Assembly (NCBI RefSeq): GCF_900215515.1
Contig: NZ_OBEI01000005.1
Span: forward strand, 1-64,000
Length of the DNA stretch: 64,000 bases
Reading direction: 5' to 3'
From: Persephonella hydrogeniphila
Lineage (GTDB): Bacteria; Aquificota; Aquificia; Aquificales; Hydrogenothermaceae
Shown here: piece after piece, positions 1-64,000 of the stretch
Layout of the letters: each line of letters begins with the position of its first letter
Numbering within the stretch: the first letter of the stretch is position 1
The notes under the pieces: generated by a model
Databases searched by the model: none
The model's input: the letters and a program-made list of their open reading frames with translations, nothing else
What the model was told of the DNA's origin: nothing
Made by a program: the position numbers and the translations under genes

Positions 1-101
1 TAGTTATATACAAATCTACAATGTCCAAACTGAATATTTAGAAAGTGTTCTTGCTCCTTATTTGGATAAAGCCGAAATCTGTATGTATACTCAGCTATCA
101 T
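1..101 (-). CDS. tnpB: TnpB, N-terminal part, runs off the left edge
   Basis: Reading leftwards from an ATG at 101-99, 33 codons stay open to the window edge. The product begins MIAEYTYRFRLYPNKEQ and continues with an FGHCRFVYN motif, the usual start of TnpB/OrfB proteins of IS200/IS605-type elements (RNA-guided RuvC nucleases of transposons). A TATAAT (minus strand, 127-122) lies upstream and a GGTGAT-like ribosome site precedes the ATG. The gene follows nuoCD in the same direction. Only the N-terminus is visible, so catalytic residues cannot be checked. Family assignment is good; whether the gene is intact is unknown. Confidence 0.75.
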   Translation of the reverse strand, partial: MIAEYTYRFRLYPNKEQEHFLNIQFGHCRFVYN

Positions 102-257
102 GTCTCAACATCACCTACAGTATTATAACGCAAATCAAACGCTAAAAAGAATTTGGCTCATTTCATTCGCCTCAAATTATAAATTTGTCTGGCTTTCGCC
201 AGTGTGCTGTATCCAACCCTTTAAAAAGGGTGGAATTAGCACAAAATTTTTCTTAAA
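102..257 (-). other. nuoCD-tnpB intergenic region with two hairpins (probable transposon left end)
   Basis: This stretch holds no gene on either strand. It contains two hairpins. One is CTGGC-TTTC-GCCAG at 189-202. The other is ACCCTT-TAAA-AAGGGT at 216-231, extendable to 213-233 with a bulge. Neither is followed by a T-run in the minus direction, so they are weak terminators for nuoCD. Subterminal hairpins are typical of IS200/IS605 ends, so part of the region is probably the left end of the tnpB element. The exact boundary cannot be placed without the other end. Confidence 0.4.
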
Positions 258-2006
258 TCATCTATCCGTTTCACCGACTACAGGATCAAGACTTCCAAGT
301 AAAGCTACAGCATCTGCTATAGTTCTTCCCTTTATCAATTCAGGAAATATCTGGAGGTTATAAAAAGCTCCAGACCTTATCCTTAATCTGTAAGGTTTCC
401 CCTCTCCTTTACTGTTTATGTAGAATCCAAGTTCTCCCCGTGGATTTTCGCCGGATATGTATACTTCACCTTCAGGTGTTCTCTCTCCATATATCCGTAG
501 TGTAAAATCCTTCACCATAGACTCAATAGAGTTAAAAACCTCATCTAAAGTAGGAAGAACATTGGGATTTTCTGTAGCTATATATTTTTCTCCTTCCATA
601 TTTTTTAATTTCTCAACACACTGCTTTATTATAGATAGAGACTGTCTCATCTCTTCCATTCTGAGAAGATACCTGTCATAACAATCTCCCACTCTACCAA
701 GGGGAACTTCAAAATCCACCTTATCATAAGCATCTGTAGGCTGAATCATTCTAATATCATAAGGAACACCTGCAGATCGTGCTACAACTCCCGTAAGACC
801 ATAGCTGTAAACATCTTCTTCAGATATTATTCCAATATCAACGTTTCTCCTGAGCCACACTCTATTCTTTGTAAGAATCGTTTCGTACTCTTCAAGCTTT
901 TCTGGAAAATCTTTTATAAAGTGAGAGATCACATCAAGGGCACCATCTGGAAGATCTTTTGCAACACCGCCGATTCTTATATAAGATGAGTTCAATCTAA
1001 TTCCAGCTATTCCTTCTATAATATCCATTATTTTTTCTCTTTCCCTAAAGGCATAAAGGAATATTGTTAATGCTCCAAGATCAAGGGCATAAGTACCGAG
1101 CCACAATAAATGGGAGTTGATTCTTTGAAGCTCGCACATCATAGTTCTTATATATTTTGCCTTTTCAGGAGGTTCTATACCAATTAGTTTCTCAACAGCG
1201 TTCACGTATGCAACCTGTGAACATAATGCAGATATATAGTCCATTCTGTCTGTATATGGAATGAACTGTGTGTATGTGAGATTTTCTGCTATTTTTTCCA
1301 CTCCTCTGTGGAGCTGACCAAGTATGATATCACATTCCTTAACCTGTTCTCCTTCCATATCAAATAAGAACCATATAGTTCCGTGGGTTCCCGGATGCAG
1401 AGGACCCCAGTTAAGAACTATCTGATTTCTCTTTTGGATTCTTGCTTTTTGAGTTCTTTCAAGGTCTTCCAGTGTTGGTATTTCCGTGTGATAAGGACTG
1501 TAGTTGTGTGCAGGTTGTTCATCAGGTCTGAGATTTAAAGAAGGAAGGTAGACATCCTCTATTCCTTTTAAAGGGAAATCTTTTCTTAAGGGGTGATATT
1601 TGTACCCTTCCCAGAGAAACATCCTTACAAGGTTATCATGGCCCTCAAACTCAACACCAAACATATCCCAGGCTTCTCTTTCAGCCCATTTAGCTCCTTT
1701 CCAGAGAGTTATGGTAGATGGTAATGTGTCTCCGTCTGCCCAGCATTTTACAGCTAATCTTTTTCTTTTTTCTGGATTAAATATAAGATAAACTCCCTGA
1801 AATCTTGGATTATGCAGTGGGTAATCGATACAAAAAAAGTCTATAAAATGCCTGTATCCAAGTTCCTCTTTTAGATATCTTAAAAGTTCAATAAGAGAAT
1901 CCTTTTCTACAGTTATAGAAACGAAATTTTCTTCTTTTTCTATTTTCAGATTATTAAATTTGTTATTTATGTTTTCAAGCTCTTTATCTTCAATCCATAA
2001 TTGCAA
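258..2006 (-). CDS. nuoCD: NADH-quinone oxidoreductase subunit C/D fusion
   Basis: Subunits C (30 kDa) and D (49 kDa) of complex I fused into 582 residues. They belong to the peripheral arm that carries electrons to quinone. Residues about 1-150 are NuoC-like and include the signature around EAWDMFGVEFEGH. Residues about 195-582 are NuoD-like, with NWGPLHPGTHG and HRGVEK near the quinone pocket. The start is a TTG at 2006 with AGGGGG six bases upstream; no better ATG lies nearby. It is third after nuoA and nuoB on the minus strand. Further nuo genes would lie left of the window, but a tnpB gene begins about 160 bases downstream. Two hairpins precede the start, one of which covers the ribosome site. 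Confidence 0.95.
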   Translation of the reverse strand: MQLWIEDKELENINNKFNNLKIEKEENFVSITVEKDSLIELLRYLKEELGYRHFIDFFCIDYPLHNPRFQGVYLIFNPEKRKRLAVKCWADGDTLPSTITLWKGAKWAEREAWDMFGVEFEGHDNLVRMFLWEGYKYHPLRKDFPLKGIEDVYLPSLNLRPDEQPAHNYSPYHTEIPTLEDLERTQKARIQKRNQIVLNWGPLHPGTHGTIWFLFDMEGEQVKECDIILGQLHRGVEKIAENLTYTQFIPYTDRMDYISALCSQVAYVNAVEKLIGIEPPEKAKYIRTMMCELQRINSHLLWLGTYALDLGALTIFLYAFREREKIMDIIEGIAGIRLNSSYIRIGGVAKDLPDGALDVISHFIKDFPEKLEEYETILTKNRVWLRRNVDIGIISEEDVYSYGLTGVVARSAGVPYDIRMIQPTDAYDKVDFEVPLGRVGDCYDRYLLRMEEMRQSLSIIKQCVEKLKNMEGEKYIATENPNVLPTLDEVFNSIESMVKDFTLRIYGERTPEGEVYISGENPRGELGFYINSKGEGKPYRLRIRSGAFYNLQIFPELIKGRTIADAVALLGSLDPVVGETDR

Positions 2007-2013
2007 AATAATC

Positions 2014-2064
2014 CCCCTGTATTTTCATGTATAGATAGGGGAAAAGCTCCCTGAAGGAGCTTTT
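2014..2064 (-). promoter_or_regulatory. Tandem hairpins between nuoB and nuoCD; one pairs the nuoCD ribosome site
   Basis: Directly after the nuoB stop the transcript can form AAAAGCTCC-TTCAG-GGAGCTTTT (2064-2042), a 9-bp stem ending in four Us but followed by CCCC. Abutting it, CCCCT (2041-2037) can pair with AGGGG (2018-2014), which is the ribosome binding site of nuoCD, with partial inner pairing. The first could be a weak terminator or a stabiliser of nuoAB mRNA. The second could limit nuoCD translation. Both are read directly from sequence; function is inferred. Confidence 0.45.
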
Positions 2065-2065
2065 A

Positions 2066-2605
2066 TTAAAATCCAAGTGGAGATTTCTCTTTTAATGGTC
2101 TTGATGCTGTAGGTACTTCCCTTACAGGGATCTCTTCCCAAAGTTTCCCTTCTTTTTTGGCTTTTATTTTTTTCTGAAGTTCCATTATTCCCCATAAAAG
2201 TGCCTGAGGGGTTGGAGGACATCCCGGTACATAAACATCAACAGGTATTATCCTATCAACACCCTGAAGGGTAGCATATGTAGGGAATGGTCCTCCGGCT
2301 GAAGAACAGCCTCCCATTGATATAACCCACTTAGGGTCAGGCATCTGATCGTATATAAGCTTGAGCATAGGAGCAACTTTATTTACGACAGTTCCTGCTA
2401 CAATAAGAACATCCGACTGTCTTGGAGAACCTCTAAATATTATCCCAAGCCTGTCAGTATCAAATCTTGAAGCAGCCGTATGCATCATCTCTATCGCACA
2501 GCATGCAAGACCTACTGAAGCAGGCCACAGGGAGTTTCTTCTACCCCAGCTAAGGACTTCTTCAACAGTTGTAAGTATTATCCCGTTATTATGTTTTATT
2601 GCCAT
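2066..2605 (-). CDS. nuoB: NADH-quinone oxidoreductase subunit B
   Basis: Complex I subunit that holds the terminal N2 [4Fe-4S] cluster next to the quinone site. The tandem cysteines of LACCAIE (35, 36), the Cys of MGGCSS (100) and the Cys of PGCPPTP (129) are the four expected ligands. I chose the ATG at 2605, giving 179 residues, because GGAG sits seven bases upstream. A longer reading from 2626 would overlap nuoA by 31 bases and has no ribosome site. The chosen start overlaps the end of nuoA by 10 bases, so the two are probably translationally coupled. Length and motifs are normal for the family. Confidence 0.95.
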
Positions 2606-2964
2606 CTTAACGCTCCTTTTTTCCATGCATATATGTATCCAAGTATAAGTATAAACAGGAATATAAACATCTCTGTAAATATAAGACCTGCATTTATCTG
2701 GGCTACTTCTCTAAAAATTGCACCCCATGGAAGAACAAATGCAGCCTCTAAATCAAACAAAACGAGGAGAAGACCAAGCAGATAATATTTCTGTTCCAGT
2801 GAAAGATGAGACGTTTTATCATACAGGGGAACACCACACTCATAGGTGTATCCTTCCATCGGATCAGGAACTTTAGGTGCTATAAGCCTGTTGATAAGTA
2901 AAAGTGCTGCTCCGATAACAAACGCTAAAATTCCAAACACAACAAGGGCAAAATATCCTGTCAT
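2596..2964 (-). CDS. nuoA: NADH-quinone oxidoreductase subunit A
   Basis: Small membrane subunit of complex I, 122 residues with three predicted membrane helices (about 5-25, 60-83 and 90-110). The loop after helix 1 contains PYECG-like TYECGVP and the middle carries [13 protein letters not shown]-like sequence ([15 protein letters not shown]), both diagnostic of NuoA. It is the first gene of the visible nuo cluster, divergent from arsR across about 90 bases. A GGTGGAGAT ribosome site precedes the ATG. No unusual features. Confidence 0.95.
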
Positions 2965-3052
2965 ATCTCCACCTCAGGCTGATTTCAAACACTGTTTTAT
3001 AAAGAATAACTGATTATTTTTTTAAAATCAATTACCGGTTATAATGAGGAAG

Positions 3053-3358
3053 ATGGATATTCAAGGGTTAAGAAAAGCTTATCATGCGCTATCAGACGAA
3101 ATAAGAATACTAATAGTTAGACTTTTATCAGAGTATGGAGAACTATGTGTATGTCAATTACAGCCTGCTTTAGACATATCACAACCAAATCTATCTTTTC
3201 ATCTGAGGATCCTGAGAGATGCTGGGATTGTCAGATCTGAAAAGAGAGGAAAATGGGTTTACTACAGTCTGAACCTTAAAAATCCTGTCTTAAAAGCAAA
3301 TCTGCCTGTTATCAATCAGATAAGCGTCGGAGATATAAATATCAAGTGTGATCTGTGA
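3053..3358 (+). CDS. arsR: ArsR/SmtB-family arsenical repressor
   Basis: Winged-helix metalloid-responsive repressor of about 101 residues. The segment ELCVCQL (Cys32, Cys34) corresponds to the As(III)/Sb(III)-binding ELCVCDL motif of classical ArsR, and a further Cys lies in the C-terminal KCDL. The recognition helix region is SQPNLSFHLRILRDAG. It heads the arsenic operon. The start is uncertain. An ATG at 3044 overlaps a TATAAT at 3040-3045. If that is the -10, transcription would begin at about 3052, which favours the ATG at 3053 on a nearly leaderless message. The GAGG just before 3053 is too close for a normal ribosome site. Confidence 0.9.
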   Translation: MDIQGLRKAYHALSDEIRILIVRLLSEYGELCVCQLQPALDISQPNLSFHLRILRDAGIVRSEKRGKWVYYSLNLKNPVLKANLPVINQISVGDINIKCDL

Positions 3359-3370
3359 TTTTTAGACAAC

Positions 3371-3402
3371 ATATAAAAAATTTTTTATATTTCTGGTATA
3401 AT
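3371..3402 (+). promoter_or_regulatory. Promoter of the ars structural genes with a 20-bp perfect palindrome
   Basis: An extended -10, TGGTATAAT, lies at 3394-3402. Immediately upstream, bases 3371-3390 form a perfect palindrome, ATATAAAAAA followed by its complement. The palindrome covers the position where the -35 would be. Its size and AT-rich half sites fit an operator for an ArsR/SmtB dimer, so binding would block polymerase until arsenite is bound. Sequence symmetry is seen; the operator role is inferred. It could also act as a weak terminator of arsR. Confidence 0.55.
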
Positions 3403-3433
3403 CATATAAATAAAATTTTATGTGAGGTCTGAA

Positions 3434-3712
3434 ATGGAAAAAAGAACTATAAAAGATGTTAGTGAGATTAAAAAGACAGATGAAGGTGTTGTAATCGAAG
3501 TTGTAGATAATACTGTAAAGGCAGAAAAAGTAAAAGAAATAGTAGAGAACTGCCAGACTGGAAAGTGTGACTGTATGCCTGAAGAAGTAAAACAGAAAGT
3601 TATTTTTATGGATTTTAAGACTGACAATGGAAAAGTGGCAATCGAGATAAAAGGTGATTTAACAGAAGAAGAAATTAAAGAAGCTATGAGCAGGTCAAAG
3701 AAAGAGCTATAG
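3434..3712 (+). CDS. Small cysteine-containing protein of the ars operon, function unknown
   Basis: A 92-residue soluble protein I do not recognise. It has two beta-alpha-like halves joined by a short loop with three cysteines, NCQTGKCDCMP (Cys40, Cys45, Cys47), a plausible site for As(III), Sb(III) or another thiophilic metal. I chose the ATG at 3434 because GAGG lies seven bases upstream; a GTG at 3422 overlaps that site. Its stop codon directly abuts the arsB start, so the two are almost certainly co-translated. By position it could be a metallochaperone feeding ArsB, an analogue of ArsD, but no ArsD similarity is evident. Confidence 0.75.
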   Translation: MEKRTIKDVSEIKKTDEGVVIEVVDNTVKAEKVKEIVENCQTGKCDCMPEEVKQKVIFMDFKTDNGKVAIEIKGDLTEEEIKEAMSRSKKEL

Positions 3713-5020
3713 ATGGATATACAAACTGTTTTAGCAGTTGGAATTTTCCTTTTTACCCTTATACTTGTAATCTGGCAGCCTAAAGGTTTAAGTATCGGTT
3801 GGTCAGTAATTATTGGGGCTGTTATAGCCCTTCTTGCTGGTGTTGTATCTCTAAAAGATGTATGGACTGTTACCCAAATAGTATGGGATGCTACAGTAGC
3901 CTTTGTAGGGATTATATTCATATCTCTTATTTTAGATAAAATAGGATTTTTCGAATGGTCTGCCCTTCATATAATGAAAAGGGCGGATGGAGATGGAAAA
4001 AAACTTTTTGTTTATATAATACTTCTTGGGGCATTGATAGCTGCATTTTTTGCAAATGACGGCGCAGCACTTATGCTAACACCTATCGTTTATGCAAAAA
4101 TAAAACATCTTGGATTAAAAGATAGATTTATCCTTCCATTTATAATGGCAAGTGGTTTTGTTGCTGATACTACAAGTCTTCCTCTTGTAATTTCAAATCT
4201 TGTAAATATTGTAACGGCTGACTTTTTTGGAATAGGATTCATTGAGTATGCTTTTAAAATGATTGTTCCAAATCTTTTCTCACTTCTATCAACATTAATT
4301 GTTCTTTATCTGTATTTTAGAGAAGATATTGTAAAAGAGTATGACCCTAAAATTTTAAAAAATCCTGATGAAGTCATAAAAGACTGGTTTATTTTTAAAA
4401 TTGCATGGTGGCTTGGCGGAGCTTTAATTATTGGATTTATTATTTCAGAGATTTACCACATCCCTGTTTCAATTATCATAACCATTGGAGCTATTATACT
4501 TGGAATTGCAACATACAGGGAAAAGATTGTTGATATGAAAAAACTCGTTTTCAAAGAAACTCCGTGGAAAATAGTTGTTTTCTCAATAGGTATGTATGTT
4601 GTTGTTTACGGACTAAAAAATGTAGGTCTCACCGGAGAGCTTGCAAAATTTATAAAAGATTTTCAAGGATTTGGAGATTTAGCAGGAATTGTTGGAACAG
4701 GATTTTTAGCTGCTGTTTTATCTGCGGTTATGAATAATATGCCTTCTGTTATGATTGTTGACCTTTCTATTGCAGATACTGGACTTAAAGAATCTGTTCA
4801 GAATTTGCTTGCTTATGCAAACATAATAGGTTGTGATTTGGGACCAAAAATTACTCCTATAGGATCCCTTGCAACACTTCTGTGGCTCCATGTTTTGGAG
4901 CAAAAAGGTGTAAAAATAAGCTGGGGGTATTACTTTAAAACAGGAATTATATTAACTCCACCTGTTCTATTATTCACTTTAATAGGACTTTATTTATGGA
5001 ATTTAATAATCGGAGGATAG
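3713..5020 (+). CDS. arsB: ArsB-type arsenite efflux permease
   Basis: Inner-membrane exporter of arsenite or antimonite, driven by proton exchange or by an ArsA ATPase. No arsA is in the window. The 435 residues are close to the 429 of classical ArsB and contain about eleven or twelve hydrophobic helices. Conserved ion-transporter superfamily segments include AAFFANDGAALMLTP, FVADTTSLPLVISNLVN and VMNNMPSVM. It starts one base after the preceding stop and is followed after one base by arsC. The IT-superfamily sequence separates it from Acr3 exporters. Confidence 0.92.
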   Translation: MDIQTVLAVGIFLFTLILVIWQPKGLSIGWSVIIGAVIALLAGVVSLKDVWTVTQIVWDATVAFVGIIFISLILDKIGFFEWSALHIMKRADGDGKKLFVYIILLGALIAAFFANDGAALMLTPIVYAKIKHLGLKDRFILPFIMASGFVADTTSLPLVISNLVNIVTADFFGIGFIEYAFKMIVPNLFSLLSTLIVLYLYFREDIVKEYDPKILKNPDEVIKDWFIFKIAWWLGGALIIGFIISEIYHIPVSIIITIGAIILGIATYREKIVDMKKLVFKETPWKIVVFSIGMYVVVYGLKNVGLTGELAKFIKDFQGFGDLAGIVGTGFLAAVLSAVMNNMPSVMIVDLSIADTGLKESVQNLLAYANIIGCDLGPKITPIGSLATLLWLHVLEQKGVKISWGYYFKTGIILTPPVLLFTLIGLYLWNLIIGG

Positions 5021-5021
5021 T

Positions 5022-5444
5022 ATGAGTGTAAAAATTGGTTTTATCTGTACTGGTAACTCTGCAAGAAGCCAGATGGCTGAAGGTTTCGGTAAGTATTATG
5101 CTGAAAAACTGGGAAAAGATATTAAAGTTTATTCAGCAGGTTCAAACCCTTCAGGATATGTCCATCCCCTTGCGATAAAAGTAATGGCTGAAAAGGGAAT
5201 CGACATATCAAAAAATAAATCAAAATCTTTAGACAAAATTCCTCTCAGTGAGCTTAATTACGTGATAACTCTCTGCGGTGATGCTGCAGAAACTTGTCCT
5301 GTTATTCCGGGAGCAAATACACAGCACTGGGGACTTCCGGATCCAGCAAAAGCAGAAGGAACAGAGGAAGAAAAAATAAGGATTTTCAGAGAGATAAGAG
5401 ATAAAATAGAAGATAGAGTAAGAAAGTTAATAGAGAGTCTATGA
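5022..5444 (+). CDS. arsC: Arsenate reductase, thioredoxin-coupled type
   Basis: Low-molecular-weight phosphatase-like arsenate reductase, 140 residues, cytoplasmic. It reduces As(V) to As(III) for export by ArsB. The P-loop is CTGNSARS with nucleophile Cys9. The redox relay is Cys85 (TLCGD) and Cys92 (TCPVIP), spaced as in the Staphylococcus aureus pI258 enzyme. The P-loop has Ala where that enzyme has a second, non-essential Cys. The following thiE begins one base after the stop. Confidence 0.93.
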   Translation: MSVKIGFICTGNSARSQMAEGFGKYYAEKLGKDIKVYSAGSNPSGYVHPLAIKVMAEKGIDISKNKSKSLDKIPLSELNYVITLCGDAAETCPVIPGANTQHWGLPDPAKAEGTEEEKIRIFREIRDKIEDRVRKLIESL

Positions 5445-5445
5445 A

Positions 5446-6093
5446 GTGAAAAATTTGAAGCTGTCTCTTTACGTTATTACAGATGAGGAACTGCTTATAG
5501 AGAAAAATATCGCTCAAGCTGTAGAACAGGCAATATTAGGCGGTGCAGATATAATCCAGTACAGAGCAAAAAACAAAACATCAAAACAGATGTACCATGA
5601 AGCCATAGCAATCAAAAAAGTGTGTGACAAATACAGAAAACCATTAGTAGTAAATGATAGAGTTGATATTGCCCTTGCGATAGATGCTGATGGTGTCCAT
5701 GTAGGACAGGACGATTTAGATGTTGAAGTGGTACGGAGACTTATAGGATTTGAAAAGATATTAGGACTTTCAACAAAGAATATCAAGCAGGTTGAAGAAG
5801 CAAACAGACTTCCCGTTGACTACATAGGCTTCGGTAGTATTTTCCCTACATCTACTAAAAAAGATGCAACGCTATCAGGTTTGAAGGAGCTTAAAAAGGC
5901 TGTTGAATTATCAATACAGCCTGTTGTCGCTATCGGAGGAATAAATGAAGAGAATATACAGCAGGTTTTAGATACAGGCTGTGAAAATGTTGCTGTTGTT
6001 TCTGCTGTTTTCGGAAAAAAAGATATAAAAAACAGTACAAAAAAGCTAAAAGATATCATATCAAAAAGAAAACAGATGGGATTCAAACCCTGA
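5446..6093 (+). CDS. thiE: Thiamine-phosphate synthase
   Basis: Couples hydroxymethylpyrimidine diphosphate with thiazole phosphate to give thiamine phosphate. The 215 residues form a TIM barrel. Diagnostic motifs are IIQYRAKNKT, LVVNDRVDIAL, DGVHVGQDD and the C-terminal VAIGGINEEN. The start is GTG at 5446, one base after arsC, with only a weak ribosome site (AGAGAG), so translation probably depends on arsC. Its place at the end of an arsenic operon looks like simple read-through; I see no functional link. Confidence 0.92.
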   Translation: MKNLKLSLYVITDEELLIEKNIAQAVEQAILGGADIIQYRAKNKTSKQMYHEAIAIKKVCDKYRKPLVVNDRVDIALAIDADGVHVGQDDLDVEVVRRLIGFEKILGLSTKNIKQVEEANRLPVDYIGFGSIFPTSTKKDATLSGLKELKKAVELSIQPVVAIGGINEENIQQVLDTGCENVAVVSAVFGKKDIKNSTKKLKDIISKRKQMGFKP

Positions 6094-6131
6094 TATTGCA
6101 TACTCTTAAACTCTGTATATCTTTTAATCTC

Positions 6132-6140
6132 TGCTAAAAT
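6132..6140 (+). promoter_or_regulatory. Probable extended -10 promoter element
   Basis: TGCTAAAAT lies about 20 bases before the ATG of the DUF2905 gene in the 67-base gap after thiE. It matches the extended -10 pattern (TGn plus TATAAT-like) seen before other genes here. No clear -35 is visible. Confidence 0.35.
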
Positions 6141-6160
6141 AATAAAGAAAAAAGGAAAAG

Positions 6161-6385
6161 ATGGAAAGTATAGGAAAAACACTGATAATACTGGGATTGT
6201 TTATAGTGTTAATGGGAGTTTTACTGGTATTTTTTGAAAAACTGCCCTTCGGACTGGGCAGGCTTCCGGGAGATATATACATAAAAAGGGATAATTTTGT
6301 CTTTTACTTTCCCCTTGCTACATCAATAATTATCAGTATCGTTCTATCTCTTATATTTATCCTGATATCAAAAATATCAAGATGA
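6161..6385 (+). CDS. DUF2905 family small membrane protein
   Basis: 74 residues with two membrane helices (about 6-26 and 48-70). The central segment LGRLPGDIYIKRDNFVFYFP followed by TSIIISI is the family signature. Members are widespread in thermophiles and often sit beside queA or ruv genes; their function is unknown. A GGAAAAG ribosome site precedes the ATG. The TGA stop overlaps the queA start (ATGA), so the pair is translationally coupled. Confidence 0.85.
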   Translation: MESIGKTLIILGLFIVLMGVLLVFFEKLPFGLGRLPGDIYIKRDNFVFYFPLATSIIISIVLSLIFILISKISR

Positions 6386-7395
6386 TTAGATTATCAGATT
6401 ACGATTACAAGCTTCCAAAGGAGCTTATTGCAAAATACCCTGTAGAACCAAGGGACGCCTGCAGACTTATGGTTCTTGACAGAAAAAATAAGAGTATTAA
6501 ACACAGAATGTTCAGAGATATCATAGAGTATACAGAAGAAGAAGATCTGCTTGTTCTAAATGATACAAAAGTAATTCCTGCAAGATTGATAGGAAAAAAA
6601 GAAACAGGAGCCAAAATTGAGATTTTTCTCCTGAGACCATTTTCTGATAATGAATGGGAAGTTCTGATAAAAAATATAAAAAGGTTAAAAGCTGGACAAA
6701 AGGTAATAATAGGAGAGGGGTTTTATGCAGAGCTAATAGAAAAATACGATGAGGGAAAAGCAAAAGTAAGACTCTATGGAGAAGATATAAACAGTCTAAT
6801 AAAAAAATACGGTCATATCCCCCTTCCCCCGTATATAGAAAGAGAAGATGAAGAGAAAGATAAAGAGCTTTATCAGACAGTTTTTGCAAAAAAAGAGGGA
6901 GCGGTAGCATCCCCTACAGCCGGTCTTCATTTTACAGAAGAACTCCTGAAAAAACTTGAAGAAAAAGGAGTCAAAAAAGCATTCTGTACTTTACACGTTG
7001 GACTTGGGACATTCAGGCCTATACAGACAGAAGATATAACAAAACACAGGATGCATGAAGAGTTTTACCAGATACCTGAAGAAACGATAAATCTTATTCA
7101 GGAAACAAAAAGAAAAGGAAAAAGAGTTATTGCAGTTGGAACCACAGTTGTTAGAACCCTCGAGACATACGCAAAGACAGGAAAAAAAGAAGGTTTTAGT
7201 AATATTTTCATATATCCTCCTTATAGATTTGAGATAGTAGATGCACTTGTAACAAATTTCCATCTACCAAAATCAACACTAATACTTCTGGTCTCAGCTT
7301 TTGCAGGGAGAGAGTTTATACTGAAAGCTTACGAAGAAGCTGTACAGAAAAAATACAGATTCTTCTCTTATGGTGATGCAATGCTGATACTATAA
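6382..7395 (+). CDS. queA: S-adenosylmethionine:tRNA ribosyltransferase-isomerase
   Basis: Transfers and isomerises the ribosyl part of AdoMet onto 7-aminomethyl-7-deazaguanine in tRNA, giving epoxyqueuosine. The 337 residues match the family length. Motifs include YPVEPRDACRLMVLDR, LVLNDTKVIPARL, ASPTAGLHFT, THVGLGTFRP-like LHVGLGTFRPI and TNFHLPKSTL. It overlaps the upstream gene by 4 bases. The 3' end overlaps the convergent DUF167 gene by 6 bases. A second queuosine gene, queD, lies at 24186. Confidence 0.95.
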   Translation: MIRLSDYDYKLPKELIAKYPVEPRDACRLMVLDRKNKSIKHRMFRDIIEYTEEEDLLVLNDTKVIPARLIGKKETGAKIEIFLLRPFSDNEWEVLIKNIKRLKAGQKVIIGEGFYAELIEKYDEGKAKVRLYGEDINSLIKKYGHIPLPPYIEREDEEKDKELYQTVFAKKEGAVASPTAGLHFTEELLKKLEEKGVKKAFCTLHVGLGTFRPIQTEDITKHRMHEEFYQIPEETINLIQETKRKGKRVIAVGTTVVRTLETYAKTGKKEGFSNIFIYPPYRFEIVDALVTNFHLPKSTLILLVSAFAGREFILKAYEEAVQKKYRFFSYGDAMLIL

Positions 7396-7614
7396 TTCTT
7401 CTATCTCAAACACTTTTTCTCTTGAGGTTTCTCCTCTAATTAATTTTATCTTCGATTTTGGAACTTTTAGATGTCTTGATAGAACCTCAATAACCTTTTT
7501 ATTTGCCTTTCCTTTTTCAGGTACAACCGTCACCTTCACCTCATAATAATCCTCTTCTATCTTTTTTATCTCTTCTTTTTTTGCATTTGGCTTTACTTTA
7601 ACTTTAATCCTCAT
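7390..7614 (-). CDS. DUF167 (YggU-like) protein
   Basis: 74 residues with the DUF167/UPF0235 pattern: an N-terminal VKVKPNAKKEE strand, then VVPEKGKANKKVIEVLSRHL and the C-terminal IRGETSREKVFEIE. This small alpha/beta fold is widely conserved but has no settled function. It is convergent with queA, sharing 6 bases at the stops. AGAGG lies eight bases before the ATG. It is divergent from the next gene across only 32 bases, so the two promoters must overlap. Confidence 0.85.
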   Translation of the reverse strand: MRIKVKVKPNAKKEEIKKIEEDYYEVKVTVVPEKGKANKKVIEVLSRHLKVPKSKIKLIRGETSREKVFEIEEL

Positions 7615-7628
7615 AATAAAAACCTCTA

Positions 7629-7637
7629 TGCTAAAAT
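7629..7637 (+). promoter_or_regulatory. Probable extended -10 element of the aroK-acpS unit
   Basis: TGCTAAAAT lies ten bases before the ATG at 7647, in the 32-base divergent gap. It resembles the -10 elements at 6132 and 30782. It would leave a very short or absent leader on the small membrane protein message. No -35 is evident. Confidence 0.3.
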
Positions 7638-7646
7638 TTTTCCATA

Positions 7647-7922
7647 ATGGAGATACTAAAAAAAATTGTAATACTTCTGTGTGGAGCTTTTGTATATTTA
7701 TTTATATTTCTGTGGGCAGGAAACTATGTAAATGAGAAGATACTTTCCAACTATTACTATCTGATACTTCTTCTGCTACTTATGATAGGTTTTATCACAA
7801 ACTTTCTCCTGAATAGATACCTGTTCAGGATATGTCCTGTAAGAGCAATAATTTACTCGGTAGCAAGTGCACTCTTACTGTTTTCCTCGGCATTTTTAGT
7901 CTTTAAACTTGGAGCAAAATAA
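7647..7922 (+). CDS. Small membrane protein, function unknown
   Basis: 91 residues with three predicted membrane helices (about 7-25, 36-55 and 66-86). Two positively charged stretches (NRYLFRICPVRA and the N-terminal EILKK) suggest orientation signals. I do not recognise the family. It has no clear ribosome site and may be leaderless. The last base of its stop is the first base of the aroK ATG (TAATG), so it probably couples translation into aroK. Confidence 0.65.
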   Translation: MEILKKIVILLCGAFVYLFIFLWAGNYVNEKILSNYYYLILLLLLMIGFITNFLLNRYLFRICPVRAIIYSVASALLLFSSAFLVFKLGAK

Positions 7923-8428
7923 TGAAGAATATCTATCTTGTAGGTTTTATGGGAAGTGGAAAATCTACCGTCGGGAAGATACTGGCAGAAAAACTTAAAA
8001 TGAGATTCACAGATATAGACCAGTTAATAGAAAAAGAAGAAGGAAAAGCAATACCACAGATTTTTAAGGAAAAAGGAGAAAAATATTTTAGAGAGCTTGA
8101 GAAGAAAATGTTAGAAAAAATACAGGAAGAAAAAAACCTCGTTGTTTCTACAGGTGGAGGACTTGGTGCAGACAGAGAAAATATGGAAAAAATGAAAAAA
8201 AACGGTCTTGTTGTATGGCTTGATGTATCCTTTGAAGAGATACTAAAAAGATGTGAAGGGGACCAAAACAGGCCACTTTTAAACCAGCCAGTTGAAAAAA
8301 TAAAAAAGTTATACGATAAAAGAATTCCGATTTATAAACTTGCCCACATCCATATAAAAACAGACAACAAAAAACCTGAAGAAATAGCAGAGGAAATAAT
8401 AAGAAATGCAGATATACACAGGAATTGA
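7922..8428 (+). CDS. aroK: Shikimate kinase
   Basis: Phosphorylates shikimate at the 3-hydroxyl in chorismate synthesis. The 168 residues have a Walker A, GFMGSGKST (8-16), the shikimate-binding Asp of FTDIDQLIE, the GGG loop in STGGGLG, and the lid Arg within NRPLL. Length and order of motifs are standard. It overlaps the upstream small membrane gene by one base. acpS begins 23 bases before its stop. Confidence 0.93.
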   Translation: MKNIYLVGFMGSGKSTVGKILAEKLKMRFTDIDQLIEKEEGKAIPQIFKEKGEKYFRELEKKMLEKIQEEKNLVVSTGGGLGADRENMEKMKKNGLVVWLDVSFEEILKRCEGDQNRPLLNQPVEKIKKLYDKRIPIYKLAHIHIKTDNKKPEEIAEEIIRNADIHRN

Positions 8429-8786
8429 TATTGTTGAAAACAACCGAATAAAAAAAGCGGTAGAAAAGCATGGAGACAGATTTTTAAAAAGGGTTTTTAC
8501 AGAAGATGAGATCGATTACTGTTCAAAAAAAGCAGATAGTATCCCTTGTCTTGCAGCAAGATTTGCTGTAAAGGAAGCTTTTATAAAAGCCTTCAGTCAG
8601 GCATTTGGGATAAATCTTCCTCTCAAATCCATAGAAATAAAAGGTTTCCACAGGAAACATGCAGAAATTTTACTGCACCCCCCTGATGCAAAAACAAGAT
8701 CCTATCTAACACGCATGAAATATACATTCTCCCTGTCCCATGAAAAAAATTACTCTGTAGCCTCTGTAATCATATACATAGATTAG
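8406..8786 (+). CDS. acpS: Holo-[acyl-carrier-protein] synthase
   Basis: Transfers 4'-phosphopantetheine from CoA to the Ser of acyl carrier protein. The 126 residues show TGIDIVENNRI, with the Mg-binding Asp, and AARFAVKEAFIKAF, with the second metal ligand Glu. The C-terminus has FSLSHEKNYSVASV. All are AcpS hallmarks. The start lies inside aroK, overlapping by 23 bases. Nothing in the sequence is odd. Confidence 0.93.
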   Translation: MQIYTGIDIVENNRIKKAVEKHGDRFLKRVFTEDEIDYCSKKADSIPCLAARFAVKEAFIKAFSQAFGINLPLKSIEIKGFHRKHAEILLHPPDAKTRSYLTRMKYTFSLSHEKNYSVASVIIYID

Positions 8787-8859
8787 TGCAGAAAAAAATT
8801 TGCACATACTAATTGTTAATAATCGATATAGACCTGAAAAAATAAGGATTGTGAGTAAT

Positions 8860-8875
8860 TGGCACATTAATTGCT
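8860..8875 (+). promoter_or_regulatory. Sigma-54 (RpoN) promoter of the flhF operon
   Basis: TGGCACATTAATTGCT matches the -24/-12 consensus TGGCAC-N5-TTGCW at every fixed position, with the required ten bases between GG and GC. Predicted transcription start is about 8885, giving a 20-base leader with GGGGGTG before the flhF ATG at 8905. RpoN promoters need an enhancer-binding activator such as FlrC or FleQ; no such gene is in the window. The upstream 70 bases carry no obvious activator repeat. Confidence 0.8.
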
Positions 8876-8904
8876 ACTAAAATTAATAGCGTGGGGGTGC
8901 TACT

Positions 8905-9864
8905 ATGAAAATGAAAAAATACACTGTAGAAAATTTACAGAAAGGGTGGATGCAGATAAGAGAGGAATTGGGGGAGAGTGCAATAATTTTATCAATAAAA
9001 GAGATAAACGGTATTTTTGAAATACTTGCAGCATCTCCACAAAAGAAAACAGAAAAGAAAAACGACAAACTGTTAGAACTGTTTCACAAAAAATTCAGTA
9101 AAAATGAAGACATCAAAAACTTAGAAAAGCTTATCGATTTTCTCATAAGAGTAAAAGATTCAAATCTTAACGAAAAAATACTGTCGGAAGTTCAGGATGA
9201 GATACTGAGAAATTATCTTCCTATAATAGAACAGATAAACAGAGTGGACATTCTGAAAAAAATAGAGATAAATCCATTAACAAAGAAGTATATCAATGTT
9301 TTAGGAAATATATCATCTGGAAAAAGCACAACTATAGCAAAGCTTGCAGCTATTTTAAAATTTAACAGGAATAAAAAAATAGCAGTGGCATCCTTTGATT
9401 TTTATAAAATTGGTGGTTCAGAAAGTCTGAAAAAATTTGCAGAAATAATACAGATACCGTTCTTTATGATAAAAGATGAGAAAGATCTGATAATGTACAA
9501 AGACTCTTTTGATGAGTTTGAACATATCCTGTTTGACACACCGGGAAATATTAAGGATCTATCAGAGACAGAGAAACTACTTACATTTATCAGTTCCAGT
9601 TCAGAAGCAGAGAATATACTCACTATCCCTCTAACCAAAAAAGAAACATTAATAGATAGAGATATAAACTACTTCAGCAAATTTAAGATACACCACCTTA
9701 TACTTACAAAAATAGATGAGCTTGAGAACAAAATACCCCTTTACTTTGTGTTATCAAACTACGATTACAAAATCAGCTATATAACTAATGGCCTGAATGT
9801 TCCTAAAGATATTGTTGAAGCTTCGCAAGTTTTAAACGGAATTTTTGAGGTGATGAATAGATGA
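8905..9864 (+). CDS. flhF: Flagellar SRP-like GTPase FlhF
   Basis: Signal-recognition-particle-type GTPase that helps place and number polar flagella. The 319 residues begin with the short basic B domain (KYTVENLQKGWMQIREELG) and a helical N domain. The G domain has the P-loop GNISSGKSTT (134-143), FDTPG for G3 and LTKIDE for G4. The P-loop is unusual: most FlhF have GPTGVGKTTT. The catalytic Lys is kept. It is first in a four-gene operon behind the sigma-54 promoter and overlaps flhG by 4 bases. Confidence 0.88.
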   Translation: MKMKKYTVENLQKGWMQIREELGESAIILSIKEINGIFEILAASPQKKTEKKNDKLLELFHKKFSKNEDIKNLEKLIDFLIRVKDSNLNEKILSEVQDEILRNYLPIIEQINRVDILKKIEINPLTKKYINVLGNISSGKSTTIAKLAAILKFNRNKKIAVASFDFYKIGGSESLKKFAEIIQIPFFMIKDEKDLIMYKDSFDEFEHILFDTPGNIKDLSETEKLLTFISSSSEAENILTIPLTKKETLIDRDINYFSKFKIHHLILTKIDELENKIPLYFVLSNYDYKISYITNGLNVPKDIVEASQVLNGIFEVMNR

Positions 9865-10724
9865 AAGATCAGGCAGAACTTTTAAGAGATATGGCAAAAA
9901 AAATAAGACCTTTTGATTTTCAGGTTATTTCTATAACATCAGGCAAAGGTGGAGTAGGCAAAACCAGTTTTACGGTAAATCTGGCATACCATCTCCAAAA
10001 GTTAGGAAAAACTGTTCTCATATTAGATGCTGATTTAGCCCTTGCAAATGTTGATATCATACTCGGAGAAAGACCGAAATACAATCTACTCCACTTGCTT
10101 TCTGGAGAAAAAAATATAAACGAGATTATATGGGAATCAAAGTACGGAATTAAATTTATTCCGGCATCCTCAGGTTTTGAAGAACTGGCAAATCTGCCAA
10201 AAGAAAAACAGATGCAGATACTTAACTCCCTTCAGGAGATATACTACAAATTTGATATCATGCTGATAGATACATCTGCAGGAATATCAGAAAATGTCAT
10301 AAATTTTTGCCTTGCTTCTGATAAAACCATTGTAATAACAACACCTGACCCTACAGCTCTGGCAGACTCATATGCTATATCACGAATTATTCTTAACCAC
10401 AAACCTGAAAATATGGAAATTGGACTTGTTGTTAATCTTGTGGAAGACGAGTATGAAGCAGAAAAAATATACAACGGAATGAATAATATCCTTAAAGAGT
10501 TCACCGGTAAAAGTATCAAATACTTTGGGGCATTAAGAAAGGACAAAAAACTGTCAGAGTCTGTAAAAGACAGATATGTACTGTCTGCCGTAAATCCAAA
10601 ATCATCCTATAGCAGAGATGTTGAGTTGATAGCTAAATTTCTCATAGAAGGAAAACAACCCCAAAGAAAAGATAATTTCTGGAATAGATTTATCCGCAAT
10701 CTAAAAAATCTAAAGGTAGAGTAA
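9861..10724 (+). CDS. flhG: MinD-like ATPase FlhG (FleN/YlxH)
   Basis: ParA/MinD-family ATPase that limits flagellar number by acting on FlhF and on the flagellar master activator. The 287 residues start with the DQAELLR activation motif that stimulates FlhF GTPase. It is followed by the deviant Walker A SGKGGVGKT (27-35), the DADLALANVD segment and VVNLV. The C-terminal amphipathic basic tail (NRFIRNLKNLKVE) fits membrane binding. Start overlaps flhF in ATGA. The DQA motif separates it from the cell-division MinD at 17301. Confidence 0.93.
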   Translation: MKDQAELLRDMAKKIRPFDFQVISITSGKGGVGKTSFTVNLAYHLQKLGKTVLILDADLALANVDIILGERPKYNLLHLLSGEKNINEIIWESKYGIKFIPASSGFEELANLPKEKQMQILNSLQEIYYKFDIMLIDTSAGISENVINFCLASDKTIVITTPDPTALADSYAISRIILNHKPENMEIGLVVNLVEDEYEAEKIYNGMNNILKEFTGKSIKYFGALRKDKKLSESVKDRYVLSAVNPKSSYSRDVELIAKFLIEGKQPQRKDNFWNRFIRNLKNLKVE

Positions 10725-10736
10725 GGAGGAGAAAAG

Positions 10737-11462
10737 ATGAAGGTGTCTAACAGAGAAAGAAACGAAATTATTATGGAATTCCTTCCCAAAATACAGTACA
10801 TAGTCCAGTCTATTAAACAGGAAAATCTACCTCCAACTGTAACTGAGGAAGATTTGATAAACACAGGAGTTTTAGGACTTATAGATGCTATCAATAAGTA
10901 TGACCCCGAAAAAGGAGTAAAGCTATCTACATATGCAGAAATAAGAATAAGAGGGCATATAATCGACAGTCTCAGAAAACTTGACTGGGTTCCAAGGAAT
11001 ATAAGACAGAAAGCAAGGCATATAGAAGCAGCCATTCTTGAAGTAGAACAAAAACTTGGTAGAGAAGCATCTCCTGAAGAAATTGCCGAATACCTTGGAA
11101 TGGATGTGGAGGAGTATATGAAATATGCAGAAAAAATCTCAAATAGCGGACTTATCTCTATAGATACAAAAGTGGGAGTAGATGATGACTCAACAACAAG
11201 CCTATGGCAGATACTCTCAATAAATGACGACACCCCTGATAAACATGTAGAAGAAGAAGAGTTGAAAAGAATTATTTCTGATATAATTTCTAAACTCAAA
11301 GAAAGGGAAAGATTGGTTATCACACTTTACTATTATGAAGAACTTTCAATGAAAGAGATAGGAGAGATATTGGGCTTAACCGAATCGAGAATATCCCAGA
11401 TACATACAAAAACAATGCTGAAAATCAGGAATATGATAAGTAAATATCTCACAAAGGATTAA
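10737..11462 (+). CDS. fliA: Flagellar sigma factor FliA (sigma-28)
   Basis: Sigma factor for late flagellar and chemotaxis genes, 241 residues. Region 2 has EEDLINTGVLGLIDAI and STYAEIRIRGHIID, with SLRKLDWVPRNIR, typical of FliA/SigD. Region 3 contains EEIAEYLGM. Region 4 has LKERERLVITLYYYEELSMKEIGE and a helix-turn-helix ending ESRISQIH. AAGGAGGAG precedes the ATG. It follows flhG by 12 bases, matching the common flhF-flhG-fliA order. An acidic linker (DDDSTT, NDDTPDKHVEEEE) joins regions 3 and 4. Confidence 0.93.
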   Translation: MKVSNRERNEIIMEFLPKIQYIVQSIKQENLPPTVTEEDLINTGVLGLIDAINKYDPEKGVKLSTYAEIRIRGHIIDSLRKLDWVPRNIRQKARHIEAAILEVEQKLGREASPEEIAEYLGMDVEEYMKYAEKISNSGLISIDTKVGVDDDSTTSLWQILSINDDTPDKHVEEEELKRIISDIISKLKERERLVITLYYYEELSMKEIGEILGLTESRISQIHTKTMLKIRNMISKYLTKD

Positions 11463-11954
11463 ATGGAAAAAGATAGTGTTTATATACATTACTTAATAGG
11501 TGATCTTGAAAGTTATGTTGTTGACAATAAAACAAAAATAGAAAAGATTATAAACAGCAGAGAAAATTTATCTATTGAGGATAGTCTGTACATCTTTGAA
11601 AAGTTTTCCAACAGTCTAAAAAAAACTACTAATCTGATTAAACTATCAAGAGAGATAAAGGACACAGACACATTAAGGACAGTATCCATAATATCCTCTG
11701 AAACAATAGCATGGATAATGTTCACTCTTCCTTCTGTTGAATCTGTTATCCCTGTCTTTATTGAGAATTTAATGATAGACAAAAGACATATTATTGATGC
11801 CCTTGGTGAGCTTCTTTTAGAGTTTGACGAACTGATAGAAAATCCAGAAAAGCTAAGGTCAGTTAACAGAGAACTGTTTGTGATGGTAAATGATGTTTCT
11901 ATGTTTTTTGGTCATCTATCTGAAATAATGAAAAAGGGAGCTATAGAGAACTAA
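11463..11954 (+). CDS. Unknown helical protein, last gene of the flhF operon
   Basis: 163 residues, mostly alpha-helical and acidic, with no signal peptide or membrane segment. I do not recognise it. The start ATG follows the fliA stop with no gap, so it is translated with fliA. Position suggests a flagellar regulatory role, for example a sigma-28 partner or CheZ-like helical-bundle phosphatase, but no diagnostic CheZ motif is visible. Its 3' end overlaps the convergent fabL-like gene by 4 bases. Confidence 0.7.
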   Translation: MEKDSVYIHYLIGDLESYVVDNKTKIEKIINSRENLSIEDSLYIFEKFSNSLKKTTNLIKLSREIKDTDTLRTVSIISSETIAWIMFTLPSVESVIPVFIENLMIDKRHIIDALGELLLEFDELIENPEKLRSVNRELFVMVNDVSMFFGHLSEIMKKGAIEN

Positions 11955-12736
11955 CGCCCCCTTACAAGAGATAATCCTCCATCTACGATTATCGTCTGCC
12001 CCTGAATCCATTGTGCATCAGGTGTGCATAAGAAACCAACAACACCTGCTATATCCTCAGGAGTTCCCATTCTTCCAAGGGGAGTAAGTTTTATTGTTCC
12101 TGCTTTTACCTCTTCGTAATTTGGGAACAGCTGTATAGCTTCAGTATCGATAGGACCACCAGAAACAGTATTTACATTAATACCTTTTTCTCCAAACTCA
12201 ACAGCTGCATATCTCACAAGAGCCTCAAGTGCAGATTTTGCAGCTCCATGGATAGCATAGTTAGGCATATAGTCCTTTGTACCTGTTGAAGATATAGCTA
12301 TAATTTTTCCCTCTCTTCCTTCCATAAGTGGAACAGCCCTTTGAACTCCCCAGATGAATCCCATAACTGTTATATCAAATATCCTCCTTGTTCCCCTTTC
12401 TTTTAATCTCATAAAGGGGGCAAAACCACCTACAACTTCTCTTCCTGAAGCAACAGCATTGCTAACAAATATATCTAAATACCCAAATTTTTCTTTTATC
12501 TCATCAAAAGCTCTATCTATATCCTCTTTTTTTCCAAAATCTCCCTGTATCGCGTACCCTTTCACACCGTGATTCTCTATTTCCTTTACTGTCTCTTCTG
12601 CTTTTTCTTTGTTTTTGTAGTAGTTTATAACAACATCTGCTCCCATTTCTGCAAGTTTTAAGGCTATAGCCCTTCCAATACCTCTACTACCTCCTGTTAT
12701 AAATGCAAGTTTTCCTTCAAGCTCTCTACAGGCCAT
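11951..12736 (-). CDS. fabL: Enoyl-[ACP] reductase, FabL type (SDR family)
   Basis: Short-chain dehydrogenase of 261 residues that probably carries out the last reduction of fatty-acid elongation. The nucleotide loop is TGGSRGIGRAIA. The catalytic pair is Tyr-x6-Lys in NYAIHGAAKSA, the spacing of enoyl reductases rather than the x3 spacing of ordinary SDRs. The segment VSGGPIDTEAIQLFPN closely resembles Bacillus subtilis FabL. GGAGG precedes the ATG. It is last in the long minC operon. A FabI identity is less likely; the exact substrate is inferred. Confidence 0.8.
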   Translation of the reverse strand: MACRELEGKLAFITGGSRGIGRAIALKLAEMGADVVINYYKNKEKAEETVKEIENHGVKGYAIQGDFGKKEDIDRAFDEIKEKFGYLDIFVSNAVASGREVVGGFAPFMRLKERGTRRIFDITVMGFIWGVQRAVPLMEGREGKIIAISSTGTKDYMPNYAIHGAAKSALEALVRYAAVEFGEKGINVNTVSGGPIDTEAIQLFPNYEEVKAGTIKLTPLGRMGTPEDIAGVVGFLCTPDAQWIQGQTIIVDGGLSLVRGR

Positions 12737-12746
12737 TTACTTCCTC

Positions 12747-13055
12747 CTAATGGTGTTCATTTTTCTTTATTTTTTCTAAAAATTTCTTCAAAAGAACTTC
12801 ACCATGATAGCCTTCCTCAACTAAATCCATAAATATCCTCATTTCTTCATCGTTAGGCTCTCTCCCAAGGATATCTATTATCTCTTCATAATCAACAAAT
12901 GTATCAAATTCCCATCCTTCTCCTATCATATGATTCTCCAACACTAATGGATCCTCTACTTTTGCTTTAAGGGCTTCTTTATAACCGAGAACAAACATGA
13001 TTATCATCAAAATCAAAAATACAGCAGCTATTACTCCAGAAATTAAAAGCTCCAT
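12747..13055 (-). CDS. Single-pass membrane protein, function unknown
   Basis: 102 residues with one N-terminal membrane helix (about 4-24) and an acidic cytoplasmic or periplasmic domain with the segment DYEEIIDILGREPNDEEMR. I do not recognise the family. AAGGAGG overlaps the trpD stop and serves this ATG, which starts one base after that stop. It lies between trpD and fabL in one minus-strand transcript. No Cys or other obvious cofactor ligands; two His end the protein. Confidence 0.65.
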   Translation of the reverse strand: MELLISGVIAAVFLILMIIMFVLGYKEALKAKVEDPLVLENHMIGEGWEFDTFVDYEEIIDILGREPNDEEMRIFMDLVEEGYHGEVLLKKFLEKIKKNEHH

Positions 13056-13056
13056 A

Positions 13057-14076
13057 CTAACCTCCTTGACTAAAATCTCTCAGTTTTTCTAAAACATCAA
13101 ATGCTTTTTTAGAATAAATTGTTTCTCTTGCAAGTTCAATCCCTTCTTTTATATCTTCAACAACTCCTGCCACTTTCAGAGCAAAAGCCGAATTAAGAGC
13201 AACAAAGTCCGTCTTTGGAGAGTACTCTTTACCCTCTAAAATTTTCAGGGCTATATCAAGATTGTATTGAAGGTCTCCTCCTTCTATATCCTTAAGGGAT
13301 GCTCTTCTCAAACCGAAATCCTCAGGTTTTACTGTGTAGATATTTATTTCATTGCCATTAAGTTCTCCAACCAAAGTCTCTGAAGTTATCGAGACCTCAT
13401 CAAGTCCTTCCATTCCATGTACCACATACGCCTTTTCTATGCCAAGTTGAGATAACACTTTAGTGAGAGGTTCTACAAGGTTTTTATCATACACACCCAT
13501 AAGCTGGTACTTTGCATCTGCTGGATTAGAAAGGGGTCCAAGAATATTAAAAATTGTTCTTACGCCTATTTCTCTTCTCTGTCTGATAACATTTTTCATA
13601 GCAGGGTGGTATATCGGGGCAAACAAAAATGCAAGCCCTATTTTTTCTATTGCCTCTGCTGCCTTTTCTGGAGGCATCTCTATATTGACACCTAATGCTT
13701 CCATTATATCTGCACTTCCACATTTAGAAGAAACAGACCTATTTCCATGTTTTGCAACTTTTGCTCCGGCTCCTGCAACAACAAAAGCAGTAATGGTGGA
13801 AACATTAAAGGTATTAACTATATCTCCTCCTGTTCCACACGTATCTACAAGTTTCGATTTATCAGAAACAGGAACTTTAACAGCTTCCTTTTTCATAACA
13901 GATGCAGCAGAAGAAATCTCATCAACTGTCTCTCCTTTCATTTTCATTCCTACGAGAACAGCACCTATCTGTGCATCAGTGGCTTCTCCCCTCATAAGAA
14001 AGGTAAAAAGTTTTTCTGTTTCCTCTTTTGATAAGTCTGTTTTTGAAGTTATCTTTCTTATAAGCTCTTTTATCAA
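13057..14076 (-). CDS. trpD: Anthranilate phosphoribosyltransferase
   Basis: Joins anthranilate with PRPP in tryptophan synthesis. The 339 residues match the family. Motifs: [17 protein letters not shown] for PRPP and Mg binding, [15 protein letters not shown], and [11 protein letters not shown]. The start is TTG at 14076 with GAGGAG six bases upstream. It is not in a trp cluster here: trpA is at 50813 and neighbours are surA-like and membrane genes. Scattered biosynthetic genes are usual in Aquificota. Confidence 0.93.
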
Positions 14077-14087
14077 CTTTTTCTCCT

Positions 14088-14945
14088 CTACTGAAGAGAT
14101 TTATCCAGATATTCTATAACAGCTTTCTCCCTCAGTTTATTAAGCTGTATTTCGTACTCCTTTTTTAGTTTCTCTGCAATCTCTTCTCCAGAAGGCTGTT
14201 CATTTATAAGTTTTTCTTTCTCATCTTCTATATAAACAAAGTAAATTCCATTTTTTACCGGAACTTCGAAAATATCACCAACTTTCCTTTTCCATATTTC
14301 TTCATCTAATCTCTTAATAAGATCACCTTTTCTTACTTCTCCTAAGAGGCCTCCTTTTTCTGCTGTTATTGGATCATCTGAGTATTTTCTTGCAAACTGT
14401 GGGAAATTATCTTTATTTAAATTTTTTACAAGAAAATCATATCTTTCTTTAAAATCTTTATCTTTGGTAGACAGGAAAATGATTCTTACCTTCCTAAGTT
14501 TTATCTGTTTACCTTCCTTTATACCCCCAAACAAGACCCTTCTCAGATGAATCTGTATATATCTCCTTATCAATAACTCCCGTTTTATCAGATCTTTAAA
14601 CTCTGTGAAGGATATATTTTGCTCTATCAGTTTTTTCTTGAAATCCTCAACGCTGTTCATTTTATTTGCCTTTGCTATCCGGAGAATAGCATCTTCAACC
14701 TCTTCAGGTGCAACTCTGATACCTGATTTTTCTGCTGCTTGTGCAACAATGATTTGATCTATAAGTTTCTCTGCCGCTTCTTTTTTGTTTTTTATACCAA
14801 ACCACTGCATAGCAAGCTCTAATTCTGACTGAAGAACGGGCTGACCGTTTACTACCATAACAATTCTGTCAAATAGCTTTAGATCCTTTTCTGTAGAAAA
14901 AGCAAAACTCCATACAAAAAGAAAAATCAGTAGTAATCTACCCAT
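14088..14945 (-). CDS. surA: SurA-like periplasmic peptidyl-prolyl isomerase
   Basis: Periplasmic chaperone for outer-membrane proteins. The chosen start is the ATG at 14945 (285 residues), giving a signal peptide [18 protein letters not shown] longer reading from 14975 adds a lysine-rich extension and would lie inside glmU. The N-terminal chaperone segment starts [18 protein letters not shown] single parvulin domain (about 145-245) has [21 protein letters not shown]. SurA of E. coli has two parvulin domains, so this is a short version. It overlaps the glmU end by 8 bases. Confidence 0.85.
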
Positions 14946-16389
14946 TTTTAGCTCTTTTTTTCCTTTTTTCTGCATAGTTTTCTATTATTTTTGTCTGTGC
15001 TCTTTCAATTCCAAGAGCTTTATCTGGTATATCCTTGGTAATCACAGAGCCTGATCCAGTTATTGCTTCCTCTCCTATAATAACAGGAGCTACCAGCATT
15101 GTATTGCTTCCTATAAAGGCTTTGTCTTTTATTACCGTTTTATGTTTTTTAAATCCATCATAATTACAGGTAATAGTTCCTGCTCCTATATTAACATCTT
15201 TTCCTATCTCTGCGTCTCCAAGATAGGCGAGATGCTTGGCAGCTGTATTCTGTCCAATAGTAGAGTTTTTTACTTCAACAAAGTTGCCTATTTGTGCTTT
15301 TTCTTTTATAACTGAGTTATTCCTTATCCTTGCATAAGGACCTATTACAGCATTATCATGAATAACAGAATCTTCTATAATTGATCCTTTCAGTATTTTT
15401 ACATTTCTGCCTATTTTAGAATTTTTTATCAAACAGTTCTCCTCTATAATTGTGTCCTCTCCAATAGTTGTTTTTCCTTTAAGAGATACACCCTGATATA
15501 TTTCAACGTCAGGGGAAAGCTCAACATCAAACTCTATATAAACCGTCTCCGGATTATGAAAGGTTGTTCCAGCATAAGACCAGAACTGGAGGTACTTCAT
15601 TCTCAGTACATTTTCTGCCTTTGCAAGATCCCATCTGTCGTTTACACCTATGAACTGCGTGTAATCAGGAACAAGTAAGGCATAAACCTCTTTTCCCATA
15701 TCATTTAAAAGCTGTATAACATCTGTAATATAGTACTCTTTCTGGGCATTTTTGTTCTCAAGCTTGTCGATAACCTCCTTTAAATAAGGAGCGTAAAAAA
15801 GATATATTCCTGTATTTATTTCATCTATTTTCTGTTCCTCGTAGGTTGCATCTTTTTCTTCTACAATTTTGATTATTCTGTGGTTTCTGTCTTTAATGAC
15901 TCTTCCGTATCCGAGGGGGTTGGGAACCTTTGTTGTCAGTACTACCCCTGCCACCTTTTCATTTCTGTAGTTCTCCCCACCTTCTGTAGGAGCACCTTCA
16001 AATCTCATTAAAGCTTCCATATATTTAACAGCATTTTTTAATGTTTCCCCTTCTACTAAAGGAAGATCTCCGTTTACTATCATAACTATACCATCAAAAT
16101 TTTCCCAGTAAGGTTTAGTTACAGCTACAGCATGACCTGTTCCCAGTTGTTCTTCCTGTTCAACATAAGTGCAGTTTAAACAGTTTATAGCTTTTATTAC
16201 CTGCTGTTTTTCATGTCCTACTACGTATATAACTTTTTCAGGATTGCTCCATCTAACAGCAAGGGAGATGTAATGTATCATAGGTTTTCCGAGTATTTTG
16301 TGAATCACTTTAGGTTTTTTAGATTTAAATCTTGTTCCTTTTCCTGCAGCAAGAATTACAGCTATATGTTTTTCATGATGGTGTCCCAT
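14938..16389 (-). CDS. glmU: Bifunctional GlcNAc-1-P uridyltransferase / glucosamine-1-P acetyltransferase
   Basis: Makes UDP-GlcNAc for peptidoglycan and lipid A. The N-terminal pyrophosphorylase has LAAGKGTRFKSKKPKVIHKI and GDLPLVEGETL; the C-terminal half (from about 265) is a left-handed beta helix of hexapeptide repeats with YARIRNNSVI and NVNIGAGTITCNYDG. At 483 residues it is slightly longer than E. coli GlmU (456), partly from an insert near 120-135 (FEGAPTEGGENYRNEK). The N-terminus MGHHHEKH is natively His-rich. GGGG lies before the ATG, four bases after hisG. Confidence 0.94.
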   Translation of the reverse strand: MGHHHEKHIAVILAAGKGTRFKSKKPKVIHKILGKPMIHYISLAVRWSNPEKVIYVVGHEKQQVIKAINCLNCTYVEQEEQLGTGHAVAVTKPYWENFDGIVMIVNGDLPLVEGETLKNAVKYMEALMRFEGAPTEGGENYRNEKVAGVVLTTKVPNPLGYGRVIKDRNHRIIKIVEEKDATYEEQKIDEINTGIYLFYAPYLKEVIDKLENKNAQKEYYITDVIQLLNDMGKEVYALLVPDYTQFIGVNDRWDLAKAENVLRMKYLQFWSYAGTTFHNPETVYIEFDVELSPDVEIYQGVSLKGKTTIGEDTIIEENCLIKNSKIGRNVKILKGSIIEDSVIHDNAVIGPYARIRNNSVIKEKAQIGNFVEVKNSTIGQNTAAKHLAYLGDAEIGKDVNIGAGTITCNYDGFKKHKTVIKDKAFIGSNTMLVAPVIIGEEAITGSGSVITKDIPDKALGIERAQTKIIENYAEKRKKRAKNG

Positions 16390-16392
16390 TTT

Positions 16393-17046
16393 TTACCCCT
16401 TCACAAGCATATTTTCTAATTTTTCTATTATAGACATTACTTTTTCGTTCTTTGTTTTGTAGCTTGCCCTGTTAACTATCAGTTTGGCTGATGAGGGTCT
16501 TATCTCCTCAATGACAACAAGTCCGTTTTCTTTCAATGTTCTACCTGTTTCGACGATATCAACGATAAAATCTGCAAGACCTACAAGAGGTGCAAGTTCT
16601 ATAGAACCGTAAAGCTCTATAATCTGAACCTTTATTCCTTTCTCTCCAAAAAAATCCTTTGCTATGTTGGGATATTTTGTGGCTATCTTTAACAAAGTAG
16701 GGTTTGCAAAATACTTTTCTTTGTCTTCAGGTAAACCGGCAACCATTATGGTACATACACCAATACCTAAATCTACAGGTCTATAAACATCTGGCTTCAT
16801 TTCAAGAAGAACATCATCTCCTGCAACACCTATATCTGCAACTCCATACTCAACATACGTAGGAACATCTTTTGCCCTTACAAGCAAAAAATTAAAATCT
16901 TCTGTCTCTAATATCAGTTTTCTTGAATCCTGAGATGGTTTTTCGTTTAAGATACCACACTGGTTAAAAATAGATATAGTCTGCTCAAAAAGCCTTCCTT
17001 TTGGAAGAGCCACAGTAATTTTCTCTGTAGACAGCTTCTTTACCAT
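16393..17046 (-). CDS. hisG: ATP phosphoribosyltransferase, short form
   Basis: First enzyme of histidine synthesis, 217 residues. Motifs include VALPKGRLFEQTI, YGVADIGVAGDDVL, YGSIELAPLVGLADFIVDIVETGRTL. The regulatory C-terminal domain is absent, so this is the short HisGs form that normally needs HisZ; no hisZ is in the window. The ATG follows the minE stop directly, with AAGGG five bases before it. Its place among min genes is not functional in any obvious way. Confidence 0.93.
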   Translation of the reverse strand: MVKKLSTEKITVALPKGRLFEQTISIFNQCGILNEKPSQDSRKLILETEDFNFLLVRAKDVPTYVEYGVADIGVAGDDVLLEMKPDVYRPVDLGIGVCTIMVAGLPEDKEKYFANPTLLKIATKYPNIAKDFFGEKGIKVQIIELYGSIELAPLVGLADFIVDIVETGRTLKENGLVVIEEIRPSSAKLIVNRASYKTKNEKVMSIIEKLENMLVKG

Positions 17047-17298
17047 CTATTCCCTTCTGTCCTTTGCAAATGGAATACTTATCCAGAGCTGGTCTACTTC
17101 TCCGTCATTTTTCAGGTCTACTTCGATTCTTTTTGAGTCGAACTGGGGGTATTTAGAAAATACCTGAATCAGATCTTCCTGAAGAATGTCTGCAAAATTA
17201 GGGGGTAGACCTTTCCTTTCGTAAGAAAGAACCATCATAAGTCTTTCTTTAGCTACCTCTGAAGATTTTTTTCTTCTGAAAATATCAAATATCGACAT
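17047..17298 (-). CDS. minE: Cell division topological specificity factor MinE
   Basis: Stimulates MinD ATPase and drives Min oscillation or its equivalent. The 83 residues start with the amphipathic membrane-targeting MSIFDIFRRKKSS, followed by the MinD-contact helix SEVAKERLMMVLSYERKG and a C-terminal beta-alpha-beta dimer domain. GGGAGG precedes the ATG, two bases after minD. Family length and motifs are normal. Confidence 0.93.
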   Translation of the reverse strand: MSIFDIFRRKKSSEVAKERLMMVLSYERKGLPPNFADILQEDLIQVFSKYPQFDSKRIEVDLKNDGEVDQLWISIPFAKDRRE

Positions 17299-17300
17299 TA

Positions 17301-18089
17301 CTACCTCCCAAATAACCTTGCAAAAAATCCTTTTTTGAACTCAAGCTCATTAAAAGGAACTTCTTCTCCTTCAAGCCTTCTTGCTATATTTACAAGTGCC
17401 TTTGCTGCAGGGTATTCTTCTTTATGAAGAACGATAGGTTCTCCTTTGTTTGTGAAATCAACCATTTTTTCCTCATCTGGAACTATTCCTATCTTAGGTA
17501 TCTGTAAAATTTCCTCAACATCTTCTACAGAGAGCATCTCACCCTTCTTTACCTGATGGGCTTTAATCCTATTTATAACAAGGGATATCTTTTCTTTATC
17601 CATCTTTTCAAGGAGACCTATTATTCTATCTGCATCTCTTACAGACGAAACTTCAGGATTTGTTACAACAAGAGCTTCATCTGCAGGAGTTGCAGCTGTT
17701 TTAAATCCACTTTCTATTCCTGCCGGTGAATCAATAAAAATGTAATCGAAATCTTCCCTTACTTCCTCTACTATAGCCTGAAGCTGTTCTGGCTTGACAG
17801 CATCCTTATCCTTAGTTTGTGCAGCAGGCAGTAGAAAAAGGGAAAGACCCCTTTTATCTTTAACAAATGCCTTTTTTGGAAGAACCCTTCCCTCTACAAC
17901 ATCAACTATGTCGTAAACTATACGATTTTCAAGCCCAAGTATCATATCTAAGTTTCTAAGACCTATATCTGCATCTATTGTAAGGACTTTTTTTCCCATA
18001 GAAGCGAGAGCCGTTGCTATATTTGCTGTAACGGTAGTTTTCCCAACCCCGCCTTTTCCTGAAGTAACCACAATTACTCTTGCTGCCAT
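17301..18089 (-). CDS. minD: Septum site-determining ATPase MinD
   Basis: Membrane-associated ATPase that recruits MinC. Deviant Walker A is SGKGGVGKTT, followed by DADIGLRNLDMILGLEN and IDSPAGIE. The C-terminal amphipathic helix FKKGFFARLFGR is the membrane targeting sequence. I chose the ATG at 18089 (262 residues), with GAGG eight bases upstream; the ATG at 18095 is only two bases from that site. It follows minC by 9-15 bases. Confidence 0.94.
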   Translation of the reverse strand: MAARVIVVTSGKGGVGKTTVTANIATALASMGKKVLTIDADIGLRNLDMILGLENRIVYDIVDVVEGRVLPKKAFVKDKRGLSLFLLPAAQTKDKDAVKPEQLQAIVEEVREDFDYIFIDSPAGIESGFKTAATPADEALVVTNPEVSSVRDADRIIGLLEKMDKEKISLVINRIKAHQVKKGEMLSVEDVEEILQIPKIGIVPDEEKMVDFTNKGEPIVLHKEEYPAAKALVNIARRLEGEEVPFNELEFKKGFFARLFGR

Positions 18090-18104
18090 TTTCATTACCT
18101 CTAT

Positions 18105-18707
18105 CTATTTAATTCTTTCTATAACTATATGGTTATCTTCTATATAAGCTCTTTCAGGATGCTCTGGAGTTTCGGGATTATCAGGGGATCTTGTAAAAAA
18201 GTTTCCTATCCTGAGCTGCTGGGGAACAAGTTTAAGAGCCATGACTGTAGCAGTCTCATCTCCATTTGCCCCTGCATGGACAACTCCCCTTAATGTTCCC
18301 ATGACAATAACATTTCCTGAAGCTACAATATAAGCATCAGGATTAACATCTCCAATAATCAAAATATCTCCATCGTATTCTACTCTTTGACCACTTCTTA
18401 CAGTCTTATTTATAATTTTTAAAGATTTTTTTTCTGTTATTTCTGGAATCTTTTTTACAGTTTTTTTCTTTTTTTCAGCTTTATAGCCTAATACTCTCGT
18501 GTTGTATTTCTTCAAAATATTTTCAATCTGTTCTATCTGCTGCTCAGAAAGATCTGAGTCTGAAAGGTCAAGAATTGAAACAGAACCTTTGAAAAAAGTA
18601 GATGATAATTTTTCTTCAAGCTCTTTAAGATTTTCTTCAAATGTTTTGCTGCTGTCCAATTTGATTAGTAAAGCCGGAACAGTAACTCCTTTAATTTCTA
18701 ATCCCAA
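18105..18707 (-). CDS. minC: Septum site-determining protein MinC
   Basis: Inhibitor of FtsZ assembly. The 200 residues comprise a variable N-terminal domain (about 1-85), a Lys-rich linker (AEKKKKTVKKIP) and a C-terminal beta-helix domain with RSGQRVEYDGDILIIGDVNP, ASGNVIVMGTLRGVVHAG and NGDETATVMAL, all strongly conserved in MinC. The start is TTG at 18707 with only AGAGAG nearby. It is the first gene of a long minus-strand transcript reaching fabL. Confidence 0.93.
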   Translation of the reverse strand: MGLEIKGVTVPALLIKLDSSKTFEENLKELEEKLSSTFFKGSVSILDLSDSDLSEQQIEQIENILKKYNTRVLGYKAEKKKKTVKKIPEITEKKSLKIINKTVRSGQRVEYDGDILIIGDVNPDAYIVASGNVIVMGTLRGVVHAGANGDETATVMALKLVPQQLRIGNFFTRSPDNPETPEHPERAYIEDNHIVIERIK

Positions 18708-18734
18708 AGTTTTCTCTCTTGTGTAATTTTGGTA

Positions 18735-18763
18735 TATAAACTATCATAATATACTTTAAGCAA
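18735..18763 (-). promoter_or_regulatory. Promoter of the minC-fabL transcript
   Basis: On the minus strand TTGCTT (18763-18758) and TTTATA (18740-18735) are separated by 17 bases, a fair sigma-70 promoter. Transcription would begin near 18728, about 20 bases before the minC TTG. The nine following genes have gaps of at most 15 bases or overlap, so this may be the main promoter for all of them. Confidence 0.5.
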
Positions 18764-18797
18764 AAATTTCAATTTTAAAAGGAGGATTTACCGATAA

Positions 18798-20078
18798 ATG
18801 GAAGATTCCTTCAGTCCTTACTTTCATTTCGTCGATAACGAACTGTACTGCGAAAAAACCCCTGTAAAAAAAATAGCAAAAGAGTTTGGTACACCTGTTT
18901 ATATATACAGTAAAAATGCGATCTTAGAAAAAATAAGAGAGTACAAAGAAGCCTTTAAAGAATATCCTACACTTATCTGTTATGCTGCAAAAGCAAACTC
19001 AAATCTATCTATCTTAAAAATATTTCAGGAAGAAGGGCTCGGCCTTGATATTGTATCAGGCGGAGAATTATACAGAGGTCTCAAAGCAGAGTTTGATCCA
19101 AAAAAAATAGTTTATGCAGGTGTTGGTAAAACAGATAAGGAACTTATAGATGCTATAGATACAGGGATTCTCTCTTTTAATGTTGAAAGCCTGATGGAAC
19201 TTGATGTCTTAGATGAGCTTTCAGAAAAAGTAGGGAAAAAAGCAGATATATCAATCAGGGTAAACCCTGACGTAAATCCCAAAACCCATCCTTATATTTC
19301 CACAGGACTAAGAAAAAGCAAATTTGGTATAGATATGGAAGATGCCCTTGAGGCTTATAAAATTGCTTCAAGGAAAAAAAATCTAAACATAGTGGGTATT
19401 CACTGCCATATAGGCTCCCAGATAATGGATGTTTCTCCGTACGAAGAAGCTGTTGAAAAATTAGTACAGCTTGTTTTTAAGCTAAAAAGAGAAGGAATCG
19501 AGCTAAGACATATAGATATAGGAGGTGGACTTGGAATTAGATACAGACCTGAAGATAATCCACCTCACCCTAAAGAGTTGGCTGAAATTGTTATTCCTTA
19601 TATAAAAGAAACAGGTCTGAAGCTATTAATTGAGCCGGGAAGATCTCTCGTAGGAGAAGCAGGAATTCTTGTTTCGCAGGTTCTTTTCCTGAAAGATAAA
19701 GGAGATAAGCATTTTATAATAATCGACTCAGGGATGAATGATCTTTTAAGACCTGCCATGTATCAGGCGTACCACCATATACTGTCTGTAGAAAAGAAAA
19801 AAGAAAAGGTGATAGCTGATATAGTAGGACCTATATGTGAAACAGGTGATTTTTTTGCCCTCGACAGGGAAATAGATAACTTAAACAGAGGAGATTATCT
19901 CGCAGTTATGAGTGCAGGAGCTTATGGATTTTCTATGTCTTCAAATTACAATACGCGTCCAAGGGCTGCAGAAGTTTTAGTTGACGGAGAAAATTTTTAT
20001 CTTATAAGAAACAGGGAAAGCTACCAGTATATTATACAACCTGAAATAAACGAAAAAATCCAAGGAGAGGTGAAGTAG
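18798..20078 (+). CDS. lysA: Diaminopimelate decarboxylase
   Basis: PLP enzyme that converts meso-diaminopimelate to lysine. The 426 residues show the PLP lysine in CYAAKANSN, GIHCHIGSQI, DIGGGLGIRY, IEPGRSLVGEAG and GPICETGD. An in-frame TAA lies directly before the ATG at 18798, which fixes the start. The ribosome site GGAGG is 12 bases away, longer than usual. purD follows with no gap. Family length is normal. Confidence 0.95.
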   Translation: MEDSFSPYFHFVDNELYCEKTPVKKIAKEFGTPVYIYSKNAILEKIREYKEAFKEYPTLICYAAKANSNLSILKIFQEEGLGLDIVSGGELYRGLKAEFDPKKIVYAGVGKTDKELIDAIDTGILSFNVESLMELDVLDELSEKVGKKADISIRVNPDVNPKTHPYISTGLRKSKFGIDMEDALEAYKIASRKKNLNIVGIHCHIGSQIMDVSPYEEAVEKLVQLVFKLKREGIELRHIDIGGGLGIRYRPEDNPPHPKELAEIVIPYIKETGLKLLIEPGRSLVGEAGILVSQVLFLKDKGDKHFIIIDSGMNDLLRPAMYQAYHHILSVEKKKEKVIADIVGPICETGDFFALDREIDNLNRGDYLAVMSAGAYGFSMSSNYNTRPRAAEVLVDGENFYLIRNRESYQYIIQPEINEKIQGEVK

Positions 20079-21356
<1,278 letters not shown>

Positions 21357-21426
21357 GATTTATAGAAAATATTTTTTCGTTGATTTATAATAAAACCACG
21401 TTTTATTTTTTAAAAGGAGGGTTGTA

Positions 21427-23136
21427 ATGCTTAACTATGACGTTTTAATTGTAGGTGCAGGCGGCGGCGGATTAATGGCAGCACTTGAAGCAAGTAAAGC
21501 AAAAGATGTAAAAGTTGGAGTGGTTACAAAGGTATATCCTACACGTTCACATACAGGAGCTGCACAGGGTGGAATAAATGCAGCACTGGCAAATGTTGAC
21601 CCTTCAGACAGCCCAGAAGTCCACACATTTGATACAGTAAAAGGTTCCGATTATCTTGGAGATCAGGATGCTATCGAGTTTATGTGTACGGAGGCACCCA
21701 AAAGAATATATGAGTTAGAACATTTAGGAGTCCCTTTCTCAAGACTTCCTGACGGAAGAATAGCTCAGAGGCCTTTCGGAGGAGCAGGTTTTCCGAGAAC
21801 ATGTTACGCTGCTGATAAGACAGGACACGTTATTCTCCATACATTATATGAGCAGTGTCTAAAAAACAATGTAGACTTTCTGAACGAATGGTTCGTAAAG
21901 GAGCTACTTGTAGATAATGGAGAGGCTAAAGGAGTTGTTGCTATAGATATAAGATCCGGTGAAGTCCACGTAATAAAGGCAAAAGCCATCATATTTGCCA
22001 CCGGTGGATATGCGAGAGTTTACTGGGTAAGAAACTCAAATGCAATAGGTTCCACAGGAGACGGAGTAGCCCTTTGTTATAGAGCAGGAATACCTATAAA
22101 AGATATGGAATTCGTACAGTTCCACCCAACAGGATTGAGATCAACTGGAATACTTGTTACCGAAGGTGCAAGAGGTGAAGGTGGATACCTTATAAACAAC
22201 AAAGGCGAAAGATTTATGGAAAGATATGCTCCCAATAAGATGGAGCTGGCTCCAAGGGATCTTGTCTCAAGAGCGATAGAGACTGAAATCCTCGAAGGAA
22301 GAGGATGGGGTGAAGGTATGATGGCCTATGTCCATCTTGATCTCAGGCATCTGGGAGCACAAAAGATAAAAGAAAGATTACCACAGATAAGAATGCTTGC
22401 AATAGATTTTGAGGGTGTCGATCCTATAGAAGAACCTATTCCTGTAAGACCAACAGCCCACTACTCTATGGGGGGTATACATGTTGAAGATTATGAGTCT
22501 TCAATGACACCGGTAAAAGGTGTTTACGCAGTAGGTGAATGTGCCTGTGTTTCTGTTCACGGGGCAAACAGATTAGGTGGAAATTCCCTTTTAGATATTG
22601 TTGTATTCGGTAAACCTGCAGGAGCCCACGCAGTAGAATATGCACGAAATAAACCTGAAGATAATTCCTATGATTATAAAGCAGAAGAAGAGAGGGCAAG
22701 AAGGGAAGTTGAAGAACTTCTGAAAAAAGAAGGTACAGAAAATATCAACAACATCAGAATGGAAATGGCACAAACTATGTGGGATAAAGTTGGTATTTTC
22801 AGGGAAGAAAAACCTATGAAGGAAGCTATTGAAAAAATAAAAGAACTGAAAGAAAGATACAAAAACCTTGCTGTTGGAGACAGTGGAAAACTGTTTAACA
22901 CAGCACTTATAAATTACCTTGAGTTAGGATATCTCCTTGATCTTGCAGAGGTTATTGCAATAACTGCAGAAATGAGGAAAGAATCAAGAGGTGCCCATGC
23001 AAGAAGGGATTACCCAGAAAGGGATGACGAAAACTTCCTTAAACACTCTCTTGCCTATTATACTGAAGACGGTCCAAAAATAGAGTACTCTGAAGTAAGA
23101 ATAACAAAATACCAGCCTCAAGAAAGAAAATACTAA
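21427..23136 (+). CDS. Succinate dehydrogenase / fumarate reductase flavoprotein subunit
   Basis: FAD subunit of complex II-type enzymes, 569 residues. It has the dinucleotide fold VGAGGGGLMAAL and RSHTGAAQGG with the His for covalent FAD. Substrate-site motifs are FVQFHPTG, LVTEGARGEGG, HYSMGGIHV and HGANRLGGNSLLD. In a reductive-TCA organism it would act as fumarate reductase; direction cannot be told from sequence. No iron-sulfur or anchor subunit adjoins it; the gene stands alone between a TATAAT (21386-21391) and a strong terminator. GGAGGG precedes the ATG. Confidence 0.93.
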   Translation: MLNYDVLIVGAGGGGLMAALEASKAKDVKVGVVTKVYPTRSHTGAAQGGINAALANVDPSDSPEVHTFDTVKGSDYLGDQDAIEFMCTEAPKRIYELEHLGVPFSRLPDGRIAQRPFGGAGFPRTCYAADKTGHVILHTLYEQCLKNNVDFLNEWFVKELLVDNGEAKGVVAIDIRSGEVHVIKAKAIIFATGGYARVYWVRNSNAIGSTGDGVALCYRAGIPIKDMEFVQFHPTGLRSTGILVTEGARGEGGYLINNKGERFMERYAPNKMELAPRDLVSRAIETEILEGRGWGEGMMAYVHLDLRHLGAQKIKERLPQIRMLAIDFEGVDPIEEPIPVRPTAHYSMGGIHVEDYESSMTPVKGVYAVGECACVSVHGANRLGGNSLLDIVVFGKPAGAHAVEYARNKPEDNSYDYKAEEERARREVEELLKKEGTENINNIRMEMAQTMWDKVGIFREEKPMKEAIEKIKELKERYKNLAVGDSGKLFNTALINYLELGYLLDLAEVIAITAEMRKESRGAHARRDYPERDDENFLKHSLAYYTEDGPKIEYSEVRITKYQPQERKY

Positions 23137-23141
23137 TCAAT

Positions 23142-23164
23142 AAAGGGCTCTCCCGAGCCCTTTT
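23142..23164 (+). terminator. Rho-independent terminator after the flavoprotein gene
   Basis: GGGCTC (23145-23150), loop TCCC, GAGCCC (23155-23160), extended by AAA/TTT to a nine-pair stem and followed by a T-run. It starts a few bases after the stop at 23136. This is the clearest intrinsic terminator in the window. Confidence 0.85.
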
Positions 23165-23240
23165 CTCCTACAAAACTCCTTTCCAAAAAAGCCATTAAAT
23201 AATAAAATATAAGTCCATCATTATACACGAGGTGTGGCCT

Positions 23241-24020
23241 TTGTTAGTTGATAAAGCATTTGAAGTTACAGAGAATAGATTTATATCAGGAATAACATAT
23301 CTTTTAAAAGTTAAAGCCCCTGAGCTTAAAGATGCTCCGGCTGGATCTTTTGCAATGATAAGGACAACCCTTGAGAATCAGTACGACCCTATGATGAGAA
23401 GAGCTTTTGCCATAGCAGATGTACAGGGAGACGAGATACTCTTTTTTTATGATGTTTATGGAAGAGGAACACAAGTACTGACACATATTAAAAAAGGGGA
23501 AAAAGTAAATATACTTGCACCCCTTGGGAAAAATTTCTTCCCAGAAAACCATTCTCATTATATCCTTGTAGGAGGAGGGATAGGTTTTGCTGGCCTTTCA
23601 CTGTTTATGAAAAAGCTAAAAGAAGAAGGAAAACCCTTTAAAGCAATATATGGAGTCAGAAGAAAAGAACAGCTATCAATGCTCGACTGGATAAAAGAAA
23701 ATGGATTTGAAGATGATGTAATCATATATACAGAAGATGGATCCTATGGAGAAAAAGGCCTTGTTACAAAAGATTTAGAAAATCTTATCAACGAAAATCC
23801 CGGCAGTGCACTTGCAGTATGTGGTCCTAAAGGAATGATGAAAGCTGTCATGGAAGTGGCCAGAAAAAACAAAACACCCGCTTATCTTTCCCTTGAGAGC
23901 AAAATGGCCTGTGGATTTGGCATATGCATAGGATGTGTTATCAAAGATACAGAAAAAAACAATTATGTAAGGGTATGCTATGAAGGACCTGTTTTTGATG
24001 GTTATAAAATAGAGTTTTAG
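23241..24020 (+). CDS. pyrK: Dihydroorotate dehydrogenase electron-transfer subunit (PyrK-like)
   Basis: FAD and [2Fe-2S] protein that passes electrons from dihydroorotate dehydrogenase B to NAD. It has a ferredoxin-reductase-like FAD domain (MMRRAFAIAD), an NAD loop (LVGGGIGFAGLSLF), and a C-terminal cluster motif MACGFGICIGCVI with a later Cys in VRVCYEGP. I chose TTG at 23241 because GAGGTG ends six bases upstream; a GTG at 23232 lies inside that site. Length is 259. No pyrD adjoins it, so a role with another oxidoreductase is possible. Confidence 0.85.
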   Translation: MLVDKAFEVTENRFISGITYLLKVKAPELKDAPAGSFAMIRTTLENQYDPMMRRAFAIADVQGDEILFFYDVYGRGTQVLTHIKKGEKVNILAPLGKNFFPENHSHYILVGGGIGFAGLSLFMKKLKEEGKPFKAIYGVRRKEQLSMLDWIKENGFEDDVIIYTEDGSYGEKGLVTKDLENLINENPGSALAVCGPKGMMKAVMEVARKNKTPAYLSLESKMACGFGICIGCVIKDTEKNNYVRVCYEGPVFDGYKIEF

Positions 24021-24127
24021 AAGAAAAGTTCTTTTACATTAACTTTAGCAGTACATCCGTTTTTTAGGGTGATTTTTAAAATAAAGTCTTCAAAATATTT
24101 TGCAAACAGAGAACTATATAAAATCAG
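24017..24127 (-). CDS. Possible 36-residue ORF starting with CTG
   Basis: On the minus strand an AAGGAG (24140-24135) stands seven bases before a CTG at 24127. From it a 36-codon frame runs to a TAA overlapping the pyrK end. The product, with segments KYFEDFILKITLKNG and KVNVKELFF, reads like real protein and faintly recalls DUF2442-type small proteins. No ATG, GTG or TTG is present in frame. It may be a remnant of a larger gene or a genuine small gene. Confidence is low. Confidence 0.25.
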   Translation of the reverse strand: MILYSSLFAKYFEDFILKITLKNGCTAKVNVKELFF

Positions 24128-24147
24128 ATTATAGCTCCTTCTTAAAC

Positions 24148-24153
24148 TATAAT
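24148..24153 (+). promoter_or_regulatory. -10 element of queD
   Basis: TATAAT lies 32 bases before the queD ATG in the 165-base gap after pyrK. No convincing -35 is present. The divergent small ORF ribosome site lies immediately to its left. Confidence 0.4.
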
Positions 24154-24185
24154 ATTAAGATGTAAATATCTAACGGGGTAAATAA

Positions 24186-24671
24186 ATGAGATACGAGATA
24201 ACAAAAAGATTTAAGTTTGAAGCGGGACACAGAGTCTGGAAGCAGAATTTAATATCAGGAAAAGGTGCAAAACTAATGGGAAAAGAAGTACCTCCCAATC
24301 CATGTCTAAATATCCATGGACACAGCTACAAAGTTGAAGTTACAGTAGGTTCAGACAAACTAAACGAACAGGAAATGGTTATTGATTTTTACCATATAAA
24401 GGCTGCTCTTAAAGACCTTATAGATAACCAGATAGATCATTCTTTTATCATTGACAGAAACGATCCTTTATACCCAACATTTAAAGAGCATTTTGGTTTT
24501 TTGAAACTTTTCGTGGTTGATTTCTGCCCTACAGCCGAAGCACTGGCAAAATTTATATACGATTTTCTTAAGGGAAAGTTAGAAGAAGCTGAACTTCTTG
24601 ACGATATCAAAGTTGTATCTGTCACAGTCTGGGAAACAGAAACAGGAAAAGCTGTTTATAAAGAGGAGTAG
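24186..24671 (+). CDS. queD: 6-carboxytetrahydropterin synthase
   Basis: Second step of 7-deazaguanine (queuosine) synthesis from GTP. The 161 residues have the zinc-binding His of FEAGHRVW, catalytic Cys and zinc His pair in PCLNIHGHSYKVEV, and the closing VTVWETETG. It is longer than E. coli QueD (121), with an insert around 25-38 and 85-110. GGGG lies seven bases before the ATG. A 39-residue membrane protein starts directly after its stop. Confidence 0.9.
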   Translation: MRYEITKRFKFEAGHRVWKQNLISGKGAKLMGKEVPPNPCLNIHGHSYKVEVTVGSDKLNEQEMVIDFYHIKAALKDLIDNQIDHSFIIDRNDPLYPTFKEHFGFLKLFVVDFCPTAEALAKFIYDFLKGKLEEAELLDDIKVVSVTVWETETGKAVYKEE

Positions 24672-24791
24672 ATGGATTTTGTGTATATAGCCGTAGTTTT
24701 TATTATAATGGCTTCTATGACAGCCCTTTACTTTTTTGTCGGGTATAGATTTTTAAAAAAACATAGAGGCAAGAAAAATGGCAATAATTAA
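24672..24791 (+). CDS. 39-residue single-pass membrane protein
   Basis: An ATG directly after the queD stop opens a 39-codon frame: MDFVYIAVVFIIMAS, then a continued hydrophobic stretch, then the basic tail FLKKHRGKKNGNN. This is one membrane helix with a positive cytoplasmic C-terminus. Its end overlaps the next gene by 14 bases, and the overlap carries that gene's GAGG. The overlap pattern and composition suggest a real gene. Function unknown. Confidence 0.55.
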   Translation: MDFVYIAVVFIIMASMTALYFFVGYRFLKKHRGKKNGNN

Positions 24792-25296
24792 GCCTTACAA
24801 TGGAAAGTACCCCAAAATACATCCATCCGCTTTCATAGCAGAAAATGCTGTCATAATAGGAGATGTTGAAATAGGTGAGGACTGTTCTATATGGTATAAC
24901 GTAGTAATCAGAGGAGATGTTAATTATATAAGAATAGGGGATAGAACAAATATTCAGGACGGAACCATCATACATGTAGACCACAAAAAATATCCTACAA
25001 TAATCGGGAAAGAGGTAACTGTAGGGCATAATGTTATGCTTCATGCCTGTACTATTGAAGATAGATGTCTTATAGGGATGTCTGCAACAATAATGGATGG
25101 CGCTGTGGTTGGAAGAGAAAGTATTGTAGGAGCAGGTGCTCTGGTAACTCCCGGAAAAATAATAGAACCCCGCTCTCTCTGGACTGGTTCTCCTGCGAAG
25201 TTCAAAAGGGAACTAACGGAAGAGGAGTTAAAATGGTTGGAGAAATCCTACCAAAATTACATCAGGTATAAAAATTCCTATCTGAATCAGTTATAA
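24778..25296 (+). CDS. Gamma-carbonic anhydrase family protein
   Basis: Left-handed beta-helix hexapeptide protein of 172 residues. The metal-binding His pattern of gamma carbonic anhydrases is present: IIHVDH, then VGHNVMLHAC. Repeats such as IIGDVEIGEDCSIWYNVVIRGD are typical of the YrdA/CaiE-like branch, many of which lack measured anhydrase activity. GAGG lies eight bases before the ATG. A C-terminal helix (EELKWLEKSYQNYIRYK) is standard for the trimer. Confidence 0.88.
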   Translation: MAIIKPYNGKYPKIHPSAFIAENAVIIGDVEIGEDCSIWYNVVIRGDVNYIRIGDRTNIQDGTIIHVDHKKYPTIIGKEVTVGHNVMLHACTIEDRCLIGMSATIMDGAVVGRESIVGAGALVTPGKIIEPRSLWTGSPAKFKRELTEEELKWLEKSYQNYIRYKNSYLNQL

Positions 25297-25330
25297 TATT
25301 CTCCTGCAAAACTAAAAGTAGAGGTAGGAA

Positions 25331-25624
25331 ATGACCAAAGCTGATATTGTTAACTGGATTGCACAAAATAAAGATATAAAAGCATCAAAAAGAGATATAT
25401 CAAAGGTTGTAAACAGGATTTTTGAGATAATAGCTGAAGAGCTTATTGACGGAGAGGATAACCATAAAATTCAGATATCTGGTTTTGGGACTTTTATTGT
25501 AAAAAAGAGAGCACCTAAAATAGGAAGAAATCCCAAAACCAGAGAAGAAAAATTGATACCAGAAAGATTTGGAATATCTTTTAAGGTCGGTAAAAAACTT
25601 CATCGAAAATTAAACGGAGAATAA
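25331..25624 (+). CDS. HU/IHF-family DNA-bending protein
   Basis: 97-residue histone-like protein. The N-terminal helices begin MTKADIVNWIAQ. The beta arm holds ISGFGTFIVKKRAPKIGRNPKTRE, including the conserved RNP-type tip, and the end KVGKKLHRKLNG is basic. HU and IHF cannot be told apart reliably. IHF-like bending would suit the sigma-54 promoter at 8860. TATAAT (25290-25295) and GAGGTAGG precede it. tRNA-Pro follows by three bases and probably shares its transcript. Confidence 0.9.
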   Translation: MTKADIVNWIAQNKDIKASKRDISKVVNRIFEIIAEELIDGEDNHKIQISGFGTFIVKKRAPKIGRNPKTREEKLIPERFGISFKVGKKLHRKLNGE

Positions 25625-25627
25625 GGT

Positions 25628-25703
25628 CGGAGCGTAGCTCAGGCGGTAGAGCACTGGCATGGGGGGCCAGAGGTCGGCGGTTCGAGTCCGCTCGCTCCGA
25701 CCA
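25628..25703 (+). tRNA. tRNA-Pro (GGG)
   Basis: A full cloverleaf of 76 bases: acceptor CGGAGCG/CGCTCCG, D stem GCTC/GAGC, anticodon stem CTGGC/GCCAG with loop ATGGGGG (anticodon GGG), T loop TTCGAGT. The C1-G72 pair and A73 are typical of bacterial tRNA-Pro. CCA is encoded, unlike the three other tRNAs in the window. It ends one base before the convergent GGDEF-EAL gene. Confidence 0.95.
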
Positions 25704-25704
25704 T

Positions 25705-28254
25705 TTATATCAAATCTGGGGATGGTTTTCCAAAATAGAATCCCTGAGCATAGTCAATATCAAGTTCTTTCACAATTTTAAGTATCTCTTCATTTTCTAC
25801 GAATTCTGCAAGGATTTTTAGATTCATACCCTTTCCAAGATTAATAAGAGATTTAACAAAGATTTTATCTTTCTCACTAGATACCATTCCTTTAATAAAA
25901 TCACCATCTATTTTTACTATATCCACAGGAAATTCTTTTAGATATTTAAAAGTTGAATACCCACTTCCAAAATCATCTATTGCAAATAAATATCCTTCTT
26001 TTTTTAGAGATCTAACAAAATTTTTTATTATATTTAGATTTTTTAAACTTTCTCTCTCTGTTAATTCTAAAACAACTTTATTTCTGTTGATTTTATATAT
26101 CTTGGTAAGTTCATTTAATTTCTTTACAACATCTAGAGAAATAATATCTCTTACAGATAAATTTAAAAATATATAAAGGTTGCTTTCTTCTTTCTGATAT
26201 TTTTTCAAAGCTTTTTCTATCAAGATCATATCAAGTCTTGGAATGATCCCTATATTTTCAGCAATCTCAATATACTCTCCTATACCAGAACTAATTCCTT
26301 TGATTCTCATTAAAGCTTCATATCCTATTATTGAATTATCTTTTATATTCACAATAGGCTGGAAAAATGGTTCTATTTTCTCCCTACTCATAGCATCTAT
26401 TATTTTTAACGCTTTTTCACTTGATTTTTTGTATTCTTCAGCAACATCTTCTATAGTTGGAAGTTTTATTTTATTCTTACCTTCTTCTTTTGCTTTCTGA
26501 GCTAATCTGTCAGCAACTATAAAAAGTTCTTTGGGGGTTTCTCCATTTTCTGGATAATGAGAAATACCCATGGATATAGAAAGACTAACTAAATTATCAT
26601 TAACAGGTAATGATATGGATTCTATTTTTTTTCTTATTCTTTCTGCTAAATTATAAGCATCCTCAACACTTACATCAGTTAACAGCAAAACAAATTCGTC
26701 TCCTCCAAATCTAAATGCAATATCTTCTTTTCTTCGTGTTTCATTAATTACTCTAGCTACTTCTTTGATAACAAGATTTCCAAATGTATGTCCAAAAGTA
26801 TCATTTATATATTTGAAATTATCTAAATCCATAAATATCAGTGCCAAAGTTCCATTGTGTCTCTTTGCTCTCTCCACCTCATAACTTAAAAACTCCCAGA
26901 AAACTCTCTGATTATACAGATAAGTTAAAGGATCTCTCATAGCATAAAATTCTATTTCTTTTATATACTTACTTATTGCTCTAACAGAACCTGTTATATT
27001 AATGAGAGTTGCAAGTATACTATCAACAACCATATACCTATTATTGTCTTTTACTATATCGCTACCTATACCTATCCCAACAATACCTCCTATCTTAGGC
27101 TTTTCTAAAAATATAGATTTTGTCTTTGTTATTAGATCTTCTTTATTGATCTCTCCTATTCTTTTTTCCGAATCTGCAACATGATGCTCTATATTTATAA
27201 GCTCAAGATTATAGGTCTTTAAAAGATTTTTCTTTACTATCTCAGATTTCAGTAATTTTTCAAATAATTCCTTATACTCTTTCTCTGGTTTTGCTTTCCA
27301 AAAAATATCTACATTTAGCTTGCTTCCATTTATAAAGACTGTAAACAGATAATAAACATTAGCAACATTATTAACTTCTAAGAGCATATATTTTATGTAC
27401 TCATGCCACTCTTTTATTAATTCCGAGGTTATTATCAGTTTTTCAGTTAATTTTATTTCCAGCTCAAGTATGTCTTTATCGATAGCTATTTGTTTCACTC
27501 TTTTCATTAAAGACTTTATTCCTTTTAATAAACTTTTCAGTTCCTCATAATATTCAGATTCATCTTTTATATCTATCCTCTTTAAATCATTTAACTTTTC
27601 TATATTTTTTATTTCTGTACTGATTTTAGATGCTATATTTTCTATTTTTTTGGATATTAACCCTCCTACAAAATAAGAAAGAGCAACTGGAAAAGGAAGC
27701 AATAAAATGAAAGTAAAAATCAATTTATTTTGAATGTTTGATAGCATAGATTTTTCGTCTTTAATAATTTCAATGGCTCCCATTACGGAGCCTTCTTTTG
27801 CATTAGTGTGACATTTTGTACAATCTTTTGTAGCTATTATTGGATATATCCTTCTTAGTTTCATATTTATATTTTCAAAGTATTCCTTACCATTTTTAAG
27901 AACATTTTCAATCTTTTGATCTTTACTTTTTTCAGGAATATTCCCAAATAACTCTTCAACCACTTTTCCTCTGTATATATTTATTTTCAGAGGTGTATTC
28001 TTATAATTCTTTTCTAATGTGTTAATAAATAACAAGAGATCTTCCCTGTTCCAACCTAATCTCATTATTTGATACATACTGTCAAAAATCTGGGAGGTGA
28101 AAGATTTAGAGGATATTAGAAAATTTTTTTTGATTTCTTTAGTAACAGCTATATATATTACTCCATATATAGATAAAAATATAGAAAATGTTAGGAACAT
28201 TATGCTTGCTGTAATTAATGATCTCAGATTTCTAATAGGAAGACCAAACAGCAT
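25705..28254 (-). CDS. Membrane GGDEF-EAL protein with periplasmic CxxCH haem site
   Basis: Cyclic-di-GMP enzyme of 849 residues. Two membrane helices (about 11-37 and 176-200) enclose a periplasmic domain that carries CTKCH at 145-149, a c-type haem motif like that of DUF3365/Tll0287 sensors. A helical linker leads to GGDEF (RFGGDEFVLLL intact) and then EAL (GYEALMRI, ELTERES, AIDDFGSGYS, QGFYFGKP). Both active sites look intact, so either activity could be gated by haem redox state or a ligand such as O2 or NO. AGAGG lies five bases before the ATG. Haem attachment is inferred. Confidence 0.88.
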   Translation of the reverse strand: MLFGLPIRNLRSLITASIMFLTFSIFLSIYGVIYIAVTKEIKKNFLISSKSFTSQIFDSMYQIMRLGWNREDLLLFINTLEKNYKNTPLKINIYRGKVVEELFGNIPEKSKDQKIENVLKNGKEYFENINMKLRRIYPIIATKDCTKCHTNAKEGSVMGAIEIIKDEKSMLSNIQNKLIFTFILLLPFPVALSYFVGGLISKKIENIASKISTEIKNIEKLNDLKRIDIKDESEYYEELKSLLKGIKSLMKRVKQIAIDKDILELEIKLTEKLIITSELIKEWHEYIKYMLLEVNNVANVYYLFTVFINGSKLNVDIFWKAKPEKEYKELFEKLLKSEIVKKNLLKTYNLELINIEHHVADSEKRIGEINKEDLITKTKSIFLEKPKIGGIVGIGIGSDIVKDNNRYMVVDSILATLINITGSVRAISKYIKEIEFYAMRDPLTYLYNQRVFWEFLSYEVERAKRHNGTLALIFMDLDNFKYINDTFGHTFGNLVIKEVARVINETRRKEDIAFRFGGDEFVLLLTDVSVEDAYNLAERIRKKIESISLPVNDNLVSLSISMGISHYPENGETPKELFIVADRLAQKAKEEGKNKIKLPTIEDVAEEYKKSSEKALKIIDAMSREKIEPFFQPIVNIKDNSIIGYEALMRIKGISSGIGEYIEIAENIGIIPRLDMILIEKALKKYQKEESNLYIFLNLSVRDIISLDVVKKLNELTKIYKINRNKVVLELTERESLKNLNIIKNFVRSLKKEGYLFAIDDFGSGYSTFKYLKEFPVDIVKIDGDFIKGMVSSEKDKIFVKSLINLGKGMNLKILAEFVENEEILKIVKELDIDYAQGFYFGKPSPDLI

Positions 28255-28290
28255 ACTAACCTCTATGTATATTACATATTATTAATACAT

Positions 28291-28306
28291 ATTCTAAAAT
28301 TAGAAT
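28291..28306. repeat. 16-base inverted repeat between two minus-strand genes
   Basis: ATTCTAA-AA-TTAGAAT, seven-base perfect arms, lies between the Rad52-like gene and the GGDEF-EAL gene. It has no T-run in the minus direction, so it is more like a protein binding site than a terminator. The 65-base gap is very AT-rich. Confidence 0.3.
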
Positions 28307-28319
28307 AATTCATATATTC

Positions 28320-28985
28320 TTAAATAGCAATCCTCTTATAAGCCTCTATAATTCTGCTTATTTCTGGAGCAGAAAGGTTTTTCAGTTCTTCTTCAGTTCT
28401 TACTGTTTTATTGAGAATCTGTTTAACCATTTTTGGATAATCGATATTAGTTTTCTTCGCAAGTGTCTTCACGTACTCTATCTGTTTTTCTGTTGCTGTA
28501 AGATTCCTTGGTTCAGGAGCTACATGTTTAACCCCCTTAAACTCAAGCTCTCCCCTGTATGCCTTGCTTCCTATTGAGTAAAGAGATAAACATTTTCCTA
28601 TTGCATCTGTTATAGCCCCCTTTACAGCATCAGCAGGTGTGACATTCTCACCTCCTCCTATCTGAACTTTTTTAATCCTGTCATCAAGTATCCACAGAGA
28701 CACTTCTACCGTTGCCTGATAAACTTTCTCCTTATTTCCGCTCTTTCTGAGAACCTCTTTTTCCTCGAGAGAAATCAGCCTGTAATCGTAAGACCACAAT
28801 GTTGTTACACTGTTTAAAGCATCAATCAAAAATTGGGGAATATACCCTATCAGTTTTCTTCCCCTTGCAGGAACTTCCTGAAGAGCCTTCTCTCCATAAG
28901 AATCAAGTATCTCATTGACCCTCTTTGCTACCTCTTTAAGTTGTTTGTCTAATTTTTGCTTTTCTTCAGGCGTTAACCTTTCCAT
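28320..28985 (-). CDS. Rad52/22-like single-strand annealing protein
   Basis: 221 residues. The N-terminal half has GRKLIGYIPQFLIDALNSV and the later ADAVKGAITDAIGKCLSLYSIGSKAYRG, the pattern of Rad52/Rad22 and phage Sak-type annealases, which anneal complementary single strands. A short C-terminal helical domain (TEKQIEYVKTLAKKTNIDY) resembles add-on domains found in such proteins. AAAGGAG precedes the ATG. No phage genes lie around it. It could be a domesticated phage recombination protein. Biochemical function is inferred from motif resemblance only. Confidence 0.7.
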   Translation of the reverse strand: MERLTPEEKQKLDKQLKEVAKRVNEILDSYGEKALQEVPARGRKLIGYIPQFLIDALNSVTTLWSYDYRLISLEEKEVLRKSGNKEKVYQATVEVSLWILDDRIKKVQIGGGENVTPADAVKGAITDAIGKCLSLYSIGSKAYRGELEFKGVKHVAPEPRNLTATEKQIEYVKTLAKKTNIDYPKMVKQILNKTVRTEEELKNLSAPEISRIIEAYKRIAI

Positions 28986-29088
28986 CTGAAACTCCTTTGT
29001 ATAGAATTTTCAATGACTTACAATTTATGGAAATACGCATATAATTCAAGTAAAGGAAGATGTATAATTTTTGGAAAAAGAGGTGTTA

Positions 29089-30219
29089 ATGAAAAAAATA
29101 TTTATAAGCGTTGGAGAGATATCTGGAGATAACTATGCATCTGAGCTCATAAAGCTTTTACCTGATTTTGAGTGGGTAGGAATAACAGGTCCTAAAATGA
29201 GGGAGGCCGGTTGTAAAACTGTTGAAAACCTTGAAGATATATCTGTTGTTGGTATAACAGAAGCCCTACCTAAGTATCTCAAGATAAAAAAGGCCTTCAA
29301 AAAAGCTGTAAGCGAACTTGATAAAGGCGTTGATATGCTTATTGTTGTAGACTTTCCTGGTTTTAACCTTAAACTTCTTGAAGAGGCAAAAAAAAGAGGT
29401 ATAAAAACTGTATATTTTATAGCTCCTCAGGTATGGGCATGGGGAAAAGGAAGAATTCCAAAAATCGTCAAAAATACAGATATTCTTATCTCCATCTGGC
29501 CTTTTGAAAAAAATATTTATAGTGATTATCTTGGCAGTTTTAGATTTGAGTATGTAGGGCATCCTCTTCTTGATATTGTAAAAACAGAGACAGATGAAAA
29601 AGAATTCAAAGAAAAATTAGGCATAGAACAGAATAAAAAGATTTTTGGTCTTCTTGCAGGCAGCAGAGAAAGTGAGGTAAAAACGCTTTTACCTATAATG
29701 CTAAAATCTACAGAAATAATGCTCCGAAAAAGATCAGATCTACACTTTGTAATCCCGTCAACCCCTAATACCCAAAATATTGTAAAACAGTTGTTGTCAG
29801 ACAAAAACCTCCCTGTTTCTGTAATAATAAAAAAAGATTTTAAAAATCCTTCTTATGAAGTAATGAGACATTCTATTTTTTCTGTTATTGCCTCAGGGAC
29901 AGCCACACTGGAAGCTTCAATAATAGGAAATCCGTTTCTGCTTGTCTACAAAGTGTCTCCTATAACATTTTTTATAGGAAAAATGCTTGTTTCTATAAAA
30001 TATCTTGGTCTTCCAAATATAATTGCAGATAGAGAAGTAATAAAAGAACTTTTACAAAAAGAGTGCAATCCTGAAAATATTGCAGAGTACTCTCTTCGTT
30101 ATTTAGAAGATAAACAACTTTATGAAAAAACAAAAAAAGATCTTCAACAGGTCAGACAAAAATTAGGAGAAGGAGGGGCTTTATACAGAACAGCCCGTAT
30201 AATAGAGAGCTCTATTTAG
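29089..30219 (+). CDS. lpxB: Lipid-A-disaccharide synthase
   Basis: Glycosyltransferase (GT19) that condenses UDP-diacylglucosamine with lipid X at the inner membrane. Motifs: SVGEISGDNYASEL, VDFPGFNLKL, YFIAPQVWAWGKGR, GHPLLD, LLAGSRESEV and SGTATLEASI. The ATG at 29089 has GAGG five bases upstream; a TTG at 29071 lies before that site. Length is 376. A TATAAT at 29040-29045 is a plausible -10. waaA and lnt, also envelope genes, lie downstream. Confidence 0.94.
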   Translation: MKKIFISVGEISGDNYASELIKLLPDFEWVGITGPKMREAGCKTVENLEDISVVGITEALPKYLKIKKAFKKAVSELDKGVDMLIVVDFPGFNLKLLEEAKKRGIKTVYFIAPQVWAWGKGRIPKIVKNTDILISIWPFEKNIYSDYLGSFRFEYVGHPLLDIVKTETDEKEFKEKLGIEQNKKIFGLLAGSRESEVKTLLPIMLKSTEIMLRKRSDLHFVIPSTPNTQNIVKQLLSDKNLPVSVIIKKDFKNPSYEVMRHSIFSVIASGTATLEASIIGNPFLLVYKVSPITFFIGKMLVSIKYLGLPNIIADREVIKELLQKECNPENIAEYSLRYLEDKQLYEKTKKDLQQVRQKLGEGGALYRTARIIESSI

Positions 30220-30661
30220 ATTTTTCTGAAGGAAAGTAATAAAGTTCCCAGTATATCTCTCCTCTATCACAGTTAAGGTAACTGTCCATCTCACAGTATG
30301 TCAACACTATCTGTCCTATTGTCAGATCTTTGATCAGCTTTCTTTCAGGAATATTTCCCACATATGTGATACATTTTCCTTCCTTATCAACAGATTCTAA
30401 TTTTATATCATAGTATCCCTGCAGATACTTTCTCTCAGCAAGTATAAAACCAAGTGGACATTTATCACTTTTTACTTTTAGGATAAACCCCCCTGGAAGA
30501 TTAATCATCTTGACAGGGTTCTTCTTGAAGTAAAAAAACTTTCCAAAATAGACATTTTCACCAATAATTATAATCTTTTCATTCTTTCCTGAAAAAAACG
30601 GTTGAGCATAAGACATTCCAACAAAAAGCAGACCAATAATAAAATACCTAAAAAATCCCAT
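30212..30661 (-). CDS. Secreted protein, function unknown
   Basis: 149 residues with a signal peptide (MGFFRYFIIGLLFVGMSYA, cut before Q). The mature part is rich in beta-strand patterns and has four cysteines (DKCPLG, KCITY, TYCEMD, LNCDRG), which may form two disulfides in the periplasm. I do not recognise the family. GGGGG precedes the ATG. It is convergent with lpxB, overlapping by 8 bases, and divergent from the tnpB element. Confidence 0.7.
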   Translation of the reverse strand: MGFFRYFIIGLLFVGMSYAQPFFSGKNEKIIIIGENVYFGKFFYFKKNPVKMINLPGGFILKVKSDKCPLGFILAERKYLQGYYDIKLESVDKEGKCITYVGNIPERKLIKDLTIGQIVLTYCEMDSYLNCDRGEIYWELYYFPSEKSK

Positions 30662-30781
30662 ATCTATTTCCCCCTTTTCTTAATAATAATGTAAAAAAAT
30701 ACAGAACTTATCAACGGTACCTGAAATAATCAGAGGGAATTTTTTTTTACGAAACTCTCAAAAATCTTTTTATCGTTAATT

Positions 30782-30790
30782 TGCTATAAT
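30782..30790 (+). promoter_or_regulatory. Extended -10 promoter of tnpB
   Basis: TGCTATAAT, an extended -10 element, ends 20 bases before the tnpB ATG. It is identical to the element upstream of waaA at 32147. No -35 is evident. Confidence 0.45.
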
Positions 30791-30809
30791 ATTATATGAG
30801 GATTTGAAA

Positions 30810-32105
30810 ATGTCTGTAACTATCCTAAAAAAGCAAAAAATCAAAGAAAGTTTAAAGAAAACAAAAGAGAAAAGAAAAAACCAAATTCCTAAAGTTTATC
30901 AACTTAAAATCTCATATTCCAATTTAAACAAAGACCAAAAACAATGGCTTGAAAGAATATTTTTAGAAGCTAAATGGTTATATAACTATTGCATTGCAGA
31001 TATCCAAAATAGACTAAATTCAAAAACAGAAAAATCAAAACAAGTAGAAATAAAAACACCAAACGGATTTGAAACAAGAGAAATAACCTGCTTATCATCC
31101 CAGATGAAACAAGCAGTATTAGACAGAATAAAGAAAAACCTAACAGACCTATCAAAAGCAAAACAAAAAGGAATTAAAGTAGGAAAACTAAAATTTAAAT
31201 CAGACTATAGAAATATTCCATTAAAACAAAATGGTATAACATTTAAAGTATTAAAAGACAAAAACAGAATAAAGATACAGGGGTTAAAAAAGCCAGTCAG
31301 GGTATTAGGACTACACCAGATACCAGAAAACTCTGAAATAGCAAAAGCTGAACTAATTAAAAAACCAGATGGATACTATATATATTTAACCTGCTTCATA
31401 GATAAAAACCAGACAAAAGAAAAAAAAATAAAAAAACCAATAGCAATAGATTTTGGGATAAAACATCAGTTAACCCTATCAAACGGAATAAAAATAAACT
31501 ACTCAGTAGAAGAAACAAAAAGATTAAAGAAACTACAAAAGAAACTATCAAAACAGAAAAAAGGAAGTAATAACTATTTCAAAACCAAATACAAAATCCA
31601 GAAAGAACATCAGAAAATCTACAACAAAAGGAAAGATATACAAAATAAAATATTTTCATTGTTAAAGAAATATGAATATGTGTTAATACAAGATGAAGCA
31701 GTAAAACAATGGCAAAGTGGATTATTTGGGAAACAAGTGCAGAATACAGGTATAGGGGAAATAATATCAAGGTTAAAGAATAACCCTGAGACTCTTATAC
31801 CTGTAGGTAGATATGAAGCAACAACAAAGATATGTTCAAACTGTGGGAGCAGAAAAGAAGATATTGAATTATCTGACAGAGTTTATAAGTGTAATAGTTG
31901 TGGACTTGTGATTGATAGAGATTTAAACAGTGCAATAAACATTTTAAAGATAGGATTAGAAAAAGTGGAGACAACCACTATAAAAAACCTACTTACGGAC
32001 TGTGGGGAAGTAACGCCTGTGGAGAGAAAAGTCTCTGCACGAATACTTGGGAGTAATCCCTATATTCGTGTAAGCTATGCCTCTGTGAAGCAGGAAGCCA
32101 CCTAA
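30810..32105 (+). CDS. tnpB: TnpB RNA-guided nuclease of an IS200/IS605-type transposon
   Basis: 431 residues from the ATG at 30810, which has GAGG eight bases upstream; a TTG at 30804 is too close to that site. RuvC-I is PIAIDFGIKHQ (Asp214), RuvC-II LIQDEAVKQW (Glu296) and RuvC-III DRDLNSAINI (Asp371). The zinc ribbon is CSNCGS...CNSCG. All catalytic and zinc residues are present, so the nuclease looks active. The N-terminus is Lys-rich and its first 30 residues extend beyond the usual start. Known TnpBs cut DNA at the donor site, guided by an RNA from the right end. Confidence 0.93.
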   Translation: MSVTILKKQKIKESLKKTKEKRKNQIPKVYQLKISYSNLNKDQKQWLERIFLEAKWLYNYCIADIQNRLNSKTEKSKQVEIKTPNGFETREITCLSSQMKQAVLDRIKKNLTDLSKAKQKGIKVGKLKFKSDYRNIPLKQNGITFKVLKDKNRIKIQGLKKPVRVLGLHQIPENSEIAKAELIKKPDGYYIYLTCFIDKNQTKEKKIKKPIAIDFGIKHQLTLSNGIKINYSVEETKRLKKLQKKLSKQKKGSNNYFKTKYKIQKEHQKIYNKRKDIQNKIFSLLKKYEYVLIQDEAVKQWQSGLFGKQVQNTGIGEIISRLKNNPETLIPVGRYEATTKICSNCGSRKEDIELSDRVYKCNSCGLVIDRDLNSAINILKIGLEKVETTTIKNLLTDCGEVTPVERKVSARILGSNPYIRVSYASVKQEAT

Positions 32106-32142
32106 TTTATTGGGTGGAGGATGTCACAAACTCCTGATTTCA
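31985..32142 (+). ncRNA. Probable omega-RNA (right-end guide RNA) of the TnpB element
   Basis: The 3' end of tnpB and the next 20 bases show features of right-end RNAs. The hairpin CCACCTAA-TTTA-TTGGGTGG (32098-32117) spans the stop codon, and GGATGTCAC follows. The scaffold would end at about 32126 and the guide would be the flanking 16 or so bases, AAACTCCTGATTTCAG. Earlier stems are likely (GTGGAGA...TCTCTGCAC, 32020-32041). Limits are estimates from the family pattern. Confidence 0.5.
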
Positions 32143-32146
32143 GTCC

Positions 32147-32155
32147 TGCTATAAT
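32147..32155 (+). promoter_or_regulatory. Extended -10 promoter of waaA
   Basis: TGCTATAAT ends 38 bases before the waaA ATG and lies just outside the transposon right end, so insertion kept this promoter intact. No -35 is recognisable; the sequence upstream of it now belongs to the element. Confidence 0.45.
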
Positions 32156-32193
32156 GTATATGCAAAATTTTTAAAAAACGGTATACAGAATAA

Positions 32194-33387
32194 ATGGGCA
32201 TAATTTATAATCTACTGTACACCCTATTCTTTCCATTTTACCTGCTTTTATTTATTTTTATAACAAAAAAGAAGGGATACAGCCCTGAACTAAAAGAAAG
32301 ATTTGTGCTTTACCCAGACAACAGGAGCAGAGTTCTCTGGTTTCACTGTGCTTCTGTAGGAGAGCTAAATCTATCAAAACCGTTAATAAAATATTTCACC
32401 GGCAAGCACAGAATTCTGATAACGGTTTCCTCTCCAAGAGGAAAAGAATACGCTGTAAAAAATTTTCCAGAAGCCATAATCAGAACTTTACCATTTGATT
32501 TTCCGTTTCTAATAAAAAAATTTATCAATACATACACGCCTGAAGTCCTGATTATAGCTGAAGGTGAGCTGTGGTACAATCTGATAGATGTAAGCTCCAA
32601 ACAGATACCTGTAATATCAATAAATACACGGATTTCTCCTTCTTCCTACAGAATTTATAGAAAAATCAGCCCTTTCATCAAGAATATACTTAAAAAATTC
32701 CGTCTCATTATTGCAAGATCACAGACAGACTATGAACTGCTAAAAAGTTTTGTACACGAAAATGTTGTTCTGTGTGGGGATCTAAAATTTGTATCATCAA
32801 TAGGTGAGAAAAATATAGAGTTTGAGAAAAAAGGGAAAATACTTATAGCTGGAAGTACCCATGAACCAGAAGAGAAAATACTGATAAATGTTTTTAAAAA
32901 ACTAAAAGAAAAATATCCTGAACTAAAACTCCTAATAGCTCCAAGACATCTTGAAAGAGTACCTGAAGTAATAAAAATACTGGAAAAAGAAAACATACCC
33001 TATAGCCTCAGAACAAAAACAAAAATTCCCGAAACAGACGTTTACGTAATAGATACCCTTGGAGAACTATCTGCCTTTTACAGGTATGCAGATGTGGTTT
33101 TTGTAGGAGGAAGTATAGCCCCTGTTGGAGGACATAATATTCTGGAAGCTATCTTACAGAATAAACCTGTAATAATAGGAAAAAACTACGAAAAGATATC
33201 AGATACAGTAAACCAGTTACTACCTGAAGGCATAATAAAGATAGCAAAAGATGAAAAGGAAATTAAAGAAGCTGTAGAATATTTTCTTAACATAAGCGGT
33301 AAAGATATAGATTTTAAAAAGATATCAGAGAATATTTTTAAGTGCTACCTGTCAAACATAAAAAAAGTTTTAGGAGATAGTTTATGA
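32194..33387 (+). CDS. waaA: 3-deoxy-D-manno-octulosonic acid transferase
   Basis: GT30 glycosyltransferase that adds Kdo to lipid IVA at the inner membrane. The 397 residues have an N-terminal membrane anchor (about 3-23), the catalytic-base motif ASVGELN, EGELWYNL, STHEPEE and FVGGSIAPVGGHNILEA. It lies downstream of the TnpB element. The stop overlaps the start of the membrane ferritin gene by 4 bases. Confidence 0.94.
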   Translation: MGIIYNLLYTLFFPFYLLLFIFITKKKGYSPELKERFVLYPDNRSRVLWFHCASVGELNLSKPLIKYFTGKHRILITVSSPRGKEYAVKNFPEAIIRTLPFDFPFLIKKFINTYTPEVLIIAEGELWYNLIDVSSKQIPVISINTRISPSSYRIYRKISPFIKNILKKFRLIIARSQTDYELLKSFVHENVVLCGDLKFVSSIGEKNIEFEKKGKILIAGSTHEPEEKILINVFKKLKEKYPELKLLIAPRHLERVPEVIKILEKENIPYSLRTKTKIPETDVYVIDTLGELSAFYRYADVVFVGGSIAPVGGHNILEAILQNKPVIIGKNYEKISDTVNQLLPEGIIKIAKDEKEIKEAVEYFLNISGKDIDFKKISENIFKCYLSNIKKVLGDSL

Positions 33388-34466
33388 ATGCTGTCAAGCT
33401 GGCTTCTTATTTTTATCAGATGGAAATGAATGATTATTTTACTTATATGAAAGTGTCAGAGAGTATAAAAGAGAGTAAACTCTCAGAAAGCATTAAAAAA
33501 ATAGCATTAATGGAAAAAGAACATGCACAGTTCTGGGCAGAATTTCTAAAGAAAAGAAATGTAGAACCATCGAAGGTAAAAGTAAACAGGTTGAAGATTT
33601 TTTTGATAAACCATTTATCAAAATTGATAAATCCAATTATACTTATCTCTTTCCTTGAGCTTGGGGAATCAGGAGCGATTAAAAATTACTACAACTTCCT
33701 AAAAACAGAAAAACTGTCAGAAGAAGAAAGAGAAAAACTTAAAAAGATAATATTAGATGAAATTGAACACGAAACATTTTTTGCCAGACAGATCAACGAA
33801 AAAGGAATGTCAAACATAAGAGACTTTGTCTTAGGGATGAACGACGGCCTTGTAGAAATATTAGGAGCTGTCGCAGGTCTGTCAGCCGTTTATCTGTCAA
33901 ATCCCCTTATGGTAGGAGTTTCCGGTTTAATAGTAGGAATGGCAGGAGCACTATCCATGGGGATAGGGGCTTTTATATCTGTAAGGTCTCAAAGACAGGT
34001 AAATGAAGCTCAAAAGGAACAGATGGAAATTATATTTGATGTTGCACCTGAAAGGGCTGTTGAGGAGTATAAAAGAAAACTCATCGAGTCTGGGGTTCTA
34101 AAAGAGTTGGCAGAAGATATCACATCAAAAATAAGCAAAAACAAAGAGGCGATATCCAAACTTCTTATTGAAGAAACAGAGGAAAACGAAATAAGATCAG
34201 GTCTTTTTACAGGATTTGCTTATCTTGTAGGTGTTTTCTTCCCTGTTATACCTTACTTCTTCGCACCAAATTCATATATAGCCCTACCATTCTCAATTCT
34301 GTTTGCAGGACTGGCTCTTACATTTGTTGCTGTTGTTATCTCTGTTTTATCAGGAATAAGTATAAAGAAAAAGATATTTGAGATGGTGATTTCTGCATTT
34401 ACCGCAGCTGGAATAGCCTATACATTTGGTTCAATAATGCAATCAATTTTTGGAATAGAAATATAA
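33384..34466 (+). CDS. Membrane-bound ferritin-VIT1 fusion (MbfA-like)
   Basis: 360 residues. Residues 1-140 are a rubrerythrin-like four-helix domain with diiron motifs EKEHAQFW and DEIEHETFF. Residues 148 to the end are VIT1/CCC1-type, with GMNDGLVEILGAVAGLSAVY, SVRSQRQV and three or more C-terminal membrane helices. MbfA proteins of this layout export iron and resist iron and peroxide stress. The gene overlaps waaA by 4 bases. Direction of iron transport is inferred from the family. Confidence 0.88.
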   Translation: MNAVKLASYFYQMEMNDYFTYMKVSESIKESKLSESIKKIALMEKEHAQFWAEFLKKRNVEPSKVKVNRLKIFLINHLSKLINPIILISFLELGESGAIKNYYNFLKTEKLSEEEREKLKKIILDEIEHETFFARQINEKGMSNIRDFVLGMNDGLVEILGAVAGLSAVYLSNPLMVGVSGLIVGMAGALSMGIGAFISVRSQRQVNEAQKEQMEIIFDVAPERAVEEYKRKLIESGVLKELAEDITSKISKNKEAISKLLIEETEENEIRSGLFTGFAYLVGVFFPVIPYFFAPNSYIALPFSILFAGLALTFVAVVISVLSGISIKKKIFEMVISAFTAAGIAYTFGSIMQSIFGIEI

Positions 34467-34477
34467 AGGAGAAAGAG

Positions 34478-35335
34478 ATGCCCTACAGTATGACAGGCTT
34501 TGGTTATTCAGTAAAAAGTTTCGACGAATACGAGATTGAGGTAAGAATAAAATCCCTAAATCACAAAGGAATTGACATATCTGTAAAGGGTCCAAGGGAT
34601 ATTGTATTTTTCATAGACCTTGATATCAGAAACACGATAAAGTCTTTTTTTGAAAGGGGTAGTTTTCAGGTTTATATAAACATCAGGTACACAAGGCCTA
34701 AACAACTTCTGAATATTGAGAACCTGAAAAAAGCCCTTGAAAGTGCAAAGGATATGTTAAACCAGCTGGGTTTAAACGTAACCGATGATAAGATGTACGA
34801 GATCACCTCTTCCCTCGCTTCAGAGTTTGAGGAAGAAACCGTCGATGAACAGCTTAAAAAGAGAGTACTTGAAGCAGTTAAAGAAGCCTGTGAAAACTTA
34901 AAAGAAGAAAGGAAAAAAGAGGGAGAAAAACTTGTTAAAGATATAAAAGAAAGAATAAACAGTATTCAGGAAAATCTTGAAAAAATAAAAGCTCAGAAAG
35001 ATAAAATAATAGAAAAAGCAAAACAGAGAATAACAGAAAAAGTAAAGGAACTTTTAGGGGAAGAATACTCAGAAAGGGCATTTATAGAAGCGACCCTCCT
35101 CGCCGAGAAAATGGATATAACAGAAGAGGTTGTTAGACTCGAATCGCATATTCAGAGATTTAAAGAACTTCTAAAACAGGATAAACCTGTTGGCAGGAAA
35201 ATGGATTTTATGTGTCAAGAAATGCACAGAGAGATAAATACAATGGGGAATAAAATGCCTGATTTTTCTCCTTATACTGTTGAGATGAAAACTCAGTTAG
35301 AAAAAATAAGACAACAGGTTCAGAATATAGAATGA
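34478..35335 (+). CDS. YicC-family endoribonuclease
   Basis: 285 residues. The N-terminus MPYSMTGFGYSVK and IKSLNHKGIDIS, and the C-terminus with GRKMDFMCQEMHREINTMGNK, are YicC/YloC signatures. The middle is a long coiled coil rich in Lys and Glu (about 120-190). E. coli YicC (RnaseC-like) degrades small RNAs such as RyhB. AAAGGAG precedes the ATG. It overlaps the M48 protease gene by 4 bases. In many genomes gmk and rpoZ follow yicC; here they do not. Confidence 0.9.
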   Translation: MPYSMTGFGYSVKSFDEYEIEVRIKSLNHKGIDISVKGPRDIVFFIDLDIRNTIKSFFERGSFQVYINIRYTRPKQLLNIENLKKALESAKDMLNQLGLNVTDDKMYEITSSLASEFEEETVDEQLKKRVLEAVKEACENLKEERKKEGEKLVKDIKERINSIQENLEKIKAQKDKIIEKAKQRITEKVKELLGEEYSERAFIEATLLAEKMDITEEVVRLESHIQRFKELLKQDKPVGRKMDFMCQEMHREINTMGNKMPDFSPYTVEMKTQLEKIRQQVQNIE

Positions 35336-36603
35336 TGAGAAAGTTAATACTCCTGATAACAGCTTTTATATTTCTTTCCTGTACGAAAACTTATGATGCT
35401 TTATCTGGCAAAGAAGTATACACACTTCTTCCACCAGAAGAAGAGATCAAAATCGGAAAGATGTACGTCCCCCTTGCTATTGAGCAAAACGATGGTAGAT
35501 ATCCGGACAAACAGGTACAGGAGTATGTACAGCAGATAGGAGAAAAGATAGCAAAACATACACCAAGAAAACTTGATTACAAGTTCTATGTTGTAAACAC
35601 AAAGGAGATAAATGCTTTTGCACTTCCTGGAGGATTTATATTCGTAAACAGAGGTCTTATTCTCTCACTTGATAAAGAGGATGAGCTCGCAGGAGTTTTG
35701 GCTCACGAGCTTGCCCATGTAAATGCAAGACATCATGCAAGATTCTTAGAAAAAGTATACGGTCTCAATATTCTGCTGTCTGTTGCAGGTATTTTTGCAT
35801 ACCAGTCAAGATACGGAGATATTCTGATGCAGTTCGGTAAAATAGGTGCCCAGCTTCTTTCCCTCAGATGGAGCAGAGAGCACGAGACAGAAGCAGATAC
35901 ATTTGGTGTTAGATTTGCTTATGATGCTGGATACGATCCTAGAGGACTTTTAGATACATTCAAAATATTCAAAAAATTAGACAAGATTAAACAACCTGAG
36001 TGGCTCCTGACACACCCTCTTCCAGACACAAGAATAAAAAATGTTAAAAAACTTATATCAAAATTAGATCTGAATAAACCTCTCATAGAAGATTCCCCCC
36101 AGTTCCACATAATAAAAGAAAAGCTTGAAAAAACAAAACTATCCTTTGATCTTTACTACAAAGCAAAAGAAAAACTGTCTAAAAACAAAAAAATAGCAGC
36201 TCTAAAGCTTCTTGATAAATCCTTAAAGTACTTTCCAGAAAATAACGCATCTCTTACGATGAAAGCATTCATACTCCTTACAGAAGAAGAATTCAAAGAA
36301 GGAACAGAGCTTGCTGTAAAAGCAACAAAGCTTGATGAAATGTTTTTTAGACCACATTTCTTTGCAGGATACGGATATTTTAAGCTTAAAAAGTACAAAA
36401 AAAGCGTGAAATACCTCGAAAAAGCAAAAAATCTTATACCTGACTTTCCAGATACGTATTATTTCTTAGGTAGAGATTACGAAGCTTTAGGAAAAAATGT
36501 AGAAGCAGTAAAAAACTACAGAAAAGCCCTTAAACTTACAGATGGGAAAAGAGGATGGGAAAAAGACGCCAAAAGGCGTCTGTCAAGATTATTAGGGATA
36601 TAG
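35332..36603 (+). CDS. M48-family metalloprotease lipoprotein with TPR repeats (BepA-like)
   Basis: 423 residues. A lipobox FLSC (Cys near 17-18) follows a short signal sequence. The zinc protease domain has LAHELAHVNARHH (HExxH) and the third ligand Glu in EHETEADTFG. After about residue 265, helical TPR-like repeats follow (NKKIAALKLLDKSLKYFP, PDFPDTYYFLGRDYEALGK). The layout matches BepA/YfgC, which monitors outer-membrane protein assembly. A perfect hairpin GACGCC-AAAA-GGCGTC lies in the last codons, without a T-run. It overlaps the convergent ferredoxin gene by 12 bases. Confidence 0.88.
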   Translation: MMRKLILLITAFIFLSCTKTYDALSGKEVYTLLPPEEEIKIGKMYVPLAIEQNDGRYPDKQVQEYVQQIGEKIAKHTPRKLDYKFYVVNTKEINAFALPGGFIFVNRGLILSLDKEDELAGVLAHELAHVNARHHARFLEKVYGLNILLSVAGIFAYQSRYGDILMQFGKIGAQLLSLRWSREHETEADTFGVRFAYDAGYDPRGLLDTFKIFKKLDKIKQPEWLLTHPLPDTRIKNVKKLISKLDLNKPLIEDSPQFHIIKEKLEKTKLSFDLYYKAKEKLSKNKKIAALKLLDKSLKYFPENNASLTMKAFILLTEEEFKEGTELAVKATKLDEMFFRPHFFAGYGYFKLKKYKKSVKYLEKAKNLIPDFPDTYYFLGRDYEALGKNVEAVKNYRKALKLTDGKRGWEKDAKRRLSRLLGI

Positions 36604-36879
36604 CTGTTCTCCGGTTTCCGGATCATAAATAAATATAGCTTTTACAGGACAGGCTTCAGCAGCTCTAAATATCTCTTCTTCTTCCTCAGGAGTAAGCTCA
36701 AGTATGACCTCCTGTCTTTTTACATGTTGAGCCTGTTCCATTACTTCTTCCTTAGGTTTTCCCGGTTCTAATACAACAGCTTTATGTCTCTTATCAAGTT
36801 CTATATATTTCGTCTCCTCTGCACAGGGGCCTATACCCTCGCATATTGTTCTATCAACAACAACTTTAAGTTTTCCCAT
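36592..36879 (-). CDS. Ferredoxin with one cluster motif lacking the second Cys
   Basis: 95 residues. The cluster motif is CEGIGPC, where the usual middle Cys is Ile, and a distal Cys is in EACPVKAIFIYD. Three ligands fit a [3Fe-4S] cluster, as in ferredoxins with CxxHxxC or CxxAxxC. An acidic central insert (ELTPEEEEEIFRAAE) precedes the distal Cys. GGAGG precedes the ATG. TATAAT sequences at 36913-36919 read on both strands and may serve both this gene and lnt. The redox partner is unknown. Confidence 0.8.
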   Translation of the reverse strand: MGKLKVVVDRTICEGIGPCAEETKYIELDKRHKAVVLEPGKPKEEVMEQAQHVKRQEVILELTPEEEEEIFRAAEACPVKAIFIYDPETGEQLYP

Positions 36880-36953
36880 TGTTTTCCTCCAATTTATTTT
36901 CTCTGAAATAGATTATAATTGATTTAATATTCCCAAAAAAGAGAAAATCTACA

Positions 36954-38495
36954 ATGAAAAATTTTATTTTAGCCGTCCTTGGAGGACTACTAATATCTTT
37001 ATCCTTTCCTGACTCTTTTATCCCTTTTGTCTATATTGGTGGTTTTTTTGTAATTTTTTATTTTATTTATAGAGAAAATTCAGCAAAAAAATCTGTTTTC
37101 TATATCTTACTTACTGGATTTTCTTTTACAGTATTCTCTTTTTACTGGATGGTCTTTGCTTTAAGCCGTTACGGAGATGTAAACCTTATTGTAGCAATTA
37201 TTCTATTTGTGCTGTTTGGAATAGCTTTTTCAGCATTACAGTTTGTTCCTTTTGGTCTATTTCTATTTTTCATTAGAAAATACAAAAACTCTATTCTTCT
37301 TGCTCCATTTATATGGGTATTTTTGGAAATCATCAGAGAGTTTATTCCATTTACAGGTTTTCCATGGAATCTTATGGGATACACATTATCTTACATAAAT
37401 CCTGTAGCCCAGATTACATCAATAGGTAGTATATATTCTTTATCTTTTCTGTCTATATTTTTTAGCGTTGCTGTTTTCCTCTTTTTAACGCAGAGGAGTT
37501 TATTATCAATATCTCTTATTATTAGCTCTATTATTATTTTTACAGCTGTGTATTTATGGGGAGACAGCAGAATAAAAAATTTTAAGAAAGAAGGTACAAA
37601 GAAAAATATTGCTATCATTCAGGGGAATATATCACAGGATATAAAAAATTCTCAGGACAGGCTAAAAATAATAGAAAAGTATTTGCATCTAATAAAAATA
37701 GCTTCAAAAAACAATGTAGACCTTATAATCCTTCCTGAATCTGCGATACCGGTTTATCCTTTGTATCAGGAGGAAGATGTTTACAGAGATTACTTTTTTG
37801 ATCAGCTGAGAGATATTAAAAAACCTATCCTATCAGGATTTGATAATATTTATTATAAGAACGACAAACTTATTATACACAACTCTATATTCCTGATAGA
37901 TAAAAAGGGAAATATTATCGATTTTTATAACAAAATAAAGCTTGTTCCCTTTGGGGAATATGTACCGTTTCCGTTTGGAGTTTTTAAATTCTTATTTCCA
38001 TACCTTGAAGGGTACGATTTTTTACCGGGAGAAAAGAAAAAAGTAATAATGTTCAAAGAATTTAAAATTGTTCCTCTGATCTGCTTTGAGTCAATATTTC
38101 CGACTTTTGTAGCAGATTTTTCACAAAAGGGAAACATACTGGTAAATGTAACAAACGATGGATGGTTTGGAAAGACATCGGCACCATTCCAGCATTTCGA
38201 GATGGCACGAATAAGAGCGATAGAAAACGGTAGATACCTTATTAGAGCAGCAAACACAGGCATATCTGCTGTTATTACCCCCACCGGAAATATAGAGTAC
38301 TCCCTTGGGATGTTTGAAGAAGGAATAATACTGGACACCGTTTATCTAAACAATGAAAAAACATTCTGGTGCAAATATCATAAACTAATTTTGATTTCCA
38401 TCATTGCTTCATTTATTATCTTTGTTACATTTTTAATAATTCCCTTTCATGTTGGGAGGTTTAAAAATGAAAACTATAACCAGAGAAGTAATTGA
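36954..38495 (+). CDS. lnt: Apolipoprotein N-acyltransferase
   Basis: Adds the third acyl chain to lipoproteins. The 513 residues have about six N-terminal membrane helices, a periplasmic nitrilase domain and one closing helix. Catalytic motifs: Glu in LPESAIPVYP, Lys in NKIKLVPFGEYVPF and Cys in PLICFESIFP. TNDGWFGKTSAPFQH follows. The 3' end overlaps the next gene by 29 bases. The ribosome site is weak (AGAG). Confidence 0.93.
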   Translation: MKNFILAVLGGLLISLSFPDSFIPFVYIGGFFVIFYFIYRENSAKKSVFYILLTGFSFTVFSFYWMVFALSRYGDVNLIVAIILFVLFGIAFSALQFVPFGLFLFFIRKYKNSILLAPFIWVFLEIIREFIPFTGFPWNLMGYTLSYINPVAQITSIGSIYSLSFLSIFFSVAVFLFLTQRSLLSISLIISSIIIFTAVYLWGDSRIKNFKKEGTKKNIAIIQGNISQDIKNSQDRLKIIEKYLHLIKIASKNNVDLIILPESAIPVYPLYQEEDVYRDYFFDQLRDIKKPILSGFDNIYYKNDKLIIHNSIFLIDKKGNIIDFYNKIKLVPFGEYVPFPFGVFKFLFPYLEGYDFLPGEKKKVIMFKEFKIVPLICFESIFPTFVADFSQKGNILVNVTNDGWFGKTSAPFQHFEMARIRAIENGRYLIRAANTGISAVITPTGNIEYSLGMFEEGIILDTVYLNNEKTFWCKYHKLILISIIASFIIFVTFLIIPFHVGRFKNENYNQRSN

Positions 38496-38973
38496 CACAC
38501 TGGTAAATCTTATGAAAAGTATCCTCGGAGAAAAGACTGTAAAAATAATAACAAATAAATTAGGGGATGATGTTTCTGGAAAAGAGCTTATTTTCTCATT
38601 TGCAGATGAAACTCAGAAACTTCTTGGTCAGAAAGGTGGCTTTTCTGCTATGAGACAGCTTGGAAGAGAACTTGCTAAATCCCTTATGTCTGAGAATCCC
38701 AGAGAGCATTGGGAGGAAATTCTTGAAAGTGCTCTCTACGAGTTTGGATTTGCAAAACGGATAGAAAAAGAAGAGGATAAAGCCTACATATGTAGCTGTG
38801 TATTCTACGAAATACTGGATAGAAACAACCTCAAACCTATAGAACACTGTGTATGCTGGGCAGGATGGGGATTTATAGAGGGGTTTGTAAAAGAGATGGA
38901 TGGAGCAAAAGGAATTCAGTGGAAAGAAAGAGATTATGAGAAGGAAAAATGTAGATTTGACTTTATCTTCTAA
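38467..38973 (+). CDS. Unknown Cys-rich protein, possibly V4R-like
   Basis: 168 residues from the ATG at 38467, with GGGAGG seven bases upstream; an earlier ATG at 38449 lies inside lnt without a ribosome site. The C-terminal half has cysteines in YICSCVFYEI, EHCVCWAGWGFIEG and KEKCRFDF, and its ending resembles V4R (vinyl reductase-like) small-molecule binding domains, where a Cys precedes a final F-x-F strand. This resemblance is weak. It is translationally coupled to lnt. Confidence 0.55.
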   Translation: MKTITREVIDTLVNLMKSILGEKTVKIITNKLGDDVSGKELIFSFADETQKLLGQKGGFSAMRQLGRELAKSLMSENPREHWEEILESALYEFGFAKRIEKEEDKAYICSCVFYEILDRNNLKPIEHCVCWAGWGFIEGFVKEMDGAKGIQWKERDYEKEKCRFDFIF

Positions 38974-38976
38974 ATC

Positions 38977-39005
38977 TTGAAAAAAAATACAAACAATCAT
39001 ATAAT
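38977..39005 (+). promoter_or_regulatory. Promoter of tRNA-His
   Basis: TTGAAA (38977-38982) and TATAAT (39000-39005) are 17 bases apart. Start would be near 39012, seven bases before the mature tRNA. It starts just after the stop of the upstream gene and probably also drives the lipoprotein and two tRNA-Leu genes. Confidence 0.6.
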
Positions 39006-39018
39006 ATTAGCCTCTTGT

Positions 39019-39092
39019 GGAGGGTGTAGCTCAGCTGGCAGAGCACAAGGTTGTGGCCCTTGGGGTCGCGGGTTCAAGTCCCGTCACCCTCC
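39019..39092 (+). tRNA. tRNA-His (GTG)
   Basis: Acceptor GAGGGTG/CACCCTC with an extra G at -1 opposite C73, the tRNA-His identity element. Anticodon stem CAAGG/CCTTG with loop TTGTGGC gives GTG. T loop TTCAAGT. CCA is not encoded. Confidence 0.95.
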
Positions 39093-39117
39093 CTTTAAAA
39101 ACTCAGGGAGAGTTAGA

Positions 39118-39543
39118 ATGAAACTCTTAAGATATATATCGGTTTTTAGCTTTTTAGTATCTGTATTGATTTTTTCAGGATGTACTGTTGCAACAAAAGA
39201 TACATTCTCAAAAGAACCAGCACAACTCCAGCCATTTACTGAAAGATTAGGTAATTATGTTTTTCCAATCCCATCAAATTTCTCCAGAAAAGATGATTTA
39301 TCAATGATTTATGAAAACAAAGGAGTTGTCAGGGCGTATCTTGTCTATGTAGGGAAAGCTTCTACTCCCAAACTGGTTGCTTTCTTTGACAAGTACATGA
39401 AAAAAAACGGATGGAAAAAAGAGCTGTTTATTGCCGGTGAAGATACGGTAATATCTTACTCCAGAGACAACCAGTTAATAGTTTTTAAGATACATCAAAG
39501 CATCGGCGGAACAGTATTGAAAGTGCTGCTGACAACAAAATAA
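39118..39543 (+). CDS. Small lipoprotein, function unknown
   Basis: 141 residues from the ATG at 39118, with GGGAG upstream. An N-terminal signal with lipobox IFSGC marks it as a lipoprotein. The mature part has YVFPIPSNFSRK, the segment AYLVYVGKASTPKLVAFFD and MKKNGWKKE, a pattern seen in small periplasmic proteins with a stalk of beta-alpha units. I cannot name the family. It is flanked by tRNA genes on both sides. Confidence 0.75.
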   Translation: MKLLRYISVFSFLVSVLIFSGCTVATKDTFSKEPAQLQPFTERLGNYVFPIPSNFSRKDDLSMIYENKGVVRAYLVYVGKASTPKLVAFFDKYMKKNGWKKELFIAGEDTVISYSRDNQLIVFKIHQSIGGTVLKVLLTTK

Positions 39544-39563
39544 ATTTGCATATATTTTTCCCT

Positions 39564-39647
<84 letters not shown>

Positions 39648-39655
39648 CTCAAACT

Positions 39656-39739
39656 GCGAGCGTGGCGGAACTGGCAGACGCGCGGGACTTAGGATCCCGT
39701 GGCCGCAAGGCCGTGGGGGTTCAACTCCCCCCGCTCGCA
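39656..39739 (+). tRNA. tRNA-Leu (TAG)
   Basis: Class II tRNA of 84 bases, eight bases after the first tRNA-Leu. Acceptor GCGAGCG/CGCTCGC, anticodon stem CGGGA/TCCCG with loop CTTAGGA (anticodon TAG), long variable arm GGCCGCAAGGCC, T loop TTCAACT. A73, no encoded CCA. The two Leu tRNAs share most of their sequence, suggesting a tandem duplication. Confidence 0.95.
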
Positions 39740-39751
39740 CTCTTAAAAATC

Positions 39752-39779
39752 TTGACAGGTCAAATATCTTCTGTAATAT
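39752..39779 (+). promoter_or_regulatory. Promoter of the hybrid kinase operon
   Basis: A consensus -35 TTGACA (39752-39757) and TAATAT (39774-39779), 16 bases apart, precede the kinase ATG by 30 bases. This is one of the few promoters here with a strong -35. Confidence 0.6.
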
Positions 39780-39809
39780 GATTTTAAACCTTAAATTCTG
39801 GGGATACCC

Positions 39810-42800
39810 ATGGATAACAAACTGTCTATATTTAAATCCAGAATATTCTCAAAATTTATCCTTGCTATAACTGCTCTTATTCTTACATCAACAATATTTT
39901 TACTTGTATTCATAATTCCTACTGTAGAACATCAGATACAGGAATTAGAAGAAAAGCATGCAAAAGATATTCTAGATAAAGTCGTTCTTTTAACAAGGAG
40001 TGTTCAGAAAGATCTCGAAAACTACAAAAATCGTGCATTAGACTGGCACAAAAAAGAGTTAAAACACCTCACCCAGTCGATAGAATCATTTATTATCTCA
40101 AAATATGAACAATCAAAACCTGAAAATATAGGGGTTGTTCTAAAAGAGAGAGGAGAAGAGTTCAAAAAATATCTGACAGATTTTTATATCAAAAATAAAG
40201 ATAAAATGTCCGACGAGGATTTAAAAAAGGCAGTTATCGATTTTGTAAATATCTACAGATACGAGAATGGAGCAGGATATTTCTGGATAAATGATTTTAG
40301 TCCAAAGATGATAGCTCATCCTATATTACCTGAGCTGAACGGAAAAGATTTAAGTAACTACAAAGATCCTGATGGAGTTTTTCTATTCAAAGAGATGGTA
40401 GATATCTGCAAGAAAAATGGTTCAGGAATAGTGAAATACAAATGGTTAAACCCATTAACCGGAAAAATAGAAGATAAAATAAGCTATGTTTTTGTGTTTA
40501 AACCTTTTAACTGGATAATAGGAACTGGAGAGTATTACTCTATACTGAGAAAAAGATTACAAAACGAAGTTATAAGAACGGTAAGCAACCTCCGGTATGA
40601 TGACAACAACTATTTTTTTATTGTTAACTACAACAATGTAATAATAGCCCATCCCTACCTGAGTGGAAAAGATTTCAGCAATGTCAGAGACGTAAAGGGA
40701 AATCTGATAATACCAAAGATGGTTGAAGTTGCAAGAAAAAAAGGAGAAGGTTTTGTAAGCTACTGGTGGAAAAAGAACACAGAAGATAACACTCCTTATA
40801 AGAAACTCTCATATGTAAAAGATTTTCCCGATTGGCAGATGGTAATAGGAACCGGTGTATACATAGACGATATTCAGAAAGAGATAGAAAAACGAAAAAG
40901 AGAACTCCTAAATCAGTTAAGGGAGATAGTAAGAACAACACGCCTTGGTAAAACAGGATATCTATACATATTTGATGGTAAAGGGAACATGTTAATACAT
41001 CCAAATGACAATATAGAAGGAACAAACTTTAAAGATAAAATAAACCCTTCTACAGGAGATCCAATATTTTATGATCTCATCAATGCATATAGTTCAGGCA
41101 AGAAATACCTTGTTTACGAGTGGGACAAACCTTCCGACAAAGGACATTATGTGTACGACAAAATAGCATGGATCGATTATATTCCTGAATTAGACTGGTA
41201 TATAGCTTCTTCAGTTTATCTTGATGACTTTAAGATAGTTCCGACAAAAGTTAGAAACATAATCATAATGATCTCATCTGGAGTTTTACTTTTTACTCTT
41301 CTCATAAGTGCACTTGTTCTTAGAAGATTTGTTAAACCTATTATCACTCTGTCTGATCTTGCCAATGAAATATCCAGAGGGAACTACAATCTTAAAGCAG
41401 ATATCAAAAGAGATGATGAGATAGGAAAGCTTGCACAGGCTTTTAACAAAATGGTATCTACCACCAAAGATTTAATTGAAAACTTAGACAGAAAAGTTAA
41501 AGAAAGAACAAAAGAATTAGAAGAAGCAAGAAAAAAAGCAGAAGAAAGTACCAGACTAAAATCCGTATTCCTCGCAAATATGTCCCATGAGATAAGAACT
41601 CCTATGAACGGAATAATAGGTATGGCACATCTCGCTTTAAAGACAGATCTATCTCCCAGACAGAGAAAGTACATTGAAAAGATAAAAACAAGCGCTGAAA
41701 CTTTACTGGGAATTATCAATGATATTCTGGATATGAGCAAAATAGAATCAGGAAAATTAACCCTTGAAAAAACTAAATTCAACCTGTTCTCCACAGTAGA
41801 AAATGTAATAAACGTTATTGAAGTAAAAGCTCAGGAAAAAGGGTTAGATGTTGTTGTTGGTTATGATCCTGATGTAAAAGAAAATCTCATTGGGGATAGT
41901 CTTAGGCTATCTCAGGTATTGATGAATCTCCTTGGTAATGCAGTAAAGTTTACAGAAAAAGGGGAAGTAGGCTTATACGTTAAAAGGGTTGGTAAAAACA
42001 GATACAGATTTGAGGTTTTTGACACAGGAGTAGGAATCCCAGAAGAAAAGATAAAAGATCTCTTTCAACCTTTCACTCAGGCTGATGCAAGTACCACAAG
42101 AAAATACGGAGGTACAGGACTTGGACTTACTATATCAAAACAGATAGTTGAGCTGATGAACGGCAAAATATGGGTTGAAAGTGAGGTAGGAAAAGGAAGT
42201 AGATTTATCTTTGAAGTTGATTTAATAGAAATCGAAACGGAAGACAAATTTTATCAGTTCACTGATAAAAAAGTTCTAATAGTAGACGATAACAAACACT
42301 GGCACACTATCATAGGAACGCTTTTAGAAAGTTTCGGTATACAGGTTGATCACGCCTATTCAGGAAAAGAAGCTATAGATAAAGTCTGTAAAGAAAAGTA
42401 TGACCTTATTCTGATGGACTGGAAAATGCCAGAAATGGATGGTATAGAAACGGCTAGAAAGATTAAAGATATATGTTCAAAATGTCCGGAAAACTGTAAC
42501 GGAAATAAAACCGTTATGATAATAATGGTAAGTGCCTACAGAGAAGACAGGATCATAGAAGAGGCTAAAAACGCAGGAATAAGCATATATCTGGAAAAAC
42601 CTATAAATCCATATTTCCTGAACCACATCCTCTATAGAATATTTGCACAGCACGAAGAGATCCAGTACTCACCAAAAACAAAAAAACAGCAGGAAGAGTA
42701 TGATATCTCAGAGATAAAACCTGCGAATATCCTTCTGGTAGAAGACAACAAAATAAATCAGGATATCATAACCGGTTTACTTGAAAACAGTGAGATAAAA

Positions 42801-43658
42801 GTTGATATCGCAAACGACGGAAAGGAGGCTGTCGAACTGTTTAAAGCCGATCCATCAAAATACGATCTTATCCTCATGGACATCCAGATGCCTGTAATGG
42901 ACGGATTCGAAGCTACAAGACTTATCAGAGAAATTGACAAGGATATTCCTATAATTGCCCTCTCTGCAAATGCGATGAAAGAGGATATGGAAAAAAGTCT
43001 GAAAGCAGGAATGAACGCCCATATAAACAAACCTATCGATGTAAATAAGTTTTACTCGATTCTGTTCCAGTTTATAGGAAAAAAAGAGAAGAATATATCC
43101 GAAAGAAAGACAAAGCAAGAGATTAACATCCCCCACTTTGAAAACATAGACACAGAAAAAGGTCTTCAAAGACTGGCAGGAAATAAAAAACTTTATCTTA
43201 GAGTACTTACTAACTTTTATAATGATTACAAAAACTTAGATATAGAAAAACTTGAGGAAGAAGATCTAAAAAGAACCATCCATACAATAAAAGGGCTATC
43301 AGCTAACATAGGAGCCGAAAACCTTCACAAAATAGCTTCTCAGATAGACAAAACACTGGATAGAAACCTGTTTCCTGATTTTAATAAAGAACTGAAAAAA
43401 GTTATATCTGAACTTGCAAATATAGTAGAAGAAAGCAAAGAAGAGAAAATAAGCATTTCGCAGGAAGAATTGGAAAAACTTTTTGAAAATTTAAAAGAAG
43501 CATTAAGAAGCAAAAAAGCAAAAAAAGCCAAAGAAATTGTTGAGAAATTGGACAGTACAGATCTGCCTGAAAATTACAGAGAAGTATTTGAAAAGATAAA
43601 ACCTCTTATTAAGAAATACAAACTAAAGGATGCCTTAGAGGTAATTGAGAATGAGTGA
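39810..43658 (+). CDS. Hybrid histidine kinase with three Cache-like repeats, two receivers and an Hpt domain
   Basis: 1282 residues. After a membrane helix (about 10-32), three related extracytoplasmic modules occur at about 153-245, 263-352 and 378-472, each with an IAHP or LIHP segment and ending [16 protein letters not shown] or YIASSVY; these look like tandem Cache repeats. A second helix, HAMP (about 515-570) and HisKA (phospho-His593 in [11 protein letters not shown]) follow, then HATPase ([11 protein letters not shown]). Receivers have Asp870 ([11 protein letters not shown]) and Asp1024 ([11 protein letters not shown]). Hpt His1158 lies in HTIKGLSAN. It is a BarA-type phosphorelay in one chain. 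The downstream REC-GGDEF gene overlaps it by 8 bases and is the likely output. Confidence 0.92.
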
Positions 43659-44559
43659 AAAACTAAAAGGAAACATCCTGATAATCGATGACACAGAAAG
43701 TAATATAGACATTCTTATGGAGATCTTAGGGGATAATTTCGAGATTTATGCTGCCACAGACGGAGAGACAGGACTGGAAATAATAAACGAAGAAGATATA
43801 GATCTGGTGCTGTTAGATATAATGATGCCGGAGATGGACGGCTTTGAGGTGTGCAGAAAACTAAAAGAAAACCAGAGAACAGAGGATGTTCCTGTCATAT
43901 TCATAACAGCACTGACAGATGAAGAGTCTATAGAAAAAGCTTTTGATGTAGGAGGGAGTGATTACATAACAAAACCTTTTAAACACAAAGAGGTTCTTGC
44001 AAGAGTAAAAATGCACCTGAAGCTTAAATACTATCAGGAAGAGCTGAAAAGACTTGCCTCTACAGATTTTCTAACAGGTCTGTACAACAGAAGACACATG
44101 TTTCTAATAGGAAATGAACTGTTTGAGATTGCGAAAAGGTACAACAAAAAATTGTCTATAATCATCCTTGATATAGACAGGTTCAAAAACATAAACGATA
44201 CTTACGGACATGATGCAGGAGATGAAGCTTTAAAAGCTCTATCCCAGATTATTATAGAAAGAACGAGAGAGTGTGATGTTCCTGCAAGACTTGGTGGAGA
44301 AGAGTTCGTTATCTTATTGCCTGAAACAGAATTAGAAGGGGCTAAAAAATTAGCTGAAGATCTGAGAAAAGCTGTTGAAGAAAAAGTTGTAGAACTTTCC
44401 GACGGGGAAAAACTGACCTTTACAATAAGCATAGGTGTAAGCGAGATAAATCTGATTAAAGATCTATCCTTTGAAAAAGCTTTAAAATTAGCAGACAAGG
44501 CTCTTTACGAAGCAAAAGAGACAGGAAGAAACAAAGTCGTCACAAAAGAAAACAGGTAA
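43651..44559 (+). CDS. Response regulator diguanylate cyclase (REC-GGDEF)
   Basis: 302 residues from the ATG at 43651, with GAGG nine bases upstream; a TTG at 43645 is too close to that site. The receiver has DD near the N-terminus, phospho-Asp in [11 protein letters not shown] and Lys in TKPFKHKE. The cyclase domain has [31 protein letters not shown] and an intact GGEEF. An RxxD-type inhibitory site (RTREC) is not obvious. It overlaps the hybrid kinase gene by 8 bases, so the phosphorelay probably controls c-di-GMP synthesis. Confidence 0.93.
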
Positions 44560-44631
44560 AATCTGTAATGTTTCAGAGGTATGTCCATCTCCTATTTTGA
44601 TGGATACTACTGTCAAAAAGAGAGAACCACT

Positions 44632-44794
44632 AAAAGGCTAAAAGCAAATGTTTCAAAAGTTTCCATATTTGAATAGCTGAAATAAAAAGCGATTTACTGA
44701 AAAATCTAAATACCCCCTGTTCATATTCCAAAATTGCAGATTTAAGGCTTTTATGAGATTTTTCCATCCAATAATCAATTATTTCTTCATTCAA
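44632..44794 (-). pseudogene. Decayed HEPN-domain gene (toxin of an MNT/HEPN pair)
   Basis: On the minus strand a frame reads NEEIIDYWMEKSHKSLKSA then ILEYEQG, the start of a HEPN protein. After EYEQG the match moves to another frame, YLDFSVNRFLFQLFKYG, which fits the HEPN pattern in which VNR is followed by an aromatic helix. Stops follow in every frame. No intact start is present: the ATG at 44790 meets a stop after two codons. The N-terminal frame would overlap the preceding MNT remnant as in intact pairs. Frameshift and stops indicate decay. Confidence 0.5.
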
Positions 44795-45040
44795 ACCATT
44801 AACCCTTTCCCTTTTACTTCTTGAAATAAAGGTATTGTAGGATATTTAATCCATTCTTCCTTTGAAACAACAACTGGACTTATGTTTGTATCATATTTCC
44901 AATAGATTTATATATAGGCAATTTTAAAAAATCTTGAAAAGTTGCCTAACCAGCAATGTATTTGAGCATCTTCCAAAACTTCCAGTTTTTGGCTTTTATT
45001 TAGTTATCTGGAGGTTCTTTTGTTTCCCAAATCGCGTTTT
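44791..45040 (-). pseudogene. Decayed minimal nucleotidyltransferase (MNT) gene
   Basis: The C-terminal 36 codons are preserved on the minus strand (44901-44791): WKYDTNISPVVVSKEEW, then IKYPTIPLFQEVKGKGLMV and a stop. This is the typical end of MNT antitoxins of MNT/HEPN modules, where a strand ending SPVV is followed by a helix and FIREV-like end. Upstream codons to about 45040 are broken by stops, and the N-terminal GSRARG-D-D motif is not found. The remnant HEPN gene follows directly. Confidence 0.5.
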
Positions 45041-45072
45041 TTGTTCACTAAATATAAAAATTTTGATTAAGT

Positions 45073-45096
45073 AAAAAAGCCCTCAGGAGAGGGCTT
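45073..45096 (-). terminator. Terminator overlapping the end of the 116-residue gene
   Basis: On the minus strand AAGCCCTC-TCCT-GAGGGCTT (45096-45077) is followed by TTTT. The stop codon at 45083 lies within the stem. It ends the two-gene minus-strand unit. Confidence 0.8.
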
Positions 45097-45433
45097 CAAG
45101 TTTCGGCTGAACTTCTTGAAGCATTTTTTGTGCTCTTTGAACTTTTAATATAGAAACAGGATCTGTTTTTTTCCTGTATTCTCTAATACATCTTTTTGCT
45201 CGTCTATAATCTTTTAGATAAAACCACACAGCTATTTTCCTTGCCGTTTCAACAAGATTTTTACCGTTACTTCTCCACTCCCTTTTGAATCTTCTGAGCT
45301 CTTTTTGAGGTGCGTGGATTGATAGTAGAGTAACCTCTTTCCCTTTTCCATCATTATAAATACTCTCCATCACCGTTTTGAATGAGCCCTGATATTTTTT
45401 CTTCTCACCGGAGATGTTTACCCATAGTTCCAT
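45083..45433 (-). CDS. Small basic protein, function unknown
   Basis: 116 residues, basic (many Lys and Arg), without membrane segments. The segment LRRFKREWRSNGKNLVETARK and YLKDYRRAKRCIREYRKK suggests a helical nucleic-acid binding protein, but no known motif is clear. GGAGGTGGTG precedes the ATG, 14 bases after the upstream gene. The pair is ended by a clear terminator. Confidence 0.6.
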   Translation of the reverse strand: MELWVNISGEKKKYQGSFKTVMESIYNDGKGKEVTLLSIHAPQKELRRFKREWRSNGKNLVETARKIAVWFYLKDYRRAKRCIREYRKKTDPVSILKVQRAQKMLQEVQPKLEALS

Positions 45434-45447
45434 GGCACCACCTCCTG

Positions 45448-45927
45448 TTATTTTTTTAAGGGATTGTAATTTCCAGTATTTATAATTTCTATATCTAAAG
45501 TATCAGATACACTACAAGGCTCATTACAAGAAGGACTGTTATCTGCTATCAGTTTACATTTTATCTTTCTGTAAACCTCTTCAGAATGTCCTACATTCAG
45601 ACTTTCAACAATTCCCACTTTAATGAATATATTTTCATCACCGTAATTTTTATAAATACATCTGTACTCCCTCATATGTCCTTTTTTCCTGCATATTTTT
45701 TCCTTTATACTTTTTCCAAAGCTCTCCTCTATTAAAACAGTAGAAAGTTTTTCTTCCGGAGTTAAACTTCCCGCAACAACACAATAAAAACCTTCTTTCT
45801 CAAGCAATGGAGAATCAATCTCAGAAATAAATTTTTGAAAATGATGTATGAATTTTTCATCAGTATTATACTTTTTTGGTTTAAAAATTTCTATAGGTTC
45901 ACTCCAGTTTATCACGATTTTTATCAT
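45448..45927 (-). CDS. Soluble protein, function unknown
   Basis: 159 residues with no signal or membrane segment. It has cysteines in GFYCVVAG, KICRKKG, YRCIYKN, IKCKLI, SPSCNEPCS. VVAGSLTPEEKLSTV may be part of a beta-alpha fold. I do not recognise it. GGAGGG-like GGGAGGG lies six bases before the ATG. It is divergent from tig across 124 bases. Confidence 0.6.
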   Translation of the reverse strand: MIKIVINWSEPIEIFKPKKYNTDEKFIHHFQKFISEIDSPLLEKEGFYCVVAGSLTPEEKLSTVLIEESFGKSIKEKICRKKGHMREYRCIYKNYGDENIFIKVGIVESLNVGHSEEVYRKIKCKLIADNSPSCNEPCSVSDTLDIEIINTGNYNPLKK

Positions 45928-46002
45928 TTTTTCCCTCCCTTTTATTTTATAAAGTTATTCATAGCTCTGTATTTATCAACAGACATAAATAGCCGGTTTA
46001 TC

Positions 46003-46011
46003 TGATATAAT
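46003..46011 (+). promoter_or_regulatory. Extended -10 promoter of tig
   Basis: TGATATAAT, a full extended -10, ends 40 bases before the tig ATG. The -35 region has no good match. It would drive tig-clpP-clpX-engB. Confidence 0.5.
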
Positions 46012-46051
46012 AAAGGTTTGTATTTTTAAAAAATCTATAAAGGAGAGGTAA

Positions 46052-47425
46052 ATGAGTGTTACAGTTGAAGAAAAGGGTCTTGTGAGAACACTTACTATCG
46101 AAGAACAAGGCGAAGAAATAAAAAAATTAGTTGATAGTGTTATCAAAGAAATCCAGAAAAATGTTAATATTCCCGGATTTAGAAAAGGACACGTGCCTCC
46201 AGCTGTTATAAAAGCAAGATACAAATCAGCTGTAAAAGAAGAGGTTGCAAGGAAATTTATAGGGGAAAAACTCCAGAAAATCTTAGAAGAAAATGAACTT
46301 CAGCCTGTTTCAACAGACATAACCTTTGGAGATATCGAGCTTGAAGGAGATAAGCTGAAGTTTAAAGTAGCCTTTGAAGTAGCTCCGGAATTTGAGCTGA
46401 AACCTTATGAAGGACTTGAAATAGAAACAATCAAACACGAAATAACAGAGGAAGACATTCAGAATTACATAGACAGACTTCTTGATGAGAACGCAGAATG
46501 GGAACCTGCCGACAAAAAAATAGAAGAAGGGGATATGATAAAAATCCACTATCATATAAAGGCAGATTCAGGGGAGGAAGAAGAGGATGAGTTTGAAGTA
46601 GTTGTAGGAACAGGACAGCTCAGACCAGAGATCGAAGAGCAGATAAAAGGAAAAAAAGCAGGAGATGAGGTAACTGTAGAAAACGTTTCCCTTTACAATG
46701 AGAAAGGAGAGGAGTTTGGCAAAGCGACTGTCAATGTAAAAATCCTTGAAGTCAAAAAGAAAAAACTTCCAAAATTTGATGATGAGTTTGTTAAAAAAGT
46801 AGGTCTTGGAGAAAATGTTGAAGAAGCAAAAGAAAAAATAAAAGAAAAAATAGAAAACCAGATAAAAATCGCAAAAGAACAGGAACTGAACCAGAAGATT
46901 TTAGATAAGCTCGCAGAACAGTACGATTTTGAAGTTCCAACATCACTTGTTAAAGCAGAATTAGAAGCACTTGTTCAGGATTATGCGAGACAGCTTGAAA
47001 GCTACGGAATAAAGCCAAATCAGGAAATGCTTGCTGCAGCAGCACAGGGACTTGAAGACACAGCAGTTAAAAATGTAAGACTTATGTTTGTTATAAACAA
47101 GATAGCAGAAAAAGAAGGCATAGAGGTCAGTGAGGAAGAGATTAACAAAGAGATAGAAGAAATCGCAAAAGCTTACAACACCACACCGGAACAGATGAGA
47201 AAGTACCTTGAAGAACAGGGACTAATAAATAATATAGTCTACACACTTTTAAGAAAAAAAGTCCTTGATCTTTTAAAAGAAAAAGCTAATATTATCGAAA
47301 TGACAAAAGAAGAGTACGAAGAAAAAACAAAGAAAGAAGAAAAGAAAGAAGAGGTTCAGGAAGAGGCAAAAGAAGAAAAAGCTGAAACTGAAGAGAAAAA
47401 GGAGGAAGTAGATGAGCAAAAATGA
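46052..47425 (+). CDS. tig: Trigger factor
   Basis: Ribosome-bound chaperone and prolyl isomerase, 457 residues. The ribosome-docking signature GFRKGHVP is present ([19 protein letters not shown]). The FKBP-type PPIase domain spans about 155-240 ([16 protein letters not shown]). The helical C-terminal domain is followed by a strongly charged tail from about 425, almost only Glu and Lys. Such tails are common in trigger factors but vary. AAAGGAGAGG precedes the ATG. It overlaps clpP by 14 bases. Confidence 0.94.
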
Positions 47426-48023
47426 TTTAGACAGAATCGTAAGCCAGCTTGTTCCAATAGTTATTGAGCAAACACCGAGAGGTGAAAGGGCTTACGATAT
47501 TTACTCAAGACTGTTAAAAGACAGAATAATACTGCTTGGTTTTCCCATAGATGACCATATAGCAAATCTGGTGGTTGCACAGCTTCTGTTTTTAGAGTCT
47601 GAAGATCCTGATAAAGATATATATATGTATATAAACTCTCCTGGAGGGGTTGTAACAGCAGGTCTTGCGATATACGATACGATGAACTACATAAAACCGG
47701 ATGTATGCACCATATGTATGGGACAGGCAGCATCAATGGGAGCATTTCTTCTTTCTGCAGGAACTAAAGGAAAAAGATATGCACTCCCTAGCTCAAGAAT
47801 AATGATCCACCAGCCTCTGGGAGGATTTCAGGGACAGGCTACAGATATAGAAATACATGCAAAAGAGATCCTCAGACTTAAGAAGATGCTCAATGAGTAC
47901 CTTGCAAAACATACAGGACAGAGCATTAAAAAGATTGAAAAAGATACAGAAAGGGATTACTTTATGTCTGCATACGAAGCCAAAGAATATGGCCTCATAG
48001 ATAAAGTAATTGAAAAAAGGTAG
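47412..48023 (+). CDS. clpP: ATP-dependent Clp protease proteolytic subunit
   Basis: Serine protease that forms a 14-mer chamber with ClpX. The 203 residues include the catalytic Ser in [11 protein letters not shown], His in [10 protein letters not shown] and Asp in [10 protein letters not shown]. Also [23 protein letters not shown] lies within the end of tig. clpX follows after six bases, the usual tig-clpP-clpX order. Confidence 0.96.
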
Positions 48024-48029
48024 GAAAAA

Positions 48030-49259
48030 ATGACTGATATTAACAGATGTTCTTTTTGTGGAAAGTCACAGGAAGAAGCAAGAGTTCTGATTGCAGGTCC
48101 AGACAGTATTTTTATATGTGATGACTGTATCACACAGTGTAATATACTTTTGAGAGAAGAATTAGAAAATACACCACAGGAAGAACTAAAAGAACTTCCA
48201 ACACCTGCAGAAATAAAGAAAAGATTAGATGAATATGTAATAGGACAGGAAAGGGCAAAAAAAATACTATCAGTAGCTGTTTATAACCATTACAAGAGGA
48301 TATTCTACCCTCAAAAATACACAGATGAAGATGTTGAGCTTGAAAAAAGTAATATCCTGTTAATAGGTCCTACAGGTTCAGGAAAAACACTGCTTGCAAG
48401 AACACTTGCAAAAATACTCAATGTTCCCTTTGCAATAGCAGATGCTACAAACATAACTGAAGCCGGTTATGTAGGAGAAGATGTTGAAAGCATATTAGTA
48501 AGACTGCTTCAGGCTGCAGATTATGATATAGAAAAGGCTCAGAAGGGAATTGTTTATATAGACGAGATTGACAAAATAGCAAAAAAATCCGGAGAAAATC
48601 CATCTATCACAAGAGATGTTTCAGGAGAAGGAGTTCAGCAGGCATTACTGAAAATATTAGAGGGAACCATCGCAAATCTCCCACCTCAAGGAGGAAGAAA
48701 ACATCCTCACCAGGAGTTTATCCAGCTTGATACAACAAATATACTGTTTATCCTTGGGGGAGCTTTTGTAGGACTTGAAGATATAATAAAACAGAGAATA
48801 GGCAAAAAATCTATAGGTTTTGCAGCAGAAATCAGGTCAAAGGAAGAAGAAGAAGGAAACATACTATCAAAGGTAAGGGTAGAAGATCTTATAAAATTCG
48901 GTCTCATACCGGAATTTATAGGAAGAATCCCTGTGATAGCAACCCTTGATGAGTTAGATGAAGATGCTCTTGTCAGAGTCCTTACAGAACCAAAAAATGC
49001 TCTGATAAAGCAGTACAAAAAACTCCTTGCTATGGACGGCGTTGAGTTAGAGTTTACAGAAGAAGCTATTAGGGAGATTGCAAAAGAAGCCATTCAGAGG
49101 AGGACAGGAGCAAGAGGTCTCAGGGCTATAGTTGAAGAGATAATGTTAGATGTGATGTATGAAATTCCACAGGCTAAAGGAGTCAAAAAAGTAGTGATAG
49201 ATAAAGATGTAGTACTCAAAAGAAAGCAACCTGTTCTAATCTACGAAAAAGCAAGCTGA
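48030..49259 (+). CDS. clpX: ATP-dependent Clp protease ATPase subunit ClpX
   Basis: AAA+ unfoldase, 409 residues. The N-terminal zinc-binding domain has CSFCGKS and CDDCITQC. Walker A is [11 protein letters not shown], Walker [11 protein letters not shown]; the sensor 2 region has [14 protein letters not shown]. The IGF-like loop for ClpP docking is IGFAAEI. Length is close to E. coli ClpX. It is followed after one base by engB. Confidence 0.96.
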
Positions 49260-49260
49260 T

Positions 49261-49851
49261 ATGGCTGTAATTAAAAAAGTAAAATTTATAAAAAGTGCGG
49301 TTAATCCAAAGGATTATCCGCCTCCCCATTTTCCAGAAATAGCTATAGTAGGAAGATCAAATGTAGGTAAATCTTCACTCATAAATGCAATATTCAAAAG
49401 AAATATAGCAAAAGTATCTTCATCTCCCGGAAAAACAAGGCTTATTAACTTTTTCTTATTAAACGACAAAATATACTTTGTAGACCTTCCTGGATATGGG
49501 TATGCTGCTGTATCAAAAGCCGAGAGAAATAAATGGAAAAAAATGATAGAAACATACTTCCATACACGCGAAAACCTATCCCTTGTTATAATGCTTGTTG
49601 ACAGCAGACATCAGCCTACAAAATTAGATATCATGATGAAAGAATGGTTGGAAAGCCTTGGAATTCCTTATATTGTAGTGGCAACAAAAGCAGATAAACT
49701 AAACCAGAGTGAAAAGGCAAAAACAAAAAAAATTATAAGAGAAACATTAGGTCTACCAAAAGATTTTCCTGTTTTTCTCACATCATCAAAGGAAGGAACA
49801 GGTATAAAAGAGCTTGTCTCATACATTCTTGATTTCGTATCAAAAGATTAG
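49261..49851 (+). CDS. engB: Ribosome biogenesis GTPase EngB (YsxC/YihA)
   Basis: GTPase needed for 50S assembly, 196 residues. G1 is GRSNVGKSSLI, G2-region SSPGKTRLINFF, G3 VDLPGYGYA, G4 ATKADKL. Pattern and length match the family. It starts one base after clpX and is last in the tig operon. Its 3' end overlaps the convergent permease remnant by 12 bases. Confidence 0.95.
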   Translation: MAVIKKVKFIKSAVNPKDYPPPHFPEIAIVGRSNVGKSSLINAIFKRNIAKVSSSPGKTRLINFFLLNDKIYFVDLPGYGYAAVSKAERNKWKKMIETYFHTRENLSLVIMLVDSRHQPTKLDIMMKEWLESLGIPYIVVATKADKLNQSEKAKTKKIIRETLGLPKDFPVFLTSSKEGTGIKELVSYILDFVSKD

Positions 49852-50701
49852 ATCATAAATAACACCAGAGAACACAGAGCCTAAAAACCAGCTTAAAACA
49901 TAAATGACAACAATTTTTTTAGGGAATATTTTTAATGTCGCCGTAATAGTAGGAATACATATACCCGCAGAGGCAAGCATAAATGTAAGGGATTGACCGT
50001 AACTCAATCCCAAATCAGCAAATGATCTGGCTATGGGTATCTCTTCCCCTGAACAGACATAAACCGGTATAGAAAATACAGATATTAATAAATAAGAGAG
50101 GAAAGTTAGAAAAGGAAGCCACATAATCAGAAGGTACAAGAGCAGAAACGATAGCAGCAATAACAAGCCCTATAAGAACATACTTTCCTGTATTTATAAA
50201 TATATCCTTAAAGCTTTCCCTGAAAATATCCAATCTGCTTTTTTCTCCTCCTGTAGATGAAAAAAGAGGAAGTGAAGGAGGTTTTTTGAAAAATATATCA
50301 ACAAGATAAGAAACAGACAGAGCTATAATCAGGACAACGCCAAATCTAAATAAAGTCAGTTCCCATCCAAACATACCGACCATAATGAAAAGAACAACCG
50401 GAGATAAAACAGGAGCTGCTATAAGAAAAGATAAAGCAGGAGCATAACTTCTGGAAAAAGAGTTTATAGTCTGGGCAACAGGTATCATAGAGCAGGAGCA
50501 TACAGGAACAGAAGAGCCAAAAACAGCAGTAATAACAGGAGAAAGAAATCTTCTATTTATAAATCTTTTTATAAAAGAAAAATTCATGTAAGACTGTATT
50601 AAAGCTCCTATAACAGATGCCAGAAAAAAATACGGAAGAACATCTAACGAGTAATCAATAAACTTATCAAAAAATCTGCCGATAAACTCAAAAAACCACA
50701 T
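49840..50701 (-). pseudogene. Frameshifted YraQ-type (DUF318/UPF0718) permease
   Basis: Two minus-strand frames together make one permease. The first (50701-50015) begins MWFFEFIGRFFDKF, has CSCSMIPVAQ and GKYVLIGLVIAAIVSALVP; the second (used from about 50090 to 49840) has SIPVYVCSGEEIPIA and ASAGICIPT, the family's second half. The match changes frame near 50080-50100, at an AT-rich run (TTATTTATTAA), as if one base had been added. Joined, the protein would be about 285 residues with eight or so helices. It may be a true mutation or a sequencing error. No ribosome site is seen at 50701. Confidence 0.75.
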
Positions 50702-50759
50702 ACTATATAATATAGTAGATAAAACAATAAGAAAAATATGAGTTTTGGCATAAAGCTTT

Positions 50760-50773
50760 CAGCATATATGCTG
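50760..50773. promoter_or_regulatory. Perfect 14-base palindrome between the permease and trpA
   Basis: CAGCATATATGCTG lies in the 111-base divergent gap, just upstream of GATAAAAT, which may be the trpA -10. It could be an operator. No T-run follows, so a terminator is unlikely. Confidence 0.35.
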
Positions 50774-50812
50774 TGATAAAATATTATCAAATCCAATCTA
50801 AAAGGGGAAAAA

Positions 50813-51583
50813 TTGCACCTTATAGAAGAAACTTTCAAAAAGAAGAAACCTCTTATCTGTTATTTTATGGCAGGCTATCCATCTATGGAAAAAAGTTACG
50901 AAACAGCAAAAGCTCTTATAGATTCAGGAGCAGATATATTAGAAGTGGGAGTTCCTTTTTCTGATCCTGTTGCTGACGGTCCTACAATACAGGTAGCCCA
51001 TGAGAAAGCTGTAAAAGACGGAATCACTCCTGTAAATGTATTTGAGCTTACAAAAAAAATAAAATCAGAATATCCAGAGATTCCTCTTATTCTGATGACA
51101 TACTATAATCCTATTTTTATCATAGGAGAGCAGAAATTCTGTCAGCTTGCCAAAGAAAATGGAGCAGACGGATTTATCGTCCCAGATTTGCCACCTGAAG
51201 AGGCAGAAGAATTTAAGAAAACTGCAAACAGTTTCGGTCTTGCAACCGTTTTTTTATTAGCTCCTACATCCCATCAGGAAAGGATAACACTGGTAGGAAG
51301 AATGAGCGATGGTTTTATATACTACGTATCCCTTACAGGAATAACAGGGGCAAGAGAGACACTTCCGTGGGAAGAACTTGAAAAAAAGGTATCCCAGATA
51401 AAACAGATAACCGGAAAAAAAGTTGCTGTTGGTTTTGGAGTCTCAAAAAAAGAGCATACCCAAAAACTCTCAAAAATATCAGATGGAGTTATAGTAGGCA
51501 GTGCGATTGTAAAACTTCAGGGGAAAGGAGATATAGAAGGTATAAGAAAACTTGTTAAACAGCTAAAAGAGGGCATGGAATGA
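50813..51583 (+). CDS. trpA: Tryptophan synthase alpha subunit
   Basis: Cleaves indole-3-glycerol phosphate to indole and passes it to TrpB. The 256 residues form a TIM barrel with catalytic Glu in ILEVGVPFSDPVADGP and Asp in GFIVPDLPPEE, then YYVSLTGITGAR and VGFGVSKKEH. The start is TTG at 50813, with AGGGG six bases upstream; no closer ATG exists. hisH overlaps its stop (ATGA-type). No trpB is in the window. Confidence 0.95.
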   Translation: MHLIEETFKKKKPLICYFMAGYPSMEKSYETAKALIDSGADILEVGVPFSDPVADGPTIQVAHEKAVKDGITPVNVFELTKKIKSEYPEIPLILMTYYNPIFIIGEQKFCQLAKENGADGFIVPDLPPEEAEEFKKTANSFGLATVFLLAPTSHQERITLVGRMSDGFIYYVSLTGITGARETLPWEELEKKVSQIKQITGKKVAVGFGVSKKEHTQKLSKISDGVIVGSAIVKLQGKGDIEGIRKLVKQLKEGME

Positions 51584-52200
51584 TAACTGTTGTTGACTAC
51601 GGTATGGGAAATTTAAGAAGTGTTGCAAAAGCTCTGGAAAAAGTAGGACTACAGGTTAAAGTATCATCAAACCCTGAAGATATAAAAAATGCAAAAGCTA
51701 TTGTTGTTCCCGGAGTTGGTGCTTTTGGAGATGCGATGCACAATCTTGAAAGACTCGGTCTTTTAAAACCTGTCTTAGACTCTATAAAAGAAGGGAAACC
51801 GTATCTTGGTATATGTCTCGGTCTACAGATACTGTTTGAGTACGGTTATGAGTTTGGAGAGCACAAAGGGTTAGGAGTTCTGAAAGGAAAGGTAATAAGA
51901 TTTGAGAATAAAGAAGGTTATAAAGTTCCCCATATGGGATGGAATCAGGCGTGGATAAAACAGGAAGAAGGACTTTTCTCAGGAGTAAAAAATGGAGAGT
52001 ACTTCTATTTTGTACACTCTTTTTATGCTGTTCCATCAGATAGCTCTGATATAGCATCTATTACAGACTACTCAGTAGATTTCTGTTCTGCTGTACAAAA
52101 GGAAAATATATGGGCAGTTCAGTTCCATCCAGAAAAAAGTCAGAAAGCCGGTTTAAAAATTTTGGAGAATTTCAAAAGCTTTGTAGAAAATGGAATTTAA
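51580..52200 (+). CDS. hisH: Imidazole glycerol phosphate synthase subunit HisH
   Basis: Glutamine amidotransferase that feeds ammonia to HisF in histidine synthesis. The 206 residues have VVDYGMGNLRSV, the oxyanion loop PGVGAFGDAM, nucleophile Cys in YLGICLGLQ, and the His/Glu pair in VQFHPEKSQ. It overlaps trpA by 4 bases and bioF by 11. Together with hisG at 16393 it shows the his genes are scattered. Confidence 0.95.
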   Translation: MITVVDYGMGNLRSVAKALEKVGLQVKVSSNPEDIKNAKAIVVPGVGAFGDAMHNLERLGLLKPVLDSIKEGKPYLGICLGLQILFEYGYEFGEHKGLGVLKGKVIRFENKEGYKVPHMGWNQAWIKQEEGLFSGVKNGEYFYFVHSFYAVPSDSSDIASITDYSVDFCSAVQKENIWAVQFHPEKSQKAGLKILENFKSFVENGI

Positions 52201-53329
52201 CAGCTTTTTAAGGGAAAAGCTTCAAAAAATAAAAGACAGAGATCTGTACAGGGAAAGATTTATTTTAGAAAATGGAGTAATAGACTTTTCATCAAATGAT
52301 TACCTCGGTCTCAGAGACAATCCTGTAACAAAAGGAAAACTGTGTAAAAAAATAGAAAAAATTCCTCTGGGGAGTGGAGCTTCAGCTTTAATATCAGGTT
52401 ACACCCAGATACAACAAGAACTGGAAACTTTTCTGTCAGAGATAAAAGAAACAGAAAGCTGTCTTGTTGTAGGAAGTGGCTATCTTGCAAATACAGGTCT
52501 TCTTCAGGCAGTGATAACAGAAAAAGATACCGTATTTTCCGATCAGTATAACCATGCTTCCATCATAGATGGAATAAGACTTTCAAAAGCAAAAAAAGTG
52601 ATATACAGACACAACGATATCAACGATCTTGAGGACAAACTCAAAAAAAACAACTCCGAGGGCTTCAAGTTCATAGTAACAGATGGCGTTTTCAGCATGG
52701 AAGGAGATATAGCTCCATTAAAGGAAATCAAATATCTGTCAGATAAATACAAAGCAATCTTGATTATTGACGATGCCCATGGAACAGGCGTGTTAGGAGA
52801 AGGAAGAGGAACAGTTTACCACTTTGGGATAAAACCTGATGAAAACCTTATACAGGTAGGGACTCTATCCAAAGCTGTAGGAAGCTATGGAGCCTTTATA
52901 TGTGGAACAGAAGAGCTTATACAGTTTTTAATAAACAGGATGAGAACCCAGATTTTTTCAACAGCTTTATCTCCAGTGCAGAACTTTATCTCTCTCGAGA
53001 ATCTCACTATTATGATGAGGCAACCTGAAAGGAGAAGGAAGGTTCTGGAACTATCAAAGCAGCTTTATGAAAAGGCAAAAGAAGAGGGAATCGATTTAAA
53101 CTACCACGGTACTCCAATCCTGACATTGATTGTAGGAGAAGAAAAAAAAGCTCTGTTTGTAAGGGACAAACTTCTTGAAAACGGTATTTTTGTTCAGGCT
53201 ATAAGACCGCCAACAGTTCCAGAGGGAAGTTCACGATTAAGGATTACTGTTTCATACAAACATTCCGAAAATGATATAAATTTACTGGTAAAATCTTTAA
53301 AAAATGTTCTGGAGAGTTACCATGGGTAG
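52190..53329 (+). CDS. bioF: 8-amino-7-oxononanoate synthase
   Basis: PLP enzyme that joins pimeloyl-ACP or -CoA with alanine in biotin synthesis. The 379 residues show FSSNDYLGLRDN, LGSGASALISGYT, DGVFSMEGD, IDDAHGTGVLG and the PLP-Lys in GTLSKAVGSYGA. Related alpha-oxoamine synthases (Kbl) are possible, but length and the RPPTVPEGSSRLR end favour BioF. It overlaps hisH by 11 bases. birA lies at 58995. Confidence 0.88.
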   Translation: MEFNSFLREKLQKIKDRDLYRERFILENGVIDFSSNDYLGLRDNPVTKGKLCKKIEKIPLGSGASALISGYTQIQQELETFLSEIKETESCLVVGSGYLANTGLLQAVITEKDTVFSDQYNHASIIDGIRLSKAKKVIYRHNDINDLEDKLKKNNSEGFKFIVTDGVFSMEGDIAPLKEIKYLSDKYKAILIIDDAHGTGVLGEGRGTVYHFGIKPDENLIQVGTLSKAVGSYGAFICGTEELIQFLINRMRTQIFSTALSPVQNFISLENLTIMMRQPERRRKVLELSKQLYEKAKEEGIDLNYHGTPILTLIVGEEKKALFVRDKLLENGIFVQAIRPPTVPEGSSRLRITVSYKHSENDINLLVKSLKNVLESYHG

Positions 53330-53558
53330 AGAGATTATAGAAGAGTTCGAAAGTGAAAAAGGGATAAAAGTTATTTTAGAATATGATAACGAGAAAGAAA
53401 CATACATAATGACTATATATAAAGATACAGGAAAAATCGTTTTTCAGGGTTCAATGAAAGAGATACAGCAGCAGGCTGAAAAATACTTTGTCAAGTCCTT
53501 AAAAGATATAAAAAATAAGATGGAAATAGCCCTTCTTGAAGATTTATTTAACAGGTAG
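53322..53558 (+). CDS. Small protein, function unknown
   Basis: 78 residues from the ATG at 53322, with GGAG seven bases upstream inside bioF; an earlier ATG at 53304 lies before that site. Strand patterns KVILEYDNEKETYIMTIYK and KIVFQGSMKEIQQQAEKYF suggest a beta-sheet domain with a closing helix. I do not recognise it. It overlaps bioF by 8 bases and precedes the hydroxyacid dehydrogenase by 10. Confidence 0.6.
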   Translation: MGREIIEEFESEKGIKVILEYDNEKETYIMTIYKDTGKIVFQGSMKEIQQQAEKYFVKSLKDIKNKMEIALLEDLFNR

Positions 53559-53568
53559 GAGAAAAATA

Positions 53569-54534
53569 ATGAAGATAGTTATCTTAGATGCAAAAACTTT
53601 AGGAGACGATATAGACCTTTCTATTTTTGAGCAGTTTGGAGATGTTGAGATATACCCTACAACAACACCTGCTCAGTTGTACGAAAGAATAGAGGATGCT
53701 GATATTATAATCACAAACAAAGTAGTGATAGATAAAGATGCTATTAATGCTGCAAGAAATCTAAAACTGATATGCGTTGCAGCAACTGGTTATAACAACG
53801 TTGATGTTTTATATGCAAAAGAAAAAGGTATTGCTGTAACAAATGTAGCAGGATACTCAACAGAAAGCGTAGTTCAGACTACTTTTGGTATGCTCTTTTA
53901 CCTTCTTATGCACCTCAGATATTACGACGAGTATGTAAAATCCGGTCAATACGCATACAGTGATATATTTACACATCTTGGAAAACCATTCTGGGAAATA
54001 AACGGCAAAAGATGGGGGATTATTGGCCTTGGAACAATAGGAAGGAGAGTTGCTCAGGTTGCTGAGAGCTTTGGATGTGATGTTATATATTACTCTACAT
54101 CAGGAGTAGAAAGGGAAGAAAAATATCCCAGATACCCATTAGATGAACTTCTTAAAACTTCAGATATAGTTTCTATACACGCTCCTCTAAATGAAAAAAC
54201 AAAAAACCTCATTACCATAAAAGAGCTTGGAATGATGAAAGATACAGCCATTCTTCTTAATCTTGGCAGAGGTGGAATAGTAAATGAAAAAGACCTTGCA
54301 ATAGCCCTTGACTCAGATTTAATTGGAGGGGCAGGACTTGATGTTTTAGAAAAAGAACCTATAGATCCTGACAATCCTCTGCTAAAAATCCAGAATAAAG
54401 AAAAACTCCTGATCACTCCCCATATAGCATGGACCAGTATAGAAGCAAGGCGAAGGCTTGTTAACGAGATTGTTGAAAATATCAGAGCATTTATAAATGG
54501 AGCCATAAGAAATAGAGTGGATTTACTCACATGA
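53569..54534 (+). CDS. D-2-hydroxyacid dehydrogenase (hydroxypyruvate reductase-like)
   Basis: NAD(P)-dependent oxidoreductase of 321 residues. Motifs: VAATGYNNVD, the dinucleotide loop IIGLGTIGRRVAQ, catalytic Arg in LNLGRGGIVNE, Glu in GGAGLDVLEKEP and His in TPHIAWTS. The closest subgroup appears to be glycerate/hydroxypyruvate reductases, which fits an NADH-linked hydroxypyruvate or glyoxylate step; the substrate is inferred. I chose ATG 53569 with AGGAG upstream; an earlier ATG at 53536 is inside the previous gene. Confidence 0.88.
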   Translation: MKIVILDAKTLGDDIDLSIFEQFGDVEIYPTTTPAQLYERIEDADIIITNKVVIDKDAINAARNLKLICVAATGYNNVDVLYAKEKGIAVTNVAGYSTESVVQTTFGMLFYLLMHLRYYDEYVKSGQYAYSDIFTHLGKPFWEINGKRWGIIGLGTIGRRVAQVAESFGCDVIYYSTSGVEREEKYPRYPLDELLKTSDIVSIHAPLNEKTKNLITIKELGMMKDTAILLNLGRGGIVNEKDLAIALDSDLIGGAGLDVLEKEPIDPDNPLLKIQNKEKLLITPHIAWTSIEARRRLVNEIVENIRAFINGAIRNRVDLLT

Positions 54535-54583
54535 ACCGCCATTTGAGTTTGTCAAATACATTGAATCATTATACTTTTGGTAT

Positions 54584-54598
54584 TATACTTCTAGTATA
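54584..54598. repeat. Short inverted repeat in a convergent gap
   Basis: TATACT-TCT-AGTATA lies between the dehydrogenase and the PP2C gene, which converge. The flanking TATTATAC-like repeats are AT-rich. It has no T-run and its role is unclear. Confidence 0.25.
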
Positions 54599-54630
54599 GT
54601 ATTCAAAATTTTAATCTTTTGAGTATTTTC

Positions 54631-55407
54631 TCAATAGGAATGAGCCCTTTGTGTTTTTGTATTATTTACACCTATTAAAGCTACAGAGTAGTTGTCAGAT
54701 TTTACCTTTTCAACAGCTTTTATTAAGTTAGAAAAGTTTTCAAAAGGTTCAGGGTACAAAAGATAGTATATCTCATTATCAGATATGTAATCTGATAAAC
54801 CATCTGTACACACAAGATACGCTTCATCTTTCTTTAAGATATCTTCCACTATGTAGGGTCTTTTTCCTGATTTCCAGTCAGAAGCAAAAACATCTCCTAT
54901 CCCAAACTCTACAATATACTTTTCTGGATGATAAAATGCTTCCTCATAACTGATTAGACCTTTATCTATTAAAGATTGTACATAGCTGTGGTCGTGTGAA
55001 ATATAAATCAGTCTGTCTTTTGTGTACTTGTATACTCTACTATCGCCTACATTAAAAATAATACTTTTATTTCCCTCCATAAGAACACCTGCAACTGTAG
55101 TTCCACTCCATATAATTCCAGAAGTTTCAAACTTTTTCTGTATACGGAAAAGAGTTCTATAAACGGCTTCTGGAGAAAAAGGGATACTGCACTTTTTTAA
55201 CATCTGACACACGAAACGGGAAGCTTTTTCACCTTCAGACATTCCTCCCATCCCATCACATACAGCTACCAGCAGACTTTCTTTTTCTACTTTTTTACTG
55301 GCAGGACATTCCATCTTGTTGACCTGAAAGATCTCTCCGTCTATATACATACAATCTTCCTGATTATCTCTCATACCAATATCCATACAGAACAAAATTT
55401 TATACAT
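54631..55407 (-). CDS. PP2C-family protein phosphatase
   Basis: Metal-dependent Ser/Thr phosphatase of 258 residues. Motifs: DIGMRDNQEDCMY (metal Asp), AVCDGMGGMSEGEKAS, SGTTVAGVL, NVGDSRVYKY and VCTDGLSDYISD, in PPM order. The Cys in NQEDC replaces the usual Asn/Ser. I chose ATG 55407 because AAGGAG lies six bases upstream. No kinase partner adjoins it; targets may be an FHA or anti-sigma system elsewhere. Confidence 0.9.
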   Translation of the reverse strand: MYKILFCMDIGMRDNQEDCMYIDGEIFQVNKMECPASKKVEKESLLVAVCDGMGGMSEGEKASRFVCQMLKKCSIPFSPEAVYRTLFRIQKKFETSGIIWSGTTVAGVLMEGNKSIIFNVGDSRVYKYTKDRLIYISHDHSYVQSLIDKGLISYEEAFYHPEKYIVEFGIGDVFASDWKSGKRPYIVEDILKKDEAYLVCTDGLSDYISDNEIYYLLYPEPFENFSNLIKAVEKVKSDNYSVALIGVNNTKTQRAHSY

Positions 55408-55464
55408 AACAACTCCTTGCATAAATTATTAATTTGAATTAAATTTATAGTGGAGGTGTTAAAA

Positions 55465-55647
55465 ATGAAAGTGGAAAATAACGGTATGTCCGTTTACAAA
55501 AGTATTCTTGATATGCAGAAACAGATGGTAGATATGCTTATACAGGAAAATTTGAAAACAGACCAATCACAGCAAACTGGCCAATCTGCACAACAGGAAA
55601 AACCTCAGAGTATTGTAGAAGGAACAAAAGTTTCTATTTATGCCTGA
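55465..55647 (+). CDS. Small Gln-rich protein, function unknown
   Basis: 60 residues from the ATG at 55465, with GGAGG eight bases upstream. An N-terminal helix (VYKSILDMQKQMVDMLIQ) is followed by a Gln/Ser-rich linker and a short end VEGTKVSIYA. It weakly recalls YjfB-like small motility proteins; this is only a guess. It overlaps the end of the convergent GGDEF-EAL gene by 10 bases and is divergent from the PP2C gene. Confidence 0.55.
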   Translation: MKVENNGMSVYKSILDMQKQMVDMLIQENLKTDQSQQTGQSAQQEKPQSIVEGTKVSIYA

Positions 55648-57713
55648 ACCGTCTTTCCTGTTTTTATGATCTCCTCAATTTCATCAGGTAAAACAGGTCT
55701 GCTGAAATAGTATCCCTGTATATAATCACAGCCTATCTCTTTCAGGAATAAAAGCTGTACTCTTTCTTCTACACCTTCAGCTATTGTTTTCAGACCAAGG
55801 GATTTAGCCAGATTAACTATAGACAGAACAAGTATGTTATCATCCTTATCTGTAGGAATATTTTTAATGAAAGCCCTGTCTATCTTTATATAGGAAAGAG
55901 GCATCAGTTTTAAGTAGCTGAGAGAAGAATACCCTGTTCCAAAATCATCTATTGCTATCTCAATCCCAAAATCTGTTAAGCGGCTCAGTACGTCTATCAC
56001 TATATCAGGGAACTTCATTGCTTCACTTTCTGTGATTTCAATCTTTATCTTTTCAGGATTTACACCGGAATCATTCAATATACTTTCCACATTCTGGACA
56101 AAATTCTTATCAAGAAGTTGTTGTATGTCTACATTAACAGAAACAGATATATCTTTAATTCCCCTCTCACTCCATACATTAATCTGTTTACAAACCTCAG
56201 ATAAAACCCAGTATCCAACTTCCCTTATAAGACCTGTTTCTTCTAAGATAGGTATAAATTCAGAAGGGGGAACTTCTCCTAACTCATCATTTTTCATACG
56301 TAGTAGGGCTTCAACAGACACAACTTTTCCAGTTTTTAAACTGGCTATTGGCTGATACACAAGATAAAAATCTCCATTTTCGAGAGATTTCTTAAGTATC
56401 TCTGTAAGTTTAATCCTTTTTTCTTCTTTTAGCCTGAGCTCCTCGTTGAAGATGACAAACATCTTTTTACCTTTTTTCTTTCCATAGTACAGAGCTATAT
56501 CGCTCTCTTTAAGAAAGTCATAAAAGTTAGCTTCTCCTTTTTTTATAGAAACTCCTGCTGTCAGTGTTATATGTATTATCTGCTCATCTATCTGTATATT
56601 TCCTGAAAGCTCATTCATCCAGTTTTCCATCATTTCTTCTACATAAGGTTTGTCCTGACTCTGGAAAAAGACAATAAACTCATCTCCTCCAAGTCTTCCT
56701 ATTACTTTGCCGTTTGCCACAAGGCTTAGTTTTTTTGCGAACTTTTTTAGAAGAATATCTCCAACATCGTGACCGAAGGTATCATTAACCTCTTTAAAGT
56801 TATCAATATCAATAAAAATGAATACATTCCATAAATCTTTATTCTCTGAGAGCAACCTTTTCACTTCCCTTTCCAGACCAAAACGATTTAGAACACCTGT
56901 TAAGTAATCATACTTTATGTACCTATTTAGCCTGTCTACGAGTTGATTTATCACATAGGCAATAAAAGCAAACTCATCTTTTCCTTTCAGGTCTATCTTA
57001 ACATCCAATTCACCCCTTGATATCCTATCAACTTCCTTGATAATAGTATTTACCCGTTCACCGATCATTTTGTTAAAACCGATATACACAAAGATAAAAA
57101 TAACAAATAAGATTCCGAACTGATACAGTATCTTTTTTATTATCTCCGTTTTATGAAGAGAGATAAGCTCATCAAGTCTGTAAGCTATAAAAAGAAATCC
57201 TATCTCCGAAGGCCTTAAATCTTTCTCTTTGTAAGAGAAGAGAATAGGGGCTAAAGCAACAATTTTTCCTTCTTTTTCTAAAACCTTACAGAACAGGGCT
57301 GTTTTCCTGTGGAAATTTTTTACTGCCTGAAAGATATAACTGTAAGAAGCAGGTATTGTTTCTTTTATTACGGTAGAATAGCTTTTCCCGATATATTTTC
57401 TCATGGAAGAAAATATCACTTTTCCGTCTGGGGAAGAAATGAATATGACATCTATATATGGATCAGCAGATATATTTATTAGAGTCCTCTCTATAAATTC
57501 TGTATTGCCCTTCTCTCCTAAATACTCAGTAATTTCCTGAAAAGATGCAGCTGTACTGCATACCTCTTTTAATTTTTCCTGCTTTAGTTTTCTGGTACTT
57601 TCTTTTATTTCCACATATCCTGAGAATACTCCAACCAAAATCAGAACAACAGATATAAAAATTGGAAATACTACCCGTATAGGAAAGATCAGCAGTAGCT
57701 TATCTAAAAACAT
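55638..57713 (-). CDS. Membrane GGDEF-EAL protein coupled to a binding-protein gene
   Basis: 691 residues. Helices at about 11-33 and 195-215 enclose a periplasmic Cache-like sensor (PYIDVIFISSPDGKVIFSS). HAMP follows (about 215-265), then GGDEF (RLGGDEFIVFF intact; DIDNFKEVNDTFGHDVGD) and EAL (VEALLRM, KIEITESEA, AIDDFGTGYSS, QGYYFSRP). Both catalytic signatures are kept. The ATG shares one base with the stop of the upstream binding-protein gene, so the two are made together. The binding protein may load the periplasmic sensor with ligand. Confidence 0.92.
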   Translation of the reverse strand: MFLDKLLLIFPIRVVFPIFISVVLILVGVFSGYVEIKESTRKLKQEKLKEVCSTAASFQEITEYLGEKGNTEFIERTLINISADPYIDVIFISSPDGKVIFSSMRKYIGKSYSTVIKETIPASYSYIFQAVKNFHRKTALFCKVLEKEGKIVALAPILFSYKEKDLRPSEIGFLFIAYRLDELISLHKTEIIKKILYQFGILFVIFIFVYIGFNKMIGERVNTIIKEVDRISRGELDVKIDLKGKDEFAFIAYVINQLVDRLNRYIKYDYLTGVLNRFGLEREVKRLLSENKDLWNVFIFIDIDNFKEVNDTFGHDVGDILLKKFAKKLSLVANGKVIGRLGGDEFIVFFQSQDKPYVEEMMENWMNELSGNIQIDEQIIHITLTAGVSIKKGEANFYDFLKESDIALYYGKKKGKKMFVIFNEELRLKEEKRIKLTEILKKSLENGDFYLVYQPIASLKTGKVVSVEALLRMKNDELGEVPPSEFIPILEETGLIREVGYWVLSEVCKQINVWSERGIKDISVSVNVDIQQLLDKNFVQNVESILNDSGVNPEKIKIEITESEAMKFPDIVIDVLSRLTDFGIEIAIDDFGTGYSSLSYLKLMPLSYIKIDRAFIKNIPTDKDDNILVLSIVNLAKSLGLKTIAEGVEERVQLLFLKEIGCDYIQGYYFSRPVLPDEIEEIIKTGKTVQA

Positions 57714-58657
57714 TACCTTTCTACCGGAATATTTGTGTAAAACAGACTGTCTATATCTATATATTCTTTAGAAATAATTTTTTTCTGTCTCATTATCTTA
57801 AGCAACTTTTTAGCTACTTTTTTGAGTTCAGGTTCACCTGTATCCACAAGCTTTATATTAGTCTTTCTATCAGGTATTATCATCCCTCTGTATGCTTTTT
57901 CTAATTCTTCAGGAGATATATGTTCCCTCTCTGCTATTATTTTTAGAGCTTCTTCTTTCCTGTTTTTCATAAAATCAACAGCCTTGAACCACGAACTGAT
58001 AACAGACTTAACAACATGGGGACTTTTTGTTAAAAAATCCCTTTCTACAACCAAAACATCAACTATTTCCCCCGGTATCTGAGAACTGTCAAATATGATT
58101 TTCCCTCCTTCTCTTAGAAGCTTACTTTTTACAGGCTCAAAAGTCACAACAGCATCAACTTTTCCCTCTTTGAACCATCTGTAATGTTCATCAACCTCAA
58201 GGGGAATAACTTTTACCTGTTTCACAGAAAGACCGTATTTCTCAAGGGCTCTTGTCAGGACATAAGCTCCTAATGCCGTATTTTCTACTCCTATTTTTTT
58301 ACCTTTCAGATCTTTAACAGAGTTTATTCCTTTCCTACCTATTATCACATCTGCTCCGTTAGATATATCCATAACCAGAACAACAACAGGTTCAAAACCG
58401 TAATCTTTCAATAACAGAACCTCATCAAGAGTAAGAGCCGCTCCGTTTATTCTCCTGTTTCTGTAAGCTCTCAATACCTGTGACGCAGATGAGTACTCTA
58501 CAAGATGAACCGGTATATTCTTTAAATACCCCAGCTCTCTGGCAAGATAAAGGGGTTCATATCCCGGCCACACATTTGTACCTATTTTTAGATACTCTTT
58601 ACTGTCAAATATACAAGATGCAGTAATAATAAGTATCAGAATAATAAATTTTTTCAT
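57713..58657 (-). CDS. Orphan substrate-binding lipoprotein (NMT1/SsuA-like)
   Basis: 314 residues. A signal with lipobox ITASC (Cys15) anchors it at the membrane. The mature part has IGTNVWPGYEPLYLARELGY, SASQVLRAYRNRRINGAALT and KKIGVENTALGAYVL, typical of nitrate/sulfonate/taurine/thiamine-precursor binding proteins. No permease or ATPase gene is near. It overlaps its neighbours by one base on each side. Its coupling to a GGDEF-EAL gene suggests a sensory rather than transport role. The ligand cannot be told from sequence. Confidence 0.88.
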   Translation of the reverse strand: MKKFIILILIITASCIFDSKEYLKIGTNVWPGYEPLYLARELGYLKNIPVHLVEYSSASQVLRAYRNRRINGAALTLDEVLLLKDYGFEPVVVLVMDISNGADVIIGRKGINSVKDLKGKKIGVENTALGAYVLTRALEKYGLSVKQVKVIPLEVDEHYRWFKEGKVDAVVTFEPVKSKLLREGGKIIFDSSQIPGEIVDVLVVERDFLTKSPHVVKSVISSWFKAVDFMKNRKEEALKIIAEREHISPEELEKAYRGMIIPDRKTNIKLVDTGEPELKKVAKKLLKIMRQKKIISKEYIDIDSLFYTNIPVER

Positions 58658-58998
58658 TACTGTAAATTCAGTGCTTTCAGTACAATACCAAGTCTGTTTC
58701 TCATTTTGTCTTTTTCTTTCTCTTCATTAAAAAAAGATAGGATCTCGTCAGGGTTTATACTCAGGCTGTCCATCTTCTGTCCTTTCAGTTTTTCAGCCAC
58801 CAGATCAGCTATTGCCATCAATTTTTTACATCTTTTTGATGAAGAAAACTTAATGTCTGTTATCGCTCCGTTTCCTGTTTTCACAAAAAACTCAACTCTG
58901 TGGGTACCTTCCTTTGCAAATCCGAGGGATTTATACTCTTCAGGTTTCTCTTCAACAAAATTTTTTAATCCTTTCTTATGATACTCAGATACTTTCAT
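58657..58998 (-). CDS. IscU/NifU-N-like protein with one conserved Cys
   Basis: 113 residues. The segment GNGAITDIKFSSSKRCKKLMAIADLVAEKLKG is IscU-like in outline (ITD-I-F-...-C then a helix and KG), though most scaffold cysteines are missing: one Cys (about 57) remains. It is not a normal Fe-S scaffold and may be a degenerate or redox-sensing member. It overlaps birA by 4 bases and the binding-protein gene by 1. The family call is tentative. Confidence 0.5.
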   Translation of the reverse strand: MKVSEYHKKGLKNFVEEKPEEYKSLGFAKEGTHRVEFFVKTGNGAITDIKFSSSKRCKKLMAIADLVAEKLKGQKMDSLSINPDEILSFFNEEKEKDKMRNRLGIVLKALNLQ

Positions 58999-59945
58999 TC
59001 TGCTCTCCTTAATGTGATTTCTCCTGAATAAAAATCTTTTATCTTATTATCGGTAAATACCCTTATTCCTCCTGAGGAGTTTAGTCCAACAAGAACTCCT
59101 TCAATCCCTTCATCTACAAGCTTTACTCTTTCTCCCTTCCACAAAAGACTTTTGTCTACTTCTTCAATCACTTTTTTCCTATCAAATTCTTCAACAAGAT
59201 TTTCTATCTCTGATAGTATCTTTCCAAATAAACTTTTCCTGTCATACTCTTTTCCAGTTTCTATTTTCAGAGATGTAGCTGTTTCTTTCAGTTCTTGTAA
59301 ATCTTTTAAGTCATGGTTTATATTTATACCTATACCTGCCACAAGTTTGTATAGATAGTTTCCCTCAAACTCTGTTTCTATAAGAAAACCTGCAAGTTTT
59401 TTATTGTTTAAATAAAGGTCATTAGGCCATTTTATATTAATCTTTAAACCTGTTTCTTTTTCTATTGCTTTTTTTACTCCAACAGGAAAGATAAAAGAAA
59501 AGGTCATAAGCTCATTTATAGGAATATTCCTATTTAGGACTATGGAGAAATAAAGGCCTTTCCCCTCAACAGATAGCCATTTTCTACCTTTCCTGCCTTT
59601 TCCTCCTGTCTGTGTTTCTGCGAGAACTACTGTTCCGTCTTCTAACTCTTCTTTTTTTGCAAATATATTTGTGGAGTTTATCTGTTTGAAAAATATGTAG
59701 TTTTTACCGAGCCACCTTGTTTTCAGGATACTTTCTATCTCTGTACAGAGTAAATAATTTGTTGTTTTTTCTAATCGGTATCCTTTCCTTTCATGTTTTA
59801 TTTTGTAGCCTAAATCTTCAAGTTTTTTTATTCTTTTCCAGACAGCTGTTCTTGAAATTCCAAGAGTGGCAGAGAGTTTTTCTCCAGATACAAGCTCTCC
59901 CCTTATCGCTTCTAAGATCTTCTTATCTATTTTATCAATAATCAT
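58995..59945 (-). CDS. birA: Biotin-[acetyl-CoA-carboxylase] ligase with repressor domain
   Basis: Makes biotinyl-AMP, transfers biotin to carboxylase carriers, and may repress bio genes. The 316 residues have an N-terminal winged helix (LSATLGISRTAVWKRIKKL), the biotinyl-AMP loop GGKGRKGRKWLS, WPNDLYLNNKKLAGFL and a C-terminal SH3-like domain (LLWKGERVKLVDEG). It is the first gene of a four-gene coupled unit ending in a GGDEF-EAL gene. bioF lies 6 kb away. Confidence 0.93.
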   Translation of the reverse strand: MIIDKIDKKILEAIRGELVSGEKLSATLGISRTAVWKRIKKLEDLGYKIKHERKGYRLEKTTNYLLCTEIESILKTRWLGKNYIFFKQINSTNIFAKKEELEDGTVVLAETQTGGKGRKGRKWLSVEGKGLYFSIVLNRNIPINELMTFSFIFPVGVKKAIEKETGLKINIKWPNDLYLNNKKLAGFLIETEFEGNYLYKLVAGIGININHDLKDLQELKETATSLKIETGKEYDRKSLFGKILSEIENLVEEFDRKKVIEEVDKSLLWKGERVKLVDEGIEGVLVGLNSSGGIRVFTDNKIKDFYSGEITLRRAE

Positions 59946-59989
59946 AATAATAAAATATACTATCTATTAACGGAGATTTCACCTACAGC

Positions 59990-61666
59990 TCATTTGCATA
60001 CCACAGCATTTCTTCCCATTTTCTTTGCTGTATAAAGATTTTTATCTGCTTTTTCTAAAAGTTCTTTTATTGTCATACCTTCTTTATACTCCGTCACCCC
60101 TGCACTTACAGTTATCTTTATTCCTTTTTCTTCGCAGAATGTTTTTTCTTCAATTTCTTTTCTGAAGTTTTCTATCTTGTTACACGCATTTTTAAGGTCT
60201 GAAGACGGCATAACCACCACAAACTCTTCTCCCCCGTATCTTGATGTACAGTCGGAACTTCTAAATGCTTTTTTAAATATCTCAGAAAACTGTTTTAAAA
60301 CACAATCCCCTATTAGATGCCCGTATGTATCGTTTATATCTTTAAAGTAATCTAAATCAATTATTGCCACAGAGACAGGAATATTCTGTGTATGGGATTT
60401 CTTAATAGATTTTCTCAGATACTCAAACAGATATTTCCTGTTGTACAGACCTGTGAGAGGATCTGTTAATGCTTTTGTTTTTAGTTCCCTTTTTTCCCTT
60501 TCCATAAATTCGTAATTCAGTTCTCTCTCTAAACTAACAGCAAGGGCATACTTTATATGCTTAAAAAGTAAACTGAGAAACTCTACATCTTTGTCTGATA
60601 GCTTTTTTCCGAAGATATATATATCTCCTATTTTGTCTTTCTCTGTTTCAAGTGTTTCTTTGTAAACATAACTGTCAAAATGAACACTTTCTGTTAAAAA
60701 CTCCTTTTTTAAAGTTTTCCCGTCGTTTATCTCTACAACTAAAATCTCTTTTACAGGAACAGAAGGGGATTTACCTGTGACAACAATTTTTTCAACTGTA
60801 GGTATCTCTTTTTTTATGTTTTCAAACAGGGTCTCAGCGATAATACTAAACTCAGAAGATGATAAAACAGAGCGGTAAACCCTTTTTAGAAGATCATCAA
60901 GTTTATTTAAAGTAAAAACATTACTCTCCTTCTCATCAAGCATATAAAGACCACAATCAAGATTTCTTAAACGCTCGATAATCGGTTTTATCATACCTTT
61001 TTTGATAATACTTCCGTGCTGCGGGGCTATCAGTTCAGGTTCTTTTTCTTCAATTTTATCAAGCGCATGGTTAAGAATTATTCTGCTTGGCATGTAATGT
61101 TTATGAAAGAGCTCAACACCTTCATAGTACTCTTCATCATCCTCTGCAAACAGGAAAAATCTATCTGAAATAGAGCCAAAAATATCGCTTGAAAAAAGTG
61201 TTTTTGTTTTTTTGTCATAGGTACAGAAAGCTCCCGGAAAATGGGCATAAGGTGTAAAAACAAACTCTAACTCTCTACTTTCTGTTTTTAGCCTCCAGTT
61301 ATGCTGGTCTATAAGATAGAAAGGTGTCTTCCACTGGTAATGCTTAAGCAATGTTTTTGTTCTCCAATGGGTTACTACAAATCTTTTTCCTTTTGGAAAA
61401 AGGGATTCAAGTGTAGAGTAGCATCCTACAATATCCGGATCCTGATGGTGCATAATAATATACTTGATATTTCTCAGAGGTATTACCTGAAATATCTTTT
61501 CCAGAACCACAGGGAAAGTGATCATACTTCCCGGGTCAATCAGTACACTGCTTTCTCCATCTCTTATCAGATATACATGGCACTGAAATGGATCATTGGG
61601 AACAACATATCCTACCCAGAAAACATCTTCTGCTATCTCTAAAGGTTTTGTTAAATCTACAGACAT
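59990..61666 (-). CDS. ODP-type diiron metallo-beta-lactamase / GGDEF protein
   Basis: 558 residues. Residues 1-225 are a metallo-beta-lactamase fold of the flavodiiron/ODP type: HHQDPDIVG (73-81), His142 (PYAHFPGAF), Asp161 (SSDIFGS) and His217 (PQHGS) supply diiron ligands. ODP proteins sense or bind O2. A middle region (about 240-390) resembles GAF. The GGDEF domain (from about 395) has LTDPLTGLYNRK, DLDYFKDINDTYGHLIGD and an intact GGEEF. It should therefore make c-di-GMP in response to oxygen; this coupling is inferred. GGAG lies seven bases before the ATG. Confidence 0.88.
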   Translation of the reverse strand: MSVDLTKPLEIAEDVFWVGYVVPNDPFQCHVYLIRDGESSVLIDPGSMITFPVVLEKIFQVIPLRNIKYIIMHHQDPDIVGCYSTLESLFPKGKRFVVTHWRTKTLLKHYQWKTPFYLIDQHNWRLKTESRELEFVFTPYAHFPGAFCTYDKKTKTLFSSDIFGSISDRFFLFAEDDEEYYEGVELFHKHYMPSRIILNHALDKIEEKEPELIAPQHGSIIKKGMIKPIIERLRNLDCGLYMLDEKESNVFTLNKLDDLLKRVYRSVLSSSEFSIIAETLFENIKKEIPTVEKIVVTGKSPSVPVKEILVVEINDGKTLKKEFLTESVHFDSYVYKETLETEKDKIGDIYIFGKKLSDKDVEFLSLLFKHIKYALAVSLERELNYEFMEREKRELKTKALTDPLTGLYNRKYLFEYLRKSIKKSHTQNIPVSVAIIDLDYFKDINDTYGHLIGDCVLKQFSEIFKKAFRSSDCTSRYGGEEFVVVMPSSDLKNACNKIENFRKEIEEKTFCEEKGIKITVSAGVTEYKEGMTIKELLEKADKNLYTAKKMGRNAVVCK

Positions 61667-61688
61667 CTGAGGTCTCCAGTGATCTTTT

Positions 61689-63719
61689 TTAGATAAATGC
61701 TTTTAGATTTTGCTTTTCTATAATAAGCTCTTCAATTTTCTTAGGTTTTGACAGGTAATAACCCTGTGCATTTTTGATTCCTACCTCTCCTAATACTTCC
61801 AAAATAGAATCGTTTTCTACAAATTCTGCAACAGTTTCAACACCAAGATTTTGAGACATTGAAGAGATTGCCTTTACTACCTTTTTGATAAACTTTCTAT
61901 GTGCAATCTCCTTTATTAAGGTTCCATCTATCTTAACCACATCCAGTATTCCTTTCTCTGCAAGGTCTGCCACAACTCTTAAAGAAGAATACCCTGTTCC
62001 AAAATCATCTATTGCTATATGAATTTTTTTATTTTCCATATGTATATCTTTTAATATAGATATATCCTCTATAAGCCTTTGTTCCGTTATCTCAAATGTG
62101 ATATAAAAATCTTTCATGCTGTCTAAAAATACAGATAAATTCTCCAGAAACTCTTTTGAAGTAAGAGACTCAGAACTTATATTCAAAAACAGGCTGTCTG
62201 ATACCTTTTTTATAAAACCTTTTTTCTCCAAAACTTTTTCCAGAACAGTACTATCTAACTGACTTATTAGACCAAAGTCATATATGAGGTCTATAAAAAC
62301 ACCTGCTGGTATTAGTTTGTCCTCACTATCTTTTATTCTGGCAAGCACCTCAAGATGTTTAATCTGTTTACTGACAACGTCGTATATAGGCTGGAAGACA
62401 ACATCTACTTCTTTTTTATCTAACTTTGATTTTATATACGCACTGTCCCTGTATATCTTATTCAGCCATTGACGTATCTCTTCTTTGTCTTCCTCGCTCA
62501 CAACTATATATACGCTGTTTGATGTACTTTTAGCCTTTTCTTTCAAGTGGTGCAGTATCTTTACAAGATCTTCGTATGTATTCTCTGAATATTTATCAAG
62601 TTCCATAGCAGATATTGTCACTTTTATATCTGTTGAATGGCCGTTAAGCCTGTAACTTTTTTCTACAAGTTTTTTTATATCCTGAACTGTTTTTTCCAAT
62701 TTTTTATTATCAATATCAACAGCAAACATATAAAAATTTGCTGTTGAACCTTTTACATATAAAAAGTTTTTCCTCTTATCCTTTAAATACTCGTGAAGAG
62801 TATTATCTATCTGCTTTAGGATTTTGTTAACCTTACTTTCAGAGTAAATCTTGTTTAAACCCCTCAGATTCTTTACATCTATAAGGAATAAAATACCTCT
62901 ATCAAATATCTCCTCCATATACTTAGTCAATTTAAAAAGATTCGTTTCTGCATCTGCGTAAGTTGAAAAGTACAGCTCAGATAGGACTTTCGCCAGCTTA
63001 AAGATGTTGTTTGAGAACTCTTTAAAGGCAATATACGCGTCTTTATACTTCCGGTTCATATAAAAGACAAAAAAAGAGTTAGCCATTTCATGAATTATAG
63101 AGTGGAGATTTTCTATATACCTGCATAGATTTGCATCCATACAGGCCATTATACTTTCAGGATAGAAAAGGTACTTTTGAAAATCACAGGATTTTGCATC
63201 TTCAAGGGGAAATTCATCTAACTTATCCTCTTTTATCGCCTTTACAATTTTCTTTATATAGGGGATGTGTGCTTTATACAGTAAAAATTCTTTAAAAACC
63301 GAATTCTCTATATTTTCTAACTGGTATATCTCATTTTTAATATACTCTTTTGCTATTATATTCTCTAACTGTTCTATATACTCCTTCAGCTGTAATAAAA
63401 ACTCTTTTGAGTTTATCTCTTTTTCAATAGAAACCCGTTCTAACAGTCTTGTTTTTATAAGTTCTATATTACGGGAAACTATTATGTAAGGAATCTCCAT
63501 CCTATGGTAAAGCTGCTTTATTTTTTCTCTATTAAGCTGTGAACTTTCTGGGAAACTTTTGAGATACTCTGTGATAAGATCTTTCTGCTCGTCAATTAGC
63601 TGTTTTAGAAGTTTTTTATTTTTTATAAAACTTGCGGTTTTATCTTCATTCAGAATATCCTGTTCTACTTCATCAAATACTTTAGGTAAAATCTCTTCAA
63701 GCACCTGTATATACCTCAA
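61689..63719 (-). CDS. CZB-type zinc sensor / degenerate GGDEF / EAL protein
   Basis: 676 residues, soluble. A helical N-terminus (1-140) precedes a segment with His151, Cys178 (SCDFQKYLF), His206 and His210 (LHSIIHEMA), the 3His-1Cys zinc pattern of CZB domains. The GGDEF domain (about 275-410) has lost its motif: VKGSTANFYMF stands in its place. The EAL domain keeps Glu in HLEVLARIKD (EVL), EITEQR, AIDDFGTGYSS and QGYYLSKP, so phosphodiesterase activity is possible. The start is doubtful: TTG 63719 has GGAG only one base upstream, while GTG 63704 has GAGG nine bases away. Confidence 0.82.
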   Translation of the reverse strand: MRYIQVLEEILPKVFDEVEQDILNEDKTASFIKNKKLLKQLIDEQKDLITEYLKSFPESSQLNREKIKQLYHRMEIPYIIVSRNIELIKTRLLERVSIEKEINSKEFLLQLKEYIEQLENIIAKEYIKNEIYQLENIENSVFKEFLLYKAHIPYIKKIVKAIKEDKLDEFPLEDAKSCDFQKYLFYPESIMACMDANLCRYIENLHSIIHEMANSFFVFYMNRKYKDAYIAFKEFSNNIFKLAKVLSELYFSTYADAETNLFKLTKYMEEIFDRGILFLIDVKNLRGLNKIYSESKVNKILKQIDNTLHEYLKDKRKNFLYVKGSTANFYMFAVDIDNKKLEKTVQDIKKLVEKSYRLNGHSTDIKVTISAMELDKYSENTYEDLVKILHHLKEKAKSTSNSVYIVVSEEDKEEIRQWLNKIYRDSAYIKSKLDKKEVDVVFQPIYDVVSKQIKHLEVLARIKDSEDKLIPAGVFIDLIYDFGLISQLDSTVLEKVLEKKGFIKKVSDSLFLNISSESLTSKEFLENLSVFLDSMKDFYITFEITEQRLIEDISILKDIHMENKKIHIAIDDFGTGYSSLRVVADLAEKGILDVVKIDGTLIKEIAHRKFIKKVVKAISSMSQNLGVETVAEFVENDSILEVLGEVGIKNAQGYYLSKPKKIEELIIEKQNLKAFI

Positions 63720-63868
63720 GCTCCACCAGCTCCTTTAAGAACTTTGAAGCATTATTCTTATATAAATACTACACTAATAAAATAATATTCGGTTTAAATA
63801 TTTGCAAGCATTTATTATGAATAATAGCTCTTCATTAAGAATAATTCATTGATATCTGATAAGAAAAT
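63720..63868. other. AT-rich gap at the right end
   Basis: 149 bases with no gene seen. It contains AT-rich promoter-like sequence for the CZB-EAL gene and no strong terminator for the upstream partial gene. Confidence 0.5.
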
Positions 63869-64000
63869 TCACTTTCCTGAAACAGATCTTTCATAATGTT
63901 TCTTCACTATCTCAAATACACTGTGGGACAGAAAATCAAACGTATACTCCCATGCCTGATTAATCTCCTCTGGCAAGTCGAATATTCTCTCAAAAGCATC
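63869..64000 (-). CDS. C-terminal end of a protein, runs off the right edge
   Basis: The last 43 codons of a minus-strand gene, ending TGA at 63869. The helical end includes LPEEINQAWEYTFDFLSHSV and FEIVKKHYERSVSGK. No family can be named from this fragment. It would be upstream of the CZB-EAL gene and may belong to the same signalling block. Confidence 0.55.
   Translation of the reverse strand, partial: DAFERIFDLPEEINQAWEYTFDFLSHSVFEIVKKHYERSVSGK

Follow-up and report, generated by a model that had tools for sequence, protein, structure and literature searches.

The window, the whole 64-kb stretch of Persephonella hydrogeniphila DNA that was analysed, contains four overlapping minus-strand genes that encode BirA, an IscU-like protein, an NMT1-type solute-binding protein (SBP) predicted to be a lipoprotein, and a GGDEF-EAL membrane receptor (Table 1). 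The open reading frames and overlaps are as an earlier, sequence-only reading had described them, with junctions of ATGA (4 nt), TAATG (1 nt) and TAATG (1 nt) in the order birA, IscU-like gene, SBP gene and receptor gene, and Pfam upholds the domain calls made there for all four proteins. This four-gene order is conserved in the genus and in one sister genus. Immediately upstream of birA, and also on the minus strand, are two more c-di-GMP genes (59990-61666 and 61689-63719).

Table 1. Genes and protein features of the locus, with positions in the window.
Feature	Positions	Strand	Basis or remark
BirA, 316 aa	58995-59945	minus	ORF; HTH_11 + BPL + BPL_C
IscU-like protein, 113 aa	58657-58998	minus	ORF; IscU/NifU_N-like, one Cys (SSKRCKKLMAIAD)
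SBP (NMT1-type solute-binding lipoprotein, predicted), 314 aa	57713-58657	minus	NMT1_2 2e-22, NMT1 1.4e-19 (Pfam)
SBP lipobox Cys15	58613-58615	minus	Cys in 92% of 78 sensory SBPs; putative lipidation site
SBP motif D97-x-S99-x-G101-x-D103	58349-58369	minus	D 91%, S 99%, G 99%, D 99% in sensory SBPs
SBP Asp200	58058-58060	minus	D in 99% of sensory SBPs; aligns with TauA Asp205
GGDEF-EAL membrane receptor, 691 aa	55638-57713	minus	Cache-like sensor + HAMP + GGDEF + EAL
Periplasmic sensor domain, about residues 34-190	57144-57614	minus	Single-Cache fold, no Pfam family
HAMP linker, residues 216-263	56925-57068	minus	Pfam
GGDEF domain	56463-56915	minus	Intact GGDEF at residue 342; no RxxD inhibitory site
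EAL domain	55695-56399	minus	EALLR at 468

The same reading treated the four genes as one functional unit and raised a link to biotin or sulfur metabolism, and neither proposal survives comparison across genomes. birA and the IscU-like gene join the SBP-receptor pair only in the genus and the one sister genus, and each couple occurs elsewhere without the other: further Aquificota genera (g2, g6 and f2) carry the pair without birA or the IscU-like gene, while G082, G088, G091 and G092 carry birA and the IscU-like gene without the pair, which is replaced by a GH114 gene where checked (G082). Where members of the genus lack the SBP, birA still adjoins the IscU-like gene. Gaps of 135 and 65 nt separate the first three genes in G080, and the IscU-like gene, which varies in its neighbours across the 62 of 112 genomes in the order that carry it, lies beside unrelated genes elsewhere. 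The order and overlaps kept within the genus speak for a single pathway tying biotin or Fe-S/sulfur status to c-di-GMP; set against this distribution, such a pathway is barely credible, and on comparative gene order we reject a four-gene system with a biotin or sulfur role. The IscU-like protein itself has a weak NifU_N match under the Pfam cut-off, and the single Cys seen in its sequence compares with the three cluster-ligand Cys residues of the IscU/NifU Fe-S scaffold. The gene for BirA, which we take to be a bifunctional biotin ligase/repressor, and the IscU-like gene are chance neighbours of the SBP-receptor pair and not part of the sensing unit. The functional unit is very probably formed by the last two genes, those of the SBP and the receptor.

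The SBP is the only full NMT1 match in its own genome. Its best Pfam families are NMT1_2 and NMT1, with no SBP_bac_8-type match, placing it outside the PotD/polyamine-binding family. Against curated models it scores 129.8 bits for SsuA_fam (cut-off 163.5) and 60.2 bits for the taurine model (cut-off 304.25), reaching neither, and at 108.2 bits it falls far short of the TIGR03427 cut-off of 333.9. The AlphaFold2 (AF2) model (pLDDT 94.5) has TauA as its best PDB match (TM 0.83). In a sequence alignment at about 18% identity, D103 of the conserved D-x-S-x-G-x-D motif falls opposite TauA Glu106, a residue required to bind the amine of taurine, and Asp200 opposite TauA Asp205, an amine contact (PMC6906117). 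The fold and the acids equivalent to those two of TauA link the SBP to TauA/SsuA proteins, whereas the low identity, the lack of the sulfonate-type Gln in the Gln30 region and the lack of a transporter set the SBP apart; either Asn28 or Trp30 would replace TauA Gln30, depending on which of two possible alignments is chosen for that strand. The nearest relatives of known type are the TIGR03427 guanidine/urea-carboxylase-associated transporter SBPs and SBPs encoded beside GdmH-like genes. All 76 SBPs of alignment A3 match TIGR03427, sharing Asp200 and the D-x-S-x-G-x-D motif, which is common to guanidine-, hut- and Ideonella-type transporter SBPs and is missing from TauA and SsuA except for its last acid. 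These relatives sit with a permease and an ATPase, and the sensory SBPs differ from them at positions 33, 34, 78, 130, 131 and 158.

The receptor sensor domain is modelled with high confidence (AF2 pLDDT 94.8) and matches the WalK, CitA and DctB sensors in the PDB, indicating a Cache-like fold. No Pfam Cache model (sCache, dCache, CHASE4) matches it, and the sole Pfam match in this part of the protein is HAMP. Among 75 sensors of such receptors, sCache_3_2 is matched in three, dCache_1 in one and CHASE4 in one, all weakly. The GGDEF motif and the EAL catalytic residues are intact, as in a bifunctional enzyme, and E468, N527, E559, D589, D590, K610, E646 and Q666 of the EAL domain are invariant in 11 Aquificota. 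A ligand could also bind directly to the Cache-like domain.

About 85,000 genomes were scanned with SBP similarity as the sole criterion, which yielded 337 confirmed matches; the best-scoring 80 of these loci spread over more than 10 phyla, and the SBP-receptor unit is found in no fewer than a dozen bacterial phyla. A downstream ORF is present in 77 of the 80, and in 72 of these 77 it encodes a receptor with a periplasmic sensor, the arrangement expected of an SBP-dependent receptor; the outputs are 33 GGDEF-EAL, 5 GGDEF and 34 histidine kinase (Pfam was run on 20 of the downstream proteins). The SBP gene and the downstream ORF overlap by exactly 4 nt in 41 of the 77 loci. Two receptors (L148 and L151) carry a PhnD-type domain in place of the shared sensor, and L077 lacks a recognisable receptor. 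Across the 80 loci the pair has no recurrent metabolic neighbours, just response regulators and chance genes. The order of the pair is likewise conserved in closer relatives: within the order, the SBP adjoins the sensor domain in all but one of the sensor-bearing genomes, with one cut by a contig end, and in G067 the receptor is present and the SBP is at most a possible scar.

Nearly all of these receptors share one sensor domain that Pfam lacks. Kinase-type and GGDEF-type sensors are homologous (34/34 and 37/39 cross-matches), and an HMM built from kinase-linked sensors matches the P. hydrogeniphila sensor with an E-value of 1.6e-31. SBP distances correlate more closely with those of the sensors (r 0.54-0.62) than with those of the outputs (r 0.09-0.41), a co-variation that partly reflects shared descent and compares domains differing in length and rate. 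One branch separates sensory from transporter SBPs (SH-aLRT 94-96). Within the sensory group, a single clade of kinase-linked SBPs is rejected (p-AU 1.4e-5), which indicates that receptor outputs have been swapped repeatedly on one SBP-sensor input.

The two genes stay adjacent across phyla, the sensor is shared, SBP and sensor co-vary, and transporter partners are absent; together these points argue well for the SBP as the sensory subunit of a c-di-GMP switch, as the initial reading had proposed. The SBP and the GGDEF-EAL receptor in all likelihood form a sensing unit in which the ligand-bound SBP would dock on the sensor and shift the c-di-GMP balance. It is improbable that the two proteins are separate and merely co-translated, with the Cache domain sensing its own ligand and the SBP scavenging or buffering a solute. 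Cache domains do usually bind small molecules directly; against this, the pair recurs in more than 10 phyla with differing flanking genes and no recurrent metabolic partner, the SBP co-varies more with the sensor than with the output, and it has no transport partner to feed.

The last point also bears on the idea that the SBP supplies ligand to a permease whose gene lies at another site, with the receptor gene regulating that uptake. Homologs about 29-36% identical are genuine transporter SBPs by their permease and ATPase genes (L037-L039, L154-L156 and L181-L183), and such genes accompany only these homologs outside the sensory group. No permease match lies within 5 kb at any of the 80 loci, and the four ATPase matches around them are all distant. 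The lack of a nearby permease or ATPase noted at this locus extends genome-wide for the relevant kind of permease: the five BPD_transp_1 permeases of the genome are by sequence of Opp/Dpp, Mod and Pst type, none SsuC/TauC-like. Opp/Dpp, Mod and Pst permeases each normally work with their own SBP class, which also counts against delivery to a distant permease, and we consider it very unlikely.

In the favoured sensing unit, the SBP would sit as a lipoprotein on the periplasmic side and bind a small ligand from outside the cell, for which a nitrogen-containing cation (an amine, amidine or guanidinium) is the likeliest candidate. When loaded, or depending on whether it is open or closed, the SBP would dock on the Cache-like domain of the receptor, and the signal would pass through TM2 and HAMP to shift the balance of c-di-GMP synthesis and breakdown. 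In other bacteria, the same SBP-sensor input module is joined to histidine kinase outputs.

The conserved acidic residues of the SBP pocket, matching the amine contacts of TauA, suggest a small nitrogenous cation as ligand. Nitrate, sulfonates and thiamine precursors are not favoured, given these acids and the absence from TauA and SsuA of all but the last acid of the motif. No guanidine riboswitch was found in the window or in seven related loci, and no GdmH was found in the genome, which therefore offers no metabolic support for guanidine. A more specific proposal, which we advance tentatively and regard as doubtful, is an undescribed, phylum-spanning input cassette in which an orphan NMT1-type lipoprotein SBP and its dedicated Cache-like sensor would sense extracellular guanidinium- or amidine-type nitrogen compounds, with c-di-GMP enzymes or histidine kinases as output. 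If true, guanidine-like compounds would serve as signals outside the cell in addition to binding riboswitches.

The sequence-only reading was aware of no earlier description of such a gene set, which is literally true and overlooks a precedent for the principle, the NspS-MbaA system, in which an SBP is likewise paired with a membrane GGDEF-EAL protein. NspS is a PotD-type polyamine binder, whereas the SBP here is NMT1-type and a predicted lipoprotein of a family that also couples to histidine kinases. In Vibrio cholerae, periplasmic NspS is the sensory partner of MbaA, which carries SGDEF and EVL in place of the intact GGDEF and EAL seen here (PMC8967002), and the system has also been described in Sinorhizobium meliloti (PMC9993111). 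More generally, activation of receptors by SBPs is a known mechanism in which the loaded SBP stimulates a periplasmic domain (PMC9602780), as in BctC-BctE and in SBP-chemoreceptor and SBP-kinase pairs. The BctC-BctE SBP also serves a transporter, whereas here no transporter partner was found and a single SBP family is joined to receptors with several kinds of output. In a census of c-di-GMP sensing, SBP_bac_3 is the sole member of the binding-protein clan studied in c-di-GMP networks (PMC8846402). Our literature search, which was incomplete and leaves absence unproven, found no described system joining an NMT1-type SBP to GGDEF or kinase receptors; the SBP family, the sensor and the breadth of the pair appear to be undescribed.

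Such SBPs are annotated as ABC transporter subunits, plasmid matches among them, although a whole group of them appears to signal without a transporter; these annotations would be corrected if the sensing unit is confirmed. Confirmation would also establish a route from ligand to c-di-GMP in heat-loving Aquificota as well as in Comamonas, Marinobacterium and others, and one from ligand to kinase in cyanobacteria and Nitrospirota, and would provide a natural modular sensor whose single input can be coupled to kinases or cyclases.

The four open reading frames proposed by the sequence-only reading were recovered on the minus strand, as were their overlaps of 4, 1 and 1 nt, with ATGA, TAATG and TAATG at the successive junctions. 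The locus belongs to a genome of 2.0 Mb in 19 contigs. The receptor encoded by the last gene has an intact GGDEF motif, the RxxD inhibitory site is absent from its GGDEF domain, and the EAL signature is invariant in the Aquificota alignment together with E468, N527, E559, D589, D590, K610, E646 and Q666. From its sequence, both synthesis and breakdown activities of the receptor are plausible. The two genes upstream of birA in the window form a run of c-di-GMP genes; at L025, a locus of the same genus, a molybdopterin oxidoreductase and an MFS transporter take their place.

Coordinates of features in the window and at loci compared with it
Feature	Location	Strand	Observation
PP2C-type phosphatase	window 54631-55422	minus	Downstream of the pair; kept in the genus and in g7
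GGDEF-EAL receptor	window 55638-57713	minus	Pfam HAMP, GGDEF, EAL
Solute-binding protein (SBP)	window 57713-58657	minus	Pfam NMT1_2/NMT1
IscU-like protein	window 58657-58998	minus	Pfam NifU_N match weak, below cut-off
BirA	window 58995-59945	minus	Pfam HTH_11, BPL_LplA_LipB, BPL_C
ODP-GGDEF protein	window 59990-61666	minus	ODP-type (di-iron beta-lactamase fold) domain fused to GGDEF; 44 nt upstream of birA
EAL protein	window 61689-63719		GGDEF below cut-off, weak CZB; 22 nt upstream of the ODP-GGDEF gene
SBP pseudogene in G079	L036:4985-5731		Five stops; decaying module copy
GH114 gene	L046:2082-2912		Polygalactosaminidase-type; at the site of the SBP-receptor pair in other genus members
SBP-permease-ATPase genes	L037:4908-7008		Another Aquificota genus; adjoin a GdmH-like (guanidine hydrolase) gene
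Receptor beside NMT1-type SBP	L148:1529-5383		N-terminus appears to be a PhnD-type binding domain; Cache domain absent
Receptor beside NMT1-type SBP	L151:1427-3736		As for L148

The SBP is matched in 17 of 112 genomes of the order. Within the genus, the order birA, IscU-like gene, SBP and GGDEF-EAL gene is kept at loci L024-L028 and L030 and broken at L029; the sister genus g7 (L031) also has it, with gaps of 135 and 65 nt between the first three genes. SBP and receptor occur without birA and the IscU-like gene in genera g2 (L032, L033) and g6 (L035, where the receptor is frame-shifted) and in family f2 (L034), while genus members G082, G088, G091 and G092, all without an SBP match, carry birA and the IscU-like gene without the pair. 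A single four-gene system is rejected on these distributions: the conserved order holds in the genus and g7 and fails in g2, g6 and f2, where the pair stands alone. SBP and receptor thus travel and disappear together, independently of birA and the IscU-like gene. A 48-residue SBP remnant is found in G065. In the four genomes lacking the pair, the stretch between the birA/IscU-like genes and the PP2C gene holds an ORF of 276-278 aa, identified in G082 as a GH114 glycoside hydrolase; a link to exopolysaccharide is possible. The IscU-like gene is present in 62 of the 112 genomes, beside an SNF2 helicase, dUTPase_2, a tRNA synthetase or other genes, and its product represents a single-Cys NifU_N-like family (SSKRCKKLMAIAD) with changing neighbours.

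A scan of genome contigs with SBP alignment A1 gave 337 confirmed relatives, the best 80 of which were kept by SBP similarity alone. These come from Pseudomonadota, Nitrospirota, Nitrospinota, Cyanobacteriota, Thermodesulfobacteriota, Campylobacterota, Acidobacteriota, Myxococcota, Planctomycetota, Gemmatimonadota, Verrucomicrobiota, Bdellovibrionota, Lentisphaerota and Aquificota. Three loci stop at a contig edge, and the remaining 77 were scored for the downstream ORF, which is a receptor in 72: 33 GGDEF-EAL, 5 GGDEF and 34 histidine kinases, 24 of the last with a receiver domain. As for the others, the ORF is cut by the contig end at L102, L126 and L143, comprises HAMP and PAS with no recognised output domain at L079, and is not a recognisable receptor at L077. 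The genes overlap by exactly 4 nt at 41 of the 77 loci, and most others lie within 30 nt. The earlier remark that the binding protein has no ABC permease nearby extends to all of the best 80 of 337 loci, none with a permease match within 5 kb; ATPase matches number four, weak to moderate and all 4-5 kb away, and no metabolic gene family recurs among the neighbours. Permease and ATPase genes were seen only beside homologs outside the sensory group, such as that at L037.

The lipobox Cys is conserved in 92% of sensory SBPs. The SBP model has a confident NMT1 fold and is nearest TauA (TM 0.83, 18% identity), whose Glu106 and Asp205 bind the taurine amine (PMC6906117) and align with SBP D103 and D200, each 99% conserved. 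D97 and E125 are likewise acidic and conserved. A D-x-S-x-G-x-D motif of the SBP recurs in transporter SBPs adjoining a GdmH-like gene (L037, L038), and TauA and SsuA lack it, save its last acid. The closest solved relative of the GdmH-like enzyme is 7esr, the Synechocystis guanidine hydrolase; no guanidine riboswitch was detectable at L037, and the genome of the window yielded no GdmH homolog. The motif also occurs in transporter SBPs of a hut cluster and in those beside urea-carboxylase genes (Enterococcus), whose type of enzyme has been discussed as guanidine carboxylases (PMC12186494). All 76 SBPs of alignment A3 match TIGR03427, the window SBP far under the cut-off. These features suggest a small nitrogenous cation as ligand, guanidine being only one candidate.

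That SBPs can activate receptors is well established (PMC9602780); NspS-MbaA is a case worked out for an SBP with a GGDEF-EAL protein (PMC8967002). The window pair resembles NspS-MbaA in its proposed working principle, an SBP as partner of a GGDEF-EAL protein, but the SBP families differ, that of the window being NMT1-type. Literature searches found no description of NMT1-type SBPs as receptor partners. Docking of the SBP on the receptor, its ligand and the direction of the signal are inferred here from wholly computational evidence.

The ~205 aa N-terminal region before HAMP is homologous in kinase-type and GGDEF-type receptors. An HMM from kinase sensors matches 37 of 39 GGDEF sensors, including that of the window (E 1.6e-31), missing L148 and L151, and the reverse HMM matches all 34 kinase sensors. 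Beyond HAMP, no Pfam family matches this region. In its AlphaFold model (pLDDT 94.8) a pair of long helices surrounds a small mixed sheet; this fold, with structural matches to the sensor domains of WalK, CitA and DctB, identifies it as a predicted single Cache-type domain. In the SBP phylogeny, one branch (SH-aLRT 94-96) divides sensory SBPs from 12 transporter SBPs, apart from the very distant sensory SBPs of L176 and L178. Switches of output class number at least 14, and monophyly of the kinase-linked SBPs is rejected (p-AU 1.4e-5). The correlation of SBP distances is stronger with sensor distances (0.54 for GGDEF-EAL receptors, 0.62 for kinases) than with output distances (EAL 0.41, GGDEF 0.27, HATPase 0.09). 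Within the order, strong sensor-profile matches covering the sensor domain are accompanied by the SBP in all genomes but two: in G066 a contig end truncates the SBP, and in G067 the SBP is deleted or mis-assembled. The proposal that the binding protein serves as the receptor's sensory subunit gains support from the shared sensor, SBP-sensor co-variation and conserved adjacency. Taken together, sensor homology, the tree, co-variation and co-occurrence indicate that SBP and sensor form one input module, with an exchangeable output.
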